Of a DNA stretch of 56,163 nt, positions 1 to 56,163 are shown in pieces (position 1 is the first letter of the stretch; each line of letters begins with the position of its first letter). The stretch lies in assembly GCF_002796975.1 (NCBI RefSeq), contig NZ_PEKV01000012.1:138619-194781 (forward strand). The letters are read 5' to 3'. Source of the DNA: Ferrovibrio sp. (GTDB lineage Bacteria > Pseudomonadota > Alphaproteobacteria > Ferrovibrionales > Ferrovibrionaceae). The translations under genes were made by a program, and so were the position numbers. Below the pieces are notes generated by a model. That model worked only from the letters and a program-made list of their open reading frames with translations, was not told the DNA's origin and made no database searches.

Positions 1-435
1 GCCGTTGCCGCCGGGCAGCGCGCCATCGGCAGCCGAGCGTGCGTCGAACATCAGCCAGTCGACGGCGTCCTCGTAGTCTTTCGCGGCCTTCAGGTCGGCC
101 TTGGTCGCAACCTTGATCGCCTTGATGATCGGCAGGCCGAAATAGACGCTGATGGCGCGACAGCGTTCTGGCGTCTCGTCGCCATGCAACTGCAGCAGGT
201 CGAGCCGCGCCTTGGCGAGAATCTGGTCGAGGAAATCGGTTTCCGGATCGACGAACAGCCCGACACGGTCGATGCCGCTCGGCACGTTGCGCAGCAGGTC
301 TTCCGCCTGTTCAGCGCTGACATTGCGCGGCGAACGCGGATAAAAGACGAAGCCGACCATATCGGCGCCATGCTCCACTGCCGTGTCGACGGCAGTTGCA
401 TCGGTCAGGCCGCAGATCTTGGTGAACAAAGCCAT
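1..435 (-). CDS. trpF: Phosphoribosylanthranilate isomerase (partial, 3' end outside window)
   Basis: Isomerises N-(5-phosphoribosyl)anthranilate in tryptophan biosynthesis. The minus-strand reading frame starts at ATG 435 with MALFTKICGLTDATA, the TrpF N-terminal signature containing the catalytic Cys (KICG). It continues through FVFYPRSPR and LLQLHGDE to the window edge, so the C-terminal part is missing. It starts one base after the pyrF stop codon on the same strand, so pyrF and trpF are probably cotranscribed. The longer open frames on either strand over this stretch are shadows. Confidence 0.93.
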   Translation of the reverse strand, partial: MALFTKICGLTDATAVDTAVEHGADMVGFVFYPRSPRNVSAEQAEDLLRNVPSGIDRVGLFVDPETDFLDQILAKARLDLLQLHGDETPERCRAISVYFGLPIIKAIKVATKADLKAAKDYEDAVDWLMFDARSAADGALPGGNG

Positions 436-436
436 C

Positions 437-1174
437 TTACGCGGCCCCCGACATGCTTTCTGTCAGTTCCTGCGCGATAGCCTGTGCGCTGGCTTCGGGA
501 TTTGGCGATTCGGTGATCGGGCGGCCAATCACCAGATGGTCGGCGCCCAGTTTCAGGGCTTCGCCGGGGGTCATCACGCGCTTCTGGTCGCCGGCCGCCG
601 AGCCCTTGGGACGGATGCCGGGCACCACCAGCTTGAAGTCCGGGCCGCAGGCCTTGCGCAGCATGTCGATCTCGGTGGCGGCGCAGATCACGCCGTCGGC
701 ACCGTTGGCCTGCGCCATCTTAGCCAGCCGCACGACATAACTGCTGACATCTTCGTTCACACCGATCGCCTGCAGGTCGGCGGTATCCAGCGAGGTCAGG
801 GCGGTGACGGCGAGGATCCAGGGACGCTGGCGCGCCTGATGGGCGGCATCCACGGCCTGACGGATCATGGCCGGACCGCCCGAAGCATGCACGGTCAGCA
901 TCATCGGACCCATGGCGGCGGCGGCCGAGCGCACCGCGCCGGCGGCGGTATTCGGGATGTCGTGGAATTTGAGGTCGAGGAACAGCGGCGTGCCGGCCGG
1001 CAGGATGGCGCGCACTTCCGTCGGGCCATGGGCGGTGAAGAATTCCTTGCCCAGTTTCACCCCGAAACCGGCGGCGGCGGCGGCGCGGGCGCAGCGCGCG
1101 GCGAAGGCCAGTTCAATCGTGTCGATGGCGCAGAAAACCGGAGCGATGCGGCCGGAGAGGGATGTCTTGCTCAT
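437..1174 (-). CDS. pyrF: Orotidine 5'-phosphate decarboxylase
   Basis: Decarboxylates OMP to UMP, the last step of de novo pyrimidine synthesis; cytosolic. The 245-residue product is normal length for the family. It has the catalytic D-x-K-x-x-D motif in LDLKFHDIPNT (D67, K69, D72), a VPGIRP segment and a C-terminal GADHLVIGRPIT phosphate-binding segment. The first 11 residues are variable; the ATG at 1174 is used because no closer start keeps the first beta strand. It lies directly upstream of trpF with a one-base gap. Confidence 0.96.
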   Translation of the reverse strand: MSKTSLSGRIAPVFCAIDTIELAFAARCARAAAAAGFGVKLGKEFFTAHGPTEVRAILPAGTPLFLDLKFHDIPNTAAGAVRSAAAAMGPMMLTVHASGGPAMIRQAVDAAHQARQRPWILAVTALTSLDTADLQAIGVNEDVSSYVVRLAKMAQANGADGVICAATEIDMLRKACGPDFKLVVPGIRPKGSAAGDQKRVMTPGEALKLGADHLVIGRPITESPNPEASAQAIAQELTESMSGAA

Positions 1175-1245
1175 GGGCCGGGCTTATAGCGCAAAGTGTT
1201 GCGGAAGTCTCCCCCCGGCAGTGCCGGCAATCTCCGGATTTCGGC

Positions 1246-2016
1246 TCAATTCCCGCGGGAAACCGCGGCTTTAATCCCGGCCCTGTCGACGGCCCGGCCC
1301 AGGGACTGCCCCAGCGCCGCCGCCCAGCAGGCATAGCCCAGATCGTTCATATGCAGGCCGTCGGGCGTGACCATATCGGCCATCTGCAGGCTTCCGTTGC
1401 GCAGCCAGCCGCGCATGATGTCGAACCGGCGGAACAGGCCGACTTTGGTTTCGGCTGCCAGTTCGGCGAGGATTTTCTGCATCGCCTTATGGTCGGGATC
1501 CTGCAGCACCTTGGGCGCATATTGCAGGTCGATCAGCACGACATCGATTCCGGCCGCCTGCAATGTCGCGATGCCCTGGCGGATATGGGCGCGATACACC
1601 TCGACGCCCTGGGAGCGCAGCACGGCATTGGTGCCGAGCTGCCACAGCACCAGATCTGGTTTCAGATCGACCGCATCGGCGTGCAGTCGCTGGTTCATCT
1701 GGATGACATCCTGGCCGTTGATGCCGCGGTTATGGATCACAGCATCGCCGCCGACCAGCTGGGTCCATCGTCTGCCAAGCTGTGCGGGATAACTATAGGC
1801 CGGATCACTGGCGCCGGCGCCGCCCGTCGAGGATGAACCGAGGGCGACCACGGTGACGGTTTCCCTGCGCGCCAGCCGCGCAGCCACGCGCGGAAGCGGC
1901 TGCCCGAGATCGATCAGCTTTGCAGACGTGACGCAGCGGTCTGTCGCGCCGGCGACAGCGGTTTGCGGTGCGGCAGCCAGCAGCGCCAGCAGGATCGCGA
2001 CGACGATGGAGCGCAT
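1246..2016 (-). CDS. Secreted SGNH/GDSL-family hydrolase (copy 1)
   Basis: Predicted periplasmic esterase or acyl-hydrolase of the SGNH fold, 256 residues. A signal peptide covers about residues 1-23. Block I is ALGSSST (GDS replaced by GSS, nucleophile about S62), block II NRGINGQD around N100, block III LGTN (N130), and block V PDGLHMND with D219 and H222, so the catalytic set looks complete. Its ATG overlaps the stop of copy 2 (TGATG); a GTG at 2019 is the alternative start. It is the last gene of a three-gene set behind an OpgC-like acyltransferase, which suggests de-acylation or acyl transfer on an envelope glycan. The substrate is not known. Confidence 0.82.
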   Translation of the reverse strand: MRSIVVAILLALLAAAPQTAVAGATDRCVTSAKLIDLGQPLPRVAARLARRETVTVVALGSSSTGGAGASDPAYSYPAQLGRRWTQLVGGDAVIHNRGINGQDVIQMNQRLHADAVDLKPDLVLWQLGTNAVLRSQGVEVYRAHIRQGIATLQAAGIDVVLIDLQYAPKVLQDPDHKAMQKILAELAAETKVGLFRRFDIMRGWLRNGSLQMADMVTPDGLHMNDLGYACWAAALGQSLGRAVDRAGIKAAVSRGN

Positions 2017-2756
2017 CACGGTCTGGTTTTTCGGGCTGCAGCGGCGATCATGTCCGCCATCTGGTTCGCCAGGCAGCGGTTCTGTGCTTCCGCCTCGTGC
2101 ATCTGCTTGGCCTGGTCGGCGGTGCGGGAATCGAAGCGGTCCTCTTCCGCCCAGTGCCGCATGATCTCGAAACGCGGAAACAGCACGACATCCTCGGCCG
2201 AGGCGATCTGCTGCATCACATTGTTATAAGGCCCGACATCCACCATCACCGACAGCCGCAGGCGATATTGCGGTGCCACCAGCAGGATGTCGGCGCCATA
2301 ACTCTGCAGATGCGCCAGTCCGTCTTTCAGCGCCTCGGAGAAGCTGTTGATATCGACCTTCTGGGCGGCATCGACATTGCCGGTCTGCCAGATCACCAGG
2401 TCCGGCTGTTTCGATGGCAGGCTCTGGATGATGTCGGCCATCTGTGCCGCCGTCAGTGTCCGCTGCGACAGATTCTCGATCTGCAGCTGGGCGCCGTCGA
2501 GGCGGACGGCCAATGCGTCGTGCAGTCCGGCCGCATAAGAGCGCGGCAGGCCCTTGGCGTTTTGCAGGGATGACGAGCTGCCGAGCACCACGATGCGCAG
2601 CGGCTGGCTGGCCGCAAGCTTGCGCGCCACGCGCGGCATCGCCTGCTCGGTATACAGCATGTCGCCGGGCACATTGCAGCGCTCGTCGGCGGCACGGGCA
2701 CTCGCCGTCCAGAGCAGCAGCATGGCGATGCCGGTCAGAAGCCGACGGGATATCAT
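2016..2756 (-). CDS. Secreted SGNH/GDSL-like protein (diverged copy 2)
   Basis: A 246-residue paralogue of the downstream gene: both begin after the signal peptide with an RC...MPRVA(R)/LPRVAARLA segment and share VVLGSSS and D-L-V-(I/L)-W-Q-x-G. Signal peptide about residues 1-22. The block I serine is S61. Block III reads WQTGNVDA. The usual D-x-x-H of block V is replaced by QAKQMHEAE, keeping H220 but not the Asp at -3. It may therefore be inactive, use another acid, or act as an accessory subunit. The start at 2756 overlaps the OpgC-like stop (ATGA), which indicates translational coupling. Confidence 0.75.
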   Translation of the reverse strand: MISRRLLTGIAMLLLWTASARAADERCNVPGDMLYTEQAMPRVARKLAASQPLRIVVLGSSSSLQNAKGLPRSYAAGLHDALAVRLDGAQLQIENLSQRTLTAAQMADIIQSLPSKQPDLVIWQTGNVDAAQKVDINSFSEALKDGLAHLQSYGADILLVAPQYRLRLSVMVDVGPYNNVMQQIASAEDVVLFPRFEIMRHWAEEDRFDSRTADQAKQMHEAEAQNRCLANQMADMIAAAARKTRP

Positions 2757-3937
2757 GCTTTCACCTCGCCGGCCTTTCGGCCGCTTTCCACCGCCTTGTA
2801 CCATGTCATCAGCGCGGCCAGCCCGACCAGCAGGGCCATGCCGGCCAGGCTCACGGCAAATTGCGCCGCCAGTCCGGGGGCGATTTCGCTCAGCACGAAA
2901 TGGCCGGCGAAAGACAGGAAGATGCCGGCGCAGAAGACATGCAGGGAATGCTGGCCGCACAGGATCAGCAGGCTGCTCGCGCGCCAGCGTAAGAATCCCG
3001 CATCGGGCGGCACCAGCTGTACGACCAGCCAGGCCAGGGCCAGGAAATGCAGCAGCCGCCAGGTGTCCATCTCGGTCTTGTCGATCGGGTAGAGCAGGCG
3101 CTCGATCACATCCGGCACGCGGCTCGACCATTCCGGCCGCAGCCAGCTCAGCACGATCACCAGGGCAAAGATCACATACAGGATGGCGGCGGCGGTAATG
3201 GCTTTCCGCGGCAGACGCCGCCACGGCGCCTGCTGGCGATGCATGGCGCACCAGGCGCCCAGCACGAACAGGAACTGCCAGGCCAGCGGGTTGAAGAACC
3301 AGCGTCCGGCCGGATAGGCCGGCAGATTCCAGTGCGTGAACTGCACGGCGCACCACAGCGCAAAGGACGCCGCCAGCACGATATGAGGGCGCCTCTGCAT
3401 CAGCCACATCACCGGCGGGAAGGCGCCCATCAGCGCGATATACATCGGCAGCACGTCCATGTTGACCGGCCGGAATTTCAGCAGCAGCGCCTGCAGCATC
3501 AGGATATGCGGCTCCTCGAACAGCGAACCGATATTCATTTCCTCGGCGAGGTCGAGATTGTAGCGCGTGGCGAGCCAGGCGATCTGCGCGATGAAGATGA
3601 TGAACAGGAAGACATGCGCGGTGTAGATCTGCCACACGCGCCGCCAGATCCGCGCCGTGCCGATCACAAAGCCCTGGCTCTGCATGGCGGCGCCGTAGGC
3701 CAGCAGCACCGAATAGCCGGAGATGAAGACGAAGGTCTCGGTGGCGTCGGAAAAGCCGTAATTGCGGTTCGACAGCCAGCTGACGGCGTTATTGGGAATA
3801 TGGTTCAGGAAGATGAACAGCAGCGCCAGGCCGCGGAAGAAATCCAGCCGCAGGTCGCGCAGCTTGGCCGCCGGTTTGCCGACAGCAGAAATTCGATCCG
3901 TCGCGGTCATCGCAGGCGCCATCCTCCTGTTCCCCAT
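2753..3937 (-). CDS. OpgC-domain membrane acyltransferase
   Basis: A 394-residue polytopic inner-membrane protein of the OpgC family, whose characterised member succinylates osmoregulated periplasmic glucans. It opens with RDLRLDFFRGLALLFIFLNH and the DATETFVFISGYS segment typical of the family, followed by about ten hydrophobic helices. The N-terminal arginine/aspartate and the FxxH motif are present. The start at 3937 is the furthest in-frame ATG; ATGs at 3922 and 3910 are possible alternatives. It leads a coupled operon with two secreted SGNH hydrolases, a pairing that suggests acyl transfer across the membrane to a periplasmic or exported glycan. The acyl group and acceptor cannot be read from the sequence. 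Confidence 0.85.
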   Translation of the reverse strand: MGNRRMAPAMTATDRISAVGKPAAKLRDLRLDFFRGLALLFIFLNHIPNNAVSWLSNRNYGFSDATETFVFISGYSVLLAYGAAMQSQGFVIGTARIWRRVWQIYTAHVFLFIIFIAQIAWLATRYNLDLAEEMNIGSLFEEPHILMLQALLLKFRPVNMDVLPMYIALMGAFPPVMWLMQRRPHIVLAASFALWCAVQFTHWNLPAYPAGRWFFNPLAWQFLFVLGAWCAMHRQQAPWRRLPRKAITAAAILYVIFALVIVLSWLRPEWSSRVPDVIERLLYPIDKTEMDTWRLLHFLALAWLVVQLVPPDAGFLRWRASSLLILCGQHSLHVFCAGIFLSFAGHFVLSEIAPGLAAQFAVSLAGMALLVGLAALMTWYKAVESGRKAGEVKA

Positions 3938-3991
3938 TATCGGGAGCCGCTAGGATCGGGGCAATCCCTCCCAACGCCTGTCCGAGCGCTC

Positions 3992-5038
3992 ATGTCCCGT
4001 TCCCGACGCCTCCTTCCTTTTGCCGGGCTCCTTCTCGCCCTCTCGGCCGGCCCGGCCGTGGCCCAGGACGCCGCTTCCCTGACCGGTGCCGGCATCCTGA
4101 TGTACCACCGCTTCGGCGAGAATACGGTGCCGAGCACCAATATCCGGCTCGAACAGTTCGATGCCCATATCGCCGAGCTGAAATCCGGGCCCTACCATGT
4201 GATGGGCCTGCCCGAGATCGTGGCCAAACTGAAATCCGGCGAGAAACTGCCCGACCGTGCCGTCGCCGTCACTGCCGACGATGCCTATATCTCCGCCTTC
4301 ACCGAGGGCTGGCCGCGGCTGAAAAAGGCCGGCATTCCCTTCACGCTGTTTGTCGCCACCGAGCCGGTGACGTCGAAACTCCGGGGCTACCTGACCTGGG
4401 ACCAGATCCGCCAGATGAAGGCGGAAGGCGTCACCATCGGCGCGCACAGCCATCGCCATCCCTCGCTGCCCGCCCTCGGCCCCGACAAGGCGCGCGAGGA
4501 TCTCGAAACCTCGATGGCGCTGTTCGAGAAGGAACTGGGCGAGAAGCCCAAACTGTTCGCCTGGCCCTTCGGCGAATGGGATGCGCCGACGCTGAAGCTG
4601 GTGAGGCAGTTCGGCTACAGCGCAGCCTTCGGCCAGCATTCCGGCGTGGCGCACAGCCAGCACGACATGTTCTGGCTGCCGCGCTTTCCGATGAACGAGC
4701 ATTTCGGCAGCGTCGAGCGCGTGCGCCAGGCGCTGAACTCCCTGCCGCTGCCGGTCAGCGATATCGAGCCGGCCGACGTGCTGGTGAAGCTGGGGCAGAC
4801 GCAAAACCCGCCAGTTTTACGCTTTACTGTGGCGCCGGGCGTCGAACGGCTGAACCAGATGGTCTGCTACACCGGTGAGGGCAGGCAGCTGACGCCGAAG
4901 CCGATCGGCGAGCGCCGTTACGAGATGCACGCGCCCGAAGCGCTGAAACCGCCGCGCGACCGCATTTCCTGCTCGGTGCCGTCCAGCCAGCAGGGCCGGT
5001 TCCGCTGGTTCGGCATCCAGTTCACCGTGGCGAAATAG
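3992..5038 (+). CDS. Secreted polysaccharide deacetylase family protein
   Basis: Predicted NodB-homology carbohydrate esterase (CE4-like), 348 residues. Signal peptide about 1-23 (ending GPAVAQ). The NodB domain covers about residues 30-230: ILMYHRF, AVTADDAY (metal/catalytic Asp pair; the usual TFDDG is altered), GAHSHRHPSL (H-S-x-x-H metal ligands) and FAWPFGEWD. About 100 further residues follow with two cysteines and no recognised domain. The start at ATG 3992 gives a proper signal peptide; the longer open frame upstream runs antisense through the opgC-like gene. It is divergent from the OpgC/SGNH operon by 54 bp and may act on the same envelope glycan. Confidence 0.87.
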   Translation: MSRSRRLLPFAGLLLALSAGPAVAQDAASLTGAGILMYHRFGENTVPSTNIRLEQFDAHIAELKSGPYHVMGLPEIVAKLKSGEKLPDRAVAVTADDAYISAFTEGWPRLKKAGIPFTLFVATEPVTSKLRGYLTWDQIRQMKAEGVTIGAHSHRHPSLPALGPDKAREDLETSMALFEKELGEKPKLFAWPFGEWDAPTLKLVRQFGYSAAFGQHSGVAHSQHDMFWLPRFPMNEHFGSVERVRQALNSLPLPVSDIEPADVLVKLGQTQNPPVLRFTVAPGVERLNQMVCYTGEGRQLTPKPIGERRYEMHAPEALKPPRDRISCSVPSSQQGRFRWFGIQFTVAK

Positions 5039-5100
5039 ACTGGGCTGCCTAAAGCCCTGTTCGCCAAGGACTGTTGAACGTTCGGCTGGATTTTGGCGGG

Positions 5101-5220
5101 CCAGTTCGCGCCCGTTCGAGCCCATTCAGGGGCCAGTTTAGTCCCATTCAGAACCTGTTTCGTCCTGTTCCGTCCCGTTAGAGCCTGTTTGAGCCTGTCA
5201 GAGCCCGTTACAGCCAGGCA
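5101..5220. repeat. Degenerate 10-bp tandem repeat array
   Basis: Twelve short units built on the core CC(t/c)GTT recur here. From 5154 to 5214 seven consecutive units are spaced by exactly 10 bp (core starts 5154, 5164, 5174, 5184, 5194, 5204, 5214; the last is degenerate). Five earlier units start at 5101, 5111, 5121, 5133 and 5143, with 10-12 bp steps. Weaker traces reach back to about 5056. Because the period is not a multiple of three and the units drift, this is not coding. The 5039-5337 stretch holds no other feature I can support. The spacing matches one turn of B-DNA. Confidence 0.7.
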
Positions 5221-5337
5221 CGGCACATACAAAGGTATTCACATTGTCCAACAACAAATGAGAACATATAGTGTACATGAGGCGTGGCCGAATGTCCACC
5301 GGCTTGCTAAAAGCGCGGGGCCTGCGCATGGAAAGAC

Positions 5338-6171
5338 ATGACCCCGCTCCGAAAAACCTATCGCATCAACGGTTACGACCTCTCGGTGCTGGAGGCCGGC
5401 GAGGCCAGCGCCATCCCGCTGCTGCTGGTGCATGGCTCGCTCTGCGACCAGCGGATCTGGACCGCGCAGCTGGCGGCCTTCGCCGGGCACGCCCGCGTGC
5501 TGGCGCTCAGCCTGCGCCATTGCTGGCCCGAGACATGGGACGGTCGCGGCGATGGCTATGATATCCGGCAGCATGCCGAGGATATCGCGGCGCTGATCCG
5601 GCAACTCGATGTCGGTCCGGTGCATCTGCTCGGCCATTCGCGCGGCGGCCATGTCTGCTTCCGTGTTGCCCAGCATCACCCCGACAGTCTTCGCACGCTC
5701 ATCCTGGCCGAGCCGGGCGGTCAGCTCGATCCGGTGCTGGCCGATCATGGCGCGCCGCCGCCGGGTGCTGACCTCGGCCAGATGTTCGAAGACTCCGCCA
5801 GGCTGATAGCAGGCGGCGAAACCGATGCCGGGCTGGAGCTGTTCGTGACGGCCGTCGGCGGGCCGAAGGCGTGGAAATATGCCAGCGAGGGCTTCAAGGC
5901 GATGGCGCGCGACAATGCCGCCACCATCATCGGTCAGGCGCGCGAGGCGCGGCTCACTTTCATGAAAGCGGAAATCGAAAGCATCGATCTGCCAGTGCTG
6001 CTGATCGGCGGCGCGCTGACGCGCGGGCATTTCCCCAAAGTGCTGGACGCGATGCAGCGGCTGATGCCCGATGCCGAGCGTGTCACCATCGCCGGCGCCG
6101 CCCATCCGATGTACGAGCAGCGCCCGCAGCCGTTCAACGATGCAGTGCTGGGGTTTCTGGCGTTGCGCTAA
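5338..6171 (+). CDS. Alpha/beta hydrolase
   Basis: A 277-residue single-domain alpha/beta hydrolase without a signal peptide, so probably cytosolic. The oxyanion loop is VHGSLCD (residues 31-37). The nucleophile elbow is GHSRGG with S101. The C-terminal catalytic His is H256 in GAAHPMYEQRP, followed by a short last helix. The substrate cannot be predicted. The ATG at 5338 follows the tandem-repeat region. The 3' end overlaps the convergent HEPN-like gene by 4 bp. Confidence 0.9.
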   Translation: MTPLRKTYRINGYDLSVLEAGEASAIPLLLVHGSLCDQRIWTAQLAAFAGHARVLALSLRHCWPETWDGRGDGYDIRQHAEDIAALIRQLDVGPVHLLGHSRGGHVCFRVAQHHPDSLRTLILAEPGGQLDPVLADHGAPPPGADLGQMFEDSARLIAGGETDAGLELFVTAVGGPKAWKYASEGFKAMARDNAATIIGQAREARLTFMKAEIESIDLPVLLIGGALTRGHFPKVLDAMQRLMPDAERVTIAGAAHPMYEQRPQPFNDAVLGFLALR

Positions 6172-6776
6172 CCAGATTCAGCCCGAGGAAATTTATTCGG
6201 AATTTCAAATTCTATCGGCAGTTCGGGCGGATTGCGATTGTTGGCTACGGCAAGGTAATAAAAGTGAATTTCGTGAAGGAAGGATGTGAGCTGCAATATA
6301 TTGTGCTCAATTTTGACTAGATCAGCAACGCTAGCTAACGATCCCGTATGTCCACTTGGGCCTTTTGAGGCGGTACGACGCCACTCAAACATCTTGTTGT
6401 CGCGCTGTTCTATGCTGTGAGAGTGCATCAATATATTTCTAATTTCGCGTAAACGATTAAATGCCTTGGTCGCAAATTCAATCTTCTTGATGATGGCTTT
6501 GTTTTCTTCAAATTTATTTACCAAATCCATCAATAAGTCAGCGCGCGATTGATTTCCCAAATTCGCAGTGACGGCCATGCCTTTTTTGTAGTCGCCAAAA
6601 TGAGGCCAGATCAATACCCCTAAAATATGCTCGCAATAATTCCAGACTAAAGAAATCTTTCCCAATTGATAAACAGCAAACATTGCCTCTTCAGTGTTGT
6701 GAAAATCGATGTGTGGATTGTGCGATGCTAAAGGCAAGCCCGATTTTCCAAGCTTAACTTTGGTTGGTTTTTTCAT
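6168..6776 (-). CDS. AT-rich orphan protein with HEPN-like R-N-x3-H motif
   Basis: A 202-residue protein of no family I recognise with certainty. Base composition and codon use differ clearly from the neighbours: many AAA, AAT, ATT and TTT codons in an otherwise GC-rich window, which suggests recent transfer. It is helix-rich. Residues 104-119 (KAFNRLREIRNILMHS) carry R113-N114-x3-H118, the R-x4-H arrangement of HEPN ribonucleases. An amphipathic helix with conserved-looking Glu and Trp lies at 29-50 (EEAMFAV...WNYCEH), as in HEPN helix 1. A GGGG-rich ribosome binding site precedes ATG 6776. It lies 42 bp downstream of the DUF4440 gene on the same strand. The HEPN assignment is inference from the motif. 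Confidence 0.6.
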   Translation of the reverse strand: MKKPTKVKLGKSGLPLASHNPHIDFHNTEEAMFAVYQLGKISLVWNYCEHILGVLIWPHFGDYKKGMAVTANLGNQSRADLLMDLVNKFEENKAIIKKIEFATKAFNRLREIRNILMHSHSIEQRDNKMFEWRRTASKGPSGHTGSLASVADLVKIEHNILQLTSFLHEIHFYYLAVANNRNPPELPIEFEIPNKFPRAESG

Positions 6777-6818
6777 AGAATCCCCCCGCGGACTATATTC
6801 TCCAGCGATGGGAAGTTT

Positions 6819-7181
6819 TTACCCCCGCGTCACATGCGCAGCAACGCAGAGCCAGCTGCCATTCGACTGCTTCATCCAGATATCGGTATAGCGCCCGCCG
6901 CCGCGCTGGCCGTCGGGTCTGGTATAAGCCGTGCGGGCATGGATCAGCGCTGTGTCGTTGAGGATGCGGATCTGCACATCCTCGCAGACGAGATCTGGCA
7001 CCGTGGTCGGCCTGGCGATCTGCGCCAGAAAGCCGGTGCGGTCGACCAGCGTGCCATCCGGGTTGGAATTGAGGAAATCCGTCGAGAGATATTGCTCGAA
7101 CCAGCCGGTGTCCGACTCCCGCACGGCGCGGATGTAATTCTCGTTCAGGGTCTTAAGCGCGGCGTGGTCGGATGTGGTCAT
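6819..7181 (-). CDS. DUF4440 / NTF2-like (SnoaL-type) protein
   Basis: A 120-residue cytosolic NTF2-like fold protein. It has the family pattern LKTLNENYIRAVRESDTGWFEQYLSTDF, a turn with NPDG, then R-T-A-Y-T and YTDIWMKQ-NGSWLCVAAH near the end. ATG 7181 is chosen over an upstream in-frame start because it sits eight bases after a GGAGG ribosome binding site and matches the domain boundary. It is divergent from the AraC-type regulator, which may control it. Function within this broad family cannot be assigned. Confidence 0.85.
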   Translation of the reverse strand: MTTSDHAALKTLNENYIRAVRESDTGWFEQYLSTDFLNSNPDGTLVDRTGFLAQIARPTTVPDLVCEDVQIRILNDTALIHARTAYTRPDGQRGGGRYTDIWMKQSNGSWLCVAAHVTRG

Positions 7182-7300
7182 GCAGTTTCCTCCGTTTGGC
7201 CGGTTGATCCTCGGGCCGCGCCTGCGGTTCCGCAAGATTTATCAAATCGCCCCATGCTAGCGTCCGTCTTGTCAGAAACAGACAGTATCCCGGACCCGCA

Positions 7301-8173
7301 ATGGCCAACGTCCACAGTACCGACTCTCTCAGCCAGGCGAGCTATCTGCGCCGCTTCACGCGCGTGATCGAATATATCTATGCCCATCTCGACGAGGCGC
7401 CCGATCTCAACACGCTGGCCGAGGTGGCGGCGCTGTCGCCCTGGCACTGGCATCGCACCTGGCAGGCCGTCTATGGCGAGTCCGTCGTCAACACCGTGAA
7501 GCGCCTCCGGTTACAGCGCGCCGCCGCCGATCTGGCGCATGGCGACCTGGCGCTGGAGGCAATCTGGCCGCGTGCCGGTTATGGCAGCCTTGCCGCCTTC
7601 AGCCGCAGCTTCAAGGACTCTTACGGCATGACGCCGAGCGACTATCGCAAGGCCGGCAGCCATACGCATTTCAGATCATCCCAGACCGCAAAGGAGGGCG
7701 CAGCGATGCCCGAGGTCACCATCCGTCATATCCCGGCCGCCGCAATGGCCGTGGTGCCGCATCGCGGCTCGTATATGGAAATCGGCAAGGCCTTCGAGAC
7801 GCTGTTCGGCACGCTCGGCGCCCGCGGCCTGCTGCGCCCGGGCCTCTGCATGAAGGGTATCTATTATTCCGACCCCACCGCGACTCCGGAAACCGAATTG
7901 CGCTCGGCCGCCGGTATCCTATTGCCTGATGCCGATTTCCCGGTCGCGCCGCCGCTGGAACGCGCTGAACTGCGCGGCGGCGATTATGCCGTGTTGCGCC
8001 ACAAGGGGCCGTATACCGACATGCGGCCGGCCTATGACTGGCTCTATGGCGAATGGCTGGTGCAGTCGGGCCGTGAAGCCGCCGATGCGCCATGCTTCGA
8101 GGATTACCTGAACAATCCGCGCGAAGTGGCGCCGAGCGAATTGCTGACCGACATCTGCCTGCCGCTCAAATGA
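7301..8173 (+). CDS. AraC-family regulator with GyrI-like effector domain
   Basis: A 290-residue transcription regulator. The AraC double helix-turn-helix covers about residues 14-118 (YLRRFTRVIEYIYAHLD through GYGSLAAFSRSFKDSYGMTPSDYRK). A GyrI-like small-molecule-binding domain covers about 135-290, beginning PEVTIRHIPAAAMAVVPHRG and ending with DICLPLK. This N-terminal HTH plus C-terminal GyrI order is that of Rob/SbmC-type sensors of hydrophobic or toxic compounds. It is divergent from the DUF4440 gene across a 119-bp spacer, the obvious target region. Confidence 0.92.
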   Translation: MANVHSTDSLSQASYLRRFTRVIEYIYAHLDEAPDLNTLAEVAALSPWHWHRTWQAVYGESVVNTVKRLRLQRAAADLAHGDLALEAIWPRAGYGSLAAFSRSFKDSYGMTPSDYRKAGSHTHFRSSQTAKEGAAMPEVTIRHIPAAAMAVVPHRGSYMEIGKAFETLFGTLGARGLLRPGLCMKGIYYSDPTATPETELRSAAGILLPDADFPVAPPLERAELRGGDYAVLRHKGPYTDMRPAYDWLYGEWLVQSGREAADAPCFEDYLNNPREVAPSELLTDICLPLK

Positions 8174-8247
8174 TATCGTGACGCTTGCCTGCCAGCCGGA
8201 GGCGCGCGTTAGGATAAGCTGTCGCCATCAGACATCAGCGAGGACAT

Positions 8248-9702
8248 ATGGAATTCCGCACCGCCACAGAACTGGTCGCCGCGCTACGGTCCCGGCAGGT
8301 TTCCTCGGTCGAGCTGACGGAGGCGGCGATTGCCGCCATCGAAGCCGGTGATGGCGTGCTGAATGCCGTGGTGGTGCGTGATTTCGACCGTGCCCGTGCT
8401 GCGGCCAAGGCAGCCGATGCGGCGCTGGCGAAGGGCAGCGAGAAGAGGGCGCTGCTCGGCCTGCCGATCACGGTGAAGGAAAGCTTCAACGTGGCAGGCC
8501 TGCCTACGACCTGGGGCATCCCGAACACGCAAAAGATTCCGGTGACGCAGGATGCCGTCACCGTGGCGCGGCTGAAAGATGCCGGCGCAGTCGTGCTCGG
8601 CAAGACGAATGTGTCCTACCTGCTGGCCGACTGGCAGTCCTTCAACGATGTCTATGGCACCAGCAACAATCCGTGGAGCGCCGGCCATACGCCCGGCGGA
8701 TCGTCGGGCGGTTCGGCAGCGGCGCTGGCGGCCGGCTTCGTCTCGCTCGAACTCGGTTCGGACCTCGCCGGATCGTTGCGCGTGCCGGCACATTTCTGCG
8801 GCATCTATGCGCACAAGCCGAGCAGCGACATCATCCCCCGCCGCGGCCAGAATCCGCCGGGTGTGCCGGCGCTGTCGCTGGCGCCACGGCTCGATCTTGC
8901 GGTCTGCGGCCCGATGGCGCGATCCGCGCAGGATCTCATGCTCGGCCTCGACGTGCTGGCCGGACCCGACGATTACGAGGCTGCGGCCTGGCAACTGAAA
9001 CTGCCGGCGCCACGTCATGCGGCGCTGAAGGACTATCGCGTCCTGGTGATCGACCGGCATCCGCTGACGCCCACCGACGCTTCGGTGCGTGATCCGCTCA
9101 ATGATCTTGCCGAACGCCTGGCGGCGGCGGGTTGCAGGGTGGGGCGCAGCAGTGAGGCATTGCCCGATCTCGCGCTGATCGGCCGCATGTATCTGCAGGC
9201 ACTGATGGCTTTCATCGGCAGTAATATGCCGCAGCCGGATTACGAAACGGCCGTGGCGCGTGCCGCTGCCCTGCCTGAAGGCGCAGATGATCTGCGCAGT
9301 CTGACCCAGCGCAGCCTGGTGACGAGCCATCGCGGCTGGGTGCAGGCCGACTTTATCCGCACCGGCATCGCCGATGGCTGGCGGCGGTTCTTCCGCGACT
9401 GGGACATTCTGCTTTGTCCGGTGATGCCGACCCCGGCGCTGGCGCATGACCATCGTCCGGTGGCCGAACGTACGGTCATGATAGATGGCCGCGCAGTGCC
9501 CTATGGCGAGCTGCCGCTATGGTCCAGCATTGCCACACTCACCGGCCTCCCATCGACGGCGTTTCCGGTCGGGATCAGCGCGCAGGGCCTGCCGGTCGGC
9601 GCGCAGGCCATCGGGCCCTTCCTGGAAGACCGCACGACGATCACCTTCGCCGATCTGGTGGCGCAGGCTTTCGGCGGGTTCAAACCGCCGCCGGCCGGAT
9701 GA
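8248..9702 (+). CDS. Amidase signature family protein
   Basis: A 484-residue amidase-signature enzyme hydrolysing an unknown amide. The Ser-cisSer-Lys triad is visible: K77 in GLPITVKESF, S152 in PGGSSGGSAAAL and S176 in GSDLAGSLRVPA. The spacing of the two serines (24) is canonical. The usual GSDTGGSIR is altered to GSDLAGSLR, which may affect the oxyanion loop. There is no signal peptide. The next gene begins 10 bp downstream on the same strand, so the two are likely cotranscribed. Confidence 0.92.
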   Translation: MEFRTATELVAALRSRQVSSVELTEAAIAAIEAGDGVLNAVVVRDFDRARAAAKAADAALAKGSEKRALLGLPITVKESFNVAGLPTTWGIPNTQKIPVTQDAVTVARLKDAGAVVLGKTNVSYLLADWQSFNDVYGTSNNPWSAGHTPGGSSGGSAAALAAGFVSLELGSDLAGSLRVPAHFCGIYAHKPSSDIIPRRGQNPPGVPALSLAPRLDLAVCGPMARSAQDLMLGLDVLAGPDDYEAAAWQLKLPAPRHAALKDYRVLVIDRHPLTPTDASVRDPLNDLAERLAAAGCRVGRSSEALPDLALIGRMYLQALMAFIGSNMPQPDYETAVARAAALPEGADDLRSLTQRSLVTSHRGWVQADFIRTGIADGWRRFFRDWDILLCPVMPTPALAHDHRPVAERTVMIDGRAVPYGELPLWSSIATLTGLPSTAFPVGISAQGLPVGAQAIGPFLEDRTTITFADLVAQAFGGFKPPPAG

Positions 9703-9712
9703 TGACACGGCG

Positions 9713-10120
9713 ATGACGAGCTGGTCCGACAAACTGCGCGACGGCAAACCGCATCAGGTGAAGCCGGTGCCGGTGAATATCGCCGGCATGAAGAAAGGCC
9801 AGGTGATGCTGGTGCCCTCGACGCGCATCGTCGCCGCCTTTATCCGGCGCCTGCCGAAAGGCCGGCTGCTGGAGACCCGCGAATTGCGCACACGGCTGGC
9901 GCGCCGCTACCGCGCCGAAGTGACCTGTCCGATTACGATGGGCTTTATCCTGCGCAGCCTGGCCGAAGCGGCCTGGGAGGCACGGCAGGCCGGTGCGGCC
10001 GAGGCCGTCATCCCGCCGGTCTGGCGTGTGCTGGAGGACGACAGCCTGACCTTGAAGAAGTTGCCGCGTGCGGCGGTGGCTTTCTTCAGGGCGAGGCGGG
10101 CAGCGGAGGCGAGAGACTAA
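9713..10120 (+). CDS. Conserved MGMT-like winged-helix protein
   Basis: A 135-residue basic protein. The central part (about residues 38-85: IVAAFIRRLPKGRLLETRELRTRLARRY then VTCPITMGFILRSLAEAAWEA) resembles a widespread bacterial/archaeal family named after the MGMT DNA-binding domain. It has no PCHR active-site motif, so it is not an alkyltransferase. ATG 9713 was chosen because it gives the family-like start MTSWSDKLRDGK. It follows the amidase by 10 bp. The family link is from memory of the pattern and is uncertain; the role is unknown. Confidence 0.6.
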   Translation: MTSWSDKLRDGKPHQVKPVPVNIAGMKKGQVMLVPSTRIVAAFIRRLPKGRLLETRELRTRLARRYRAEVTCPITMGFILRSLAEAAWEARQAGAAEAVIPPVWRVLEDDSLTLKKLPRAAVAFFRARRAAEARD

Positions 10121-10128
10121 ACCCCTCC

Positions 10129-10214
10129 GTCATGGCCGGACTTGTTCCGGCCATCCACGTCTTACGCCTTGCTGTCTGAAAGGCGTGGATACCCGGGACA
10201 AGCCCGGGTATGAC
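10129..10214. repeat. Composite palindromic REP-like element
   Basis: Two palindromes sit back to back: ATGGCCGG (10132-10139) pairs with CCGGCCAT (10147-10154), and ATACCCGGG (10189-10197) pairs with CCCGGGTAT (10203-10211). Between them CGCCTT and AAGGCG plus ATCCAC and GTGGAT can pair around a short loop with a 5-nt bulge. The ends are GTCAT and ATGAC. A one-palindrome relative lies at 11737-11765 and a third member at 36853-36954. The element sits just after the MGMT-like gene and may act as a transcription terminator or mRNA 3' stabiliser. Confidence 0.6.
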
Positions 10215-10305
10215 GACTTTGGTGTGGGCGTGGTTATGCGCAAATTGCACCCCGCCAAATTTCCGGTTGACCGATCACCGGCCCCGCATTACCGTCCGCG
10301 TCACC

Positions 10306-10380
10306 ATGCAGAGCATTATTCTCACCGTAGCTACCATTAAGGTTACCGTCGTCGGCGGTGCCCTGGGTCGTTGCGCGTAG
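10306..10380 (+). CDS. Putative Thr/Ile/Val-rich leader peptide of the short ThrRS gene
   Basis: A 24-codon ORF from ATG 10306 to TAG 10380. Of 13 codons between residues 4 and 16, three are Thr (ACC), three Ile (ATT) and four Val, with one Leu: residues 4-16 read IILTVATIKVTVV. The frame stays open upstream to a TTG at 10267, which would add further Thr, Ile and Val codons. No clear ribosome binding site is visible. The stop lies 27 bases before a GC-rich hairpin and 110 bases before a threonyl-tRNA synthetase gene. This is the arrangement of ribosome-mediated attenuation, as in enterobacterial thr and ilv leaders. Confidence 0.62.
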   Translation: MQSIILTVATIKVTVVGGALGRCA

Positions 10381-10448
10381 AAAGATAACGCAAAGCAGAC
10401 AAACCCAGAGGCCCCGCCGGCGACGGACGGGGCCTCGGTGTTTCTGGG
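10363..10448 (+). promoter_or_regulatory. Attenuator with alternative antiterminator and terminator stems
   Basis: Terminator stem: GAGGCCCCG (10408-10416) pairs perfectly with CGGGGCCTC (10428-10436), followed by a modest U-containing tail GGTGTTTCT. Competing stem: CTGGGT (10363-10368) pairs with ACCCAG (10403-10408), and inside it TTGCG (10371-10375) pairs with CGCAA (10389-10393). ACCCAG overlaps the 5' foot of the terminator. The 5' arm of the competing stem lies in the last codons of the leader ORF, so ribosome position would decide which stem forms. The weak U-tract is the main reservation. Confidence 0.55.
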
Positions 10449-10489
10449 GCTTCGTTCATCGCCGGTCGCTTCGCAGACCGGAGAGCGAC

Positions 10490-11722
10490 ATGAACAGTTT
10501 CAGTCCCAGATTGAACGCCGAAGCCGACCCTTATGACCATCGCGTGCTGGGCACGCGGCTGGACCTCTTCCACCAGCAGGAGGAGGGCCCCGGCATGGTG
10601 TTCTGGCATCCGCGCGGCTTTGCGCTGTATCGCGTGATCGAGGATTACGTGCGCCGGCGCATGCGCGAGGTCGGTTTCGCGGAAATCCGCACGCCGCAGC
10701 TGCTCAGCTACAGCCTGTGGGAACAGAGCGGCCATGCCGACAAGTTCGCCAACGAGATGTACCGGCTCGACAGCCGCTCGTCGGGCGGCAACCGCCAGTT
10801 CGCGCTCAAGCCGATGAGCTGTCCCTGCCATGTGCAGGTGTTTTCCAAGAGCTTGCGCTCTATACGCGACTTGCCATTACGCTACTGCGAATTCGGCGCC
10901 TGCCATCGCGACGAACCCTCGGGCGCGCTGCAGGGCCTGATGCGGACCAAGAGCTTCACGCAGGACGATGCGCATATCTTCTGCACGGAGGCTCAGGTCG
11001 AGGGCGAGGTGCAGCGCTTCTGCGAGCTGCTGCGCAGCATCTACAGCGATTTCGGCTTCGGTGCGCCGCTGGTGTTCTTCTCGACGCGGCCGGCCAAGCG
11101 TGCCGGCGACGATGCCACCTGGGACCGCGCCGAGGCGGCTCTGGCGATGGCGGCGCGCCGTGCCGGGCTCGATTTCGGCATCAAGAGCGGCGATGGCGCC
11201 TTCTATGGCCCGAAGCTGGAATTCCACCTGCGCGACAGCCATGGCCGGGCCTGGCAGTGCGGCACGATCCAGCTCGATTTCGTGCTGCCCGAGCGGCTGG
11301 GTGCCGATTACGTGGCCAGCGACGGCAGCCGCCAGCGGCCGGTGATGATCCATCATGCCGTGCTGGGCAGCATGGAACGCTTCATCGGCATGCTGCTGGA
11401 GCATCACAAGGGCCAGCTGCCGCTCTGGCTGGCGCCGGAGCAGATCACGGTGGCGAGCGTGACCGATGCGCAGGAGGCTTATGCCCGCAAGGCGGCGGCC
11501 GCGCTGGGTCGTGAGGGCTATCGTGTTGCCGTCGATGGCCGGACGGAACGGATCGGCCGCAAGATCGCCGAGGCGCATGACCAGGGCCTGCCGCTGCTGG
11601 CGATTGCCGGCGAGCGCGAGGCTGAGCGCGGCACGCTCACCTTCCGTCGCAGCAATGGCCGGCAGGAAGAGCTGACGCTGGCCGATGCGGCACGGCGCTA
11701 CCGCGAGGAGGCGTTCCGGTAG
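10490..11722 (+). CDS. Threonyl-tRNA synthetase paralogue lacking TGS and editing domains
   Basis: Charges tRNA-Thr. The 410-residue product starts directly at the class II catalytic core, whereas standard bacterial ThrRS is about 640 residues with N-terminal TGS and editing domains. Zinc ligands are present: C111 in KPMSCPCHV, H162 in FTQDDAHIFC and H288 in MIHHAVLGSMERF. Motif 2 is RYCEFGACHRDEPSG; the usual RVRGFTQ is RTKSFTQ. An anticodon-binding domain covers about 310-410. GGAG precedes ATG 10490. A leader ORF and attenuator lie upstream, so expression probably rises when threonyl-tRNA is low. Accessory short ThrRS genes are known as stress or inhibitor-resistant forms. That role is inference here, because the housekeeping thrS is not in the window. 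Confidence 0.88.
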   Translation: MNSFSPRLNAEADPYDHRVLGTRLDLFHQQEEGPGMVFWHPRGFALYRVIEDYVRRRMREVGFAEIRTPQLLSYSLWEQSGHADKFANEMYRLDSRSSGGNRQFALKPMSCPCHVQVFSKSLRSIRDLPLRYCEFGACHRDEPSGALQGLMRTKSFTQDDAHIFCTEAQVEGEVQRFCELLRSIYSDFGFGAPLVFFSTRPAKRAGDDATWDRAEAALAMAARRAGLDFGIKSGDGAFYGPKLEFHLRDSHGRAWQCGTIQLDFVLPERLGADYVASDGSRQRPVMIHHAVLGSMERFIGMLLEHHKGQLPLWLAPEQITVASVTDAQEAYARKAAAALGREGYRVAVDGRTERIGRKIAEAHDQGLPLLAIAGEREAERGTLTFRRSNGRQEELTLADAARRYREEAFR

Positions 11723-11736
11723 GGCACGTAAAAATT

Positions 11737-11765
11737 GTCATGCCCGGACTTGATCCGGGCATGAC
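11737..11765. repeat. REP-like palindrome (single unit)
   Basis: A perfect 11-bp inverted repeat, GTCATGCCCGG (11737-11747) and CCGGGCATGAC (11755-11765), with a 7-nt loop ACTTGAT. It belongs to the same family as 10129-10214 and 36853-36954. It sits 15 bp after the short ThrRS stop and could serve as its transcription terminator, though no U-tract follows. Confidence 0.65.
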
Positions 11766-11911
11766 GGATGAGGTGATGCCAGATGTTCCGCGATGTTCTC
11801 CCCGAATCGCTGAACATCGCGATAAATGCATCTGCGTTCGGTTGCGTCACCGGACAGCGCGCCCTATTTAGAAAGTATACGAGAATTTTATTCTGAGGGG
11901 ACCCCGCCGGG

Positions 11912-13678
11912 ATGCCGCATCACACGCCGCTGATCGCTATGATCGTCATGGGGCTCGTCCTCGCTTTCGCCTTCGGCGCTGTCGCCAACCGGCTGCGGAT
12001 CTCGCCTCTGGTGGGTTATCTGCTGGCGGGTGTGCTGGTCGGTCCGTTCACGCCGGGCTTTGTCGGCGACCAGAATCTGGCCAACGAACTGGCCGAGATT
12101 GGCGTCATCCTGCTGATGTTCGGCGTGGGCCTGCATTTCTCGCTGAAAGACCTGATGTCGGTGAAGGCGATCGCCATTCCCGGCGCGGTCGGCCAGATCG
12201 GCGTCGCCACCCTGCTCGGCCTCGGCATGGGCTGGGCGCTGGGCTGGCCGGTCTTCACCGGTTTCATCTTCGGCCTTGCGCTCTCGACTGCCTCCACCGT
12301 CGTGCTGCTGCGCGCCATGCAGGAACGACGCCTGATCGAGACCGAACGCGGTCGCATCGCGGTCGGCTGGCTGATCGTGGAAGATATTGCCATGGTGCTG
12401 GCGCTGGTGCTGCTGCCGGCCATTGGTGGCCTGTTTGCGAGCGAAGGCGGTGACGCCGCCGCATCGATGTCGCTGCCCGACTTGCTGATCGCGCTGGGCA
12501 TCACGCTGGGCAAGGTGGCTGCCTTCATGGTGCTGATGGTGGTGATCGGGCGCCGCGTCATTCCATGGGTATTGCATTACATCGTCCATACCGGTTCGCG
12601 CGAATTGTTCCGTCTCGCGGTGCTGGCGATTGCGCTGGGCGTGGCTTTCGGCGCGGCCAAGCTGTTTGGCGTGTCGTTTGCGCTCGGCGCCTTCTTCGCC
12701 GGCATGATCATGAGCGAGTCGGAACTGAGCCATGAGGCGGCCAATGAGACCCTGCCGCTGCGCGACGCTTTCGCCGTGCTGTTCTTCGTCTCGGTCGGCA
12801 TGCTGGTCGATCCCAAGATCATTATCGAAAATCCGCTGCCGGTTTTCGCCACGCTCTTCATCATCGTGATCGGAAAGTCGCTCGCCGCTTTCGCGATCGT
12901 CCTGCTGTTCCGCCATCCGGTGGGCACGGCGCTGCTGATTTCCGCATCGCTGGCGCAGATCGGCGAATTCTCCTTCATCCTGGCGGCACTCGGCACCGAC
13001 CTGAAGCTGCTGCCGGCAGAAGGCCGCGACCTGATCCTGGCCGGCGCCATCCTGTCGATTATGCTCAATCCGCTGGTCTTCGTCGGCGTCGACCGGGTCA
13101 GACCCTGGTTCGAACGGCATTTCGACAAGAAGCGCAGCAGTGCAGCTGGCCTGACGACTCCGGTGCCGGATGCTTCGATGAATGTGAGCGCGGCGGTCCC
13201 TGACGACGACGCCACGCCGCATCCCACAACACTGACAGATCATGTCGTGCTGGTCGGTTACGGCCGGGTCGGCAGCCTGGTCGGGGCGGCGCTGCGCGCG
13301 CGCGGCCTGCCTTTCCTGGTGATCGAGGACGTCGACAAGCGCGTGGCCGAACTGCGCAGCCAGGGCATCGAGGTGATCGCCGGCAACGCCACGCGCGGCG
13401 GCGTGCTGGCGGCGGCGAAGCCGGGCGAGGCGCGGCAGCTGATTATCGCGATTCCGAATGTGTTCGAATCCGGCGTGATCCTCGATCTGGCGCGCAAGGC
13501 CAATCCCGGCCTCGAGATCATCGCCCGGGCCCATGCCGATGCCGAGGTCGACCATCTGATGACTCACGGCGCCACCACCGTGATCATGGGTGAGCGCGAA
13601 ATCGCCCGCGCCATGATCGAACGTTTTCCGCAGGCACCGGCACCGGCCAACCCGACCCCGGCTGCGCCGGCAGCCTGA
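11912..13678 (+). CDS. ybaL: YbaL-type cation:proton antiporter with RCK domain
   Basis: A 588-residue CPA2 family transporter, probably K+ or Na+/H+ exchange across the inner membrane. The N-terminal membrane domain (about 1-390) has 11-13 helices starting PLIAMIVMGLVLAFAFGAVANRL. It contains ALSTASTVVLLRAMQE and FALGAFFAGMIMSESELSH, typical of KefB/YbaL. After a linker an RCK/TrkA-N domain begins HVVLVGYGRVGSLVG (about 447-461), the NAD(H)-binding G-x-G-x-x-G, and ends near MIERFP. The low-complexity Ala/Pro tail is unstructured. A GAGGGG ribosome binding site precedes ATG 11912. Confidence 0.92.
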   Translation: MPHHTPLIAMIVMGLVLAFAFGAVANRLRISPLVGYLLAGVLVGPFTPGFVGDQNLANELAEIGVILLMFGVGLHFSLKDLMSVKAIAIPGAVGQIGVATLLGLGMGWALGWPVFTGFIFGLALSTASTVVLLRAMQERRLIETERGRIAVGWLIVEDIAMVLALVLLPAIGGLFASEGGDAAASMSLPDLLIALGITLGKVAAFMVLMVVIGRRVIPWVLHYIVHTGSRELFRLAVLAIALGVAFGAAKLFGVSFALGAFFAGMIMSESELSHEAANETLPLRDAFAVLFFVSVGMLVDPKIIIENPLPVFATLFIIVIGKSLAAFAIVLLFRHPVGTALLISASLAQIGEFSFILAALGTDLKLLPAEGRDLILAGAILSIMLNPLVFVGVDRVRPWFERHFDKKRSSAAGLTTPVPDASMNVSAAVPDDDATPHPTTLTDHVVLVGYGRVGSLVGAALRARGLPFLVIEDVDKRVAELRSQGIEVIAGNATRGGVLAAAKPGEARQLIIAIPNVFESGVILDLARKANPGLEIIARAHADAEVDHLMTHGATTVIMGEREIARAMIERFPQAPAPANPTPAAPAA

Positions 13679-13688
13679 GCGACGACAA

Positions 13689-13720
13689 CCGGCACCGCCC
13701 GGCGATCCGGGCGGTGCCGG
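13689..13720. terminator. Bidirectional hairpin between convergent genes
   Basis: A perfect 14-bp stem, CCGGCACCGCCCGG (13689-13702) with CCGGGCGGTGCCGG (13707-13720), and a 4-nt loop CGAT. It lies between the ybaL stop and the convergent DUF1330 stop. There is no long U-tract on either side, but the position and strength fit a shared terminator. Confidence 0.7.
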
Positions 13721-13727
13721 CGCTGCC

Positions 13728-14054
13728 TTACGCTCTGCCGAGATACGGAATGGTGCCGGCCAGATCAGTGTTGTCGATCATCTGGAAGCGGCTTTCGCTG
13801 CCGGCCCGGCGCGCGGCGAGATGCGGCGCATAGTGCGGGTCGGCTATGAAGGCCTCGGCGAAATCCGCGGATGGAAAGGCGATGATTGCGATCAGGCTGG
13901 TTTCCAGCGGCTTGCCCTCAAGAGTCTTCACATTGCCGCTGCGCGCGAGATACTGGCCGCCGTGCTTGTGCACAAGTTCGTGAACGGATGCAGCATAGGC
14001 GGGAACCCAGGCATCGTTCGTCACCTTGATGTCGGCAATTACATAAACAGTCAT
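13728..14054 (-). CDS. DUF1330 family protein
   Basis: A 108-residue ferredoxin-like-fold protein of the DUF1330 family (dimeric alpha/beta barrel). It has the typical MTVYVIADIKVTND start, Y...HGGQYLARSG, the LEG turn, IAFPSADFAEAFIADPHYAP and a C-terminal R-x-x-x-x-x-ID strand. The function of the family is not established. It is divergent from an HxlR regulator across a 180-bp spacer that contains a palindrome, so that regulator is the likely controller. Confidence 0.9.
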   Translation of the reverse strand: MTVYVIADIKVTNDAWVPAYAASVHELVHKHGGQYLARSGNVKTLEGKPLETSLIAIIAFPSADFAEAFIADPHYAPHLAARRAGSESRFQMIDNTDLAGTIPYLGRA

Positions 14055-14162
14055 AGCGTTGACTCTCCTGACAGATTGACCGGCCGGGTGGATTCCTGCG
14101 GCCGGGGCGCAATCTGGCCGGGACGGCCCGGCTGTCTCTAGTCCGCCGGCTGTAGCGGACCA

Positions 14163-14175
14163 TACAGATTCTGTA
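14163..14175. promoter_or_regulatory. Candidate HxlR operator palindrome
   Basis: TACAG-ATT-CTGTA is a perfect 5-bp inverted repeat in the spacer between the divergent DUF1330 and HxlR genes. A GC-rich stem-loop, GGCGCGCG (14190-14197) with CGCGCGCC (14207-14214), follows just before the HxlR start. HxlR-family repressors often bind palindromes in their own divergent promoter. No footprint evidence is available from sequence. Confidence 0.4.
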
Positions 14176-14234
14176 CTTGTTGCCGGACCGGCGCGCGTCT
14201 AAGGCTCGCGCGCCACCGATGGAAAGCCACAAGC

Positions 14235-14930
14235 ATGACCCAGCCCGGATATAAACAATTCTGCCCGCTCGCCATGGCTGCCGAACAGCTATGCACGCGA
14301 TGGACCATGGTGCTGCTGCGCGAACTCGTCGCCGGCACGACACGGTTCAACGATCTGCGTCGCGGCGTCCCGAAAATGTCGCCGACCCTGCTGTCGCAGC
14401 GCCTGAAGGAACTGGCGGCGGCCGGCATCGTCGAACGCCGGATGCTGAAGGCGGAAAAGGGGGTATACGAGTATCACCTCACGGATGCCGGCCGCGATCT
14501 GCGCAGCGTGGTCGAAGCCATGGGCTTCTGGGGGCAGAAATGGGTGGAGGCCAGGCTGTCGCTGCAGAATCTCGACGTGTCGCTGCTGATGTGGGACATG
14601 CGGCGCAATCTCAATCCGTCGCCGCTGCCGGCCAGGCGCACCGTGATCCAGTTCATCTATGTCGATCTTCCGGCATCGAAGCGGGTTTGGTGGCTGGTGG
14701 TTGAGGCCGACGGCTGCGTCGACCTGTGCTGGTCAGATCCGGGTTTCGAGGTGGATCTCTATGTGTCGACCGACCTGTGCACCATGACGGCCATCTGGAT
14801 GGGGCTGACAACGGTCGAGAAGGAGGGTCGGAAGATCGAGTTGAGCGGAACCCGCGGTATTGCCCGCAGCATGCAGACCTGGCTTGGACTCAGCCCCTTT
14901 GCGGTAGAACGCAAACGCGCGGCGGCGTAG
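14235..14930 (+). CDS. HxlR-family transcriptional regulator with C-terminal SCP2-like domain
   Basis: A 231-residue regulator. The winged helix of HxlR type covers about residues 8-105: CPLAMAAEQLCTRWTMVLLRELVAGTTRFNDL, then MSPTLLSQRLKELAAAGIVERR and YEYHLTDAGRDL. The remaining 120 residues form a second domain resembling the sterol-carrier-like C-terminus seen in long HxlR proteins (VIQFIYVDLPASKRVWWLV and on), probably a ligand-binding part. The C10 near the HTH is the conserved HxlR cysteine sometimes involved in redox or electrophile sensing. Divergent DUF1330 is the likely target. Confidence 0.88.
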   Translation: MTQPGYKQFCPLAMAAEQLCTRWTMVLLRELVAGTTRFNDLRRGVPKMSPTLLSQRLKELAAAGIVERRMLKAEKGVYEYHLTDAGRDLRSVVEAMGFWGQKWVEARLSLQNLDVSLLMWDMRRNLNPSPLPARRTVIQFIYVDLPASKRVWWLVVEADGCVDLCWSDPGFEVDLYVSTDLCTMTAIWMGLTTVEKEGRKIELSGTRGIARSMQTWLGLSPFAVERKRAAA

Positions 14931-14948
14931 AGCCGGGCGCAGGCCCTC

Positions 14949-16400
14949 TCAGTAGCTGTAGCTAAACACCATCTGGCCGAGCCAGGTGGTGCGGTCGGTG
15001 GCATCAGCCGTGCCGAGCGACTGGCGCAGCCCGCGGCCGGCGCGCGCTGCACCCAGCACCGCGGCGATCTCCAGCCCGGGCAGCGGCGTGGACCACACGG
15101 CATAGAAATTGACTTCATCCTGCAGGCGGTCGGACGTCACGCCATTGACGGCATCGGGTTTGTCGTAGCTGTGACGGTAGAGAATGGCGCCCAGGCTGAG
15201 CGCATCGTCGGGCTGCAGCTTCAGATGCACCATATGGCTGTTCAGGTTCGAATTGCCGCCGACATAGCGGGCGTAGATTTCGCCCAGATCCCAGGTTCCG
15301 TAGCCGCGCGGGCCGCCGGCGGTGAACAGCGGATCCCAGCCGCAGCTGATAGTGTCGCCGGTATTGCCGTCGCCGCTGAAATGCATGTAGCGGTACGAGA
15401 GGCGCGGCTGCCAGGGCAGGGCGGAGAAAGTGTATTGCGGCTCGACATACCAGGCCTCGGCGCGCAATTGCCGGCCGGCTGTGTCGTTGCGCTGGCGGGC
15501 GAATTCGCTGTAGAGCGCGGCATCCTGCCAGCCGTCGCCCAATGTACTCAGCAAGGCGCCGCCGCTGCGGATGGCATAGACGTTCATGCCGTCGCGTGTC
15601 GGGCTGATCGCCTCGTCGGCATCGGTGATGTTCAGCAGAGTGGCGCCGAGATACCACTGGCGCGCTTCGTAGTTCTGGCGCCCGTCATCGCGCTGGGTCG
15701 AGGCAAACCATTCGACATTGGCGCCGTGCAGCGCCGTCGCTGCACTGTCCTTGCCGCGCATGTAATTCTGGTCGGTATTGCTTTCGAGACGGAACAGGTC
15801 GGCGCGCACCGGTTCGGTATTCAGCCGCAGGATGGCAGTGCGGTCGAAGGCTGCGCGCGGCCCGACGACATGATTATTGCGGCGGAAACTGTCGAGCGTG
15901 CCGTCGGCGATCAGGAAGCCGTCGCCAATGACAAAACCCTGCCGTCCGGCGGAGAGGTCGACGGCATCTTCGCCCAGTGCGCCAAAGCTCTGGCCGGAGC
16001 GCCAGCCGAGATAGGCCTCGCTCAATGACAGCGATTCAGGGCGCATGTCGGTGACGGAATTGCGTTGCGCCTCGCCGTCGCCGCGCGTGGCGCTGGCGGT
16101 GGCACGCACGGCGCCATACAGCGCGCCAGCGTTCAGCAGGTAATCGGCTTCCAGGCCGGGCGTGACAAAACCTTCTGCCCAGCGGCGACCGCCCTGGCGT
16201 ACGCCATGCGAGGACAGGCTGCCCAAACCATTCTGCGCATTGGTCACGCCGAACAGGCCAAGTCCGGCATCCAGCGTCAGGCCAAGTTCAAGATCGCCGA
16301 AAGTCTGGCGCTGTCCTGGTTTCTCGGGTTCGTCGTTACCAGCGAACGCGGCTGGCGCGGCAAGCCAGACCGCAACAAGAAGGCAAAGCGGACGACGCAT
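14949..16400 (-). CDS. Outer-membrane beta-barrel porin (alginate-export-like)
   Basis: A 483-residue outer-membrane protein. Signal peptide about residues 1-20 (MRRPLCLLVAVWLAAPAAFA). The mature part consists of alternating aromatic/hydrophobic strands with SLSEAYLGWRSGQSF, SAGRQGFVIGDGFLIADG and NEWF/EVNFYAVW-like strands, and ends with the aromatic VFSYSY typical of barrel C-termini. The pattern matches AlgE/alginate_exp type porins. ATG 16400 is chosen over an upstream in-frame start because GAGGGG lies just upstream and the signal peptide begins there. It is divergent from rph. Confidence 0.8.
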   Translation of the reverse strand: MRRPLCLLVAVWLAAPAAFAGNDEPEKPGQRQTFGDLELGLTLDAGLGLFGVTNAQNGLGSLSSHGVRQGGRRWAEGFVTPGLEADYLLNAGALYGAVRATASATRGDGEAQRNSVTDMRPESLSLSEAYLGWRSGQSFGALGEDAVDLSAGRQGFVIGDGFLIADGTLDSFRRNNHVVGPRAAFDRTAILRLNTEPVRADLFRLESNTDQNYMRGKDSAATALHGANVEWFASTQRDDGRQNYEARQWYLGATLLNITDADEAISPTRDGMNVYAIRSGGALLSTLGDGWQDAALYSEFARQRNDTAGRQLRAEAWYVEPQYTFSALPWQPRLSYRYMHFSGDGNTGDTISCGWDPLFTAGGPRGYGTWDLGEIYARYVGGNSNLNSHMVHLKLQPDDALSLGAILYRHSYDKPDAVNGVTSDRLQDEVNFYAVWSTPLPGLEIAAVLGAARAGRGLRQSLGTADATDRTTWLGQMVFSYSY

Positions 16401-16567
16401 GGTATTTCCCCTCACCCGCAGGCGGCCGGTTGCTGGCCCGGTCAGTCGCCTTGGGGTATCCTGCCGGTGTATTGCATTGTCGGTATCAGTCAAGCGCGTG
16501 CCTTGTCGGGTATCAGGATTTCAATTAGAAAAGCCGCTGCTTTTCAGACTTATTCGCGAGGATAGCC

Positions 16568-17284
16568 ATGCGCCCCAGTGGCCGCAAACCCGACCAGCTG
16601 CGCCCGATCCGTCTTGAGCCGGGTTTTGCCAAATATGCCGAGGGCTCCTGCCTGATCAAATTCGGCGAGACCCATGTGCTCTGCGCCGCGACCGTCGAGG
16701 AAAAGGTGCCGCCTTTCCTGCGCAACACCGGCCGCGGCTGGGTGACGGCGGAATACGGCATGCTGCCGCGCTCCACCCATACCCGCACCGATCGCGAAGC
16801 GTCACGCGGCAAGCAGTCGGGCCGCACGCAGGAGATCCAGCGTCTGGTCGGCCGCAGCTTGCGCGCCGTTACTGACCTGACCGGTTTCGGCGAACGCCAG
16901 ATCCGTCTCGACTGCGATGTGCTGCAGGCCGATGGCGGCACGCGCACTGCCGCCATCACCGGCAGCTGGGTGGCGTTGCATCTCGCCTTTGCCAAGCTGG
17001 TCAAGGACGGCGCCATTGCCAAGATCCCGCTGATCGGCCAGGTCGGCGCGGTCAGCTGCGGGCTGTGCGACGGTGTTGCCGTACTCGATCTCGACTATCC
17101 GGAAGACAGCACGGCGCAGGCCGATGCCAATTTCGTGCTGACCGATACCGGCGCCATCGTCGAAGTGCAGGGCACCGCCGAGAAGGAGCCGTTCTCGGAA
17201 GCGCAGTTTGCCGCCATGCTCGGCCTCGCCAAGCAGGGCGTGAACGAGCTGATGGTGCATCAGCGCAAGGCGGTAGGGCTGTAA
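16568..17284 (+). CDS. rph: Ribonuclease PH
   Basis: A phosphorolytic 3'-5' exoribonuclease trimming tRNA 3' ends, 238 residues, full length. It starts [20 protein letters not shown] and contains [46 protein letters not shown] and the C-terminal TAEKEPFSE block. It has a GAGGA ribosome binding site before ATG 16568. It is the first gene of a tight rph-rdgB-hemW operon (2- and 1-bp gaps). Confidence 0.97.
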
Positions 17285-17286
17285 CG

Positions 17287-17901
17287 ATGACGCGGCGTCG
17301 CTTCGCCGGCGACACCCTGGTGATCGCCAGCCACAATGCCGGCAAAGTGCGCGAGATCGGCGACCTGATTGCGCCCTTCAAGGTCCGCGCCGTTTCGGCG
17401 GGCGAACTCGGCCTGCCCGAACCGGAAGAGACCGGACTGACGTTTGTCGCCAATGCCGAGCTGAAGGCGCTGGCGGCGGCGCAGGCCGCACAACTTCCGG
17501 CGCTGGCCGACGATTCCGGCATGAGCGTCGATGCGCTGGATGGTGCGCCGGGGATTTACTCCGCGCGCTGGGCCGGTGCATCGAAGGATTTCGGCAAGGC
17601 GATGGAGAAGGTCTGGAAAGCCGTGGCAGAGAAGGGCGCCGAGCCGCCCTTCGGTGCGCAGTTTGTCTGTGCGCTCAGCCTCGCCTGGCCCGATGGTCAT
17701 GTCGAAAGCTTTGAAGGCATCATCCCGGGCGATCTGGTCTGGCCGCCACGGGGCGATCAGGGCTTCGGCTACGATCCGATGTTCCTGCCGCGCGTGAACA
17801 GCGAGACGCGGACTTTCGGCGAAATGCCGGCTAGCGAAAAGCATGCGATCAGCCATCGCGCGCTCGCCTTCCGGCAACTGATCGATGCCTGTTTCGGCTG
17901 A
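17287..17901 (+). CDS. rdgB: XTP/dITP pyrophosphatase (RdgB/Ham1)
   Basis: Hydrolyses non-canonical purine triphosphates (dITP, XTP) to monophosphates, sanitising the nucleotide pool. The 204 residues include the [10 protein letters not shown] substrate loop near the N-terminus, [14 protein letters not shown] with the catalytic acidic pair, [10 protein letters not shown], and [10 protein letters not shown] near the C-terminus. ATG 17287 lies 2 bp after the rph stop; a longer open frame upstream overlaps rph and is not used. Confidence 0.95.
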
Positions 17902-17902
17902 G

Positions 17903-19087
17903 ATGAAAATCCCGCGACGCGGTTTCGGCCTGTATGTGCACTGGCCCTTCTGCGTCTCGAAATGTCCCTATTGCGACTTCAATTCCCATGTGCGTGAGCG
18001 GGTCGATGCCGCACGCTGGCAGGCAGCCTACCTGCGCGAGATGGAACACTACGCAACCGTGGGCACAGGGCAGGGTGAAACCGTCACCTCGGTCTTTTTC
18101 GGCGGCGGTACGCCCTCGCTGATGCCGCCCGACACCGCCGCCGCGATCCTGGAAGCGGCGCGGAAATACTGGCGCTTCAGCGACGATGTCGAGATCACGC
18201 TGGAGGCCAATCCCAATTCCGCCGAAGCCGGCAAATTCGCTGCCTTCGCCCAGGCCGGCATCAACCGGCTCTCCATCGGCGTGCAGAGTTTCGAGGCCGA
18301 TGTGCTGAAATTTCTTGGCCGCGCGCATGATGCCGGTGAAGCGCGTGCTGCCATTGAAGCCGCGCGCAAGGCGGTGCCGCGCTACAGTTTCGACCTGATC
18401 TATGCGCGACCAGAGCAGGCAGCCGAACAGTGGCGCGCTGAGTTGCGCGAGGCGCTGGCGCTCGCCGGCGATCATCTGTCGCTCTATACGCTGACCATCG
18501 AGCCCAATACCGGCTTTGCCGGCGCGGTGGCGCGTGGCGCGCTGCATCCGATGCCATCGGATGATCAGGCTGCGCTCTACGATTTGACGCAGGAGATTCT
18601 CGACGAGGCCGGGTTGCTGGCTTACGAGATTTCCAACCACGCCCGCCCTTCTTCCGAAGGAATGGCCGGCGGTGAGAGTCGGCACAATCTGGTCTACTGG
18701 CGCAGCGGCGAATATCTCGGCCTCGGCCCCGGTGCGCATGGCCGCATTCTTCGGGACGATGCCTGGCTGGCGACGCAGACCCGCCGCAAGCCCGAAGTCT
18801 GGCTCGAACAGGTTGAAACTGAAGGCCACGGCCGGGAGAGTGAAACGCCGGTGGCATCTTCCGAGCGCGCCGAGGAAGCCCTGATGATGGGACTGCGGCT
18901 GGCCGAGGGTGTCTATGCCGCGAATTTCCGCGCCGCCACCGGGCTGGATCTCGATATCTTCGTGCCGCGTGAGCGCAGTGCGCCGCTGGAAGCCGCCGGC
19001 CTATTGTATCGGGACAATACACGGATGGTTGCCACTCGGGAGGGCCGTGCAGTTCTGGACGGATTGCTGGCCAGACTGCTCGCATAG
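17903..19087 (+). CDS. hemW: Heme chaperone HemW (radical SAM, CPO-III-like)
   Basis: A radical-SAM heme-transfer protein that is often mis-annotated as oxygen-independent coproporphyrinogen oxidase. The 4Fe-4S motif is C17-x3-C21-x2-C24 (FCVSKCPYCDFNSH). The FFGGGTPSLM and SIGVQSFE motifs follow. HNLVYWRSGEYLGLGPGAH is characteristic of HemW. ATG 17903 is preferred over the in-frame ATG 17885 because it leaves rdgB intact and gives the normal short lead-in to LYVHWPF. Last gene of the rph operon. Confidence 0.93.
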   Translation: MKIPRRGFGLYVHWPFCVSKCPYCDFNSHVRERVDAARWQAAYLREMEHYATVGTGQGETVTSVFFGGGTPSLMPPDTAAAILEAARKYWRFSDDVEITLEANPNSAEAGKFAAFAQAGINRLSIGVQSFEADVLKFLGRAHDAGEARAAIEAARKAVPRYSFDLIYARPEQAAEQWRAELREALALAGDHLSLYTLTIEPNTGFAGAVARGALHPMPSDDQAALYDLTQEILDEAGLLAYEISNHARPSSEGMAGGESRHNLVYWRSGEYLGLGPGAHGRILRDDAWLATQTRRKPEVWLEQVETEGHGRESETPVASSERAEEALMMGLRLAEGVYAANFRAATGLDLDIFVPRERSAPLEAAGLLYRDNTRMVATREGRAVLDGLLARLLA

Positions 19088-19158
19088 CTGGCTGCTTGCA
19101 TAGCCGTCTGGCCCCGGTATGCTGGGCAAAATTCCTGAGGAAACCCGAGCCAAATCCG

Positions 19159-20400
19159 ATGTCTGAATCCGCTTTCCCCGGCCTGTCGCTTGGCGTGCAG
19201 GAACTGCGCGCCTCCGAAATCCGCGAACTGCTCAAACTGATCGCCCGGCCGGAAATCATCTCCTTCGCCGGCGGTATTCCAGATCCGGCAATCTTCCCGC
19301 TGGATGCCATCGGCGCGTCGTATCAGCGCGTGCTGGCCGATCCGGTGCAGGCCAGGGAAGCCTTCCAGTATTCGATCAGCGAAGGCTATGTGCCGCTGCG
19401 CGAATGGATCGCCGGTTATCTGCAGACGCACAATATCGAGACCGGGATCGAGCGTATCCTGATCACCTCGGGCGCGCAGCAGGCCATCGACTTCCTCGGT
19501 CGCGCGCTGATCAATCCGGGTGACAGTGTGGTGGTGACCTCGCCCAGCTATCTCGGCGCCATCCAGGTCTTCAACACCTATCAGCCGAAATTCCTCTCGG
19601 TGCCGATGGACAACGAGGGCGTGCTGCTCGACCAGCTCGAAGCCGCGTTTAAACAGAAGCCGAAATTCTTCTACCTCACACCGGATTTCTGCAATCCGGC
19701 CGGCATCACCACCTCGCTTAAGCGCCGCGAAGCGATTCTCAGGCTGGCGCATCAGTATGGCGTGGCCATCCTGGAAGATTCGCCCTACGAGGAACTGCGC
19801 TACGAGAATGCGCGCATCCCGAGTTTTGCAGCGCTGGAGCAGCAGTATCTCGCGCAGCCTGACAGCGACGGCAAGCGGCTGGTGGTCTATATCGGCAGCC
19901 TGTCGAAAGTGCTGACGCCGGCGTTGCGGATCGGCTGGATCAACGCCGATCCGTCGCTGATCAACAAACTGGTCCTGCTCAAGCAGGCCTCCGATCTGCA
20001 TTGCAGCACGATCAACCAGATGGTCGCCTGCGATATCGCGAAAGCCTCGCATGCCGGTCAGGTGCAGAAACTGCGCAAGGCCTATAAGGAGCGCCGCGAC
20101 GTGATGCTGGAGGCGCTGGAGCGTTGCCTGCCCAAGGAAGTGCGGTTCACGCATCCCGATGGCGGCATGTTCATCTGGCTGGAATTCCCCGACGGCATCG
20201 ACGGCGCCGAGCTGCTGGCCGAAGCGGTGAAGGACATCCATGTCGCCTTTGTGCCGGGCTCGGCCTTCTTTGCCACGGATGCAAAACGCAACACGGCGCG
20301 ATTGAGTTTCTCGCTGGGCGAACCGGCGCGCATCCGCGAAGGCATCGAGCGGCTGGCGGCGCTGCTGCAGAACAAGCTGCGCGCCAACCGTGCGGCTTAA
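19159..20400 (+). CDS. PLP-dependent class I/II aminotransferase (MocR/LysN-like)
   Basis: A fold type I aminotransferase, 413 residues, related to 2-aminoadipate/aromatic aminotransferases. Visible features are ISFAGGIPDPAIFP, YSISEGYVPLREWIAGYL, ITSGAQQAIDFLGR, the PLP-binding DFCNPAGIT segment and the Schiff-base lysine in IGSLSKVLTPALRIGW. The C-terminal arginine segment is ARLSFSLGEPARI. There is no N-terminal DNA-binding domain. ATG 19159 is chosen because the open frame before it lacks domain content. It converges on the DUF6064 gene with a 4-bp overlap. The exact amino donor cannot be told. Confidence 0.9.
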   Translation: MSESAFPGLSLGVQELRASEIRELLKLIARPEIISFAGGIPDPAIFPLDAIGASYQRVLADPVQAREAFQYSISEGYVPLREWIAGYLQTHNIETGIERILITSGAQQAIDFLGRALINPGDSVVVTSPSYLGAIQVFNTYQPKFLSVPMDNEGVLLDQLEAAFKQKPKFFYLTPDFCNPAGITTSLKRREAILRLAHQYGVAILEDSPYEELRYENARIPSFAALEQQYLAQPDSDGKRLVVYIGSLSKVLTPALRIGWINADPSLINKLVLLKQASDLHCSTINQMVACDIAKASHAGQVQKLRKAYKERRDVMLEALERCLPKEVRFTHPDGGMFIWLEFPDGIDGAELLAEAVKDIHVAFVPGSAFFATDAKRNTARLSFSLGEPARIREGIERLAALLQNKLRANRAA

Positions 20401-21038
20401 TCTGGGCGTGGCTTAACCGGCATCACCCGCAGCACCAGCGTCAGGAGGCCGGCCAGCGGCAGCAGCCAGAAGGCTGGTGCCTTCATGGTCCATAACGTTG
20501 CGCCATCGATGGCGCACCATGCGAGCGGCAGCACCAGCAGCAGCCAGTGTGCGCGCAAGGCCAGGAGAAGGCCGAGCGTGGCGACCACGGTCGGTCCCGG
20601 CATCAGGGCAAAAACCTCGCCCTGCTGCCATGGCCGGCCCAGCATCCAGGGCAGCAGCGGTTGCAGGGCCAGCGCGCAGACCACCAGCATGAAACCGAAG
20701 GCGCGGCTGCGGCTGTCGGTCGGTTGAAGTTCGCGGTCGAAAGCGAAGAACCAGAGCAGCAGTCCCTGCAAGGCAAAGCCGTAGGCGAGGTATTCCGCGG
20801 CCCAATTGATCGTGGCGTAACGTTCGTACAGCCAGAGCCAGGCGGTCAGCAGCCAGGCGGCGCCGGCGAACAGCAGCGCCAGCGGCTGGCCCGTCACGGC
20901 CAGCATGGCAAGACCGGCGATCACCGCCGCGACCTGCCAGGGCCATAGCGTTTCGTTGTGCAGCTCGAACAGCCGGAAATAGGTCTCGGGCGAGAACAGC
21001 AGGAAATCCGACAGGCGGTATGTCGACCATGCGGCCAT
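20397..21038 (-). CDS. DUF6064 family membrane protein
   Basis: A 213-residue inner-membrane protein with about six or seven hydrophobic helices. The opening YRLSDFLLFSPETYFRLFELHN is characteristic of the DUF6064 family. No catalytic motif can be seen and the function is unknown. Its ATG overlaps the stop of the upstream aldo/keto reductase (ATG 21036-21038, stop 21038-21040), so it is translationally coupled to that gene. Confidence 0.85.
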   Translation of the reverse strand: MAAWSTYRLSDFLLFSPETYFRLFELHNETLWPWQVAAVIAGLAMLAVTGQPLALLFAGAAWLLTAWLWLYERYATINWAAEYLAYGFALQGLLLWFFAFDRELQPTDSRSRAFGFMLVVCALALQPLLPWMLGRPWQQGEVFALMPGPTVVATLGLLLALRAHWLLLVLPLAWCAIDGATLWTMKAPAFWLLPLAGLLTLVLRVMPVKPRPD

Positions 21039-21967
21039 CAGAGCGCCTCGACGTGAGAAATGATGCGCCGGCGGATCGCCGCATCCGGCAGCGGCCCGTG
21101 GCCGGCGCCCATATTTTCGGCCAGATGCTGGGTCCGTGTGGTAGCCGGGATTACACAGGTGACGTCCGAGTGGGCCACGATGAATTTCAGCAGCAGCTGT
21201 GCCCAGTTCGCAGCACCGATCTCAGCAGCCCAGACGGGCAGGGGATGGCGCCGCACGGCGTCGATCAGGTCGCCCTGGCGGAACGGCCGGTTGACGATGA
21301 CGCCGATCCTGCGCTCGCGTGCCAGAGGCAGGATGCGCTGCTCGATCTCGCGGTCCAGCACGTTGTAGCTGATCTGCAGGAAATCGACCGGCTGGCTCTG
21401 CATGATACGCTCGATCTCGTCATGGCGGCGGCCTTCGGACGTGGTAATCCCGATATAGCGGATACGGCCCTCGGCCTTCATGGCGTGCAGCGTTTCCAGA
21501 TGCGCTTCCCAGCCCAGCAGGTTATGCACCTGCAGCAGGTCGAATTTTTCCACGCCCCAGTGGCGGCGCGTGATTTCGATCTGCTGCGGCCCGCTGCGGC
21601 CGGATGAGGTCCAGACTTTCTCGGCCGAGAAAACCTGCTGCTTCGCGGCCAGCGTTTTCAGGCCTTCGCCGATCACGCCTTGCGACGAGCCATACATCGG
21701 CGAGGAATCGACCATGCGACCGCCGGCGTTGAAGAACTCGCGCATTACGGCAATGCTGGCGGCGCGTCCGCGCGGATCGTTGCCGACATTGAAGGTGATC
21801 CAGCTGCCCAGTCCTATCACTGGCAGTTTCTCACCAGTCGAGGGAATGGCGCGCGTGACGCCCGCGCCCTGCCCGAAACTTATATTGAAGGGCAGCGCCG
21901 TTGCGGCCAACCCGCCCAGCAGCGCGCGCCGCGAAACAGGAATGCCTGCCGGCAAACCTAATCCCAC
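21038..21967 (-). CDS. Tat-exported aldo/keto reductase
   Basis: A 309-residue NAD(P)H-dependent oxidoreductase of the AKR superfamily. The N-terminus carries a twin-arginine-like signal, SRRALLGGLAATALP (residues 12-26), implying export to the periplasm. AKR features are VIGLGSWITF, RMVDSSPMYGSSQGVIGEGL (catalytic Asp-Tyr), the EKVWTSS strand, LLQVHNLLGW (His) and VIPATTRTQHLAENM for the cofactor phosphate. The start is GTG 21967, overlapping the DUF2855 stop by 10 bp; a TTG at 21955 is possible. The preferred substrate is unknown. Confidence 0.87.
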   Translation of the reverse strand: MGLGLPAGIPVSRRALLGGLAATALPFNISFGQGAGVTRAIPSTGEKLPVIGLGSWITFNVGNDPRGRAASIAVMREFFNAGGRMVDSSPMYGSSQGVIGEGLKTLAAKQQVFSAEKVWTSSGRSGPQQIEITRRHWGVEKFDLLQVHNLLGWEAHLETLHAMKAEGRIRYIGITTSEGRRHDEIERIMQSQPVDFLQISYNVLDREIEQRILPLARERRIGVIVNRPFRQGDLIDAVRRHPLPVWAAEIGAANWAQLLLKFIVAHSDVTCVIPATTRTQHLAENMGAGHGPLPDAAIRRRIISHVEAL

Positions 21968-23079
21968 AGGCTCAGGATGTGGCCTTCATCGGGCTTCACG
22001 CCACCGGCCAGCATGCTGCGATAAGCCGCTTCCACGGCACTGCGACCGCTGCCGCGGATCACCTTGATCCAGCCTTGCAGCATCGGTACGAATTCGGTCC
22101 AGGCGGCATTCAGCCGGGTTTCCAATCCGCCGCGACCCCATTCCTTGCTGCGCTTGACGATGCGGTTCGGCGCGAAAAAGAAGATCGGCTTCGCACCGGG
22201 CAGACCCTTACCCGGCGGATTCAACTCGCGGTGCGACATGCCGACGGCGCAACTGTATTTCAGATGGCCGCCGTAATGCTCGTGCACGGCGCGGCGCACC
22301 TCGGCGCTGCCGGCGAAATCGACATAGACGGCGTCTTCCTCCGGCTGTTGGCCGATCTCGTCATAGGTCACCACACGGTCGTAGCAGCCGAGCCCCTCGA
22401 CGAAAGCGCGATTGGAGGCCGAGGTCAGTCCGACCACGGTGGTGCCCTTGTGTTTGTGCAGCAGATACGCCAGACCGAAGGCGGTTTTCGATGAGGCGCT
22501 GGAGAGCACGACCGTCTGCGCGCCGAAGAATTTCTCGTCGGTCAGGAAGTCATCGATCAGGAACGACGTGATGAACAGCGGCCGCAGCAGGGCCTGATAA
22601 GCCTCGAAGGCTTCGGAGAAAGTCGGATCGGTGGTGATGCGCAGGTAGCTGTTATAGGCCGGCGGCAGCTCGCTGCGATGCGGCGCTGCCTCGATGAAGT
22701 TGCTGTCGGTCAGCTTGCCCGGCGTCATCACCAGATGCGTCGCCATCGGGAAGAAGCCGTAGATACGCTCATCGACTGCGATGGTCGGATGCCGCGAGGC
22801 GATCACGTCGGCGAATCCCCAGACCGGGATGATGCCCCACGTCTCATCCGCAGCAGGGAAAAACCCCCAATACCGCATCTGCTCGCCGAGCTGGCCGTAG
22901 GTGATATTGTTGGCGGTCAGCGCGAAGCTGTCGATCTTGACCAGAATCTGATCCGTCTGCAGGTCGTCGGCATGCAGGGTGACATCGGCAAAGCGCGTCT
23001 TGCTCAGATCGTCCTTGTGTACCTGGAACTGCGCGCCCGCCAGATCGGATTTGGCGGTGGCGGTGAGGATCTGCGACAT
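21958..23079 (-). CDS. DUF2855 family MDR-like protein
   Basis: A 373-residue protein of the DUF2855 family, related to the quinone-oxidoreductase/MDR fold. It has DQILVKIDSFALTANNITYGQLG, WGIIPVWGFADVIAS, VVLSSASSKTAFGLAYLLHK (dinucleotide-binding strand and turn) and VYVDFAGSAEVRRAVHEHYG. The family lacks an assigned reaction. It is the first gene of a coupled set with the aldo/keto reductase and DUF6064. An 8-bp inverted repeat, GTCCAATC (23125-23132) and GATTGGAC (23165-23172), lies in the upstream region. Confidence 0.88.
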   Translation of the reverse strand: MSQILTATAKSDLAGAQFQVHKDDLSKTRFADVTLHADDLQTDQILVKIDSFALTANNITYGQLGEQMRYWGFFPAADETWGIIPVWGFADVIASRHPTIAVDERIYGFFPMATHLVMTPGKLTDSNFIEAAPHRSELPPAYNSYLRITTDPTFSEAFEAYQALLRPLFITSFLIDDFLTDEKFFGAQTVVLSSASSKTAFGLAYLLHKHKGTTVVGLTSASNRAFVEGLGCYDRVVTYDEIGQQPEEDAVYVDFAGSAEVRRAVHEHYGGHLKYSCAVGMSHRELNPPGKGLPGAKPIFFFAPNRIVKRSKEWGRGGLETRLNAAWTEFVPMLQGWIKVIRGSGRSAVEAAYRSMLAGGVKPDEGHILSLWD

Positions 23080-23205
23080 GGAAACCTCCAGGTGCGGGGG
23101 TGCTGTTTGTCAGTCTTATATAGCGTCCAATCTAGAATGCGGATGATAGCTGCAATGTGACAAGGATTGGACAAAAACCACGGAAAACGCGATCAGCAGC
23201 GGGAG

Positions 23206-26200
23206 CTATTCGCCCGGCTGGCGTGCTGCAGGTTCGCCGTGTGCATCGGTTGCCGCACCACGCAGCTTGCGGCTGGCCCAGACACCCAGATCATCCAGAT
23301 AGGTGAAGATCACCGGCGTGACGATCAGCGTCAGCAGGGTGGACGAGATCAGGCCGCCGATCACCGCATGGGCCATGCCGGCGGTCTGCTTGGCGCCTTC
23401 GCCGATGGCCATGGCGAGCGGCAGCATGCCGAAGATCATGGCGAGCGTGGTCATCATGATCGGACGCAGGCGGATTTCGCCGGCTTCCAGAATGGCTTCG
23501 CTGCGCGACATGCCATCGCGGCGGGCATGATTGACGAAGTCGATCAGCAGGATGGCGTTCTTGGTCACCAGCCCCATCAGCATGATGAAGCCGATCACGG
23601 CAAACATGCTGAAGGTGGAACCCCAGGCCCAGAGCCCCACCACAACGCCGAACAGCGACAGCGGCAGTGAGGCCATGATGGCAATCGGCTGCAGGAAGCT
23701 GGCGAACTGCGAGGCCAGGATCAGGTAGATCAGGATCACCGCCAGCAGCAGCGCCGCGGCAGCGTAACCAGCGGATTCCTTCATGTCCTTCGATGCGCCG
23801 CCGAACCAGAAGCGATAGCCCGGCGGCAGCTTCATCTGCTCCAGCTTCGCCTGGATGGCGCGGCCCACTTCGCCCACGGGACGCCCGTCGGTGGTGGCGG
23901 TCAGCAGAACTTCACGGGCGAGGTCGCGACGGTTGATCTGTGTCGAGCCGGTCGAGGGCTGGATGCTCACCACCTGGGCCAGCGCCACCATGCGCGGATT
24001 GCCGTCGGCATTCATCTGGCTGGAGGTGATGTAGATACGTTCCAGATCCGGCATGCCGGTACGATCGTCGCGCGGCAGGCGCACGAAGACGTCGTAATCC
24101 TCCGAGTCCGGTGCCTTCCAGGTGCCGGCTTCTTCGCCGGCCAGCAGCGGGCGCAGCGTGCTGGCAATCGTCGTCGTGCCGACGCCGAGATCGGCGGCGA
24201 GCTGGCGGTCGACTTCCAGCGCCACGGTCGGCTTGTTCGCTTTCAGGCTGGATTCGATATCTACCACGCCGGGCACGGTGCGCATTTGCGCCATGGCCTC
24301 CTGCGACAGGCGGTCGAGCTCGGCGATATCCTGGCCCTTGATCGCGATCATGATCGGCTTGTTCAACCCGCCGCCCAGATTGGCCTGGCCGATATTCACA
24401 TTGTCGATGCCGGCAATATGCGCGATGCGCTGGCGGAAGAAGCCAGCCATCTGCTGCGGCGAATATTTGCGCTGGTCGATCGGCACGAAACGCACATACA
24501 GCGTGCCGACATTGCGGCGCCCGAAGCTGCCGGCATTGATCGAGGCGAAGGAATAATCGACTTCGGGGAATTCCTTCAGCGCATCCTGCACCTGGCGGAT
24601 CTTGGCCTCGGTATAGTCGATGGCCGAACCCGGCGGCGCCGTGATCTCAACCAGGATTTCCGACAGATCCGGCTCCGGCAGGAATTCCGAACCGATCTTG
24701 CCCGAGGCCAGAATGCCGATGGTGGCAACGAAGCTGGCCACCGCAATCGTCAGCACCAGCCAGCGCAGGCGCAGACTCCAGGCGAGGATGCGGCGATAGA
24801 CGCGGCCGAGCCGCTCCATGCCCTTGTCGACCAGGCCGACCATGCGGCCGACGGGGCCGCGCTTGGCATTGGGCAGGCTGTCCGGGTCATGCCAGACGCT
24901 GGACAGCATCGGATCGAGCGTGAAGCTGACGAACAGCGAGATCAGCACCGCCACTGTGACGGTGATGCCGAACTGCAGGAAGAAGCGGCCGATGATGCCG
25001 TCCATGAAGGCAACCGGCAGGAAGACGGCGACGATGCAGAAGGTGGTGGCCAGCACCGCCAGGCCGATTTCGTTGGTGCCGTCCAGCGCCGCCTGCCGGT
25101 GGCTTTTGCCCATCGCGACATGGCGCGTGATGTTCTCGCGCACCACGATGGCGTCGTCGATCAGGATGCCGATCGCCAGCGACAGCGCCATCAGGGTCAG
25201 CTTGTTCAGCGTGAAGCCGGCGGCGTTGACTGCCGCGAGCGTGCCGATCACGGCAATCGGCAACGTGAGCCCGGTAATGATGGTGCTGCGCCAGGAATTC
25301 AGGAACAGGAAGACGATCAGCACGGTCAGTGCGGCGCCTTCGATCAGGGTGCGCTGCACGCTGTTGACCGAATTCAGGATGGCGCGGCTGTCGTCGCGCA
25401 TGAACTGGAGCGAAATATCAGACGGCAGGTCGGGCTGCATTTCCTTGATTGCGGCTTTCAAGCCAGTGATCACTTCCAGCGTGTTGGAGCCCTGCACCTT
25501 CACGAAGCTGATCGCCAGCTGGCGGTCGCCGTTGAACAGCGCGACGGCTTCCTTTTCCTCGGAACCGTCTTCCACCGTGGCAATATCGCCGACCGTGACC
25601 GAGGCGCCGCCGCGGCGTGCCACCACCAGCTCGCCCAGGCGGCGCGGATCGGTGACACGGCCTTCGATCTGCACCACGAACTCGGTCTGCGGCCGGGTCA
25701 GCGTGCCGAGCGGAATCTGCTGGTTCTCGGCTTTCAGCACGTGGATCAGCTGATCCATGCCGACGCCGTAGGACTGCATCTTCTCGGGATTGGGCAGCAC
25801 ATTGATGCGGCGCTTCAGGCCGCCGACGATATAGGCCTGCCCGACGCCGCGCACGGTCTGCAATCGCTTGAGCACCACCTGGTCGGCCAAGGTGGTCAGT
25901 TCGCGCAGGTCGCGGCGCTCGCTGCGGATGGTGATCGAGGCGACCGGCTGGTTGTCGGGCGAGAAACGCGAAATCTCCGGCATCTTGATTTCGTCGCGGA
26001 AGCGCGGCGTCACCAGCGCGATCTTTTCGCGCACATCCTGCGTGGCGGCGACGGCATTCACCGTCAGTTCGAATTCGATGATGACGGTGGAGCGGCCTTC
26101 GAGCGAACGCGAGGTCAGCGTGCGCACGCCGCTGATCGTGTTGACGGCATCCTCAATCGGGCGCGTGACTTCGCTTTCCACGCTTTCCGGGGTGGCGCCC

Positions 26201-26355
26201 GGATAGCTGGTATTGACCAGCACGATGGGGAATTCGACGTCGGGGAACTGCTCGACGCTCAGCTTGAAATAGGCGAACAGCCCCACCACCAGCAGGGAGG
26301 CCATCATCATGGTCGCGAAGACCGGATTGTTGACGCTGATGCGGGTCAGCCACAT
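23206..26355 (-). CDS. RND efflux permease (HAE1/AcrB-like), system 1
   Basis: A 1049-residue inner-membrane drug/proton antiporter of the resistance-nodulation-division family. It has twelve helices with two large periplasmic loops. The proton-relay Asp pair is in SLAIGILIDDAIVVRENI (TM4). The start MWLTRISVNNPVFATMMMASLLVVGLFAYFKL and the IGFIMLMGLVTKNAILLIDFVNHAR block are canonical. It lies 21 bp downstream of its membrane fusion protein. No outer-membrane factor gene is present, so a TolC-like channel must come from elsewhere. Confidence 0.95.
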   Translation of the reverse strand: MWLTRISVNNPVFATMMMASLLVVGLFAYFKLSVEQFPDVEFPIVLVNTSYPGATPESVESEVTRPIEDAVNTISGVRTLTSRSLEGRSTVIIEFELTVNAVAATQDVREKIALVTPRFRDEIKMPEISRFSPDNQPVASITIRSERRDLRELTTLADQVVLKRLQTVRGVGQAYIVGGLKRRINVLPNPEKMQSYGVGMDQLIHVLKAENQQIPLGTLTRPQTEFVVQIEGRVTDPRRLGELVVARRGGASVTVGDIATVEDGSEEKEAVALFNGDRQLAISFVKVQGSNTLEVITGLKAAIKEMQPDLPSDISLQFMRDDSRAILNSVNSVQRTLIEGAALTVLIVFLFLNSWRSTIITGLTLPIAVIGTLAAVNAAGFTLNKLTLMALSLAIGILIDDAIVVRENITRHVAMGKSHRQAALDGTNEIGLAVLATTFCIVAVFLPVAFMDGIIGRFFLQFGITVTVAVLISLFVSFTLDPMLSSVWHDPDSLPNAKRGPVGRMVGLVDKGMERLGRVYRRILAWSLRLRWLVLTIAVASFVATIGILASGKIGSEFLPEPDLSEILVEITAPPGSAIDYTEAKIRQVQDALKEFPEVDYSFASINAGSFGRRNVGTLYVRFVPIDQRKYSPQQMAGFFRQRIAHIAGIDNVNIGQANLGGGLNKPIMIAIKGQDIAELDRLSQEAMAQMRTVPGVVDIESSLKANKPTVALEVDRQLAADLGVGTTTIASTLRPLLAGEEAGTWKAPDSEDYDVFVRLPRDDRTGMPDLERIYITSSQMNADGNPRMVALAQVVSIQPSTGSTQINRRDLAREVLLTATTDGRPVGEVGRAIQAKLEQMKLPPGYRFWFGGASKDMKESAGYAAAALLLAVILIYLILASQFASFLQPIAIMASLPLSLFGVVVGLWAWGSTFSMFAVIGFIMLMGLVTKNAILLIDFVNHARRDGMSRSEAILEAGEIRLRPIMMTTLAMIFGMLPLAMAIGEGAKQTAGMAHAVIGGLISSTLLTLIVTPVIFTYLDDLGVWASRKLRGAATDAHGEPAARQPGE

Positions 26356-26376
26356 GGCGCGGACTCCCTTTTGCGA

Positions 26377-27513
26377 TCAGCGGCCGGCGATGCGCGCGGC
26401 CAGCCCGTCATTCAGGCGCAGGCCCGGCGTTGCCACCACGGTCTCGTTCTCGGCCACCCCCTCGGCGATGCCGATGCGGCCATCGGCACTGCCCTGCAGC
26501 GCCACTTTCACCGCGCGACGCTCCAGCTTGCCGTCCTTCAGCACATAGACAACACGCGTACCGTTCTCCTCGCGCAGCGCCTCGCCCGGGATGGCGATCA
26601 CGCCCGGCGCCTCGACCAGCACGGCCTCGCCGGCGCCGAACATGCCGCCGCGCAGCACATGCTCCGGATTCTGCAGCAGCACATAGACCGGGATCGAACG
26701 CGAACCGCTCTGCGCGGTTGGATTGATACGTTCGATGTGAGCGTCGAAACGACGGTCGCCGAAACCTTCGACATGCAGCACGACCTTCTGGCCGGCGCGC
26801 AACTGCGGGACGTCGCGCGCGGGCACCAGGGCCTCGACCTCCATCAGGTCGAGATCGGCGATGGAAAACAGCTTGGCATCGATGGCGACGCGTTCGCCCG
26901 GATTGACGAATCGTTCAGCCACCAGGCCGTCGAGCGGGGCATAGATGGCGGCGTCGTGCACGCTCTTGCGCGCCACGCTGAGCTGCTGCTCCATGGCGGC
27001 GACATTGGCGCGGGCATTGCGCCAGGCATTCTCGGCTTCATCCAGCGCAGTCTGCGATTTTACACCGCGCTGCGTCAGCGTAATCGCCTTCTCGCGATTG
27101 ATCTCGGCCAGCTTGAGCGCCGAGCGTGCACTTTCGAGGTTGCTCTGCTTTTCGCGCATGCGGGCGCCGACATCGCTGGTGTCGAGGCGCGCCAGTAACT
27201 GACCCTTCTTCACGCTTTCGCCGCGACGCACGGAAATCTCGTTCACCACTGCGGCGACTTCGGCACGCAGCAGGCTCTGGTTGAAGGGCTGGATGGTGCC
27301 GTTCAGCCGCACCACCTGGCGCAGATCGGCGCGTTTCGCCTGCGCGAGATCGGCAGGCGAAAATTCCAGTCCGCTGAATTTCGTTGTTTCGGCGGTGGCT
27401 ACCGCCCTGGCGGGCTGGCGGCCCTTCAGGACATAGAGTCCGCCGCCGGCCAGCACGACCAGCACCGCAACCGACAGACCGATCTTCACCGCACGTTTCA
27501 TCTTGTCCCCCAC
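26377..27513 (-). CDS. RND membrane fusion protein, system 1
   Basis: A 378-residue periplasmic adaptor. An N-terminal signal/anchor covers about 6-25. The lipoyl halves (RLNGTIQPFNQSLLRAEVAAVV and DAAIYAPLDGLVAERFVNPGERV) flank a coiled-coil hairpin (about 115-175). A beta-barrel and a C-terminal membrane-proximal domain with VIAIPGEALREENGTRVVYVLKDG follow. It is the first gene of the system 1 operon. Two adjacent palindromes upstream, one matching the CRP half-site spacing, suggest regulation there. Confidence 0.94.
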   Translation of the reverse strand: MGDKMKRAVKIGLSVAVLVVLAGGGLYVLKGRQPARAVATAETTKFSGLEFSPADLAQAKRADLRQVVRLNGTIQPFNQSLLRAEVAAVVNEISVRRGESVKKGQLLARLDTSDVGARMREKQSNLESARSALKLAEINREKAITLTQRGVKSQTALDEAENAWRNARANVAAMEQQLSVARKSVHDAAIYAPLDGLVAERFVNPGERVAIDAKLFSIADLDLMEVEALVPARDVPQLRAGQKVVLHVEGFGDRRFDAHIERINPTAQSGSRSIPVYVLLQNPEHVLRGGMFGAGEAVLVEAPGVIAIPGEALREENGTRVVYVLKDGKLERRAVKVALQGSADGRIGIAEGVAENETVVATPGLRLNDGLAARIAGR

Positions 27514-27581
27514 CGGCGGCTGCAGCCTGCCAGATCGCGCCGTATATATAAGGACGCACGAAACCCGTCCATCCTGCGAGT

Positions 27582-27613
27582 GTTACCGCTGGGTAACTGT
27601 GATTTCCGTCACA
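27582..27613. promoter_or_regulatory. Adjacent palindromes: GTTACC repeat and CRP/FNR-like site
   Basis: GTTACC-GCTG-GGTAAC (27582-27597) is a perfect 6-bp inverted repeat. It is directly followed by TGTGA-TTTCCG-TCACA (27598-27613), which matches the CRP-family TGTGA-N6-TCACA pattern exactly. They lie 69-100 bp upstream of the RND system 1 adaptor start at 27513, with an AT-rich TATATATA stretch at 27543-27550 that could be its -10 region. The GIY-YIG gene ends at 27621, so the palindromes could also form part of its 3' end. Confidence 0.5.
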
Positions 27614-27620
27614 GGGCCGG

Positions 27621-27956
27621 TTACAGGGCCTGCGCGTGCAGTCGTTCGCACCAGTGCTGCAGCCGGTCTTTCAGCACCCGCTCGCGCACATAACTCAGCT
27701 CTTCGTCCGCGATCCGCTCCAGTTCCTCGAACTGGAAAGCCTCGGCGCCATGGGCATTCCAGGCTGCCTGCAGGTCGCGACGGGTATGGCCGTTATGGCG
27801 CAAACTGAACCAGACCCGGTTCTGGATCTTGGCGAGATCGGGTGCGCGGCCGGCCCAGCGCTGGCCGGTCGGCCGGCAGAGCAGGGCGTAGATCCCGGCC
27901 ACGGTCTTACGTTCCTTGTAGGCGGCCTGCGCCGCCTTGCGATCCTGGGTTTTCAT
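27621..27956 (-). CDS. GIY-YIG nuclease family protein (small, variant)
   Basis: A 111-residue protein with the GIY strand at residues 21-23 (TVAGIYALLC) and a WAG (34-36) where YIG is usual. A conserved-looking Arg follows at about 47 (NRVWFSLRHNG). GIY-YIG proteins cut DNA; in this small subfamily the YIG variant leaves activity uncertain. ATG 27956 is used because it gives MKTQDRKAAQAAYKER; an in-frame ATG at 27968 lies closer to the operator. It is divergent from DUF2239-DUF488 with twin palindromes between. Confidence 0.8.
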   Translation of the reverse strand: MKTQDRKAAQAAYKERKTVAGIYALLCRPTGQRWAGRAPDLAKIQNRVWFSLRHNGHTRRDLQAAWNAHGAEAFQFEELERIADEELSYVRERVLKDRLQHWCERLHAQAL

Positions 27957-27970
27957 AATGGGCTCCAAAT

Positions 27971-27984
27971 TTTACCCGGATATA
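27971..27984. promoter_or_regulatory. Operator copy 1 of a divergent pair
   Basis: TTTACCCGGATATA is an imperfect palindrome centred on CCGG. Its first 12 bases are the exact reverse complement of 28014-28025. It sits 15 bp upstream of the GIY-YIG ATG at 27956, where a bound repressor would block promoter or ribosome binding. Confidence 0.65.
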
Positions 27985-28011
27985 TATCTGGCGAACGTTT
28001 GACGCAAGAAT

Positions 28012-28025
28012 TTTATCCGGGTAAA
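28012..28025. promoter_or_regulatory. Operator copy 2 of a divergent pair
   Basis: TTTATCCGGGTAAA is a palindrome (TTTA-n-CCGG-n-TAAA) 8 bp upstream of the DUF2239 ATG at 28034. The centres of copies 1 and 2 are 41 bp apart, close to four helical turns, so both face the same side of the DNA. The regulator is not encoded next to the pair. Confidence 0.65.
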
Positions 28026-28033
28026 TATTTGAT

Positions 28034-28588
28034 ATGGCCCTCTGCACCGCTTTTACCGGCACCGACCGCCTGGCCCACGGCCCTCTGACCGAAGTGGCTT
28101 TGGCGGTGAAGGCCGCGCTCGACCGCGATCCCGCCGCCAGCATCCTGACCTTCGACGACGCCACCGGCCGGGTGATCGATCTCGACCTGCGCGGCAGCGA
28201 TGCCGACGTGCTGGCGCGCCTTGCCCCGGCAGCGGAGGAGCAGCCCGCGCGCGGCCGCGGCAGGCCGAAGCTCGGCGTGGTGGCGCGCGAAGTCACCCTG
28301 CTGCCGCGACACTGGGACTGGCTGAGTGCCCAGCCCGGTGGCGCATCGCATGTCTTGCGTCGTCTGGTCGACGAGGCCCGTCGCCGCGATGGCGGGCAAT
28401 CTGATCTGAGGACGGCGCAGGAAACCGCTTATCGCTTCATGTCGGCGATGGCGGGCAACCTGCCGGGTTTCGAGGAAGCTACGCGCGCGCTGTTTGCCAA
28501 TGATGCTGCGCGCTTTGTGCTGCACAGCGCGACCTGGCCGGCAGATATCCGCCATCATGCGCAGAAATTGGCTTGGCCCGGGACATGA
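28034..28588 (+). CDS. DUF2239 family protein
   Basis: A 184-residue cytosolic protein of the DUF2239 family. It starts CTAFTGTDRLAHGPLTEVA and has FDDATGRVIDLDLRG, a basic GRGRPKLGVVAREVTLLPRHWDWL block and SHVLRRLVDEARR, then a C-terminal helical part with RFMSAMAGNLPGFEEATRALFA. The RPKLGVV...LPRHWDWL pattern is the family signature. Function is unknown. It overlaps the following DUF488 gene by 4 bp (ATGA). Confidence 0.87.
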   Translation: MALCTAFTGTDRLAHGPLTEVALAVKAALDRDPAASILTFDDATGRVIDLDLRGSDADVLARLAPAAEEQPARGRGRPKLGVVAREVTLLPRHWDWLSAQPGGASHVLRRLVDEARRRDGGQSDLRTAQETAYRFMSAMAGNLPGFEEATRALFANDAARFVLHSATWPADIRHHAQKLAWPGT

Positions 28589-29034
28589 CCGCGATCTTCA
28601 CCATCGGCCATTCCAACCAGACGGCGGAGCAGTTTGTCGCATTGCTGCAAAAGCACGGGGTTCGCCTGCTGGCCGATGTGCGCTCGGCGCCGGTCTCGCG
28701 CTTTTCGCCGCAATTCAATCGCGCCGCATTGATGCGCAGCCTGCAGGAGGCCGGGATCGACTATCGCTGGTTCGGTCAGGCGCTGGGCGGCAAGCCGCGT
28801 GCGGCGGAGCCGGTTTTCAGCGCTGGCATAAGCGAGCTGCTGAAAGCGGCGAACAGCCAATGTACAGCGATCATGTGCGCCGAGCGCGATCCCCGCATGT
28901 GCCATCGCACACATCTGGTGACGCCCGCCCTGCTCAAAAATGGCGTAACTGTCACGCATATTCTGGGCGACGGGTCTCTGCTGCCAAATGATGCGCTGCA
29001 GCAAGCGCCGCGGCAAACCAATTTGTTCGATTGA
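28585..29034 (+). CDS. DUF488 domain-containing protein
   Basis: A 149-residue protein of the DUF488 family. It has IFTIGHSNQTAEQFVALLQ, LLADVRSAPVSRFSPQFNR and the near-C-terminal IMCAERDPRMCHR with two cysteines, all family signatures. DUF488 proteins are widespread, act in the cytosol and have no firmly assigned reaction. The ATG at 28585 overlaps the DUF2239 stop, so the two are translationally coupled and share the operator at 28012-28025. Confidence 0.9.
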   Translation: MTAIFTIGHSNQTAEQFVALLQKHGVRLLADVRSAPVSRFSPQFNRAALMRSLQEAGIDYRWFGQALGGKPRAAEPVFSAGISELLKAANSQCTAIMCAERDPRMCHRTHLVTPALLKNGVTVTHILGDGSLLPNDALQQAPRQTNLFD

Positions 29035-29103
29035 TCTCCGCTTGACCTGACGGCGACGTATACGCAGACTTTGCCTCCATAAAAATCCAACGGGAGGAAC
29101 GTC

Positions 29104-30060
29104 ATGCGCTATCGCACCATTGCCAGTATCGGAATTCTAGCCGCCGGCGTCGCGGCATTCGCAGGCGCAGATGCGCAGGCGCAAACCTACAAGCTGATGA
29201 CCGGTCCGCAGGGTGGCGTCTGGGTACCGCTGGGCGGCACGCTGAAGGCCATGTTCGAGAAGACCCTGCCGGGTTCTTCCGTGCAGACCCTGCCGGGTGC
29301 CGGCATCGCCAACGTCAAGGGCGTCGAGGAAGGCAAGGCCGATTTCGGCTTCGGCAACTCGACTTCGACGGTGGATGCGATTGAAGGCCGCAAGCCCTTC
29401 GAGAAGAAGGCAACCAACGTCTGCCAGATCGCCAATCTCTATCCGCAGTATTTCCAGATCGTCAGCCTGGCCGATGCCAAGGTCGGCAAAGTCGCCGATA
29501 TGAAGGGCAAGACGATCGCCGTGCAGACCCGCGGCAATACCGCCGAAGCAATCTCCGCCGACATCCTGAAGGCCAACAGCCTGTCATATAACGACATGGG
29601 CAAGGTCAACTTCATGGCCTCCTACAACGATGCTGCCGCCCTGCTGCAGGACGGCCACGCTCAGATCTTCACGCTGGGTACCACCATTCCGGCCTCGTCG
29701 GTGATGGATCTGGCCTCGTCGCGCGGCATCACGATGGTACCGGTATCGGATGCCGAAGTGGCGGCGATGAAAAAGATCAATGCCGGCTATGTGAAGGGCA
29801 CCATTCCGGCCGGCACCTATCCGAAGCAGGACAAGGATGTGCCGGCGATTGCCTATTCGGCGCATTTCATCGCCTCCTGCAAGCTGCCGGCGGACAAGGT
29901 CTACGCTGTGACCAAGGCGATGGCGGGCCATATTGCCGATATGGCGGCGATCAACAAGGCGATGGCGAAGATGACGCCGAAGGACATGGCTGAGGATATC
30001 GGCGTGCCCTTCCATCCGGGTGCCGCGAAATACTATCGCGAAGTCGGCGCCCTGAAGTGA
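29104..30060 (+). CDS. TAXI-family TRAP transporter substrate-binding protein
   Basis: A 318-residue periplasmic binding protein. Signal peptide about 1-26 (ending ADAQAQ). The mature part starts TYKLMTGPQGGVWVPLGGTL, matching the TAXI subfamily, and continues with GAGIANVKGVEEGKADFGFGNS and GKTIAVQTRGNTAEAISADILK. A GGAGG ribosome binding site precedes ATG 29104. It feeds the TRAP permease encoded next. The substrate is not predictable; TAXI systems mostly import organic acids or amino acids. Confidence 0.94.
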   Translation: MRYRTIASIGILAAGVAAFAGADAQAQTYKLMTGPQGGVWVPLGGTLKAMFEKTLPGSSVQTLPGAGIANVKGVEEGKADFGFGNSTSTVDAIEGRKPFEKKATNVCQIANLYPQYFQIVSLADAKVGKVADMKGKTIAVQTRGNTAEAISADILKANSLSYNDMGKVNFMASYNDAAALLQDGHAQIFTLGTTIPASSVMDLASSRGITMVPVSDAEVAAMKKINAGYVKGTIPAGTYPKQDKDVPAIAYSAHFIASCKLPADKVYAVTKAMAGHIADMAAINKAMAKMTPKDMAEDIGVPFHPGAAKYYREVGALK

Positions 30061-30088
30061 GCGTCAGCGTAGTTTACTGAGGCGACTA

Positions 30089-30133
30089 ACCGGCGTCGTC
30101 TGCCGCAAGAAGCGGACGACGCCGGTATTTTTT
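30089..30133 (+). terminator. Intrinsic terminator between TRAP binding-protein and permease genes
   Basis: ACCGGCGTCGTC (30089-30100) pairs perfectly with GACGACGCCGGT (30115-30126); inside, CGC and GCG add pairs around AAGAA. Six T residues follow (30128-30133). This is a strong intrinsic terminator placed within an operon, 20 bp before the permease ATG. Confidence 0.85.
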
Positions 30134-30152
30134 CAGTACGGGGGAGAGTGAC

Positions 30153-32009
30153 ATGGAAGGCAAGACCCTGATCGGGCGGATCGTGATGCCCATCGGCGTC
30201 GCTATGGCGGTGTTCCACATGTGGGTCATCGCCATGGGGCCGCCGGAAGCGATGATCTTCCGTGGCACGCATCTGGCCTTCGCGCTGGCGCTGGTCTACC
30301 TGCTCTATCCCTTTGTCGAGAGTAAGGATGGCCGGCGGCGCCTGGTCTGGCTCGATGCCGTTCTGTTTGCCGCTGCCGCGTTCGGCCTTTCCTATATGTT
30401 TGTGAACTACGACTACTTCATCAACCGCATCATCTATATCGACGATCTCAGGCCATTGGACATCGTGGCCAGCCTCAGCCTCATCTTCGTGGTGCTGGAT
30501 GCAACGCGCCGGGTGATCGGCTGGGCATTGCCGATCACAGCGCTGCTGTTCATGGGGTGGGCGCTATTCATTACCAAGGTCGACCCTCTGACGCTGCTGG
30601 ACCAGCTTTACATGACGACTGAAGGCATTTTCGGCTCGACGCTGGGTGTCTCGGCAGCCTATGTGACCATCTTTGTGGTGTTCGGCAGCGTGATGGAGCG
30701 CACCGGCACCGGCAAGCTGTTCATGGATTTCGCGCTGGCCCTGACCGGCCGGCAGGCCGGTGGGCCGGGCAAGGTTTCGGTCGTGTCGTCGTCGCTGTTC
30801 GGCACCATTTCGGGTTCGGCCGTCGCCAACGTGATGGTTGACGGGCCGATCACGATTCCGCTGATGAAGCGGACCGGCTTCACCAAGCATTTTGCGGCCG
30901 GCGTCGAAGCTGTCGCCTCGACCGGCGGGCAGATCATGCCGCCGATCATGGGGGCTGCTGCCTTCGTGATGGCCGAGTTCCTGGCGGTACCCTACCTGCA
31001 GGTCGTCGCCTGGGCGCTGATCCCCAGCATTCTGTATTACGTCGCCTGCTTCGGCGCGGTGCATTTCGAGGCCAAGCGCATGGGGCTGGTCGGCCTGCCA
31101 TCGCATGAGGTGCCGCGCCTGCTCATCGTGCTGAAGGAGCGCGGCCATCTGTTCATTCCGGTCGCCATCATCCTGGGTGGCATGACGATGGGATATTCCG
31201 CGCCCTATTGCGCGCTGGCTGGCACACTGGCCTGTTTTCCGGTGGCGCTGCTGCGCGCCAGCACGCGCGAAGGCCTGCATTGGGGACTGATCCCCGAAGC
31301 GCTGGAAGACGGTGCGCGCAACACGCTGGCGGTGGCTTTGGCCTGCGCCTGCGCCGGTCTGGTGATCGGTTCGATCACGCTGACCGGCCTTGGCATTACC
31401 TTTACCAACTGGATCATCGGTCTGTCGCAGAGCAGTCTCATTCTGGCGCTGGTGCTGACCGCAGTGGCCGGCATCATCCTCGGCATGGGCATGCCGACCA
31501 CGCCGGCCTATATCGTGATGGTGTCGCTGATGGTGCCGGCGATCATGAAGCTGGGCGTGATCGAACCCGCCGCGCATATGTTCGCCTTCTATTTCGCCAT
31601 TCTCTCGGCGATCACGCCGCCGGTGGCGCTGGCGGTCTATGCCGCGGCAAGTCTGGCCAAGGCTGATCTATGGAAATCGGGTGTGGCGGCGGTGAAGATC
31701 GGCGCCGCCGGCTTCATCGTGCCCTTCATGTTCGTGTTCCAGCCTGCACTGCTGATGATCGGCGACTGGATTGAAATCGTCCATGCCTCCGTGTCGGCTT
31801 GCGTGGGTATCGGCATGCTGGCCGCGGGCCTGCATGGCTTCCTGCGCTTCCATCTGCGCAGCTACGAACGCGCTATGCTGATCGCTGGCGCGCTGGCGAT
31901 GACACTGGTGCCGGGCTGGATCGGCGACGCTGTCGGCATCCTGCTGCTGGTGGTGGTGCTGGTCGGGCAGAAATTTATGCCGAACCAGGCGGTTCAGACC
32001 ACGTCGTAG
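30153..32009 (+). CDS. TRAP transporter fused permease (DctQ-DctM)
   Basis: A 618-residue sodium-coupled permease of the 4TM/12TM fused type that pairs with TAXI binding proteins. The small DctQ-like part is at about 1-140. The DctM part follows: FGSVMERTGTGKLFMDFALAL, SSSLFGTISGSAVANVMVDGPITIPLMKR, GQIMPPIMGAAAFVMAEF, and GIILGMGMPTTPAYIVMVSL. The coding strand continues past the start of the convergent reductase gene by 16 bp. GGGAG lies before ATG 30153. Confidence 0.95.
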   Translation: MEGKTLIGRIVMPIGVAMAVFHMWVIAMGPPEAMIFRGTHLAFALALVYLLYPFVESKDGRRRLVWLDAVLFAAAAFGLSYMFVNYDYFINRIIYIDDLRPLDIVASLSLIFVVLDATRRVIGWALPITALLFMGWALFITKVDPLTLLDQLYMTTEGIFGSTLGVSAAYVTIFVVFGSVMERTGTGKLFMDFALALTGRQAGGPGKVSVVSSSLFGTISGSAVANVMVDGPITIPLMKRTGFTKHFAAGVEAVASTGGQIMPPIMGAAAFVMAEFLAVPYLQVVAWALIPSILYYVACFGAVHFEAKRMGLVGLPSHEVPRLLIVLKERGHLFIPVAIILGGMTMGYSAPYCALAGTLACFPVALLRASTREGLHWGLIPEALEDGARNTLAVALACACAGLVIGSITLTGLGITFTNWIIGLSQSSLILALVLTAVAGIILGMGMPTTPAYIVMVSLMVPAIMKLGVIEPAAHMFAFYFAILSAITPPVALAVYAAASLAKADLWKSGVAAVKIGAAGFIVPFMFVFQPALLMIGDWIEIVHASVSACVGIGMLAAGLHGFLRFHLRSYERAMLIAGALAMTLVPGWIGDAVGILLLVVVLVGQKFMPNQAVQTTS

Positions 32010-32521
32010 GCCAGCTTCACCACACCACGGGTCAGCGTCTCGCTCTCACGCAGGGCGAGACGCACTTCCTGGGCCTTGGGCAGCAGCGGCATGCCCTGGC
32101 CGAGCAGGATGGGAACCACGTAAAGCTCGAAACGGTCGACGGCGCCGGCTGACAGGAAGCCGGTCCAGAGCCGCGCACCGCCAAACAGCCAGACATCGCC
32201 GCTCTGAGTCGTCCGGCGCAACTCCTGCGCCAGCGCCGCGAAATCAGCCGTATGGGTGCGTACGCCGGCGGGCAGGCCGGACAGCGCCTGCGACGTCACC
32301 ACCGTGCAGGGCTTGCCGGCATAGTGCCAGTCCGGGCCGAAGGCGCGTGCCTGCTCGTAACTGGCGCGGCCCATCACGATATGGCCGAGGCCGGCATAGA
32401 AATCGTTGTAACCGAATTCGACCGGATTGTAGTCGTGCAGCCACTCGACGCTGCCGTCGGCGCGCGCGATGTAGCCATCGGCGCTGACCGCCATATACGC
32501 ACGGAACAGAGGTCTGGCCAT
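31994..32521 (-). CDS. Dihydrofolate reductase-like (RibD C-terminal) protein
   Basis: A 175-residue NADPH-binding fold of the RibD-C/DHFR superfamily. Visible are RAYMAVSADGYIARADGSVEWL, the HIVMGRASYEQ segment, VVTSQALSGL and DVWLFGGARLWTGFL with the cofactor-binding GG. Such stand-alone members reduce unknown substrates. It starts one base after the FAD oxidase stop (same strand), so the two genes are cotranscribed. The end overlaps the TRAP permease gene by 16 bp. Confidence 0.9.
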   Translation of the reverse strand: MARPLFRAYMAVSADGYIARADGSVEWLHDYNPVEFGYNDFYAGLGHIVMGRASYEQARAFGPDWHYAGKPCTVVTSQALSGLPAGVRTHTADFAALAQELRRTTQSGDVWLFGGARLWTGFLSAGAVDRFELYVVPILLGQGMPLLPKAQEVRLALRESETLTRGVVKLAYDVV

Positions 32522-32522
32522 G

Positions 32523-33962
32523 TTACGGCCAGACCACCTTGCCGGGATTGAGGATGTTGTCGGGGTCGAAAGCGCGCTTGATCTTGCGCATCATCTCGAT
32601 CTCCACCGGCGACTTGTAATGCACGATCTCGTCGATCTTCATGCGGCCGACGCCGTGTTCGGCCGAGATCGAACCCTGCATGTCATGGGTGATGTCATGC
32701 ACGATCTGGTGTACGGCATCCCAGTGTTTGAGGAATTCGAGGCGATCCCAGCCGACCGGCTGCGAGCAGTTAAAATGCACATTTCCGTCGCCGATATGGC
32801 CGAAGGCCACGACCCGGATGCCGGGCAGGTACTCCTCCACGGCTTTCGAAGCCTTCTCGATGAAATCCGGCATTTTCGATACCGGCACCGAGATATCGCA
32901 TTTGATCGAGCCACCCTCGGGCTTCTGCGAACTGGACAGCAGTTCGCGGATTTTCCAGAACGCCGCGCGCTGGGTGTCGGACTGCGCGATGGCGGCATCC
33001 TGCACCAGGCCCTTTTCAAAACCCTCGGCGAGCAGTGCTTCCATCGTCTCGCCGATATTGCCGTCGTCGCGGCCCGAGGAAAATTCCATCAGCACATACC
33101 AGGGATGCGGCTCGGCGACCGGATCAAGGGTGCCGGGATTGTGCTTGAGCGCGAAGTCGAGCGAGCGCCGCGAGATGATTTCAAAGCCGGTGACCTGGCC
33201 GCCGGTCGCGGCTTTGGCCATGGCCAGCAGCTCGATGGCGGCTGAGGGGTTCGGGATCGCCGTAAATGCCGTCGCCATCGCGCGCGGCATCGGATGCAGT
33301 TTCATCACGGCGGCGGTGATAATCCCCAGCGTGCCTTCGCCGCCGATGAACAGGTCTTTCAGATCGTAGCCGGTATTGTCCTTGCGCAAACCGCGCAACC
33401 CGTTCCAGACCTGGCCATCGGGCAGTACCACTTCCAGGCCCAGCGCCAGTTCGCGGGTATTGCCGTAGCGCAGCACGGCATTGCCGCCGGCATTGGTGGA
33501 GAGATTGCCGCCGATGGTGCAACTGCCCTCCGAACCGATGGAGAGCGGGAACAGCCGGTCGGCCTCGCGGGCGGCCTGCTGCACCTGCTGCAGGATGCAG
33601 CCGGCTTCCACGGTGATGGTGTCGTTCAGCGGATCGAGCTCGCGGATCCGGTTCATGCGCTGCAGCGACAGGATGATCTCGTCGTTGCTCATGAAGGGGA
33701 TGTTGCCGCCGACCAATCCGGTATTGCCGCCCTGCGGCACCAGCTTAGTCTTTGTTTCGCGTGCCAGCTTGATGATGGCGACCACTTCCTCGGTATTGGC
33801 CGGGCGCAGCAGCATCGGCGAGGCGCCCACGTAAAGGTCGCGCTGTTCGCGCAGATGCGGCGCCAGGACGTCGGGATCGGTGACCCAGCCTTTGGGACCG
33901 ACCAGATCCTTGAAACGGTCGAGCAGGGTGGCGGAGAGGGGTGAGGCGAGCGGTGCGTTCAT
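32523..33962 (-). CDS. FAD-linked oxidase (D-2-hydroxyacid dehydrogenase type)
   Basis: A 479-residue flavoenzyme of the GlcD/D2HGDH/DLD group. The FAD-binding PCMH domain covers about 38-220: LRPANTEEVVAIIKLARE, LVPQGGNTGLVGG, SIGSEGSCTIGGNLSTNAGG, FIGGEGTLGIITA. The C-terminal substrate domain ends with GHIGDGNVHFNCS, SAEHGVGRMK and FDPDNILNPGKVV. The ATG 33962 (MNAPLASPL) is preferred to a further upstream start. It probably oxidises a D-2-hydroxy acid such as 2-hydroxyglutarate or lactate. Confidence 0.93.
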   Translation of the reverse strand: MNAPLASPLSATLLDRFKDLVGPKGWVTDPDVLAPHLREQRDLYVGASPMLLRPANTEEVVAIIKLARETKTKLVPQGGNTGLVGGNIPFMSNDEIILSLQRMNRIRELDPLNDTITVEAGCILQQVQQAAREADRLFPLSIGSEGSCTIGGNLSTNAGGNAVLRYGNTRELALGLEVVLPDGQVWNGLRGLRKDNTGYDLKDLFIGGEGTLGIITAAVMKLHPMPRAMATAFTAIPNPSAAIELLAMAKAATGGQVTGFEIISRRSLDFALKHNPGTLDPVAEPHPWYVLMEFSSGRDDGNIGETMEALLAEGFEKGLVQDAAIAQSDTQRAAFWKIRELLSSSQKPEGGSIKCDISVPVSKMPDFIEKASKAVEEYLPGIRVVAFGHIGDGNVHFNCSQPVGWDRLEFLKHWDAVHQIVHDITHDMQGSISAEHGVGRMKIDEIVHYKSPVEIEMMRKIKRAFDPDNILNPGKVVWP

Positions 33963-34000
33963 GGCGGTGATTGTAGCTCTCCGGCGGCTAACGTCCACGC

Positions 34001-34945
34001 CTAGCGACCTCTGGCGGCGCGGGTCAGACGGTCGTTGATCGCAGCACCGAGGCCCTGCTGTGGAATCGGCATGACGGCGATGCCGTCGAGTCCGGGGATC
34101 TGATCGAGCGCATGCAGGCCTGCGTAAAGCCGCGCAGCAGCCTCGGCCAGGTCGCCGCTTTCGCTCAAGGGATAGACCGTGGCGAAACCGGACAGCGGCC
34201 TGCCGAAGCTGAGCAGACCTTCCCGGCCCAGGTTTGGATTTTCATGGGCTCCGGCGGCATCCAGCCGCACCGGCAGGCGCGGGGCGTAATGCTTCAGCAG
34301 CATGCCGGGCGACTGGAGTCTGCTGTCCGTGGGCTGCACCAGTGTTTCACCGAGCACGGCCTCGATGGCTTCAGCGGCGATGCCGCCCGGCCGCAGCAAT
34401 GTCGGCCTGTCGCCGGTCAGCCCGATCACGGTGGATTCCAGCCCCACTTTGCAGGCCCCGCCATCTAGTACCGCGATTTCCGGTCCGAGGCTGTCGCGCA
34501 CATGCTGCGCCGTGCTGGACGAAACATGGCCGGATCGATTGGCCGAGGGTGCCGCCACCGGACGGCCGACGCGGGCCAGCAATTCGCGGGCAAGCGGATG
34601 TGCCGGCATGCGCAGCGCCAGCGAGGGCAGTCCGGCCGACACCGCCGGCGCCACCGGGCAGTCGTCGCGGCGCGGCAGCACCAGGGTCAGCGCGCCTGGC
34701 CAGAAGGCCTCGGCGAGCCGGCGTGCAGGCGCATCCACGATGACCAGCGCATCGAGCTGGGCGAAATCGGCGACATGGCTGATCAGCGGGTTGAAATCCG
34801 GCCTACCCTTGGCGGCGAAAATCTTTGCCACCGCCGACGCATTGGTGGCATCGGCGGCCAGGCCATAGACCGTCTCGGTCGGGATGGCCACCACCTCGCC
34901 GCGCAGCAGGCGCTCGACCGCTTCTGAAATCGTTACGTCAACCAT
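34001..34945 (-). CDS. Threonylcarbamoyl-AMP synthase (Sua5 type)
   Basis: Makes threonylcarbamoyl-AMP for the t6A37 modification of tRNAs. The 314 residues comprise a YrdC domain (about 1-200) with AIPTETVYGLAADATN, KGRPDFNPLISHV and the SANRSGHVSSSTAQHV segment, then a Sua5 C-terminal domain (about 210-314) beginning LQSPGMLLKHYAPRLPV. The longer Sua5 form rather than TsaC alone is present. It is cytosolic and divergent from the acyl-CoA dehydrogenase gene. Confidence 0.94.
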   Translation of the reverse strand: MVDVTISEAVERLLRGEVVAIPTETVYGLAADATNASAVAKIFAAKGRPDFNPLISHVADFAQLDALVIVDAPARRLAEAFWPGALTLVLPRRDDCPVAPAVSAGLPSLALRMPAHPLARELLARVGRPVAAPSANRSGHVSSSTAQHVRDSLGPEIAVLDGGACKVGLESTVIGLTGDRPTLLRPGGIAAEAIEAVLGETLVQPTDSRLQSPGMLLKHYAPRLPVRLDAAGAHENPNLGREGLLSFGRPLSGFATVYPLSESGDLAEAAARLYAGLHALDQIPGLDGIAVMPIPQQGLGAAINDRLTRAARGR

Positions 34946-34972
34946 AGCGATCCGAGTCTTAACCCGCAGGCC

Positions 34973-35002
34973 TTGGCCTTGCTAGGCATCCCGGACCATA
35001 AT
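34973..35002 (+). promoter_or_regulatory. Possible sigma70-type promoter for the acyl-CoA dehydrogenase gene
   Basis: TTGGCC (34973-34978) and CATAAT (34997-35002) are separated by 18 bp, upstream of the dehydrogenase ATG at 35055. The hexamers match the consensus only in part, so this is tentative. Confidence 0.35.
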
Positions 35003-35054
35003 ATCCCTGCGCCCCAAGAAGTGTTTCTGGGAGCTTTTGGTCAGGGAGACCGAG

Positions 35055-36848
35055 ATGGAATACGTCGCCCCCGTCAAGGATATGCGTTTCACGCTGGAGC
35101 ATGTTGCCGGCCTGGCCGATCTGGCCCAGCTGCCCGGCCTGGAGACTGCCGAAGCGGAAACCGTGGCCGCCGTTCTGGAAGAGGCGGCCAGGTTCGCCGC
35201 CGGCGTGCTCTCGCCTCTCAACCGTGGCGGCGACCAGCATGGCGCCAAGGCCGAAAACGGCGTGGTGCGCACCGCCCCGGGCTTTGCCGATGCCTACAAG
35301 AAATTCGTCGCGGGCGGCTGGAACGGCATGCCTTTCCCCGAACACCTCGGTGGCGGCGCGATGCCCTGGGCGGTCACCATGGCGGCGCAGGAAATGGTGC
35401 AGTCGGCCAATCTGTCGTTTTCGCTCTGCCCGCTGCTGACCCAGGGCGCCATCGACGCGATCATCGCGCATGGCACCGACGAACAGCGCGCCACCTACCT
35501 GCCCAAGATGGTGTCGGGCGAATGGACCGGCTCGATGAATCTGACCGAACCGCAGGCAGGTTCCGACGTCGGCGCACTGAAGTCGAAAGCCGTGCCGGTG
35601 GGCGACGGCACCTACAGGATCAGCGGCAGCAAGATCTTCATCACCTATGGCGAACACGACATGGCGGATAACATCATCCACCTCGTACTCGCCCGCCTGC
35701 CCGATGCGCCGCCCGGCACCAAGGGTATCTCGCTGTTCATCGTGCCGAAGGTGTTGGTCAACAAGGACGGCAGCCTGGGTAAGCGCAACGATCTGCGTGT
35801 GGTGTCGCTGGAGCACAAGCTGGGCATCCATGCCAGTCCGACCTGCGTGATGAGCTATGGCGACAACGGCGACTGCGTCGGCTATCTGCTCGGCGCAGAA
35901 AACCAGGGCATGCGCTGTATGTTCACCATGATGAACAATGCGCGGCTGTCGGTCGGCTGCCAGGGTTTGGCGATTGCCGAACGCGCTTACCAGCAGGCGC
36001 TGGATTACGCCGAGCAGCGCAAGCAGGGCCGCCATCCCGGCATGAATGCCGAACAGCATGTCTCGATCATCGAACATGCCGACGTGCGCCGTACCCTGAT
36101 GCTGATGCGCAGCCTGACCGAAGCTTGCCGCGGTCTGATCTATCTGAATGCCGCCGCCATCGACCGCGCGCATCATCTGCCGGACGAAGCAGCGCGCAAG
36201 GAGGCTAAGGCGCTGGTGGAACTGCTGACGCCGCTGTCGAAATCCTGGTCCACCGACATCGGCTGCGAAGTGGCTTCGATGGGTGTGCAGATCCATGGCG
36301 GCATGGGCTTCATCGAGGAAACCGGTGCGGCCCAGCATTACCGCGATGCGCGCATCCTGCCGATCTATGAAGGCACCAACGGTATCCAGGCCATTGATCT
36401 GGTCACCCGCAAGCTGCCGCAGAATGGCGGCGAGACGGTGAAGGCACTGTTCGCGCAGATCGCGGGTATCGTGGCCGAGACCGCGAAAGCGGGTGAGGGA
36501 TTTGCCACCATCCATGCGAATCTGGATGCGGCGCTGAAGTCGCTGGCCAAGGCCAGCCAGTGGATTGGCGGGCAGCTTGCCAAAAATCCCGAGGTCGCGC
36601 TGGCTGGCGCCACACCCTATCTGAGGGCTTTCGCCACCACGGTGGGCGGCTGGTTGCTGGCCAAGCAGGCGCTCGCCGCGAAGGCGGAAATCGCCAAGGG
36701 TGGCACCGATCCGTATTTCACGGCGAAAATCGTATCGGCACGGCTGTTTGCCGATCAGGTTCTGACCAGTGTGGATGGCCTGTGCCGTTCTGCCACCGAA
36801 GGCAGCGCCAGCCTGGCCGATGTGACGCCGGAACTGCTGCGCGCGTGA
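35055..36848 (+). CDS. Acyl-CoA dehydrogenase, long (about 600-residue) DmdC-like type
   Basis: A 597-residue flavin dehydrogenase, longer than the 380-residue standard form, with the extra C-terminal acyl-CoA dehydrogenase-like domain. It has SMNLTEPQAGSDVGALKSKA, KIFITYGEHDM, GIHASPTCVMSYGDN, MFTMMNNARLSVGCQG, VQIHGGMGFIEETGAAQHYRDARILPIYEGTNGIQAIDLV (catalytic Glu in YEGTNGIQ), then the additional C-terminal helical part. This length class includes 3-methylmercaptopropionyl-CoA dehydrogenase; the substrate here is unknown. ATG 35055 follows a GGGAGA ribosome binding site. Confidence 0.92.
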   Translation: MEYVAPVKDMRFTLEHVAGLADLAQLPGLETAEAETVAAVLEEAARFAAGVLSPLNRGGDQHGAKAENGVVRTAPGFADAYKKFVAGGWNGMPFPEHLGGGAMPWAVTMAAQEMVQSANLSFSLCPLLTQGAIDAIIAHGTDEQRATYLPKMVSGEWTGSMNLTEPQAGSDVGALKSKAVPVGDGTYRISGSKIFITYGEHDMADNIIHLVLARLPDAPPGTKGISLFIVPKVLVNKDGSLGKRNDLRVVSLEHKLGIHASPTCVMSYGDNGDCVGYLLGAENQGMRCMFTMMNNARLSVGCQGLAIAERAYQQALDYAEQRKQGRHPGMNAEQHVSIIEHADVRRTLMLMRSLTEACRGLIYLNAAAIDRAHHLPDEAARKEAKALVELLTPLSKSWSTDIGCEVASMGVQIHGGMGFIEETGAAQHYRDARILPIYEGTNGIQAIDLVTRKLPQNGGETVKALFAQIAGIVAETAKAGEGFATIHANLDAALKSLAKASQWIGGQLAKNPEVALAGATPYLRAFATTVGGWLLAKQALAAKAEIAKGGTDPYFTAKIVSARLFADQVLTSVDGLCRSATEGSASLADVTPELLRA

Positions 36849-36852
36849 ATGG

Positions 36853-36954
36853 AAAAATGGGATGCCCGGCCAAGAGACTCCTCCTGGGTCCCGGACATGA
36901 CAAATACTCAAGATTCCTCGTCATCCGCGGGCTTGACCCGCGGATCCCATTTTT
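36853..36954. repeat. Composite REP-like element bounded by 11-bp inverted ends
   Basis: AAAAATGGGAT (36853-36863) and ATCCCATTTTT (36944-36954) are perfect inverted repeats enclosing about 80 bp. Inside are the palindrome ATCCGCGG (36923-36930)/CCGCGGAT (36938-36945) with loop GCTTGAC, and a looser ATGCCCGG...CCCGGACATGAC pair. The right end runs into six T residues, so it can act as a terminator for the acyl-CoA dehydrogenase gene. It is related to 10129-10214 and 11737-11765. Confidence 0.65.
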
Positions 36955-37057
36955 TGACTTCCGTAACGTCAGCGCTGGACTTGGCTTGTCTGAGGCCTAG
37001 CTAAGCGTCAGACTGTGACGCAATCAGCCCCAGAAATCATAATCAGGACCAGCAATC

Positions 37058-38176
37058 GTGTCCGATGCCTCTGCATCTGAAAGTAAAGCCGTTCCCGGCA
37101 TCGACGGCACCGCCGTCTCCGATCAGGGCAGCCTGACTTATCCGTTTGACGGCCGTCCCGGCGACGGCGAAGTGATGGAGATGCGGCCCGGTGTGCTATG
37201 GCTGCGCATGCCGGTGCCCATTCCGGGCCTGGACTACATCAATCTCTGGCTCATCGAGGAAGACGATGGCTGGATGCTGATCGATACCGGCTTCAAATCG
37301 TCGAAGCTGCAGAAGATCTGGGACGAAGTGGTCGAGCACCACCTCAAGGGCAAGCCGATCACCCGCATCCTGTGCACGCATTTCCATCCCGATCATCTCG
37401 GCCTCGCCGGCTGGCTGCAGCAGAAATTCGATGCGCCGCTGTGGATGACGCTGGGCGAATGGACCTTCGGCCGCATGCTGGCGCTGGAGGAACAGCCCGA
37501 CGTGCCGCAGGAGGTCATCGCCTTCTACGAGCGGCTCGGTTTCAGCGAAGAGCAGATCGCCGCCATCAAGGCGCGCGGCTACGGCAATTTCTCAAAAGCC
37601 GTGACGCCGATCCCGCGGCATTTCCATCGCATCAGCGAAGGCGATGTGATCCGCATCGGCGGGCATGACTGGCGCATCATCGTCGGCTGCGGCCATTCGC
37701 CCGAACATGCCTGCCTGTTCAGCGCCGAGCTCAACCTGCTGATCTCGGGCGACCAGGTGCTGCCGCGTATCTCGCCGCATATCGGCGTCTATCCGGGCGA
37801 GCCGGAAGCCAGGCCGCTGACGCAGTATCTCGACTCCTTTGCCAAATTCGCCGATCTGCCGGGCGATGTGCTGGTGCTGCCGGCACATGGCGATCCTTTC
37901 GTCGGCCTGCATGTGCGCATCGGTATGCTGCAGCGTCATCACGAAACCCGACTGGATGCGCTGGTGGCCGCACTTCGGCAGCGACCCCATACGGTGATCG
38001 AAACGCTGCCGCTGCTGTTCCGCCGCGACATCAAGGATCATATGACGCTGGCCGCCGGCGAGGCGCTGGCACACCTGCATCATCTGATGCATCAGGGCCG
38101 CATCGTGCGCCGCCGCAGCCCGGCTGGCGTGTTCGAGTTCAGCCATAGTGACACTGAGGCCCAGGCAGCGCAGTAA
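37058..38176 (+). CDS. Metallo-beta-lactamase fold hydrolase
   Basis: A 372-residue MBL-fold protein. The metal motif H-x-H-x-D-H is in LCTHFHPDHLGLAG. A further metal ligand block is VGCGHSPEHACLFS, and ISGDQVLP plus LPAHGDPFVG complete the metal site. A helical C-terminal domain (about 270-355) with HHETRLDAL and HLHHLM is typical of the MBL plus winged-helix-like type. The start is GTG 37058, with AGGA upstream. No signal peptide. Substrate unknown. Confidence 0.9.
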   Translation: MSDASASESKAVPGIDGTAVSDQGSLTYPFDGRPGDGEVMEMRPGVLWLRMPVPIPGLDYINLWLIEEDDGWMLIDTGFKSSKLQKIWDEVVEHHLKGKPITRILCTHFHPDHLGLAGWLQQKFDAPLWMTLGEWTFGRMLALEEQPDVPQEVIAFYERLGFSEEQIAAIKARGYGNFSKAVTPIPRHFHRISEGDVIRIGGHDWRIIVGCGHSPEHACLFSAELNLLISGDQVLPRISPHIGVYPGEPEARPLTQYLDSFAKFADLPGDVLVLPAHGDPFVGLHVRIGMLQRHHETRLDALVAALRQRPHTVIETLPLLFRRDIKDHMTLAAGEALAHLHHLMHQGRIVRRRSPAGVFEFSHSDTEAQAAQ

Positions 38177-38285
38177 CGGGCGGCGCAGTGCGCACGCCTT
38201 ACAAATACCGCATTCCCTCCGCAGGTTGATCCTGGTCGTAGTGCATTGCGCCGGACCGGCCGTTCCTCAGACGACGGGATATTCC

Positions 38286-38735
38286 ATGAAATCCGTTTTT
38301 GTCCTGGCCGTTTTCGGGCTGGGCCTCGCCGTATTGTTCATGCCGTCCAGCGGTTCCGCACAAGCCTGCAAGCAGACGCTGGACATGACTCCGAATGGCG
38401 GCCCGAAGGTCGTGCAGTGCCACGAAGTCACCGACATGCCGCAGAGTACGATCACCGCCATGTGTCGCCCGGCCGGCGCCCAGGTCCGCACCGTGCCGGA
38501 ACGGCTGGAGAAGTGCCCTGCCGCCTATGTCGGCCTCTGCATCACGCCGCTGCGCACTATCCAGGCCAATCTGCGTCGCATGCAGGGCTTGCCGGATGCA
38601 CCGGATCCGAATGTGCCGGAAACGGCACTGATCAAGGCGTATTTCTACGAAGGCATGCCGGCCAATGCGTCCGAGGCCTGTGCGCGCGGTGGCGGCAAAT
38701 GGACGACTGCGAAGGCACCAGCGAAAAAGCGCTAA
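38286..38735 (+). CDS. Small secreted cysteine-containing protein, family unknown
   Basis: A 149-residue protein with a signal peptide (MKSVFVLAVFGLGLAVLFM, cleavage near residue 25). The mature part carries Cys residues at about 28, 45, 56, 74, 82 and 134, which could form disulfides. I recognise no family. The tail is rich in Ala and Lys. The ATG 38286 is chosen because it begins the signal peptide. It stands alone between the MBL hydrolase and the SDR gene. Confidence 0.75.
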   Translation: MKSVFVLAVFGLGLAVLFMPSSGSAQACKQTLDMTPNGGPKVVQCHEVTDMPQSTITAMCRPAGAQVRTVPERLEKCPAAYVGLCITPLRTIQANLRRMQGLPDAPDPNVPETALIKAYFYEGMPANASEACARGGGKWTTAKAPAKKR

Positions 38736-38797
38736 GCCCCTTGGTCCCTCTGCCTTCCCAGCGCTAGACTGGCGCAAATAATAAGGGGAGGCACGCC

Positions 38798-39640
38798 ATG
38801 GCCGAAGTTATCAGGACCGGTTCGCTCAAGGGCAAAACGCTGTTCATCACGGGTGCCAGCCGCGGCATCGGTCTGGCCATCGGCCTGCGCGCCGCGAAAG
38901 ACGGCGCCAATGTCGCCATCGCCGCCAAGACCACCGAACCGCATCCCAAACTGGCCGGCACCATCTACACCGCCGCTGAAGCCATCGAGAAAGCCGGCGG
39001 CAAGGCGCTGCCGCTAGTGGTCGATGTACGCGAGGAAGCCGTGGTAGAAGACGCGGTCGCCAGGACGGTCGAGGCCTTCGGCGGCATCGATATCCTGGTC
39101 AACAACGCTTCCGCCATTTCGCTGACCGGCACGCTGGAAACGCCGATGAAGCGCTACGACCTGATGCATCAGATCAATACGCGCGGCACCTATCTGTGCA
39201 GCCAGAAATGCCTGCCGCATCTGATGAAGGCCGAGAACCCGCATATCCTCAATCTGTCGCCGCCGCTGAATATGAAGGAGCACTGGTTCGCGCCTCATGT
39301 CGCCTACACAATGGCGAAATTCGGCATGAGCATGTGCGTGCTTGGTATGGCCGGTGAATTCAAGAAGAAGGGTGTCGGCGTCAATGCGCTGTGGCCGCGC
39401 ACCGCCATCGATACCGATGCGATGAACGTGATCACTGGGCCTGAGCTGCGCAAGAAATGCCGCAAGGTCGAGATCATGTCGGATGCGGCGCATGTGGTGC
39501 TGACCAGGCCGGCGAAAGAGACCACCGGCAATTTCTTCATTGATGACGAAGTCTTGCGCGAGGCCGGCCTGACGCATTTCGAACGCTACCGCTATCCCGG
39601 CACTGCCGAGACCGATCTGATTCCCGACTTCTTCGTCTGA
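38798..39640 (+). CDS. Short-chain dehydrogenase/reductase (HSDL2-like)
   Basis: A 280-residue SDR. The cofactor motif is TGASRGIG (residues 18-25). The NNAS motif is at 102-105, and the catalytic Ser/Tyr/Lys are S154, Y170 and K174 (LNLSPPL and HVAYTMAKFGMS). The long KTTEPHPKLAGTIYTAAEAIEKAGGKALPL segment is typical of HSDL2-type SDRs. The substrate is not predictable. A GGGGAGG ribosome binding site precedes ATG 38798. Confidence 0.93.
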   Translation: MAEVIRTGSLKGKTLFITGASRGIGLAIGLRAAKDGANVAIAAKTTEPHPKLAGTIYTAAEAIEKAGGKALPLVVDVREEAVVEDAVARTVEAFGGIDILVNNASAISLTGTLETPMKRYDLMHQINTRGTYLCSQKCLPHLMKAENPHILNLSPPLNMKEHWFAPHVAYTMAKFGMSMCVLGMAGEFKKKGVGVNALWPRTAIDTDAMNVITGPELRKKCRKVEIMSDAAHVVLTRPAKETTGNFFIDDEVLREAGLTHFERYRYPGTAETDLIPDFFV

Positions 39641-39688
39641 GGAGTGGCGCTGCGAGTCGCTCAAATTTATAGCTGTTCGATACCCAGC

Positions 39689-39718
39689 AGAAATCTGTGA
39701 AAGCGGTGTGAGATTTCT
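39689..39718. terminator. Stem-loop after the SDR gene
   Basis: AGAAATCT (39689-39696) pairs perfectly with AGATTTCT (39711-39718), extended by one C-G pair outside. There is no U-tract. It may be a weak terminator or an mRNA end for the SDR gene, or an operator for the downstream stress genes. Confidence 0.4.
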
Positions 39719-39793
39719 GGGGTTGGCCGCGAGACAGGCGCGATTTTCTGCGCCTTTCCGGCGATTTCGCACCTGCCACACCAGCGTGGCAGT

Positions 39794-39818
39794 GGAACCT
39801 CCGCAGTCCAAACCCGTT
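39794..39818 (+). promoter_or_regulatory. Candidate EcfG-type general stress promoter
   Basis: GGAAC (39794-39798) and CGTT (39815-39818) are separated by exactly 16 bp. This fits the alphaproteobacterial EcfG consensus GGAAC-N16/17-CGTT. The site lies about 80 bp upstream of the Gly-zipper lipoprotein gene and faces it. The promoter alignment is by motif only. Confidence 0.6.
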
Positions 39819-39898
39819 GTTTGCGCAGAAGTGCAGAGCGGTGTGCGAATGCGGGCCGGTCTGCCGAACCGGAGCCATCGGGCTCCAAGGAGGCGACC

Positions 39899-40165
39899 AT
39901 GAACCATCTTGCGAAAACCCGTCTGATGGCCGCGGCTGCGGCCATAGCCCTGATTGCTGCCAGTGCGTCGCTGGGCGCCTGCGGCCAGTCGAAATCCGAT
40001 CGTGCGCTGTCGGGCGGTGCCATCGGTGCCGGTGTCGGTGCCGTGGGCGGCGCGCTGACCGGCAATGCCGTTGGCGGCGCAGTGATCGGCGGTGCGGCCG
40101 GTGCGGCCACTGGCGCGCTGACCGACGAAGATCAGATCAACCTCGGCAAGCCGGCCTGGCGCTAA
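39899..40165 (+). CDS. Glycine-zipper lipoprotein
   Basis: An 88-residue small lipoprotein. Signal peptide with lipobox L-G-A-C (Cys about residue 28). The mature part has a Gly-zipper repeat, GGAIGAGVGAVGGALTGNAV and GGAVIGGAAGAATGAL, which can pack as membrane helices. A short charged tail ends LGKPAWR. It is probably lodged in the outer membrane or facing the periplasm. It is the first of four small envelope genes and follows an EcfG-type promoter. Confidence 0.85.
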   Translation: MNHLAKTRLMAAAAAIALIAASASLGACGQSKSDRALSGGAIGAGVGAVGGALTGNAVGGAVIGGAAGAATGALTDEDQINLGKPAWR

Positions 40166-40306
40166 CGCGTCTGCCTTCCGTACAGGAAGGGGCTGTCGGG
40201 GATTGCCACGGCCGCCGGTGGCTTTGACCTGAAGTCGCCGGCGGGCCGACCAACCCAAGGGTTTTCATTACTCACTCACCAACCAACCACAGAAAAGGAC
40301 GATGTC

Positions 40307-40630
40307 ATGTTGACCCTCTCCCAGTTCTCCCGCAGCCTCGCCGTCGTTGCCATGCTGGGCGGCGCCGTGGCGGTTTCCGCCTGCAGCTCCACCTCGAAGC
40401 AGGAATCGACCGGCGAATATGTCGACTCTGCCGCCATCACCACCAAAGTGAAGGCTGAACTGATCCGCGACCCGGTCACCAAGGCCGGCCAGATCAGCGT
40501 TGAAACCTTCAAGGACACCGTGCAGCTGAGTGGCTTCGTCGATACCGCGGCGTCCAAGTCGCGTGCCGAGCAGATCGCCCGCAACGTGCAGGGCGTGCGC
40601 GCGGTCAAAAACGATCTCGTTGTGAAGTAA
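40307..40630 (+). CDS. BON-domain lipoprotein
   Basis: A 107-residue protein with a lipoprotein signal (lipobox VSAC, Cys about residue 26) and one BON domain (about 39-107): YVDSAAITTKVKAELIRDP, VSVETFKDTVQLSGFVDTA-like pattern and GVRAVKNDLVVK. BON domains bind phospholipid or other envelope surfaces and are common in OsmY-type stress proteins. A hairpin CCTTCC...GGAAGG near 40175 lies between it and the Gly-zipper gene. Confidence 0.9.
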   Translation: MLTLSQFSRSLAVVAMLGGAVAVSACSSTSKQESTGEYVDSAAITTKVKAELIRDPVTKAGQISVETFKDTVQLSGFVDTAASKSRAEQIARNVQGVRAVKNDLVVK

Positions 40631-40642
40631 GGCTGCGCCGCC

Positions 40643-40852
40643 ATGCCGATGGGACGCGTGTTGGGCGTGATCGCGCTGGTTGCCGGCGCCATCCTGCTCG
40701 GCTTCGGCCTTAACGCATCGGATGCGCCGATGGAACAGTTGCAGGAAACTTTCACCGGCAGCTACAGCGATCGCACCATGTGGTATCTGATCGGCGGCGC
40801 AGCTGCGGCCTGCGGCGGCCTGGTGCTGCTCCTGCTTGGTCGCAAGGCCTGA
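40643..40852 (+). CDS. DUF3185 family small membrane protein
   Basis: A 69-residue protein with two hydrophobic helices, VLGVIALVAGAILLGFGLNA (about 6-25) and YLIGGAAAACGGLVLLLLG (about 48-66), separated by a polar loop (DAPMEQLQETFTGSYSDRTM). The arrangement matches DUF3185, a small inner-membrane family of unknown function. It starts 12 bp after the BON gene stop. Confidence 0.87.
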   Translation: MPMGRVLGVIALVAGAILLGFGLNASDAPMEQLQETFTGSYSDRTMWYLIGGAAAACGGLVLLLLGRKA

Positions 40853-40860
40853 GTCAGTTT

Positions 40861-40890
40861 CGGCGCCGGGTCATTCGCGATCCGGCGCCG
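40861..40890. terminator. GC-rich hairpin between DUF3185 and DUF3309 genes
   Basis: CGGCGCCGG (40861-40869) pairs with CCGGCGCCG (40882-40890) around a 12-nt loop. A T-rich stretch TTTTAGTTTA follows at a short distance. It could end or reduce transcription before the DUF3309 gene. Confidence 0.6.
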
Positions 40891-40936
40891 GCTCTCCTGA
40901 TTTTAGTTTATCTGTTCAGCCCAAGGGAGGTGTGCC

Positions 40937-41095
40937 ATGGGTATAGGCACGATTCTGCTGATTATCCTGATCATTCTGCTCATCGGCGCGGTGCCGAGCT
41001 GGCCATACAGCAGCGGCTGGGGCTACTACCCCAGCGGCGGCATCGGCATCATCCTGCTCGTGGTGATCGTCTTGCTGTTGATGGGACGTATATAG
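40937..41095 (+). CDS. DUF3309 family small membrane protein
   Basis: A 52-residue protein, ATG 40937 to TAG 41095. The sequence starts MGIGTILLIILIILLIGAVP, then WPYSSGWGYYPSGG and a second hydrophobic run IGIILLVVIVLLLMGRI, the exact two-helix pattern of DUF3309. AGGGAGG is upstream as the ribosome binding site. It is easily missed because it is short. It belongs to the stress-linked envelope group. Confidence 0.9.
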   Translation: MGIGTILLIILIILLIGAVPSWPYSSGWGYYPSGGIGIILLVVIVLLLMGRI

Positions 41096-41119
41096 CGTTC
41101 AGGCAATGGCAGTTTAATG

Positions 41120-41156
41120 CGGCGTCCGGCCCGAAAGGTCCGGGCGCCGTTTTTTT
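41120..41156. terminator. Bidirectional terminator between DUF3309 and chorismate mutase
   Basis: The inverted repeat CGGCGTCCGG...CCGGGCGCCG (arms about 41120-41129 and 41140-41149, loop GAAA with a few unpaired bases) is followed by seven T residues (41150-41156). It is a strong terminator for the plus strand, and the T-run runs into the minus-strand stop codon TAA (41155-41157) of chorismate mutase. Confidence 0.85.
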
Positions 41157-41490
41157 AAGATTCGTGGCCCGGCGTTTCGCTGGCCCGGCTTTCACTGGCA
41201 ATCGCTTCGTGATGCCGGATCACTTCCCGGACGATGAAGGCGAGGAATTTCTCGGCAAAATCCGGGTCCAGCTTGGCGGTTTCGGCCAGCTGGCGCAGGC
41301 GGGCGATCTGACGCGCTTCACGCGTCGGGTCGGCCGGCGGCAGCTTCTCGGTGGCCTTGAGGCGACCGACCTGCTGGGTGCATTTGAATCGCTCGGCCAG
41401 CAGATGGATCAGGGCCGCATCGATATTGTCGATGCTGTCGCGCAGGCGCAGCAGCTCGGGATGCACGGTCGTGGGGGTATCGGAAGCCAT
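41155..41490 (-). CDS. Chorismate mutase (AroQ type)
   Basis: Converts chorismate to prephenate for phenylalanine and tyrosine synthesis. The 111-residue all-helical AroQ domain has LRLRDSIDNIDAALIHLLAERFKCTQQVGRLKA (first helix with the substrate-binding Arg), DPTREARQIARLRQLAE and FLAFIVREVIRHHE. It is a stand-alone cytosolic enzyme. The ATG 41490 is used. No leader or signal peptide is present. Confidence 0.93.
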   Translation of the reverse strand: MASDTPTTVHPELLRLRDSIDNIDAALIHLLAERFKCTQQVGRLKATEKLPPADPTREARQIARLRQLAETAKLDPDFAEKFLAFIVREVIRHHEAIASESRASETPGHES

Positions 41491-41579
41491 GGAGAAACCT
41501 GCCGGGAGGGACGTCAGAGAAACAGGGCGCCCATGATGCTGCCGCTGGGGCGGGGGTCAAGCCTCCCGCCGCCGGCCGC

Positions 41580-42068
41580 TCACTGCAGGTGGATGTCGGC
41601 CTTGTAGCGTTCGACGCCGTCTTCATCGGCGCGGTCGATGCCGATCACCGTAACGTCCTCGCGCGTGACCAGCGCCGGCAGCTGCGTCAGCAGGGTGGCA
41701 TGGCCGTAGGTGGCGTTGGGCAGGCCATCGAAAGCGATGCCGATGGCGGTCATATGGCAATCGAAGCAGTAGCCGGCTTTCAGGTAGTCATGCGGCGAGG
41801 CCAGATCGTGGAACAGGATGCCGGCAGTCTTCTCGATGGCGGCCTGGCGGATCTGCGCCGTCGTCATGTCCTGGCCGTCGATCCGGAACGGCCGGCGATA
41901 GGCCTGGAAGAACGTCCAGGCCAGCAGCAGCGCCGCCTTGGTCTTACCGCCGCCGGCCGGGCCGGAAATGTAGAGGAATTGCGGCCGCACCATGCGGGCC
42001 TGAAGTTGCCGCACCTGGTCGATACTGAAGCCGAAATCGGGAAGGGATTGGAAATTGCGCGACGACAT
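41580..42068 (-). CDS. Small P-loop protein, possibly a truncated secretion-ATPase-like remnant
   Basis: A 162-residue protein. The segment LPDFGFSIDQVRQLQARMVRPQFLYISGPAGGGKTKAALLL resembles the core of GspE/PilT-type ATPases before and at the Walker A motif (GPAGGGKT, residues 36-43). Walker B, the Asp box and the C-terminal domains of that family are missing, and the rest has no recognised motif. It could be a fossil fragment or a specialised small ATP-binding protein. It starts upstream of the chorismate mutase gene on the same strand. Confidence 0.5.
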   Translation of the reverse strand: MSSRNFQSLPDFGFSIDQVRQLQARMVRPQFLYISGPAGGGKTKAALLLAWTFFQAYRRPFRIDGQDMTTAQIRQAAIEKTAGILFHDLASPHDYLKAGYCFDCHMTAIGIAFDGLPNATYGHATLLTQLPALVTREDVTVIGIDRADEDGVERYKADIHLQ

Positions 42069-42130
42069 CCTGGACCCGGAAAGGCTGGGCAGGATTTAGT
42101 ACTATCAGGGGTAGTCTTTGCAGGAGTTTA

Positions 42131-42156
42131 AATCTGGTAACCTGGACCGCCAGATT
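42131..42156. terminator. Hairpin overlapping the hemA stop
   Basis: AATCTGG (42131-42137) pairs with CCAGATT (42150-42156), a 7-bp perfect stem with a 12-nt loop. It overlaps the minus-strand hemA stop codon at 42155-42157. Only a short T/A stretch follows, so it is a moderate terminator candidate. Confidence 0.45.
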
Positions 42157-43369
42157 ATGCCGCTTCGCGACGTAGCCCCAGGCGCTGCCAGACATCCAGC
42201 AGGGCATTGGTCAGGGCCTGCATCATCGCATCGGTATGGACCGGGGTCGGCGTGATGCGCAGCCGCTCGGTGCCGCGCGGCACCGTCGGGTAATTGATCG
42301 GCTGGATATAGATGCCGTGATCGGCCAGCAGCATGTCGGACGCGGCCTTGCACAGGGCGGCATCGCCCACCATGACCGGCACGATATGGCTCTGGTTGAC
42401 CAGCACGGGCAGGCCGGCATTCAGCAGCATGCGGCGCAGCGTCGCGGCGCGCTCCTGGTGGCGGGCGCGCTCGACCTGACTGCGCTTGAGATAGCGCACG
42501 CTGGCAGCAGCAGCCGCGGCAATGGCTGGCGGCATCGCGGTGGAGAAGATGAAGCCCGGCGCGTAGGAGCGTACGGCATCGATCATCATGGCGCTGCCGG
42601 CGATATAGCCGCCCACCACGCCGAAAGCCTTGCCCAGCGTGCCCTGGATGATGTGGATGCGGTGCATCGCCTCGTCGCGATCGGCGATACCGCCGCCGCG
42701 ATTGCCGTACAGGCCGACGGCATGCACCTCGTCGAGATAGGTCATGGCATCGTATTTGTCGGCGAGGTCGCAGATCGCATGGATGGGCGCAATGTCGCCA
42801 TCCATCGAATAGACGCTCTCAAAGGCGATCATCTTCGGCCGGTCGGCCGGAATCGCCTGCAGCAGTTCTTCCAGATGCGCGACATCGTTGTGGCGCCAGA
42901 TCTGCCGTTCGCAGCCGGCCTGGCGAATACCCTCGATCATCGAATTGTGGTTGTCCGCATCCGACAGGATCACGCAGCCGGGCATCAGCTTGGCAAGCGT
43001 GGACAGCGAGGTCTGGTTGGCGATGTAGCCCGACATGAAGGCGAGCGCGGCCTGCTTGCCGTGCAGGTCGGCCAGTTCGCGTTCGAGTTCAACGATCGCG
43101 TGGCTGTTGCCGGAAATGTTGCGGGTGCCGCCAGCGCCGGCGCCGAATTCCTGGGCCGCCTGCTGCATGGCTTCGATCACCACGGGATTCTGGCCCATGG
43201 CGAGATAATCGTTCGAGCACCACATGGTGATTTTTGCCGGCCCGATGCCGCTGTGGTTATCGGCCACAGGGAAGCTGCCGCAGTTCCGGGCGAGTTCAGT
43301 GAACACCCGGTAGCGCTTCTCGCTGTGCAGCCTTTCGACTGCCTGGCTGAAGAGAGCTTCGTAATCCAT
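42155..43369 (-). CDS. hemA: 5-Aminolevulinate synthase
   Basis: Condenses glycine and succinyl-CoA to ALA, the C4 heme pathway of alphaproteobacteria. The 404 residues start [23 protein letters not shown] and contain [53 protein letters not shown] and the PLP lysine K247 in [16 protein letters not shown]. The start at 43369 gives the normal N-terminus. A hairpin at 42131-42156 lies at the 3' end. Confidence 0.97.
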
Positions 43370-43510
43370 GGGACCTTACGCTACATCCTTGCTGGTGGCC
43401 GGATACTAGGCCCCGGCGGACCGGCTGGCTAGACCCTCTGCCGGGGCTTGGGCGCGGCGAGGGGTCGCAGGCGGCACTTCACGCAGATGCTACTGCGGCG
43501 CAAAAAAACG

Positions 43511-44149
43511 TCAGGCAGGACGGCTCATGCGGAACATGGTTTCCGGCGTGGCCTCGAAATAGTCGGCCAGATAACCCGAACGCATGATGGGGCGCGCGGC
43601 GCCGGCATCGAACAGGCCGTCCTTGATGTAGGCCCGGTTGATATGCACGCCGACCACCTGGCCCAGCGCCATCCAGGCCTGCAGCGGACGGCCTTCCAGA
43701 TCATGCTGCTGGATCACCTGCAGCAGTTTGCATTCCAGTGCGGTGGGGCTCTCGGCCACGCGCGGCACGGCCACGTTCCGGCAGTTCGCCGGCGTCAGAC
43801 CGGCGAGCGCGAATTCGTCGACATCGGCATCCACCGTGGCCGAGGTTTTATTCATCGCCTCGGCCAGCGGACGGGTGGCGAGATTGGCGACGAACTCGCC
43901 GGTGTCCTGGATGTTGCGGATGCTGTCTTTCCAGCCGGTACTGCCAAACGCCACGATCGGCGGTTTGTCGTGAAAGGCGTTGAAATAGCTGTAGGGCGCC
44001 AGATTGACGCGGCCGTTGCCATCGCGCGACGAAATCCAGCCGATCGGCCGCGGGCCGACGATGGCCTTGAACGGATCATGCGCGAGGCCGTGACCTTTCG
44101 CGGGTTCGTAATAATGAAAATCGGCGCTGGCGGTGGTCTCGTTCGGCAT
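43511..44149 (-). CDS. Flavin reductase domain protein (FMN-binding split barrel)
   Basis: A 212-residue protein of the flavin-reductase-like FMN-binding family. It has FKAIVGPRPIGWISSRDGNGRVNLAPYSYFNAFHDKPPIVAFGS, then DTGEFVANLATRPLAEAMN and AESPTALECKLLQVI, followed by HINRAYIKDGLFD. The first of these is the family's cofactor-binding block. ATG 44149 gives a proper family start. It probably supplies reduced flavin or acts on a small substrate. Confidence 0.92.
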   Translation of the reverse strand: MPNETTASADFHYYEPAKGHGLAHDPFKAIVGPRPIGWISSRDGNGRVNLAPYSYFNAFHDKPPIVAFGSTGWKDSIRNIQDTGEFVANLATRPLAEAMNKTSATVDADVDEFALAGLTPANCRNVAVPRVAESPTALECKLLQVIQQHDLEGRPLQAWMALGQVVGVHINRAYIKDGLFDAGAARPIMRSGYLADYFEATPETMFRMSRPA

Positions 44150-44277
44150 CGTGAATCTCACTGGCGGCCCGGCTGCATGTCGCGGCTGGAAGATATCGAT
44201 GATAAAGTGAGGCAAACAGGCGCCGCCGTCCACCGGCGCCGATCATAATCCCCGGAGTTTGCCCGAACGGGCCCAGG

Positions 44278-44808
44278 ATGCCTTACGACCTCAATCGACT
44301 GGAACTGCTGGTTGTCGAGCCGGATCCGGATGTCGCATCGACCTGGCGCCGACTGATGTCGACTCTGCGCATCAAGACGCCGAATATCGTGTCGGATGCG
44401 ACGCAGGCCTGGACCCTGCTGAAGGGCGTTCCGCAGGCGAATGGCAGCGTGACGGGCCTGCGCGTCGATGCCGTCATCGTCCGCTGGGAACTCGTCGGCG
44501 AGGACGGGCTCGAGCTGATCGCACGCCTGCGACGTGCCCCGGACTCGCCGGCGCCATTCCTGCCTGCCGTGATTGTTACCGGCACCGTCACGCGCGAGCG
44601 TATCCGGCGCGCGCTGGATGCCGGGGTCAACGAAGTGCTGGCACTGCCACTGGCGCCGAAGGCAGTCGAAGCCCGGCTGCGCGAAATGGTCGAGCGGCCG
44701 CGCAAGTTCATCAAGGATGGTGGCTATTTCGGCCCTGACCGGCGTCGCCAGGTGCGTGCCGATTATGCTGGGCCATTCCGTCGTGCGGCGGACCGTGCTG
44801 CCCGCTGA
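44278..44808 (+). CDS. Receiver-like protein lacking the phosphorylation Asp (pseudo-receiver)
   Basis: A 176-residue protein with a CheY-like fold at about residues 7-138. The acidic pair is present (LLVVEPDPD, E14 and D16). The position of the phospho-acceptor Asp in the beta-3 strand is Arg (DAVIVRWEL, R69), the switch Thr is T101 (VIVTGT), and the conserved Lys is replaced (LALPLA, L123). A basic tail carries YFGPDRRRQV. It lacks both the acceptor and the Lys and so should not be phosphorylated in the usual way. It converges on an Hpt gene. Confidence 0.85.
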   Translation: MPYDLNRLELLVVEPDPDVASTWRRLMSTLRIKTPNIVSDATQAWTLLKGVPQANGSVTGLRVDAVIVRWELVGEDGLELIARLRRAPDSPAPFLPAVIVTGTVTRERIRRALDAGVNEVLALPLAPKAVEARLREMVERPRKFIKDGGYFGPDRRRQVRADYAGPFRRAADRAAR

Positions 44809-44817
44809 GGGCGGATT

Positions 44818-45264
44818 TTAAGCGAAGCTGCGTTCGGCGACGCCCTTGAGGGCGTCGATGATTTCCCGGCCGAGCTCGCCGGCCGGGCCCTGGATGCGAT
44901 TGTCGACCACGGTGCGCAGCGCTTCGACATGGGCATCGATCACCGCGCGTTCGACCTTCTTGTGCTCGATGGCGCGTTCGGTGTAGCGGCAGAGCAGCTG
45001 GCCGATATCCGTGATCAGGTGATAGCCGAAAGTGCTACCCTGGCCTTTGATGTCGTGTGCGACACCATAGACTGCACGCAGCGCGTCGGCATTGGCGCCG
45101 TCGGTCACGCCGGCAATCGCAGCGTCGAGCCGCTTCAGATCGTCATTCACCCAGCCGATATACTTGTCGGACAGCCCCGCCACTGCCGCCTGGGCACTGG
45201 CAACCGCAACCCCGAACTCCTTATCGGAGGTGGTACCGGGAGGCTTACTGTTACTCTGGGTCAT
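44818..45264 (-). CDS. Hpt-domain protein
   Basis: A 148-residue helical protein with a histidine-phosphotransfer domain. The phosphorylatable His is H70 in VAHDIKGQGSTFGYHL, the Hpt H-x-x-K-G pattern. A long N-terminal helix region (15-60) precedes it and ends with a helical C-terminus. It could relay phosphate between a hybrid kinase and a response regulator encoded elsewhere. It is convergent with the pseudo-receiver gene, separated by 9 bp. Confidence 0.85.
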   Translation of the reverse strand: MTQSNSKPPGTTSDKEFGVAVASAQAAVAGLSDKYIGWVNDDLKRLDAAIAGVTDGANADALRAVYGVAHDIKGQGSTFGYHLITDIGQLLCRYTERAIEHKKVERAVIDAHVEALRTVVDNRIQGPAGELGREIIDALKGVAERSFA

Positions 45265-45371
45265 TATCGACAGGGCTTCTTTTAAGAATGATTCTAGGTG
45301 GCCGGATATAAGGCAGCCCCCCGAGCCCCAAAGTCTAGGTTATCAACTGGTAACCTCTCCCTTAGAACAGG

Positions 45372-48300
45372 CTACTCTGCGGGCTCGGCCTTGCCGGCCT
45401 CCACGTCGGGGGTCTTTTCCAGTTCGCTCAGCTTGCGGGCGATGAAGCCGGCCGGCTTGGTGAAGCGGGCCAGCAGCAGGTACAGCACCGGAACCACGAA
45501 CAGGCTGAGCAGGGTAGCAAAGGTCATGCCGCCGACGATCACCCAGCCCAGGGCGGCGCGCGACTCGGCGCCCGCGCCGCTGGCGAAGGCGAGCGGAACA
45601 GCGCCGAACACGGTGGCGATGGTGGTCATCAGAATCGGCCGCAGGCGGGCGATCGAGGCATTCACCACGGCATCGTAGATGCCCTGGCCCTCGTCGCGCA
45701 GCTGGTTGGAGAACTCCACGATCAGGATGCCGTTCTTGGCGATCAGGCCGACCAGCATGATGATGCCGATCTGGCTGTATACGTTCAGCGTCTGCCCCGC
45801 CAGCAGCAGGCCGGCCAGCGCGCCGGTCACCGCCAGCGGCACCGACAGGATGATGATGATGGGGTGGATCCAGCTCTCGAACTGGCCGGCCAGCACCAGG
45901 AACACCACGATCAGCGCCAGGCCGAAGGTGATGAAGATGGCCGCCGAGGATTCCTTATACTCGCGGCTCTGGCCGGAATAGGAGATGCGGACCTCTGGCG
46001 GCAGCACTTCGGCCGCCACGCCGTCGAGATAGTCGAGCGCCTGGCCGAGCGTATAGCCCGGCACCATCGAGGCTTCGATCATCACCGAACGCAGACGGTC
46101 GGTGCGGTTCAGTTCACGGGCACTCGCGCCTTCCTGGATGGAGACCAGACTGGCCAGCGGCACCAGCTTGCCGCCGGTGTTGCTGCCGCGCACATAGATG
46201 TTGTTCAGGTCGTTCGGCGTCACGCGCTGATCGACCGGGGCCTGTACCAGCACCTTGTACTGCTTGCCGTCACGCTGGAAGTTGGTGACTTCGCGCGAAC
46301 CCAGCATGGTTTCCAGCGTGCGGCCGATGGTCTCGACATTCACGCCCAGATCGGCGGCGCGGTCGCGGTCGATCTGCACACGGATTTCGGGACGGGTCGG
46401 CTGGTAGTTCTTCTTCAGGCCGAGCAGGTTCGGATTTTCCTGCGCCTTGACCATGATGCGATCCGACCATTCGTCGAGCTGTGCATAGGTCGAGCCGCCG
46501 AGAATGAAGCGCACCGGCGACTGCGCACCCGGCAGGCCGAGGCTGGGCGGATTGACGACGATGGCGCGCACGCCGGTCAGGGCCTGCAGTTCGCGGAAGA
46601 CCTGACGGGCGATTTCCTGCTGTTTGACATCGCGCTTGTCCCAGTCGGCCATGCGGACGACGACGAAGCCCGAATTAACCGGGGCAGGACGTCCGCCCCA
46701 GGCCGGCGCCACATTCGACATCACAATCGTTACCGCGCCGGACTTGATGTGCTTCTCGAGCACCTTCTCCATCTGGATGACATTCTTGCGCGTATAATCG
46801 TAGGACGAACCCTCCGGTCCTTCGACGATCACGAAAAAGGCGCCGCGATCTTCGATCGGGGCAAATTCGCGCGGCAATGCCTTGAACATCAGGAAGGCAG
46901 CAATCGATACTGCCACGCCGAGCCCGAGAACGACGACCGGGGTCCCGAGCGAGCGGCGTAGCAGCCGACCATAGCCGTTCCCCAGGCCGACGAAGAACTT
47001 CTCGGTCACATGGTAGAAGCGGCCTTCTTCTTTCGCTTCATGCAGCAGCTTGGAACACATCATCGGCGTCAGCGTCAGCGCGACGAAACCCGAGAACAGC
47101 ACAGCCGCGGCGACCGACATGCCGAATTCGCGGAACAGGCGGCCGGTATTGCCATCCATCAGCGAGATCGGCACGAAGACGGCTATCAGCACCACGGTGG
47201 TGGCGATGACGGCGAAGCCGATCTGGCGGGCGCCGCGCAAACTGGCCAGCAGCGGCGGTTCGCCCAGCTCGATGCGCCGGTGGATGTTTTCCAGCACCAC
47301 GATGGCATCGTCGACCACAAGGCCGATGGCCAGCACCAGCGCCAGCAGGGTCAGCACGTTGATCGAATAGCCGAGCGAACCGATGACGATGAAGGAGCCG
47401 ATCACCGAAACCGGAATGGCGACGGCGGGGATCAGGGTGGCGCGCCAAGAGCGCAGGAACAGGAAGATCACGCCGATCACCAGCGACAGCGCCACGGTCA
47501 GCGCATGAAACACTTCGTAGATCGACTGGCTGATGAATTTCGACTGGTCGTAGGTCACTTCCATGCGCACGCCGGTCGGCAGGCTGTCCTTCAGCCGGTC
47601 GACGGTGGCGGCGACGCCGGTGGAGATTTCCATGGCATTGGCCTTGGACTGGCGGATGATGCCCAGCCCGATGGCAGTCACGCCGTTGATGCGTTGCTCG
47701 GTGCGGTCGTCCTCGGCGCCGAGTTCCACCTTGGCGACTTCGCCGAGCCGCAGCAGATAACCATCCTGTTCGCGCAGCACGACATTGCGGAACTGCTGCG
47801 CGGTACGCAGCCCAGAATCGGCGCGTACGGTAAATTCGCGCGTGTTGCTTTCGACGCGGCCGGACGGCAGCTCGACATTCTGGCGGCGGATCGCTTCTTC
47901 CACATCCTGCACGGTGACATTGCGGGCGGCCATTGCCATGCGGTCGAGATAGACGCGCATGGAATAGCGCCGCGCGCCGTAGATGTTCACCGAGGCGACG
48001 CCGTCGATGATCGACATCTGGTCGACTAGGTAGCGGTCGGCATAGTCGGTCAGTTCGAGCAGGCTCAGGCGGTCGCTGAACAGCGAGATGTAGATGATCG
48101 GCCGGGCGTCGGCCTCGGTCTTGGCGATGATCGGCTGGTCGGCTTCGTCGGGCAGCTTGGACAGGATGCGGCTGACCTTGTCGCGTACATCGTTGGCGGC
48201 TGCGTCGACATTGCGGCTCAGGTTGAACTCGATGCTGATCGAGCTGGATTCCTCGCGGCTGGCCGAAGTGATGGTGCGGATGCCTTCGATGCCGGCCACC

Positions 48301-48509
48301 GAATCCTCGATCACCTGGGTGATCTTGCTCTCGATGATCTCGGCCGAAGCGCCGCGATAGATCGTGCTGACATTCACTGCCGGCGGATCGATATCGGGAT
48401 ATTCGCGCACCGCCATGCCGCGCAGCGCGAACAGGCCGAAGATGATCAGCACGAGCGCCATCACGGTCGCGAAGACCGGGCGCTTGATCGAAATGTCGGA
48501 GAGAACCAT
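45372..48509 (-). CDS. RND efflux permease (HAE1/AcrB-like), system 2
   Basis: A 1045-residue inner-membrane proton-coupled exporter. It starts MVLSDISIKRPVFATVMALVLIIFGLFALRGM. The proton-relay Asp pair is in LVLAIGLVVDDAIVVLENI. The C-terminal part has QIGIIMLVGLIAKNGILIVEFSNQLR and a conserved ASIARLRPILMTTIATVFGA. It is 24 bp downstream of its adaptor. It differs clearly from system 1 in sequence, so the two pumps are not a recent duplication. Confidence 0.95.
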   Translation of the reverse strand: MVLSDISIKRPVFATVMALVLIIFGLFALRGMAVREYPDIDPPAVNVSTIYRGASAEIIESKITQVIEDSVAGIEGIRTITSASREESSSISIEFNLSRNVDAAANDVRDKVSRILSKLPDEADQPIIAKTEADARPIIYISLFSDRLSLLELTDYADRYLVDQMSIIDGVASVNIYGARRYSMRVYLDRMAMAARNVTVQDVEEAIRRQNVELPSGRVESNTREFTVRADSGLRTAQQFRNVVLREQDGYLLRLGEVAKVELGAEDDRTEQRINGVTAIGLGIIRQSKANAMEISTGVAATVDRLKDSLPTGVRMEVTYDQSKFISQSIYEVFHALTVALSLVIGVIFLFLRSWRATLIPAVAIPVSVIGSFIVIGSLGYSINVLTLLALVLAIGLVVDDAIVVLENIHRRIELGEPPLLASLRGARQIGFAVIATTVVLIAVFVPISLMDGNTGRLFREFGMSVAAAVLFSGFVALTLTPMMCSKLLHEAKEEGRFYHVTEKFFVGLGNGYGRLLRRSLGTPVVVLGLGVAVSIAAFLMFKALPREFAPIEDRGAFFVIVEGPEGSSYDYTRKNVIQMEKVLEKHIKSGAVTIVMSNVAPAWGGRPAPVNSGFVVVRMADWDKRDVKQQEIARQVFRELQALTGVRAIVVNPPSLGLPGAQSPVRFILGGSTYAQLDEWSDRIMVKAQENPNLLGLKKNYQPTRPEIRVQIDRDRAADLGVNVETIGRTLETMLGSREVTNFQRDGKQYKVLVQAPVDQRVTPNDLNNIYVRGSNTGGKLVPLASLVSIQEGASARELNRTDRLRSVMIEASMVPGYTLGQALDYLDGVAAEVLPPEVRISYSGQSREYKESSAAIFITFGLALIVVFLVLAGQFESWIHPIIIILSVPLAVTGALAGLLLAGQTLNVYSQIGIIMLVGLIAKNGILIVEFSNQLRDEGQGIYDAVVNASIARLRPILMTTIATVFGAVPLAFASGAGAESRAALGWVIVGGMTFATLLSLFVVPVLYLLLARFTKPAGFIARKLSELEKTPDVEAGKAEPAE

Positions 48510-48533
48510 GACGCTGCCTGCTACTGTCCGGGC

Positions 48534-49658
48534 TTAGCTGGAGGATTTCTGGCTGGGCGTACCCGAAGCCGGTGGCGCGCTGCCCTGGGCATTGGTCTGC
48601 CGTACGCGTGAGCCGTCGCGCAGCTGCTGCAGGCCGGTGATGGCCACATGATCGTCGGGATGCAGGCCGTTGGTGATCTGCGCCAGGCCGGGCAGGCGCT
48701 GGCCGACGGTGACGCGGGTGCGGGTGGCACGACCCTCGCGGATCACGAAGACGAACTGTTCGCCGCCCTGCGCCAGCAGCGACTCTTCCGGCACCATCAT
48801 GGCATCGGGCACCTTGCCGACGCTGAGCGCCACCGTCATGAACATGCCCGGCTTCAGGGCGTCGTCAGCGTTCGGAATCTGGGCGCGGACGCGTACGGCG
48901 CGCGTGGTCGGATCGATGCGGCTGTCGATGGTGGTGACCACGCCGTCGAATTTGCGGTCCGGCATCGACGTGGCCTTGGCGCTCACGGTATTGCCGATCT
49001 TCACGCCGCCCAATACGGTTTCCGGCACTTCGAATTCCAGCTTGATCAGCGTGGTGTCGTCCAGCGTGGTGATAACGTCGCCCGGCCGCACCAGGGCGCC
49101 GAGGCTGACCTTGCGCAGGCCGAGCTTGCCGTTGAACGGCGCGCGGATCACGCTGTCGGAAAACTTCGCCTGCTCAGCGCGCAGCCGGGCCTCGGCGGCT
49201 TCGTAGGCTTTCGAGACCTCGTCAAGGCGGGCCTGCGCCACCACCTTGCTTTCGATCAGCTGCTTGGCGCGGTCATACGACATCCTGGCGGCATCGCGTG
49301 CGGCGCGCAGCGCGCCGATATTGGCGGAGCTTTCGGCAGCTTCGAGTTCGACCAGGATGACGCCGGCCTTCACCATCTGGCTGTCCTGAAAGTTCAGCCG
49401 TTCGACAATGCCGGTCGCCTTCGCCGTGATGGTGACGGCTTCGTTGGCCTGGGCGGTGCCGACGGCTTCTATGGTGCGCGTGATCTCCATGCGGCGAACC
49501 GGCACGGCTTCAATCGGCAGCGCAGGAATACTGGCAGCGGGTTTGCCTGCTGCCGTCTGCGACGAGCGCACGAACGGCAAGTTGTCCCGAAAGATGAGCG
49601 CGCCTGCAGCGCCGGCGGCGATGACGCCGACAACCAGAACTTGACTCCAGACTTTCAT
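48534..49658 (-). CDS. RND membrane fusion protein, system 2
   Basis: A 374-residue periplasmic adaptor. An N-terminal membrane anchor is at about 1-22 (MKVWSQVLVVGVIAAG...). It has VEAVGTAQANEAVTITAKATGIVERLNF, a coiled-coil hairpin at about 100-165, VIRAPFNGKLGLRKVSLGALVRPGDVI and MMVPEESLLAQGGEQFVFVI. ATG 49658 is chosen because a GAGGAAACA ribosome binding site precedes it; a TTG at 49673 is the alternative. It is the first gene of the system 2 operon. Confidence 0.94.
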   Translation of the reverse strand: MKVWSQVLVVGVIAAGAAGALIFRDNLPFVRSSQTAAGKPAASIPALPIEAVPVRRMEITRTIEAVGTAQANEAVTITAKATGIVERLNFQDSQMVKAGVILVELEAAESSANIGALRAARDAARMSYDRAKQLIESKVVAQARLDEVSKAYEAAEARLRAEQAKFSDSVIRAPFNGKLGLRKVSLGALVRPGDVITTLDDTTLIKLEFEVPETVLGGVKIGNTVSAKATSMPDRKFDGVVTTIDSRIDPTTRAVRVRAQIPNADDALKPGMFMTVALSVGKVPDAMMVPEESLLAQGGEQFVFVIREGRATRTRVTVGQRLPGLAQITNGLHPDDHVAITGLQQLRDGSRVRQTNAQGSAPPASGTPSQKSSS

Positions 49659-49904
49659 TGTTTCCTCTGCCAACCCTTGTAAAAGGCCCCGAGCCGACCC
49701 TTCGGCGTGCCCCCGGATGCAGCGCCAATCCCTCCCGTCAAAGAGGGGCCCTATTGCAGCGGGCTGCTGATTTCGGCGGCTGCGTGATCTATTGTATACG
49801 GCCTATTCGGCAAGGTCGTGCTTTTTTCTCCGTAACAGGCCCGGCCGGCAGCTCGCCAACGGTTTTGTGAAGACTGGGAGAAAGCGGATGGTTAAGGAGC
49901 GCGG

Positions 49905-50834
49905 ATGGTAACCGGCCTGTACAGCCATTCCGCCTGTCTCTCCCATGACACGGGAGAAGGTCATCCCGAATGCGCGGATAGGCTGCGTGTCATCCTCGCC
50001 CGGTTGGAGGGGGAGGAATTCCTCTATCTCGATCGCCGGGAAGCGCCGCGCGCCACCCCGGCGCAGATCAGCCGGGTCCACCCCGGGGCCTATGTGGACC
50101 AGGTGATGGCCGCGATCCCGGCACGCGGGCTCAACTACGTCGATGGCGATACGGTGGTGTCTCCCGGGTCTGGTGAGGCCGCGCTGCGAGCTGCCGGCGC
50201 GGTCTGCGCCGCCGTCGACGCCGTGATGGGCGGCGAACTGCGCAACGCCTTCTGCGCCGTGCGCCCGCCGGGTCACCATGCCGAGCCCGACCAGGCGATG
50301 GGCTTCTGCCTGTTCAACAACGTTGCTATCGGTGCGACCCATGCGCGCGACCGCTGGGGCATCCAGCGCGTCGCCGTGGTCGATTTCGATGTACATCACG
50401 GCAACGGCACCCAGGCCGCGTTTGAGTCCGATGCCGGGCTGTTCTACGCCTCCACGCATCAGATGCCGCTTTATCCCGGCACCGGCGCTGCGGGCGAGCA
50501 TGGGGTTGCCGGCAATATTGTCAATCTGCCGTTGCGGCCCTATGCCGGATCGAGCGAATTCCGCGCAGCCTGCGAACGCAGCCTGCTGCCGAAACTTGAA
50601 CAGTTCGCGCCCGAGCTGCTGATCGTCTCGGCCGGTTTCGATGCCCATGTCGCCGACCCGCTGGCGCAGCTGCAGCTGACCGACCAGGACTATTACTGGA
50701 TCACGGAAAAGCTGCTGCAGGTCGCCAGCCGGACGGCGCAGGGCCGGGTGGTCTCCGCGCTGGAAGGCGGCTACGACCTGCCGGCGCTGGCCAGCGCCAC
50801 GGCGGCCCATGTCAGGGCGCTGATGCTGGCATAA
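49905..50834 (+). CDS. Histone deacetylase-like amidohydrolase (class II type)
   Basis: A 309-residue zinc amidohydrolase, the bacterial HDAC/acetylpolyamine deacetylase superfamily. Visible: [17 protein letters not shown], the catalytic [27 protein letters not shown] (H124, H125), [12 protein letters not shown] (zinc ligands D162, H164), [12 protein letters not shown] and [12 protein letters not shown] (third zinc-ligand Asp). The substrate, such as acetylated polyamine or another acetyl-amide, cannot be told. The upstream 49659-49904 stretch (246 bp) holds no gene that I can support. Confidence 0.94.
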
Positions 50835-50892
50835 ACCGCCCCATTTCTATACAAATCGGCCGACTTTTCAGCCTTTCAGCCCGGAGCGAAAA

Positions 50893-52575
50893 ATGGCGTC
50901 GTACCAGTATATTTACGTGATGAAGGACCTGGCCAAGACCTATCCGGGCGGCAAGCAGGTTCTGAAGGGTATCTGGCTCAGCTTCCTGCCGGGCGCCAAG
51001 ATCGGCGTGCTGGGCTCCAACGGCGCCGGCAAGTCGACCCTGCTCAAGATCATGGCCGGCCTCGACAAGGAATTCACCGGCGAGGCCTGGGCCGCCGATG
51101 GCGTCAAGGTCGGCTACCTGCCGCAGGAGCCGCATCTGGATGCCAGCAAGGATGTGCTCGGCAACGTGATGGAAGGTGTCGCCGAAACCAAGGCGCTGCT
51201 GGATCGCTTCGAGGAAGTCTCGATGAAGTTCGGTGAAGTCACCGACGACGACGAGATGAATGCGCTGATTGCCGAACAGGCCGAGTTGCAGGAAAAGATC
51301 GACGCGGCGAATGCCTGGGATCTGCAGCGCAGTGTCGAGATCGCCATGGACGCCCTGCGCTGCCCGCCGGGCGACGCCGATGTGACCAAGCTGTCGGGTG
51401 GCGAGAAGCGCCGCGTCGCGCTGTGCCGCCTGCTGCTGTCCAAACCCGACATGCTGCTGCTCGACGAACCGACCAACCATCTCGATGCGGAATCGGTCGC
51501 CTGGCTCGAACGCTTCCTGCACGAATACGAAGGCACCGTCGTGGCCATCACCCACGACCGCTACTTCCTCGACAACGTTGCCGGCTGGATCCTCGAACTG
51601 GATCGCGGCTCGGGCATTCCGTGGGAGGGCAACTACTCCTCCTGGCTGGAGCAGAAGGAAAAGCGCCTCGCCCAGGAAGGCAAGGAAGAGGACAGCCGCC
51701 GCAAGTCGCTGGCGCAGGAACTGGAATGGGTGCGCCAGAGCCCGCGCGCGCGCCAGGCCAAGTCCAAGGCCCGCCTCAAGGCCTATGAAGAAATGCTGCA
51801 GGCGCAGAACGAGAAGGCCGCCGATGCGGTTTCGATCACCATCCCGGCCGGTCCGCGCCTGGGCAATGTGGTGATCGAGGCGGAGGGGCTTTCCAAGGGC
51901 TTCGGCGACCGCCTGCTGATCGACAACCTCGACTTCAAGCTGCCGCCCGGCGGCATCGTCGGGATCATCGGCCCGAACGGTGCCGGCAAGACCACGCTGT
52001 TCCGCATGCTCACCGGCGGCGAACAGCCCGACCAGGGCACGCTGCGCGTCGGCGACAGCGTGCAGCTCGGCTATGTCGACCAGAGCCGCGACAGCCTGAA
52101 CGACAAGAAAACCGTCTGGGAAGAAGTCTCCGAAGGCAACGACATGATCACGCTGGGCAAGCGCGACGTGCCGAGCCGCGCCTATTGCTCGTGGTTCAAT
52201 TTCCGCGGCGCCGACCAGCAGAAGAAGGTCGGCATGCTGTCGGGCGGCGAGCGCAACCGCCTGCATTTGGCCAAGATGCTGAAGACCGGTGCCAATGTCC
52301 TGCTGCTCGACGAACCGACCAACGATCTGGACGTCGATACGCTGCGCGCGCTGGAAGAGGCACTGGAGAATTTCGCCGGCTGCGCCATCGTGATCAGCCA
52401 TGATCGCTGGTTCCTCGATCGCCTCGCCACCCATATCATGGCCTTCGAAGGCGACAGCCATGTCGTGTGGTTCGAGGGCAACTACCAGGATTACGAGGCC
52501 GACAAGAAGCGCCGCCTCGGCGCCGATGCCGACCAGCCGCACCGCATCAAATACAAGCCGCTGGAACGCCGCTAA
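50893..52575 (+). CDS. ettA: Energy-dependent translational throttle protein EttA (ABC-F)
   Basis: A 560-residue ABC-F ATPase that acts at the ribosomal E site and gates translation with the ATP/ADP ratio. Two ABC domains are present: [50 protein letters not shown], and [49 protein letters not shown]. The arm and linker between them match EttA. The start [21 protein letters not shown] is typical. It is followed 15 bp later by the methyltransferase gene. Confidence 0.96.
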
Positions 52576-52590
52576 GGCCATGAACCGCCC

Positions 52591-54159
52591 ATGAATCGGA
52601 AAGAGCGGCGGGCGCAGAAGAAAAGCGGTGGTGGCGGCGGTCCCGTCCGCCGCCCGCCGTCCGGTTTCTCAGGCGCGAGTGCAATCAGCGACATGCTGCT
52701 CGGGCTGGGCGGCGTGCAGAAGGTGGCGCCGGCGTCAGCGCCGGTGGCTGCCGCGATCGATCCGGTGCACAGCGCACTGGCGCAACTGCGGCTGGGCGAG
52801 ACACTAGCAACCCAGCTGGAGCGCCTGCAGGCGTCGCTCGCCGCGACGCCGAAGTCTGAAAGCCTGCTGCATCAGGTGGCGCGCCTGCAGGTGCGGCTGG
52901 ATCGCCGCGCCGATGCGCTGATCAGTTATCGCCGCATGCTGGCGCTCGACCCCGGCCATGCCGAGGCCCGCCATATGGTGGCCGTGCTGGCCGGCGAGGC
53001 ACCCGAGAAGGCCAATGAAGCCTATGTCGCCGCGCTGTTCGATGCGTTTGCCGACAGTTTCGACGAGAAGCTGGTCGGCTGGCTCGACTATCGCGCGCCG
53101 CAGCATGTGGCGGCTTCCGTCCGCGCCGCACTGGGTGAGGGCAGGACGGCCGCCCGCGCCATCGACCTTGGTTGTGGCACCGGCCTGCTGGCGCCGGAAC
53201 TGCACGGGCTGGTGAAGCATCTCGATGGCATCGACCTGTCGCCGAAGATGGTGGAAAAGGCCCGTGCCCGCCGGCTGTATGACGCGCTGGCGGTCGGCGA
53301 GATCGTCGCCGAACTGCAGAAGCATCCCGCTGGCTACGATCTGGTCGCCGCCGCCGACGTGCTGTCTTATTTCGGCGATCTGCGTGCGCTGTTCGACGTC
53401 GTACGCGCCGCGCTGCCCGACAATGGCCTGTTCGTGGCCACGGTGGAGAAGGGCGTCGGTGCGCGCTATCAGGCCGGCAAGACCGGACGCTACCAGCATG
53501 GCGAAGCCTATTTGCGCAAACGCGCCGCCGAGGCCGGTTTCGTCGTGCTCAGCCTCGATGAGATCGAGCTGCGCAAGGAAGAAAATAAACCCGTGCAGGG
53601 CTATGTGTTTGCCTTGCGCGCGCAGGAAACGCCGGAATCGCAATCGGCGAAACTCTCTGCCACCTCGCTCGACGATCTCGTCGCCGGCCTGGATGCCCCG
53701 CATGCCGCCGTCGTGGCGGATGCCGCGCAGCGCATGATCGGCAAGGGCTTCAGCATCGGCTGGGCGATCGATCTGGGCGGCTGCCTCGCGTTGCATGCCA
53801 CTGCATTGCGGGCACTGGCCCAGCATCTCGACATGGTGTCGGAAGATCAGGCGCGCAGCCGCCGCGCCTTCGAGACCGGGCTTTATGACGATTGCGACAG
53901 CGAGGCCGTGATCCGGTTCCTCGAGGATCGTCCCGATCACTACGACCTGATCATGGCCGCCGATCCCGCCGTCGTTCAGGCCGATCCCGCTGCCTTCTTC
54001 TCGGCGGTGAAGATCGCACTGGCGCTGGCCGGCGTGTTCATCGGTGTCTTCACCGGCAATGCCGAGGCGTTGGGTGAGGCCGCGAAGGCCGAGGGCCTGT
54101 TCCTGCTGGCGACCGAGCCGCTGCCGGATGGCAGCGTCTGTCTGATCGCTGAAAGCTAG
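52591..54159 (+). CDS. TPR-containing SAM methyltransferase with a duplicated, degenerate second domain
   Basis: A 522-residue protein. A basic N-terminus (MNRKERRAQKK) and a Gly/Pro linker are followed by TPR-like helices at about 60-135. Methyltransferase domain 1 has motif I AIDLGCGTGLL (190-200), a GIDLSPKMVEKARAR block and YDLVAAADVLSYF. A second copy starts near 360: AIDLGGCLALH (392-402) and YDLIMAADPAVV. The two align with a constant offset of 202 residues, but motif I of copy 2 has lost the GxGxG pattern. The first domain should bind SAM and the second probably does not. The substrate is unknown. The start at 52591 overlaps a tiny ORF MNRP (52580-52594). Confidence 0.85.
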   Translation: MNRKERRAQKKSGGGGGPVRRPPSGFSGASAISDMLLGLGGVQKVAPASAPVAAAIDPVHSALAQLRLGETLATQLERLQASLAATPKSESLLHQVARLQVRLDRRADALISYRRMLALDPGHAEARHMVAVLAGEAPEKANEAYVAALFDAFADSFDEKLVGWLDYRAPQHVAASVRAALGEGRTAARAIDLGCGTGLLAPELHGLVKHLDGIDLSPKMVEKARARRLYDALAVGEIVAELQKHPAGYDLVAAADVLSYFGDLRALFDVVRAALPDNGLFVATVEKGVGARYQAGKTGRYQHGEAYLRKRAAEAGFVVLSLDEIELRKEENKPVQGYVFALRAQETPESQSAKLSATSLDDLVAGLDAPHAAVVADAAQRMIGKGFSIGWAIDLGGCLALHATALRALAQHLDMVSEDQARSRRAFETGLYDDCDSEAVIRFLEDRPDHYDLIMAADPAVVQADPAAFFSAVKIALALAGVFIGVFTGNAEALGEAAKAEGLFLLATEPLPDGSVCLIAES

Positions 54160-55046
54160 GCTGAAGGCGCCGGCGTTGCTTGCCGCGTCAGCACCAGCCC
54201 GCCGATCACGATCGCTGCGCCGATCAGTTGTACCAGCGAGACGTGTTCGCCGAGGAAAGCGATCGCGCTGATCATGGCAAAAACCGGGATCAGGTAGGAA
54301 TAGATCACCGAACGCGCGACGCCGAGGCGCGCGATGCCTTCATACCAGAGCAGGTAGCCGAGCGCGCCAGCCAGAATGGCGGTGTACAGGAAGCTGGCCC
54401 AATGGCCGGCCTGCATCGCTTCCCATGGTGTGTCGTTCCAGCCCCAGACTATGAATGGGGTCAGCAGCAGCGCACCGAACAGCATCGACCAGCCCGACAC
54501 ATAGAGCGTGCCGAGCCGCGCCAGGTAGGGCGGCGACAGCACCGAGAAGAGCGCCCAGCAGAAGGCAACCATCAGGAACAGCAGATCGCCCAGGATATGT
54601 CCGCCGCCGACGGTGATCGCGGTCAGGCTGTTGTTGATGACAAGGAAGACACCGGCAAAGGACAGCAGCACGCCGCCCCATGCGACAGTCGAAAGGCGCT
54701 GGCCGCGCAGGCGACCCAGGATCAGTGCCCAGATCGGCGAGGTGGCAATCAGGATCGAGCCTTTCGAGGCCGTACTCATCGACAGTGCATTGGCCCAGAG
54801 CAGCTGCATCAGGGTAATGCCGAGAAAGCCGAAGCCGATCAGCGGCAGCAGATCGCGCCGCCGCGGCAGCCTCAGTCCTTCGCGCCAGATCAGGACGGCC
54901 ATAAGCGTGGTGGCGGCGAGCAGGTAGCGCGTCGAGGAAAAGACGGTCGGCGGCAGGATGCCGAGCACGTATTTCGCCGTCGGGAAAGTATTTCCCCAGA
55001 TGAAAACGGTCAGCAGCAGATAAGCATCACCGCGATTAAACTTCAT
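54156..55046 (-). CDS. EamA-family DMT transporter
   Basis: A 296-residue inner-membrane exporter with ten predicted helices in two EamA halves. It has RGDAYLLLTVFIWGNTFPTAKYVLG at the start, PTVFSSTRYLLAATTLMAVL, SKGSILIATSPIWALILGRL and, in the second half, GDLLFLMVAFCWALFSVLSPPYL. It exports an unknown metabolite. It overlaps the MFS stop by 11 bp and converges on the methyltransferase gene by 4 bp. Confidence 0.93.
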   Translation of the reverse strand: MKFNRGDAYLLLTVFIWGNTFPTAKYVLGILPPTVFSSTRYLLAATTLMAVLIWREGLRLPRRRDLLPLIGFGFLGITLMQLLWANALSMSTASKGSILIATSPIWALILGRLRGQRLSTVAWGGVLLSFAGVFLVINNSLTAITVGGGHILGDLLFLMVAFCWALFSVLSPPYLARLGTLYVSGWSMLFGALLLTPFIVWGWNDTPWEAMQAGHWASFLYTAILAGALGYLLWYEGIARLGVARSVIYSYLIPVFAMISAIAFLGEHVSLVQLIGAAIVIGGLVLTRQATPAPSA

Positions 55047-56163
55047 GCTGAGCCTTACGTTCAGTGGCGCGCAGACCCAGTGCCAGCAACAGCCCGATGC
55101 AGCCCGCCGCGAGCAGCAGCCAGCGCCCGTCCGCCCAGCCGCCGAAATGCGCCACCAGTGCGGCCAGCGCCGGCGGGCCGACGAAAGAGCCGATATTCAG
55201 CAACTGCACCACAATGCCGTTCACAGTGGCGATTTCGGATGGATCGCGCGTCTGCTGCGGCACGCTGGCCAGCACGGCGGCCGGCAGCATGCCGCCGAAG
55301 CCGCTGGCCGCCATGGCGAAGGCGATCTTGGCCAGCACGGGGATATCCGGCGCGAAAGATGCGGTGCCCAGTGCGCCCATGCTGAGGCTGACCACGGCGA
55401 CGATCAGCCAGCGCGGCATGCCGCGATGCATGACGGCGGCGGACACGGTGGTGCCGACGGCATTCACCAGCACGACGGCGGCCACACCGAGCGCCAGCAG
55501 GGTTTCGCTATCCAGGCCGCTTTCTTTCAAATAGGTCGGAATCCAGGTGACGATAGAGAACCATTGCGTGGTGTAGCAGGCGAAGCAGCCGGCCAGCAGC
55601 CACGGGCCCGGCCGGCGCAGCACGGCGGCATTGAACCTGCGCGGCGGCGCTGTCGCGATTCCGGCCGTCAGGCGCGGCAGCAGCAGGGCGGCGGCAAACG
55701 GCAGCAGAGACAGCGCCAGCCACAGCCCGCGCCAGTCGAGCAGGCCATGATTGACGGCGAGCGCGCCGAGCATGCCGAGCGTGACGCCGAGCGGCATGTA
55801 GCTGCTCCACAGGCCAAGCGCGAGGCTGCGCTGCGCCGGCTGTGCCGCCATCGCCACCAGGCTGGGCCCGCAGACCACGGTGATGACAAAGCCCAGGCCT
55901 TCGATCAGGCGTGCGGCCAGCAGGAAGGGCGTGTCATGACTGAAGGCGCCGGCCAGTGAGCCGGCGGCGTTGATCAGCAGGCCAAACATCAGGGCGCGCC
56001 GGCCGCCGATGCGGTCGCCGGCAAAGCCAGCGACAACCCCGCACAACCCGCCGATCAGGCTGATCGACGAGGCGACCAAACCGCCGAGCACCAGATCGAG
56101 GCCGAATTCGGCGCGCAGCTGGCCCAGCAGCGGCGGCAGCTTGCCGACCTGCATCGACACGAT
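55036..56163 (-). CDS. MFS transporter (partial, 5' end outside window)
   Basis: A major-facilitator transporter; the reading frame stays open to the window edge, so the start lies beyond 56163 and the first in-frame GTG at 56160 is not a likely true start. Visible are GDRIGGRRALMFGLLINAAGS (loop 2-3 signature), ARLIEGLGFVITVVCGPSLVA, PRWLIVAVVSLSMGALG and twelve hydrophobic segments minus the first. The substrate is unknown. Its end overlaps the start of the EamA gene by 11 bp, so the two are cotranscribed. Confidence 0.9.
   Translation of the reverse strand: MVSMQVGKLPPLLGQLRAEFGLDLVLGGLVASSISLIGGLCGVVAGFAGDRIGGRRALMFGLLINAAGSLAGAFSHDTPFLLAARLIEGLGFVITVVCGPSLVAMAAQPAQRSLALGLWSSYMPLGVTLGMLGALAVNHGLLDWRGLWLALSLLPFAAALLLPRLTAGIATAPPRRFNAAVLRRPGPWLLAGCFACYTTQWFSIVTWIPTYLKESGLDSETLLALGVAAVVLVNAVGTTVSAAVMHRGMPRWLIVAVVSLSMGALGTASFAPDIPVLAKIAFAMAASGFGGMLPAAVLASVPQQTRDPSEIATVNGIVVQLLNIGSFVGPPALAALVAHFGGWADGRWLLLAAGCIGLLLALGLRATERKAQHEV

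Follow-up and report, generated by a model that had tools for sequence, protein, structure and literature searches.

The window analysed here is a 56,163-nucleotide stretch of the genome of a Ferrovibrio sp. (Alphaproteobacteria; contig NZ_PEKV01000012.1). Its positions 10267-11722 hold a compact unit (Table 1) in which TTGACC, 17 nt, TACCGT, 10 nt, a leader ATG, a leader stop codon, a terminator hairpin, GGAG, and a gene for a short threonyl-tRNA synthetase (ThrRS), designated thrS2, follow one another. The leader ORF, MQSIILTVATIKVTVVGGALGRCA, has 24 codons, of which three are for Thr, three for Ile, and four for Val. An earlier note on this DNA had described such a 24-codon ORF rich in Thr, Ile, and Val that ends 27 nt before a terminator, and we confirmed its coordinates (10306-10380, with the terminator core starting at 10408). 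No further copies of the leader sequence were found in the genome. REP-like GC-rich palindromes (CCCGG...CCGGG) lie on both sides of the thrS2 unit, at 10133-10217 and 11738-11765.

Table 1. Features of the thrS2 unit, in coordinates of the window.
Feature	Position	Strand	Basis or remark
Putative -35 element, TTGACC	10267..10272	+	Sequence
Putative -10 element, TACCGT (weak match)	10290..10295	+	Sequence; leader ATG 10 nt downstream
Leader peptide ORF, MQSIILTVATIKVTVVGGALGRCA*	10306..10380	+	Stop codon 10378-10380; Thr codons at 10324, 10333, 10345
Hairpin 1:2 (TACCGTC / GGCGGTG)	10344..10360	+	Begins at last Thr codon; equivalent in 19 leaders tested
Region 2, antiterminator 5' arm, within leader ORF	10346..10368	+	Pairing analysis
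Terminator hairpin	10401..10443	+	Core 10408-10416 / 10428-10436; weak U-tract; compensatory changes in relatives
Region 3, antiterminator 3' arm, overlaps terminator 5' arm	10403..10426	+	CCCCGCCGG invariant in 30 leaders
Shine-Dalgarno sequence of thrS2, GGAG	10480..10483	+	Sequence
thrS2, short threonyl-tRNA synthetase, 410 aa (P0002)	10490..11722	+	Catalytic and anticodon-binding domains only

The thrS2 product matches the Pfam models PF00587 and PF03129 and nothing more; TGS and tRNA_SAD are absent, which bears out the earlier description of a ThrRS made of catalytic and anticodon-binding domains alone. Its score against the thrS equivalog model TIGR00418 is 456.6 bits, above the curated cut-off of 383.65, and its nearest solved structures are bacterial ThrRSs. 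The second ThrRS of the genome, on contig C26, is a full-length enzyme with TGS and tRNA_SAD; this is the gene whose presence the earlier note had proposed to check. All 26 short ThrRSs compared keep the zinc ligands C334, H385, and H511 (E. coli numbering) and the class II catalytic residues that were tested, and the thrS2 product is presumably an active synthetase. Two positions that are near-invariant Asn and Arg in 109 full-length enzymes are replaced in the short ones: residue 333 is Ser in 26 of 26, and residue 512 is His in 25 of 26. In the thrS2 product the two are residues 110 and 289, which adjoin the zinc ligands C334 and H511. Some divergence is seen as well at anticodon-domain positions 575, 577, 583, and 585. 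In each of two trees, of which the second includes the Burkholderiales copies, the short ThrRSs make up one side of a single branch (SH-aLRT 100); both trees are unrooted and do not imply that the short form originated in the Alphaproteobacteria.

Within the genus of the window, thrS2 occurs in eight of ten genomes, and it occurs in one of eight other genomes of the family, some of these genomes being incomplete. Every family genome that is at least 90% complete and has thrS2 retains a full-length thrS too. In an even sample of the class, thrS2 was counted, by open-frame lengths, in 13 of 385 genomes. Other genomes of the phylum also carry it, as do large replicons of Burkholderia arboris and Caballeronia sp. 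SBC2; the plasmid matches examined were from Burkholderia, Caballeronia, Acetobacter, and Methylobacterium. A scan of the genome contig collection found no short ThrRS among 80 loci.

The earlier note had proposed comparing the leaders of orthologous short ThrRS genes and had counted missing conservation of the leader ORF or stems as one refutation; the comparison did not refute its proposal. A leader ORF and the attenuator core precede the short ThrRS gene at all 29 loci examined, which represent nine alphaproteobacterial families and the Burkholderiales, and the ORF is positioned some 80-130 nt upstream of the enzyme gene. Four to ten Thr codons are present in 25 of these leaders (for example, MSALFVTTTTTTTTTANGGPGGGCTS), and three Thr codons in each of the remaining four, which belong to the window and its closest relatives. 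An upstream ORF with at least four Thr in ten residues was found for 14 of 18 short thrS genes, as against 6 of 110 full-length thrS genes; the four short genes that fail this rule have three Thr codons and are of the type found in the window. A covariance model was built from 18 short-thrS leaders and one orphan; in its input structure a single inner pair was shifted by one position, and the conclusions are independent of that pair. All 11 leaders outside the model matched it, with E-values from 1.5e-8 to 4e-23, the Burkholderia arboris and Caballeronia sp. leaders among them. The full-length thrS loci included in that search gave a weak match at most (11.5 bits). One of the six full-length genes mentioned above, at locus L105, has a complete Thr-leader attenuator directly before it (3540-3681, minus strand). 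No short thrS was found in the genome of that locus (G012, 73% complete), and its attenuator is either an orphan that followed loss of thrS2 or one captured by thrS.

Nearly all orthologous leaders are preceded by a TTGAC-type hexamer and a spacer of about 17 nt, and the distance from the -10 element to the leader ATG is 5-11 nt in 30 of 30 leaders. A promoter-like pair so close to the start codon predicts a leaderless or nearly leaderless mRNA, and in the window transcription is accordingly predicted, from the sequence, to start at or very near the leader ATG.

The main antiterminator pairing in the window joins 10346-10362 to 10410-10426 (17 nt, 88% complementary), and the terminator pairs 10401-10416 with 10428-10443. 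Because region 3 is common to both pairings, antiterminator and terminator are mutually exclusive, and the three pairings 1:2, 2:3, and 3:4 exclude one another in the manner expected of an attenuator. The alternative stem of the earlier note, CTGGGT (10363-10368) with ACCCAG (10403-10408), is present, but it is just the tip of the antiterminator. Folding of the window leader region has a z-score of -5.3 relative to shuffled sequences. In this genome no proper U-tract accompanies the terminator (GGTGTTTC), which an intrinsic-terminator scan did not list; orthologues have better U-tracts (such as CCTTTTTC), the tract being good in most relatives and weak in the window. A search of the window leader against Rfam found no family, Thr_leader and T-box included, at the gathering threshold, and for the leaders of five relatives, searched with an E limit of 1, the one match was an unrelated tRNA.

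The invariance of CCCCGCCGG in region 3 across relatives is expected of a segment that has two alternative pairing partners to serve. Outside CCCCGCCGG, the terminator pairs show compensating variation; the pair designated t-2 is G-C in 22, A-T in 5, and G-T in 3 of the 30 leaders, so that pairing persists through the changes. Counted from the beginning of the last Thr codon, the motif GGCGG mostly lies 9-12 nt downstream; L105 has CGGGG in its place, and L186, a weak case, lacks it. GGCGG is read as Gly-Gly in most leaders and as Arg-Arg or Trp-Arg in four, and this use of another frame at four loci points to selection on RNA pairing rather than on the peptide. The subclade of the window is the least typical, with three Thr codons set amid Ile and Val codons and a weak U-tract.

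To model the switch, we placed a ribosome codon by codon on each leader and folded a transcript cut just before region 4. In nearly all 30 leaders, pairing of region 3 with the leader was about 0.7-1.0 with the A-site on the Thr run and dropped to about zero around the end of the run. Shuffled versions of region 2 still paired with region 3, with a mean of 0.60 versus 0.84 for the real sequences; part of the effect is therefore GC content, and the folding result, taken by itself, is modest evidence. For the window leader, a stall at Thr 7 or Thr 10 gave full antitermination, and at Thr 14 the value was 0.3, already fading, a profile by which stalls at Ile, Leu, and Val codons would count too. 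Equilibrium folds of whole leaders mostly favoured the terminator even when a ribosome was stalled on the leader and did not discriminate between ribosome states, which were discriminated only when the transcript was cut before region 4. The switch must therefore be kinetic.

We propose, with a probability of roughly 0.87, that thrS2 encodes a backup, editing-free ThrRS under ribosome-mediated transcription attenuation that senses the charging of Thr-tRNA. RNA polymerase would start at the AUG of the short, Thr-codon-rich leader ORF or very close to it. With Thr-tRNA(Thr) plentiful, the translating ribosome would pass the Thr codons and cover region 2, leaving regions 3 and 4 to pair; the terminator would form, and thrS2 would be off. 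With Thr-tRNA(Thr) scarce, whether through Thr starvation or through inhibition of or damage to the main ThrRS, the ribosome would stall at the Thr codons, region 2 would pair with region 3, no terminator would form, and thrS2 would be made. A leader that reports on Thr-tRNA would thus control a product that makes Thr-tRNA, and a backup synthetase is the simplest reading of that arrangement.

In E. coli, pheST is a synthetase gene with a leader-peptide attenuator. The thr leader of E. coli, thrL (Rfam Thr_leader), is likewise a Thr-codon leader with competing stems, but it controls biosynthesis genes, and the thrS2 leader would control a synthetase. Bacillus subtilis, with thrS and thrZ, makes a second ThrRS when Thr-tRNA charging falls, the same logic as proposed here; thrZ, however, is controlled by a T-box that reads tRNA directly, with no leader peptide. 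Leader-peptide attenuation of synthetase genes has been described for leuS and trpS2 of Streptomyces (PMC1262725) and for hisS paralogues of Bacillus (PMC2965389), so the earlier note somewhat overstated its case in calling such control of a minimal, editing-free ThrRS unusual. The thrS2 unit shares with pheST, leuS, trpS2, and hisS a leader ORF with cognate codons, an antiterminator, a terminator, and a synthetase downstream, and the Bacillus and S. avermitilis attenuators likewise concern extra copies; it differs from all of them in its amino acid, Thr, in the lack of an editing domain, and in its conservation across Alphaproteobacteria and Burkholderiales. Synthetases, paralogous copies included, were thus already known to come under leader-peptide control, and the Thr case adds threonine to the synthetases apparently under such control; our literature search, which covered subscription journals only in small part, found no earlier description of a ThrRS gene preceded by a Thr leader. 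What is joined here is a putative charging sensor and a proofreading-free paralogue, in a unit that has long been kept together, in more than one bacterial class, and leaders of this kind offer a means of recognising such backup enzymes. A further parallel is the attenuator trpL of Sinorhizobium meliloti, likewise alphaproteobacterial, in which the RNA begins with the leader AUG (PMC7298713, PMC10117765). That leader has Trp codons, precedes trpE, and has had its leaderlessness measured, whereas leaderlessness of the thrS2 leader is predicted.

It is possible, although we think it doubtful, that the leader of the window's own subclade has drifted and now senses general shortage or shortage of Ile, Thr, or Val rather than of Thr specifically, or that the element is decaying. 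The composition of MQSIILTVATIKVTVV (3 Ile, 3 Thr, 4 Val), the prediction that a stall at any codon up to about 12 gives antitermination, and the weak U-tract would all fit drift. Against it, the first 42 nt of the leader are identical in four species among which third positions of thrS2 are only 77-82% identical, and the rare codons in that stretch (GTA, 1%; GTT, 5%) are preserved; region 3 is intact, as are both stems. Moreover, Thr and Ile codons occur together in the E. coli thr leader as well.

Two further readings, both weaker than that of a backup synthetase, concern the conditions that the enzyme serves. The duplicated ThrRSs of Anabaena are similar to the present pair in that an accurate main enzyme, T1, is accompanied by a stress-induced second one, T2, without good editing; T2, however, is induced by zinc limitation and still has an editing domain, though a degenerate one, whereas thrS2 lacks the N-terminal domains altogether and has a Thr attenuator upstream (PMC4787780). 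That thrS2 should be a low-zinc paralogue of the T2 type, induced when zinc is short, is improbable. The N333S and R512H replacements do flank zinc ligands, and zinc shortage would reduce charging and hence trip the leader; all three zinc ligands are retained, however, thrS2 has its own Thr leader instead, and the alphaproteobacterial ThrRS paralogue that does look linked to zinc is a different, full-length gene, on an Acetobacter plasmid. At that locus (L241, Acetobacter oryzifermentans, 406-5960), thrS lies beside genes for a transcriptional repressor, DUF1826, folE, hisI, and a TonB-dependent receptor, a neighbourhood that looks like a low-zinc response cluster.

The earlier note had spoken of an emergency or resistance synthetase. 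Emergency synthesis when charging fails remains the best reading, but a dedicated resistance enzyme against natural ThrRS inhibitors like borrelidin or obafluorin, for which the attenuator would serve as sensor, is slightly less credible even than the zinc reading. ThrRS inhibitors would also trigger a leader that senses low Thr-tRNA, the replacements beside the zinc ligands are fixed in the short enzymes (26/26 and 25/26), and second ThrRS copies are known as immunity proteins, as with ObaO, Gly463 to Ser being an experimentally proven resistance change (PMC11252418). All short copies, however, have Gly at 463 (E. coli numbering), not the Ser that confers resistance, which argues against an inhibitor-immune ThrRS of the ObaO type; the other positions compared near the inhibitor pocket (307, 309, 334, 335, 489, and 493) look like those of ordinary ThrRSs, and a casual inspection of the neighbours of thrS2 in the window revealed no inhibitor gene cluster.

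A ThrRS without editing would be expected to mischarge with Ser, unless its products are edited in trans by the full-length enzyme, which has been shown for the Anabaena pair (PMC4787780). There is a slim chance that Thr scarcity exchanges an accurate for an error-prone ThrRS and that Ser is tolerated at Thr codons to keep translation going, which would amount to programmed, starvation-triggered mistranslation. The putative backup synthetase and its leader make a clean, portable system for asking whether starving bacteria trade translational accuracy for charging capacity.

The attenuator core extends beyond ThrRS genes. The covariance model also finds it, with leaders that combine Thr and Lys codons (for example, MMRFATKTTTTKTTTFGGPARTCA), before the aspartate-semialdehyde dehydrogenase gene asd in several Alphaproteobacteria (loci L153, L154, L155, L157, L161, L166, and L168; product identity was checked for four). 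In S. meliloti, the Thr/Lys sORF SEP5 precedes a gene there called aspartate dehydrogenase (PMC10117765), and SEP5 is probably the same thing as the Thr/Lys asd leaders. The core looks like a shared alphaproteobacterial attenuator design in which the leader codons follow the gene that is controlled. At locus L167 (genome G077, around 1576), a similar core precedes a gene for a GNAT-like acetyltransferase, and its leader has Phe, Trp, and Tyr codons (MSEFRFSGMWFSYWSTGRGPKVQRMR).
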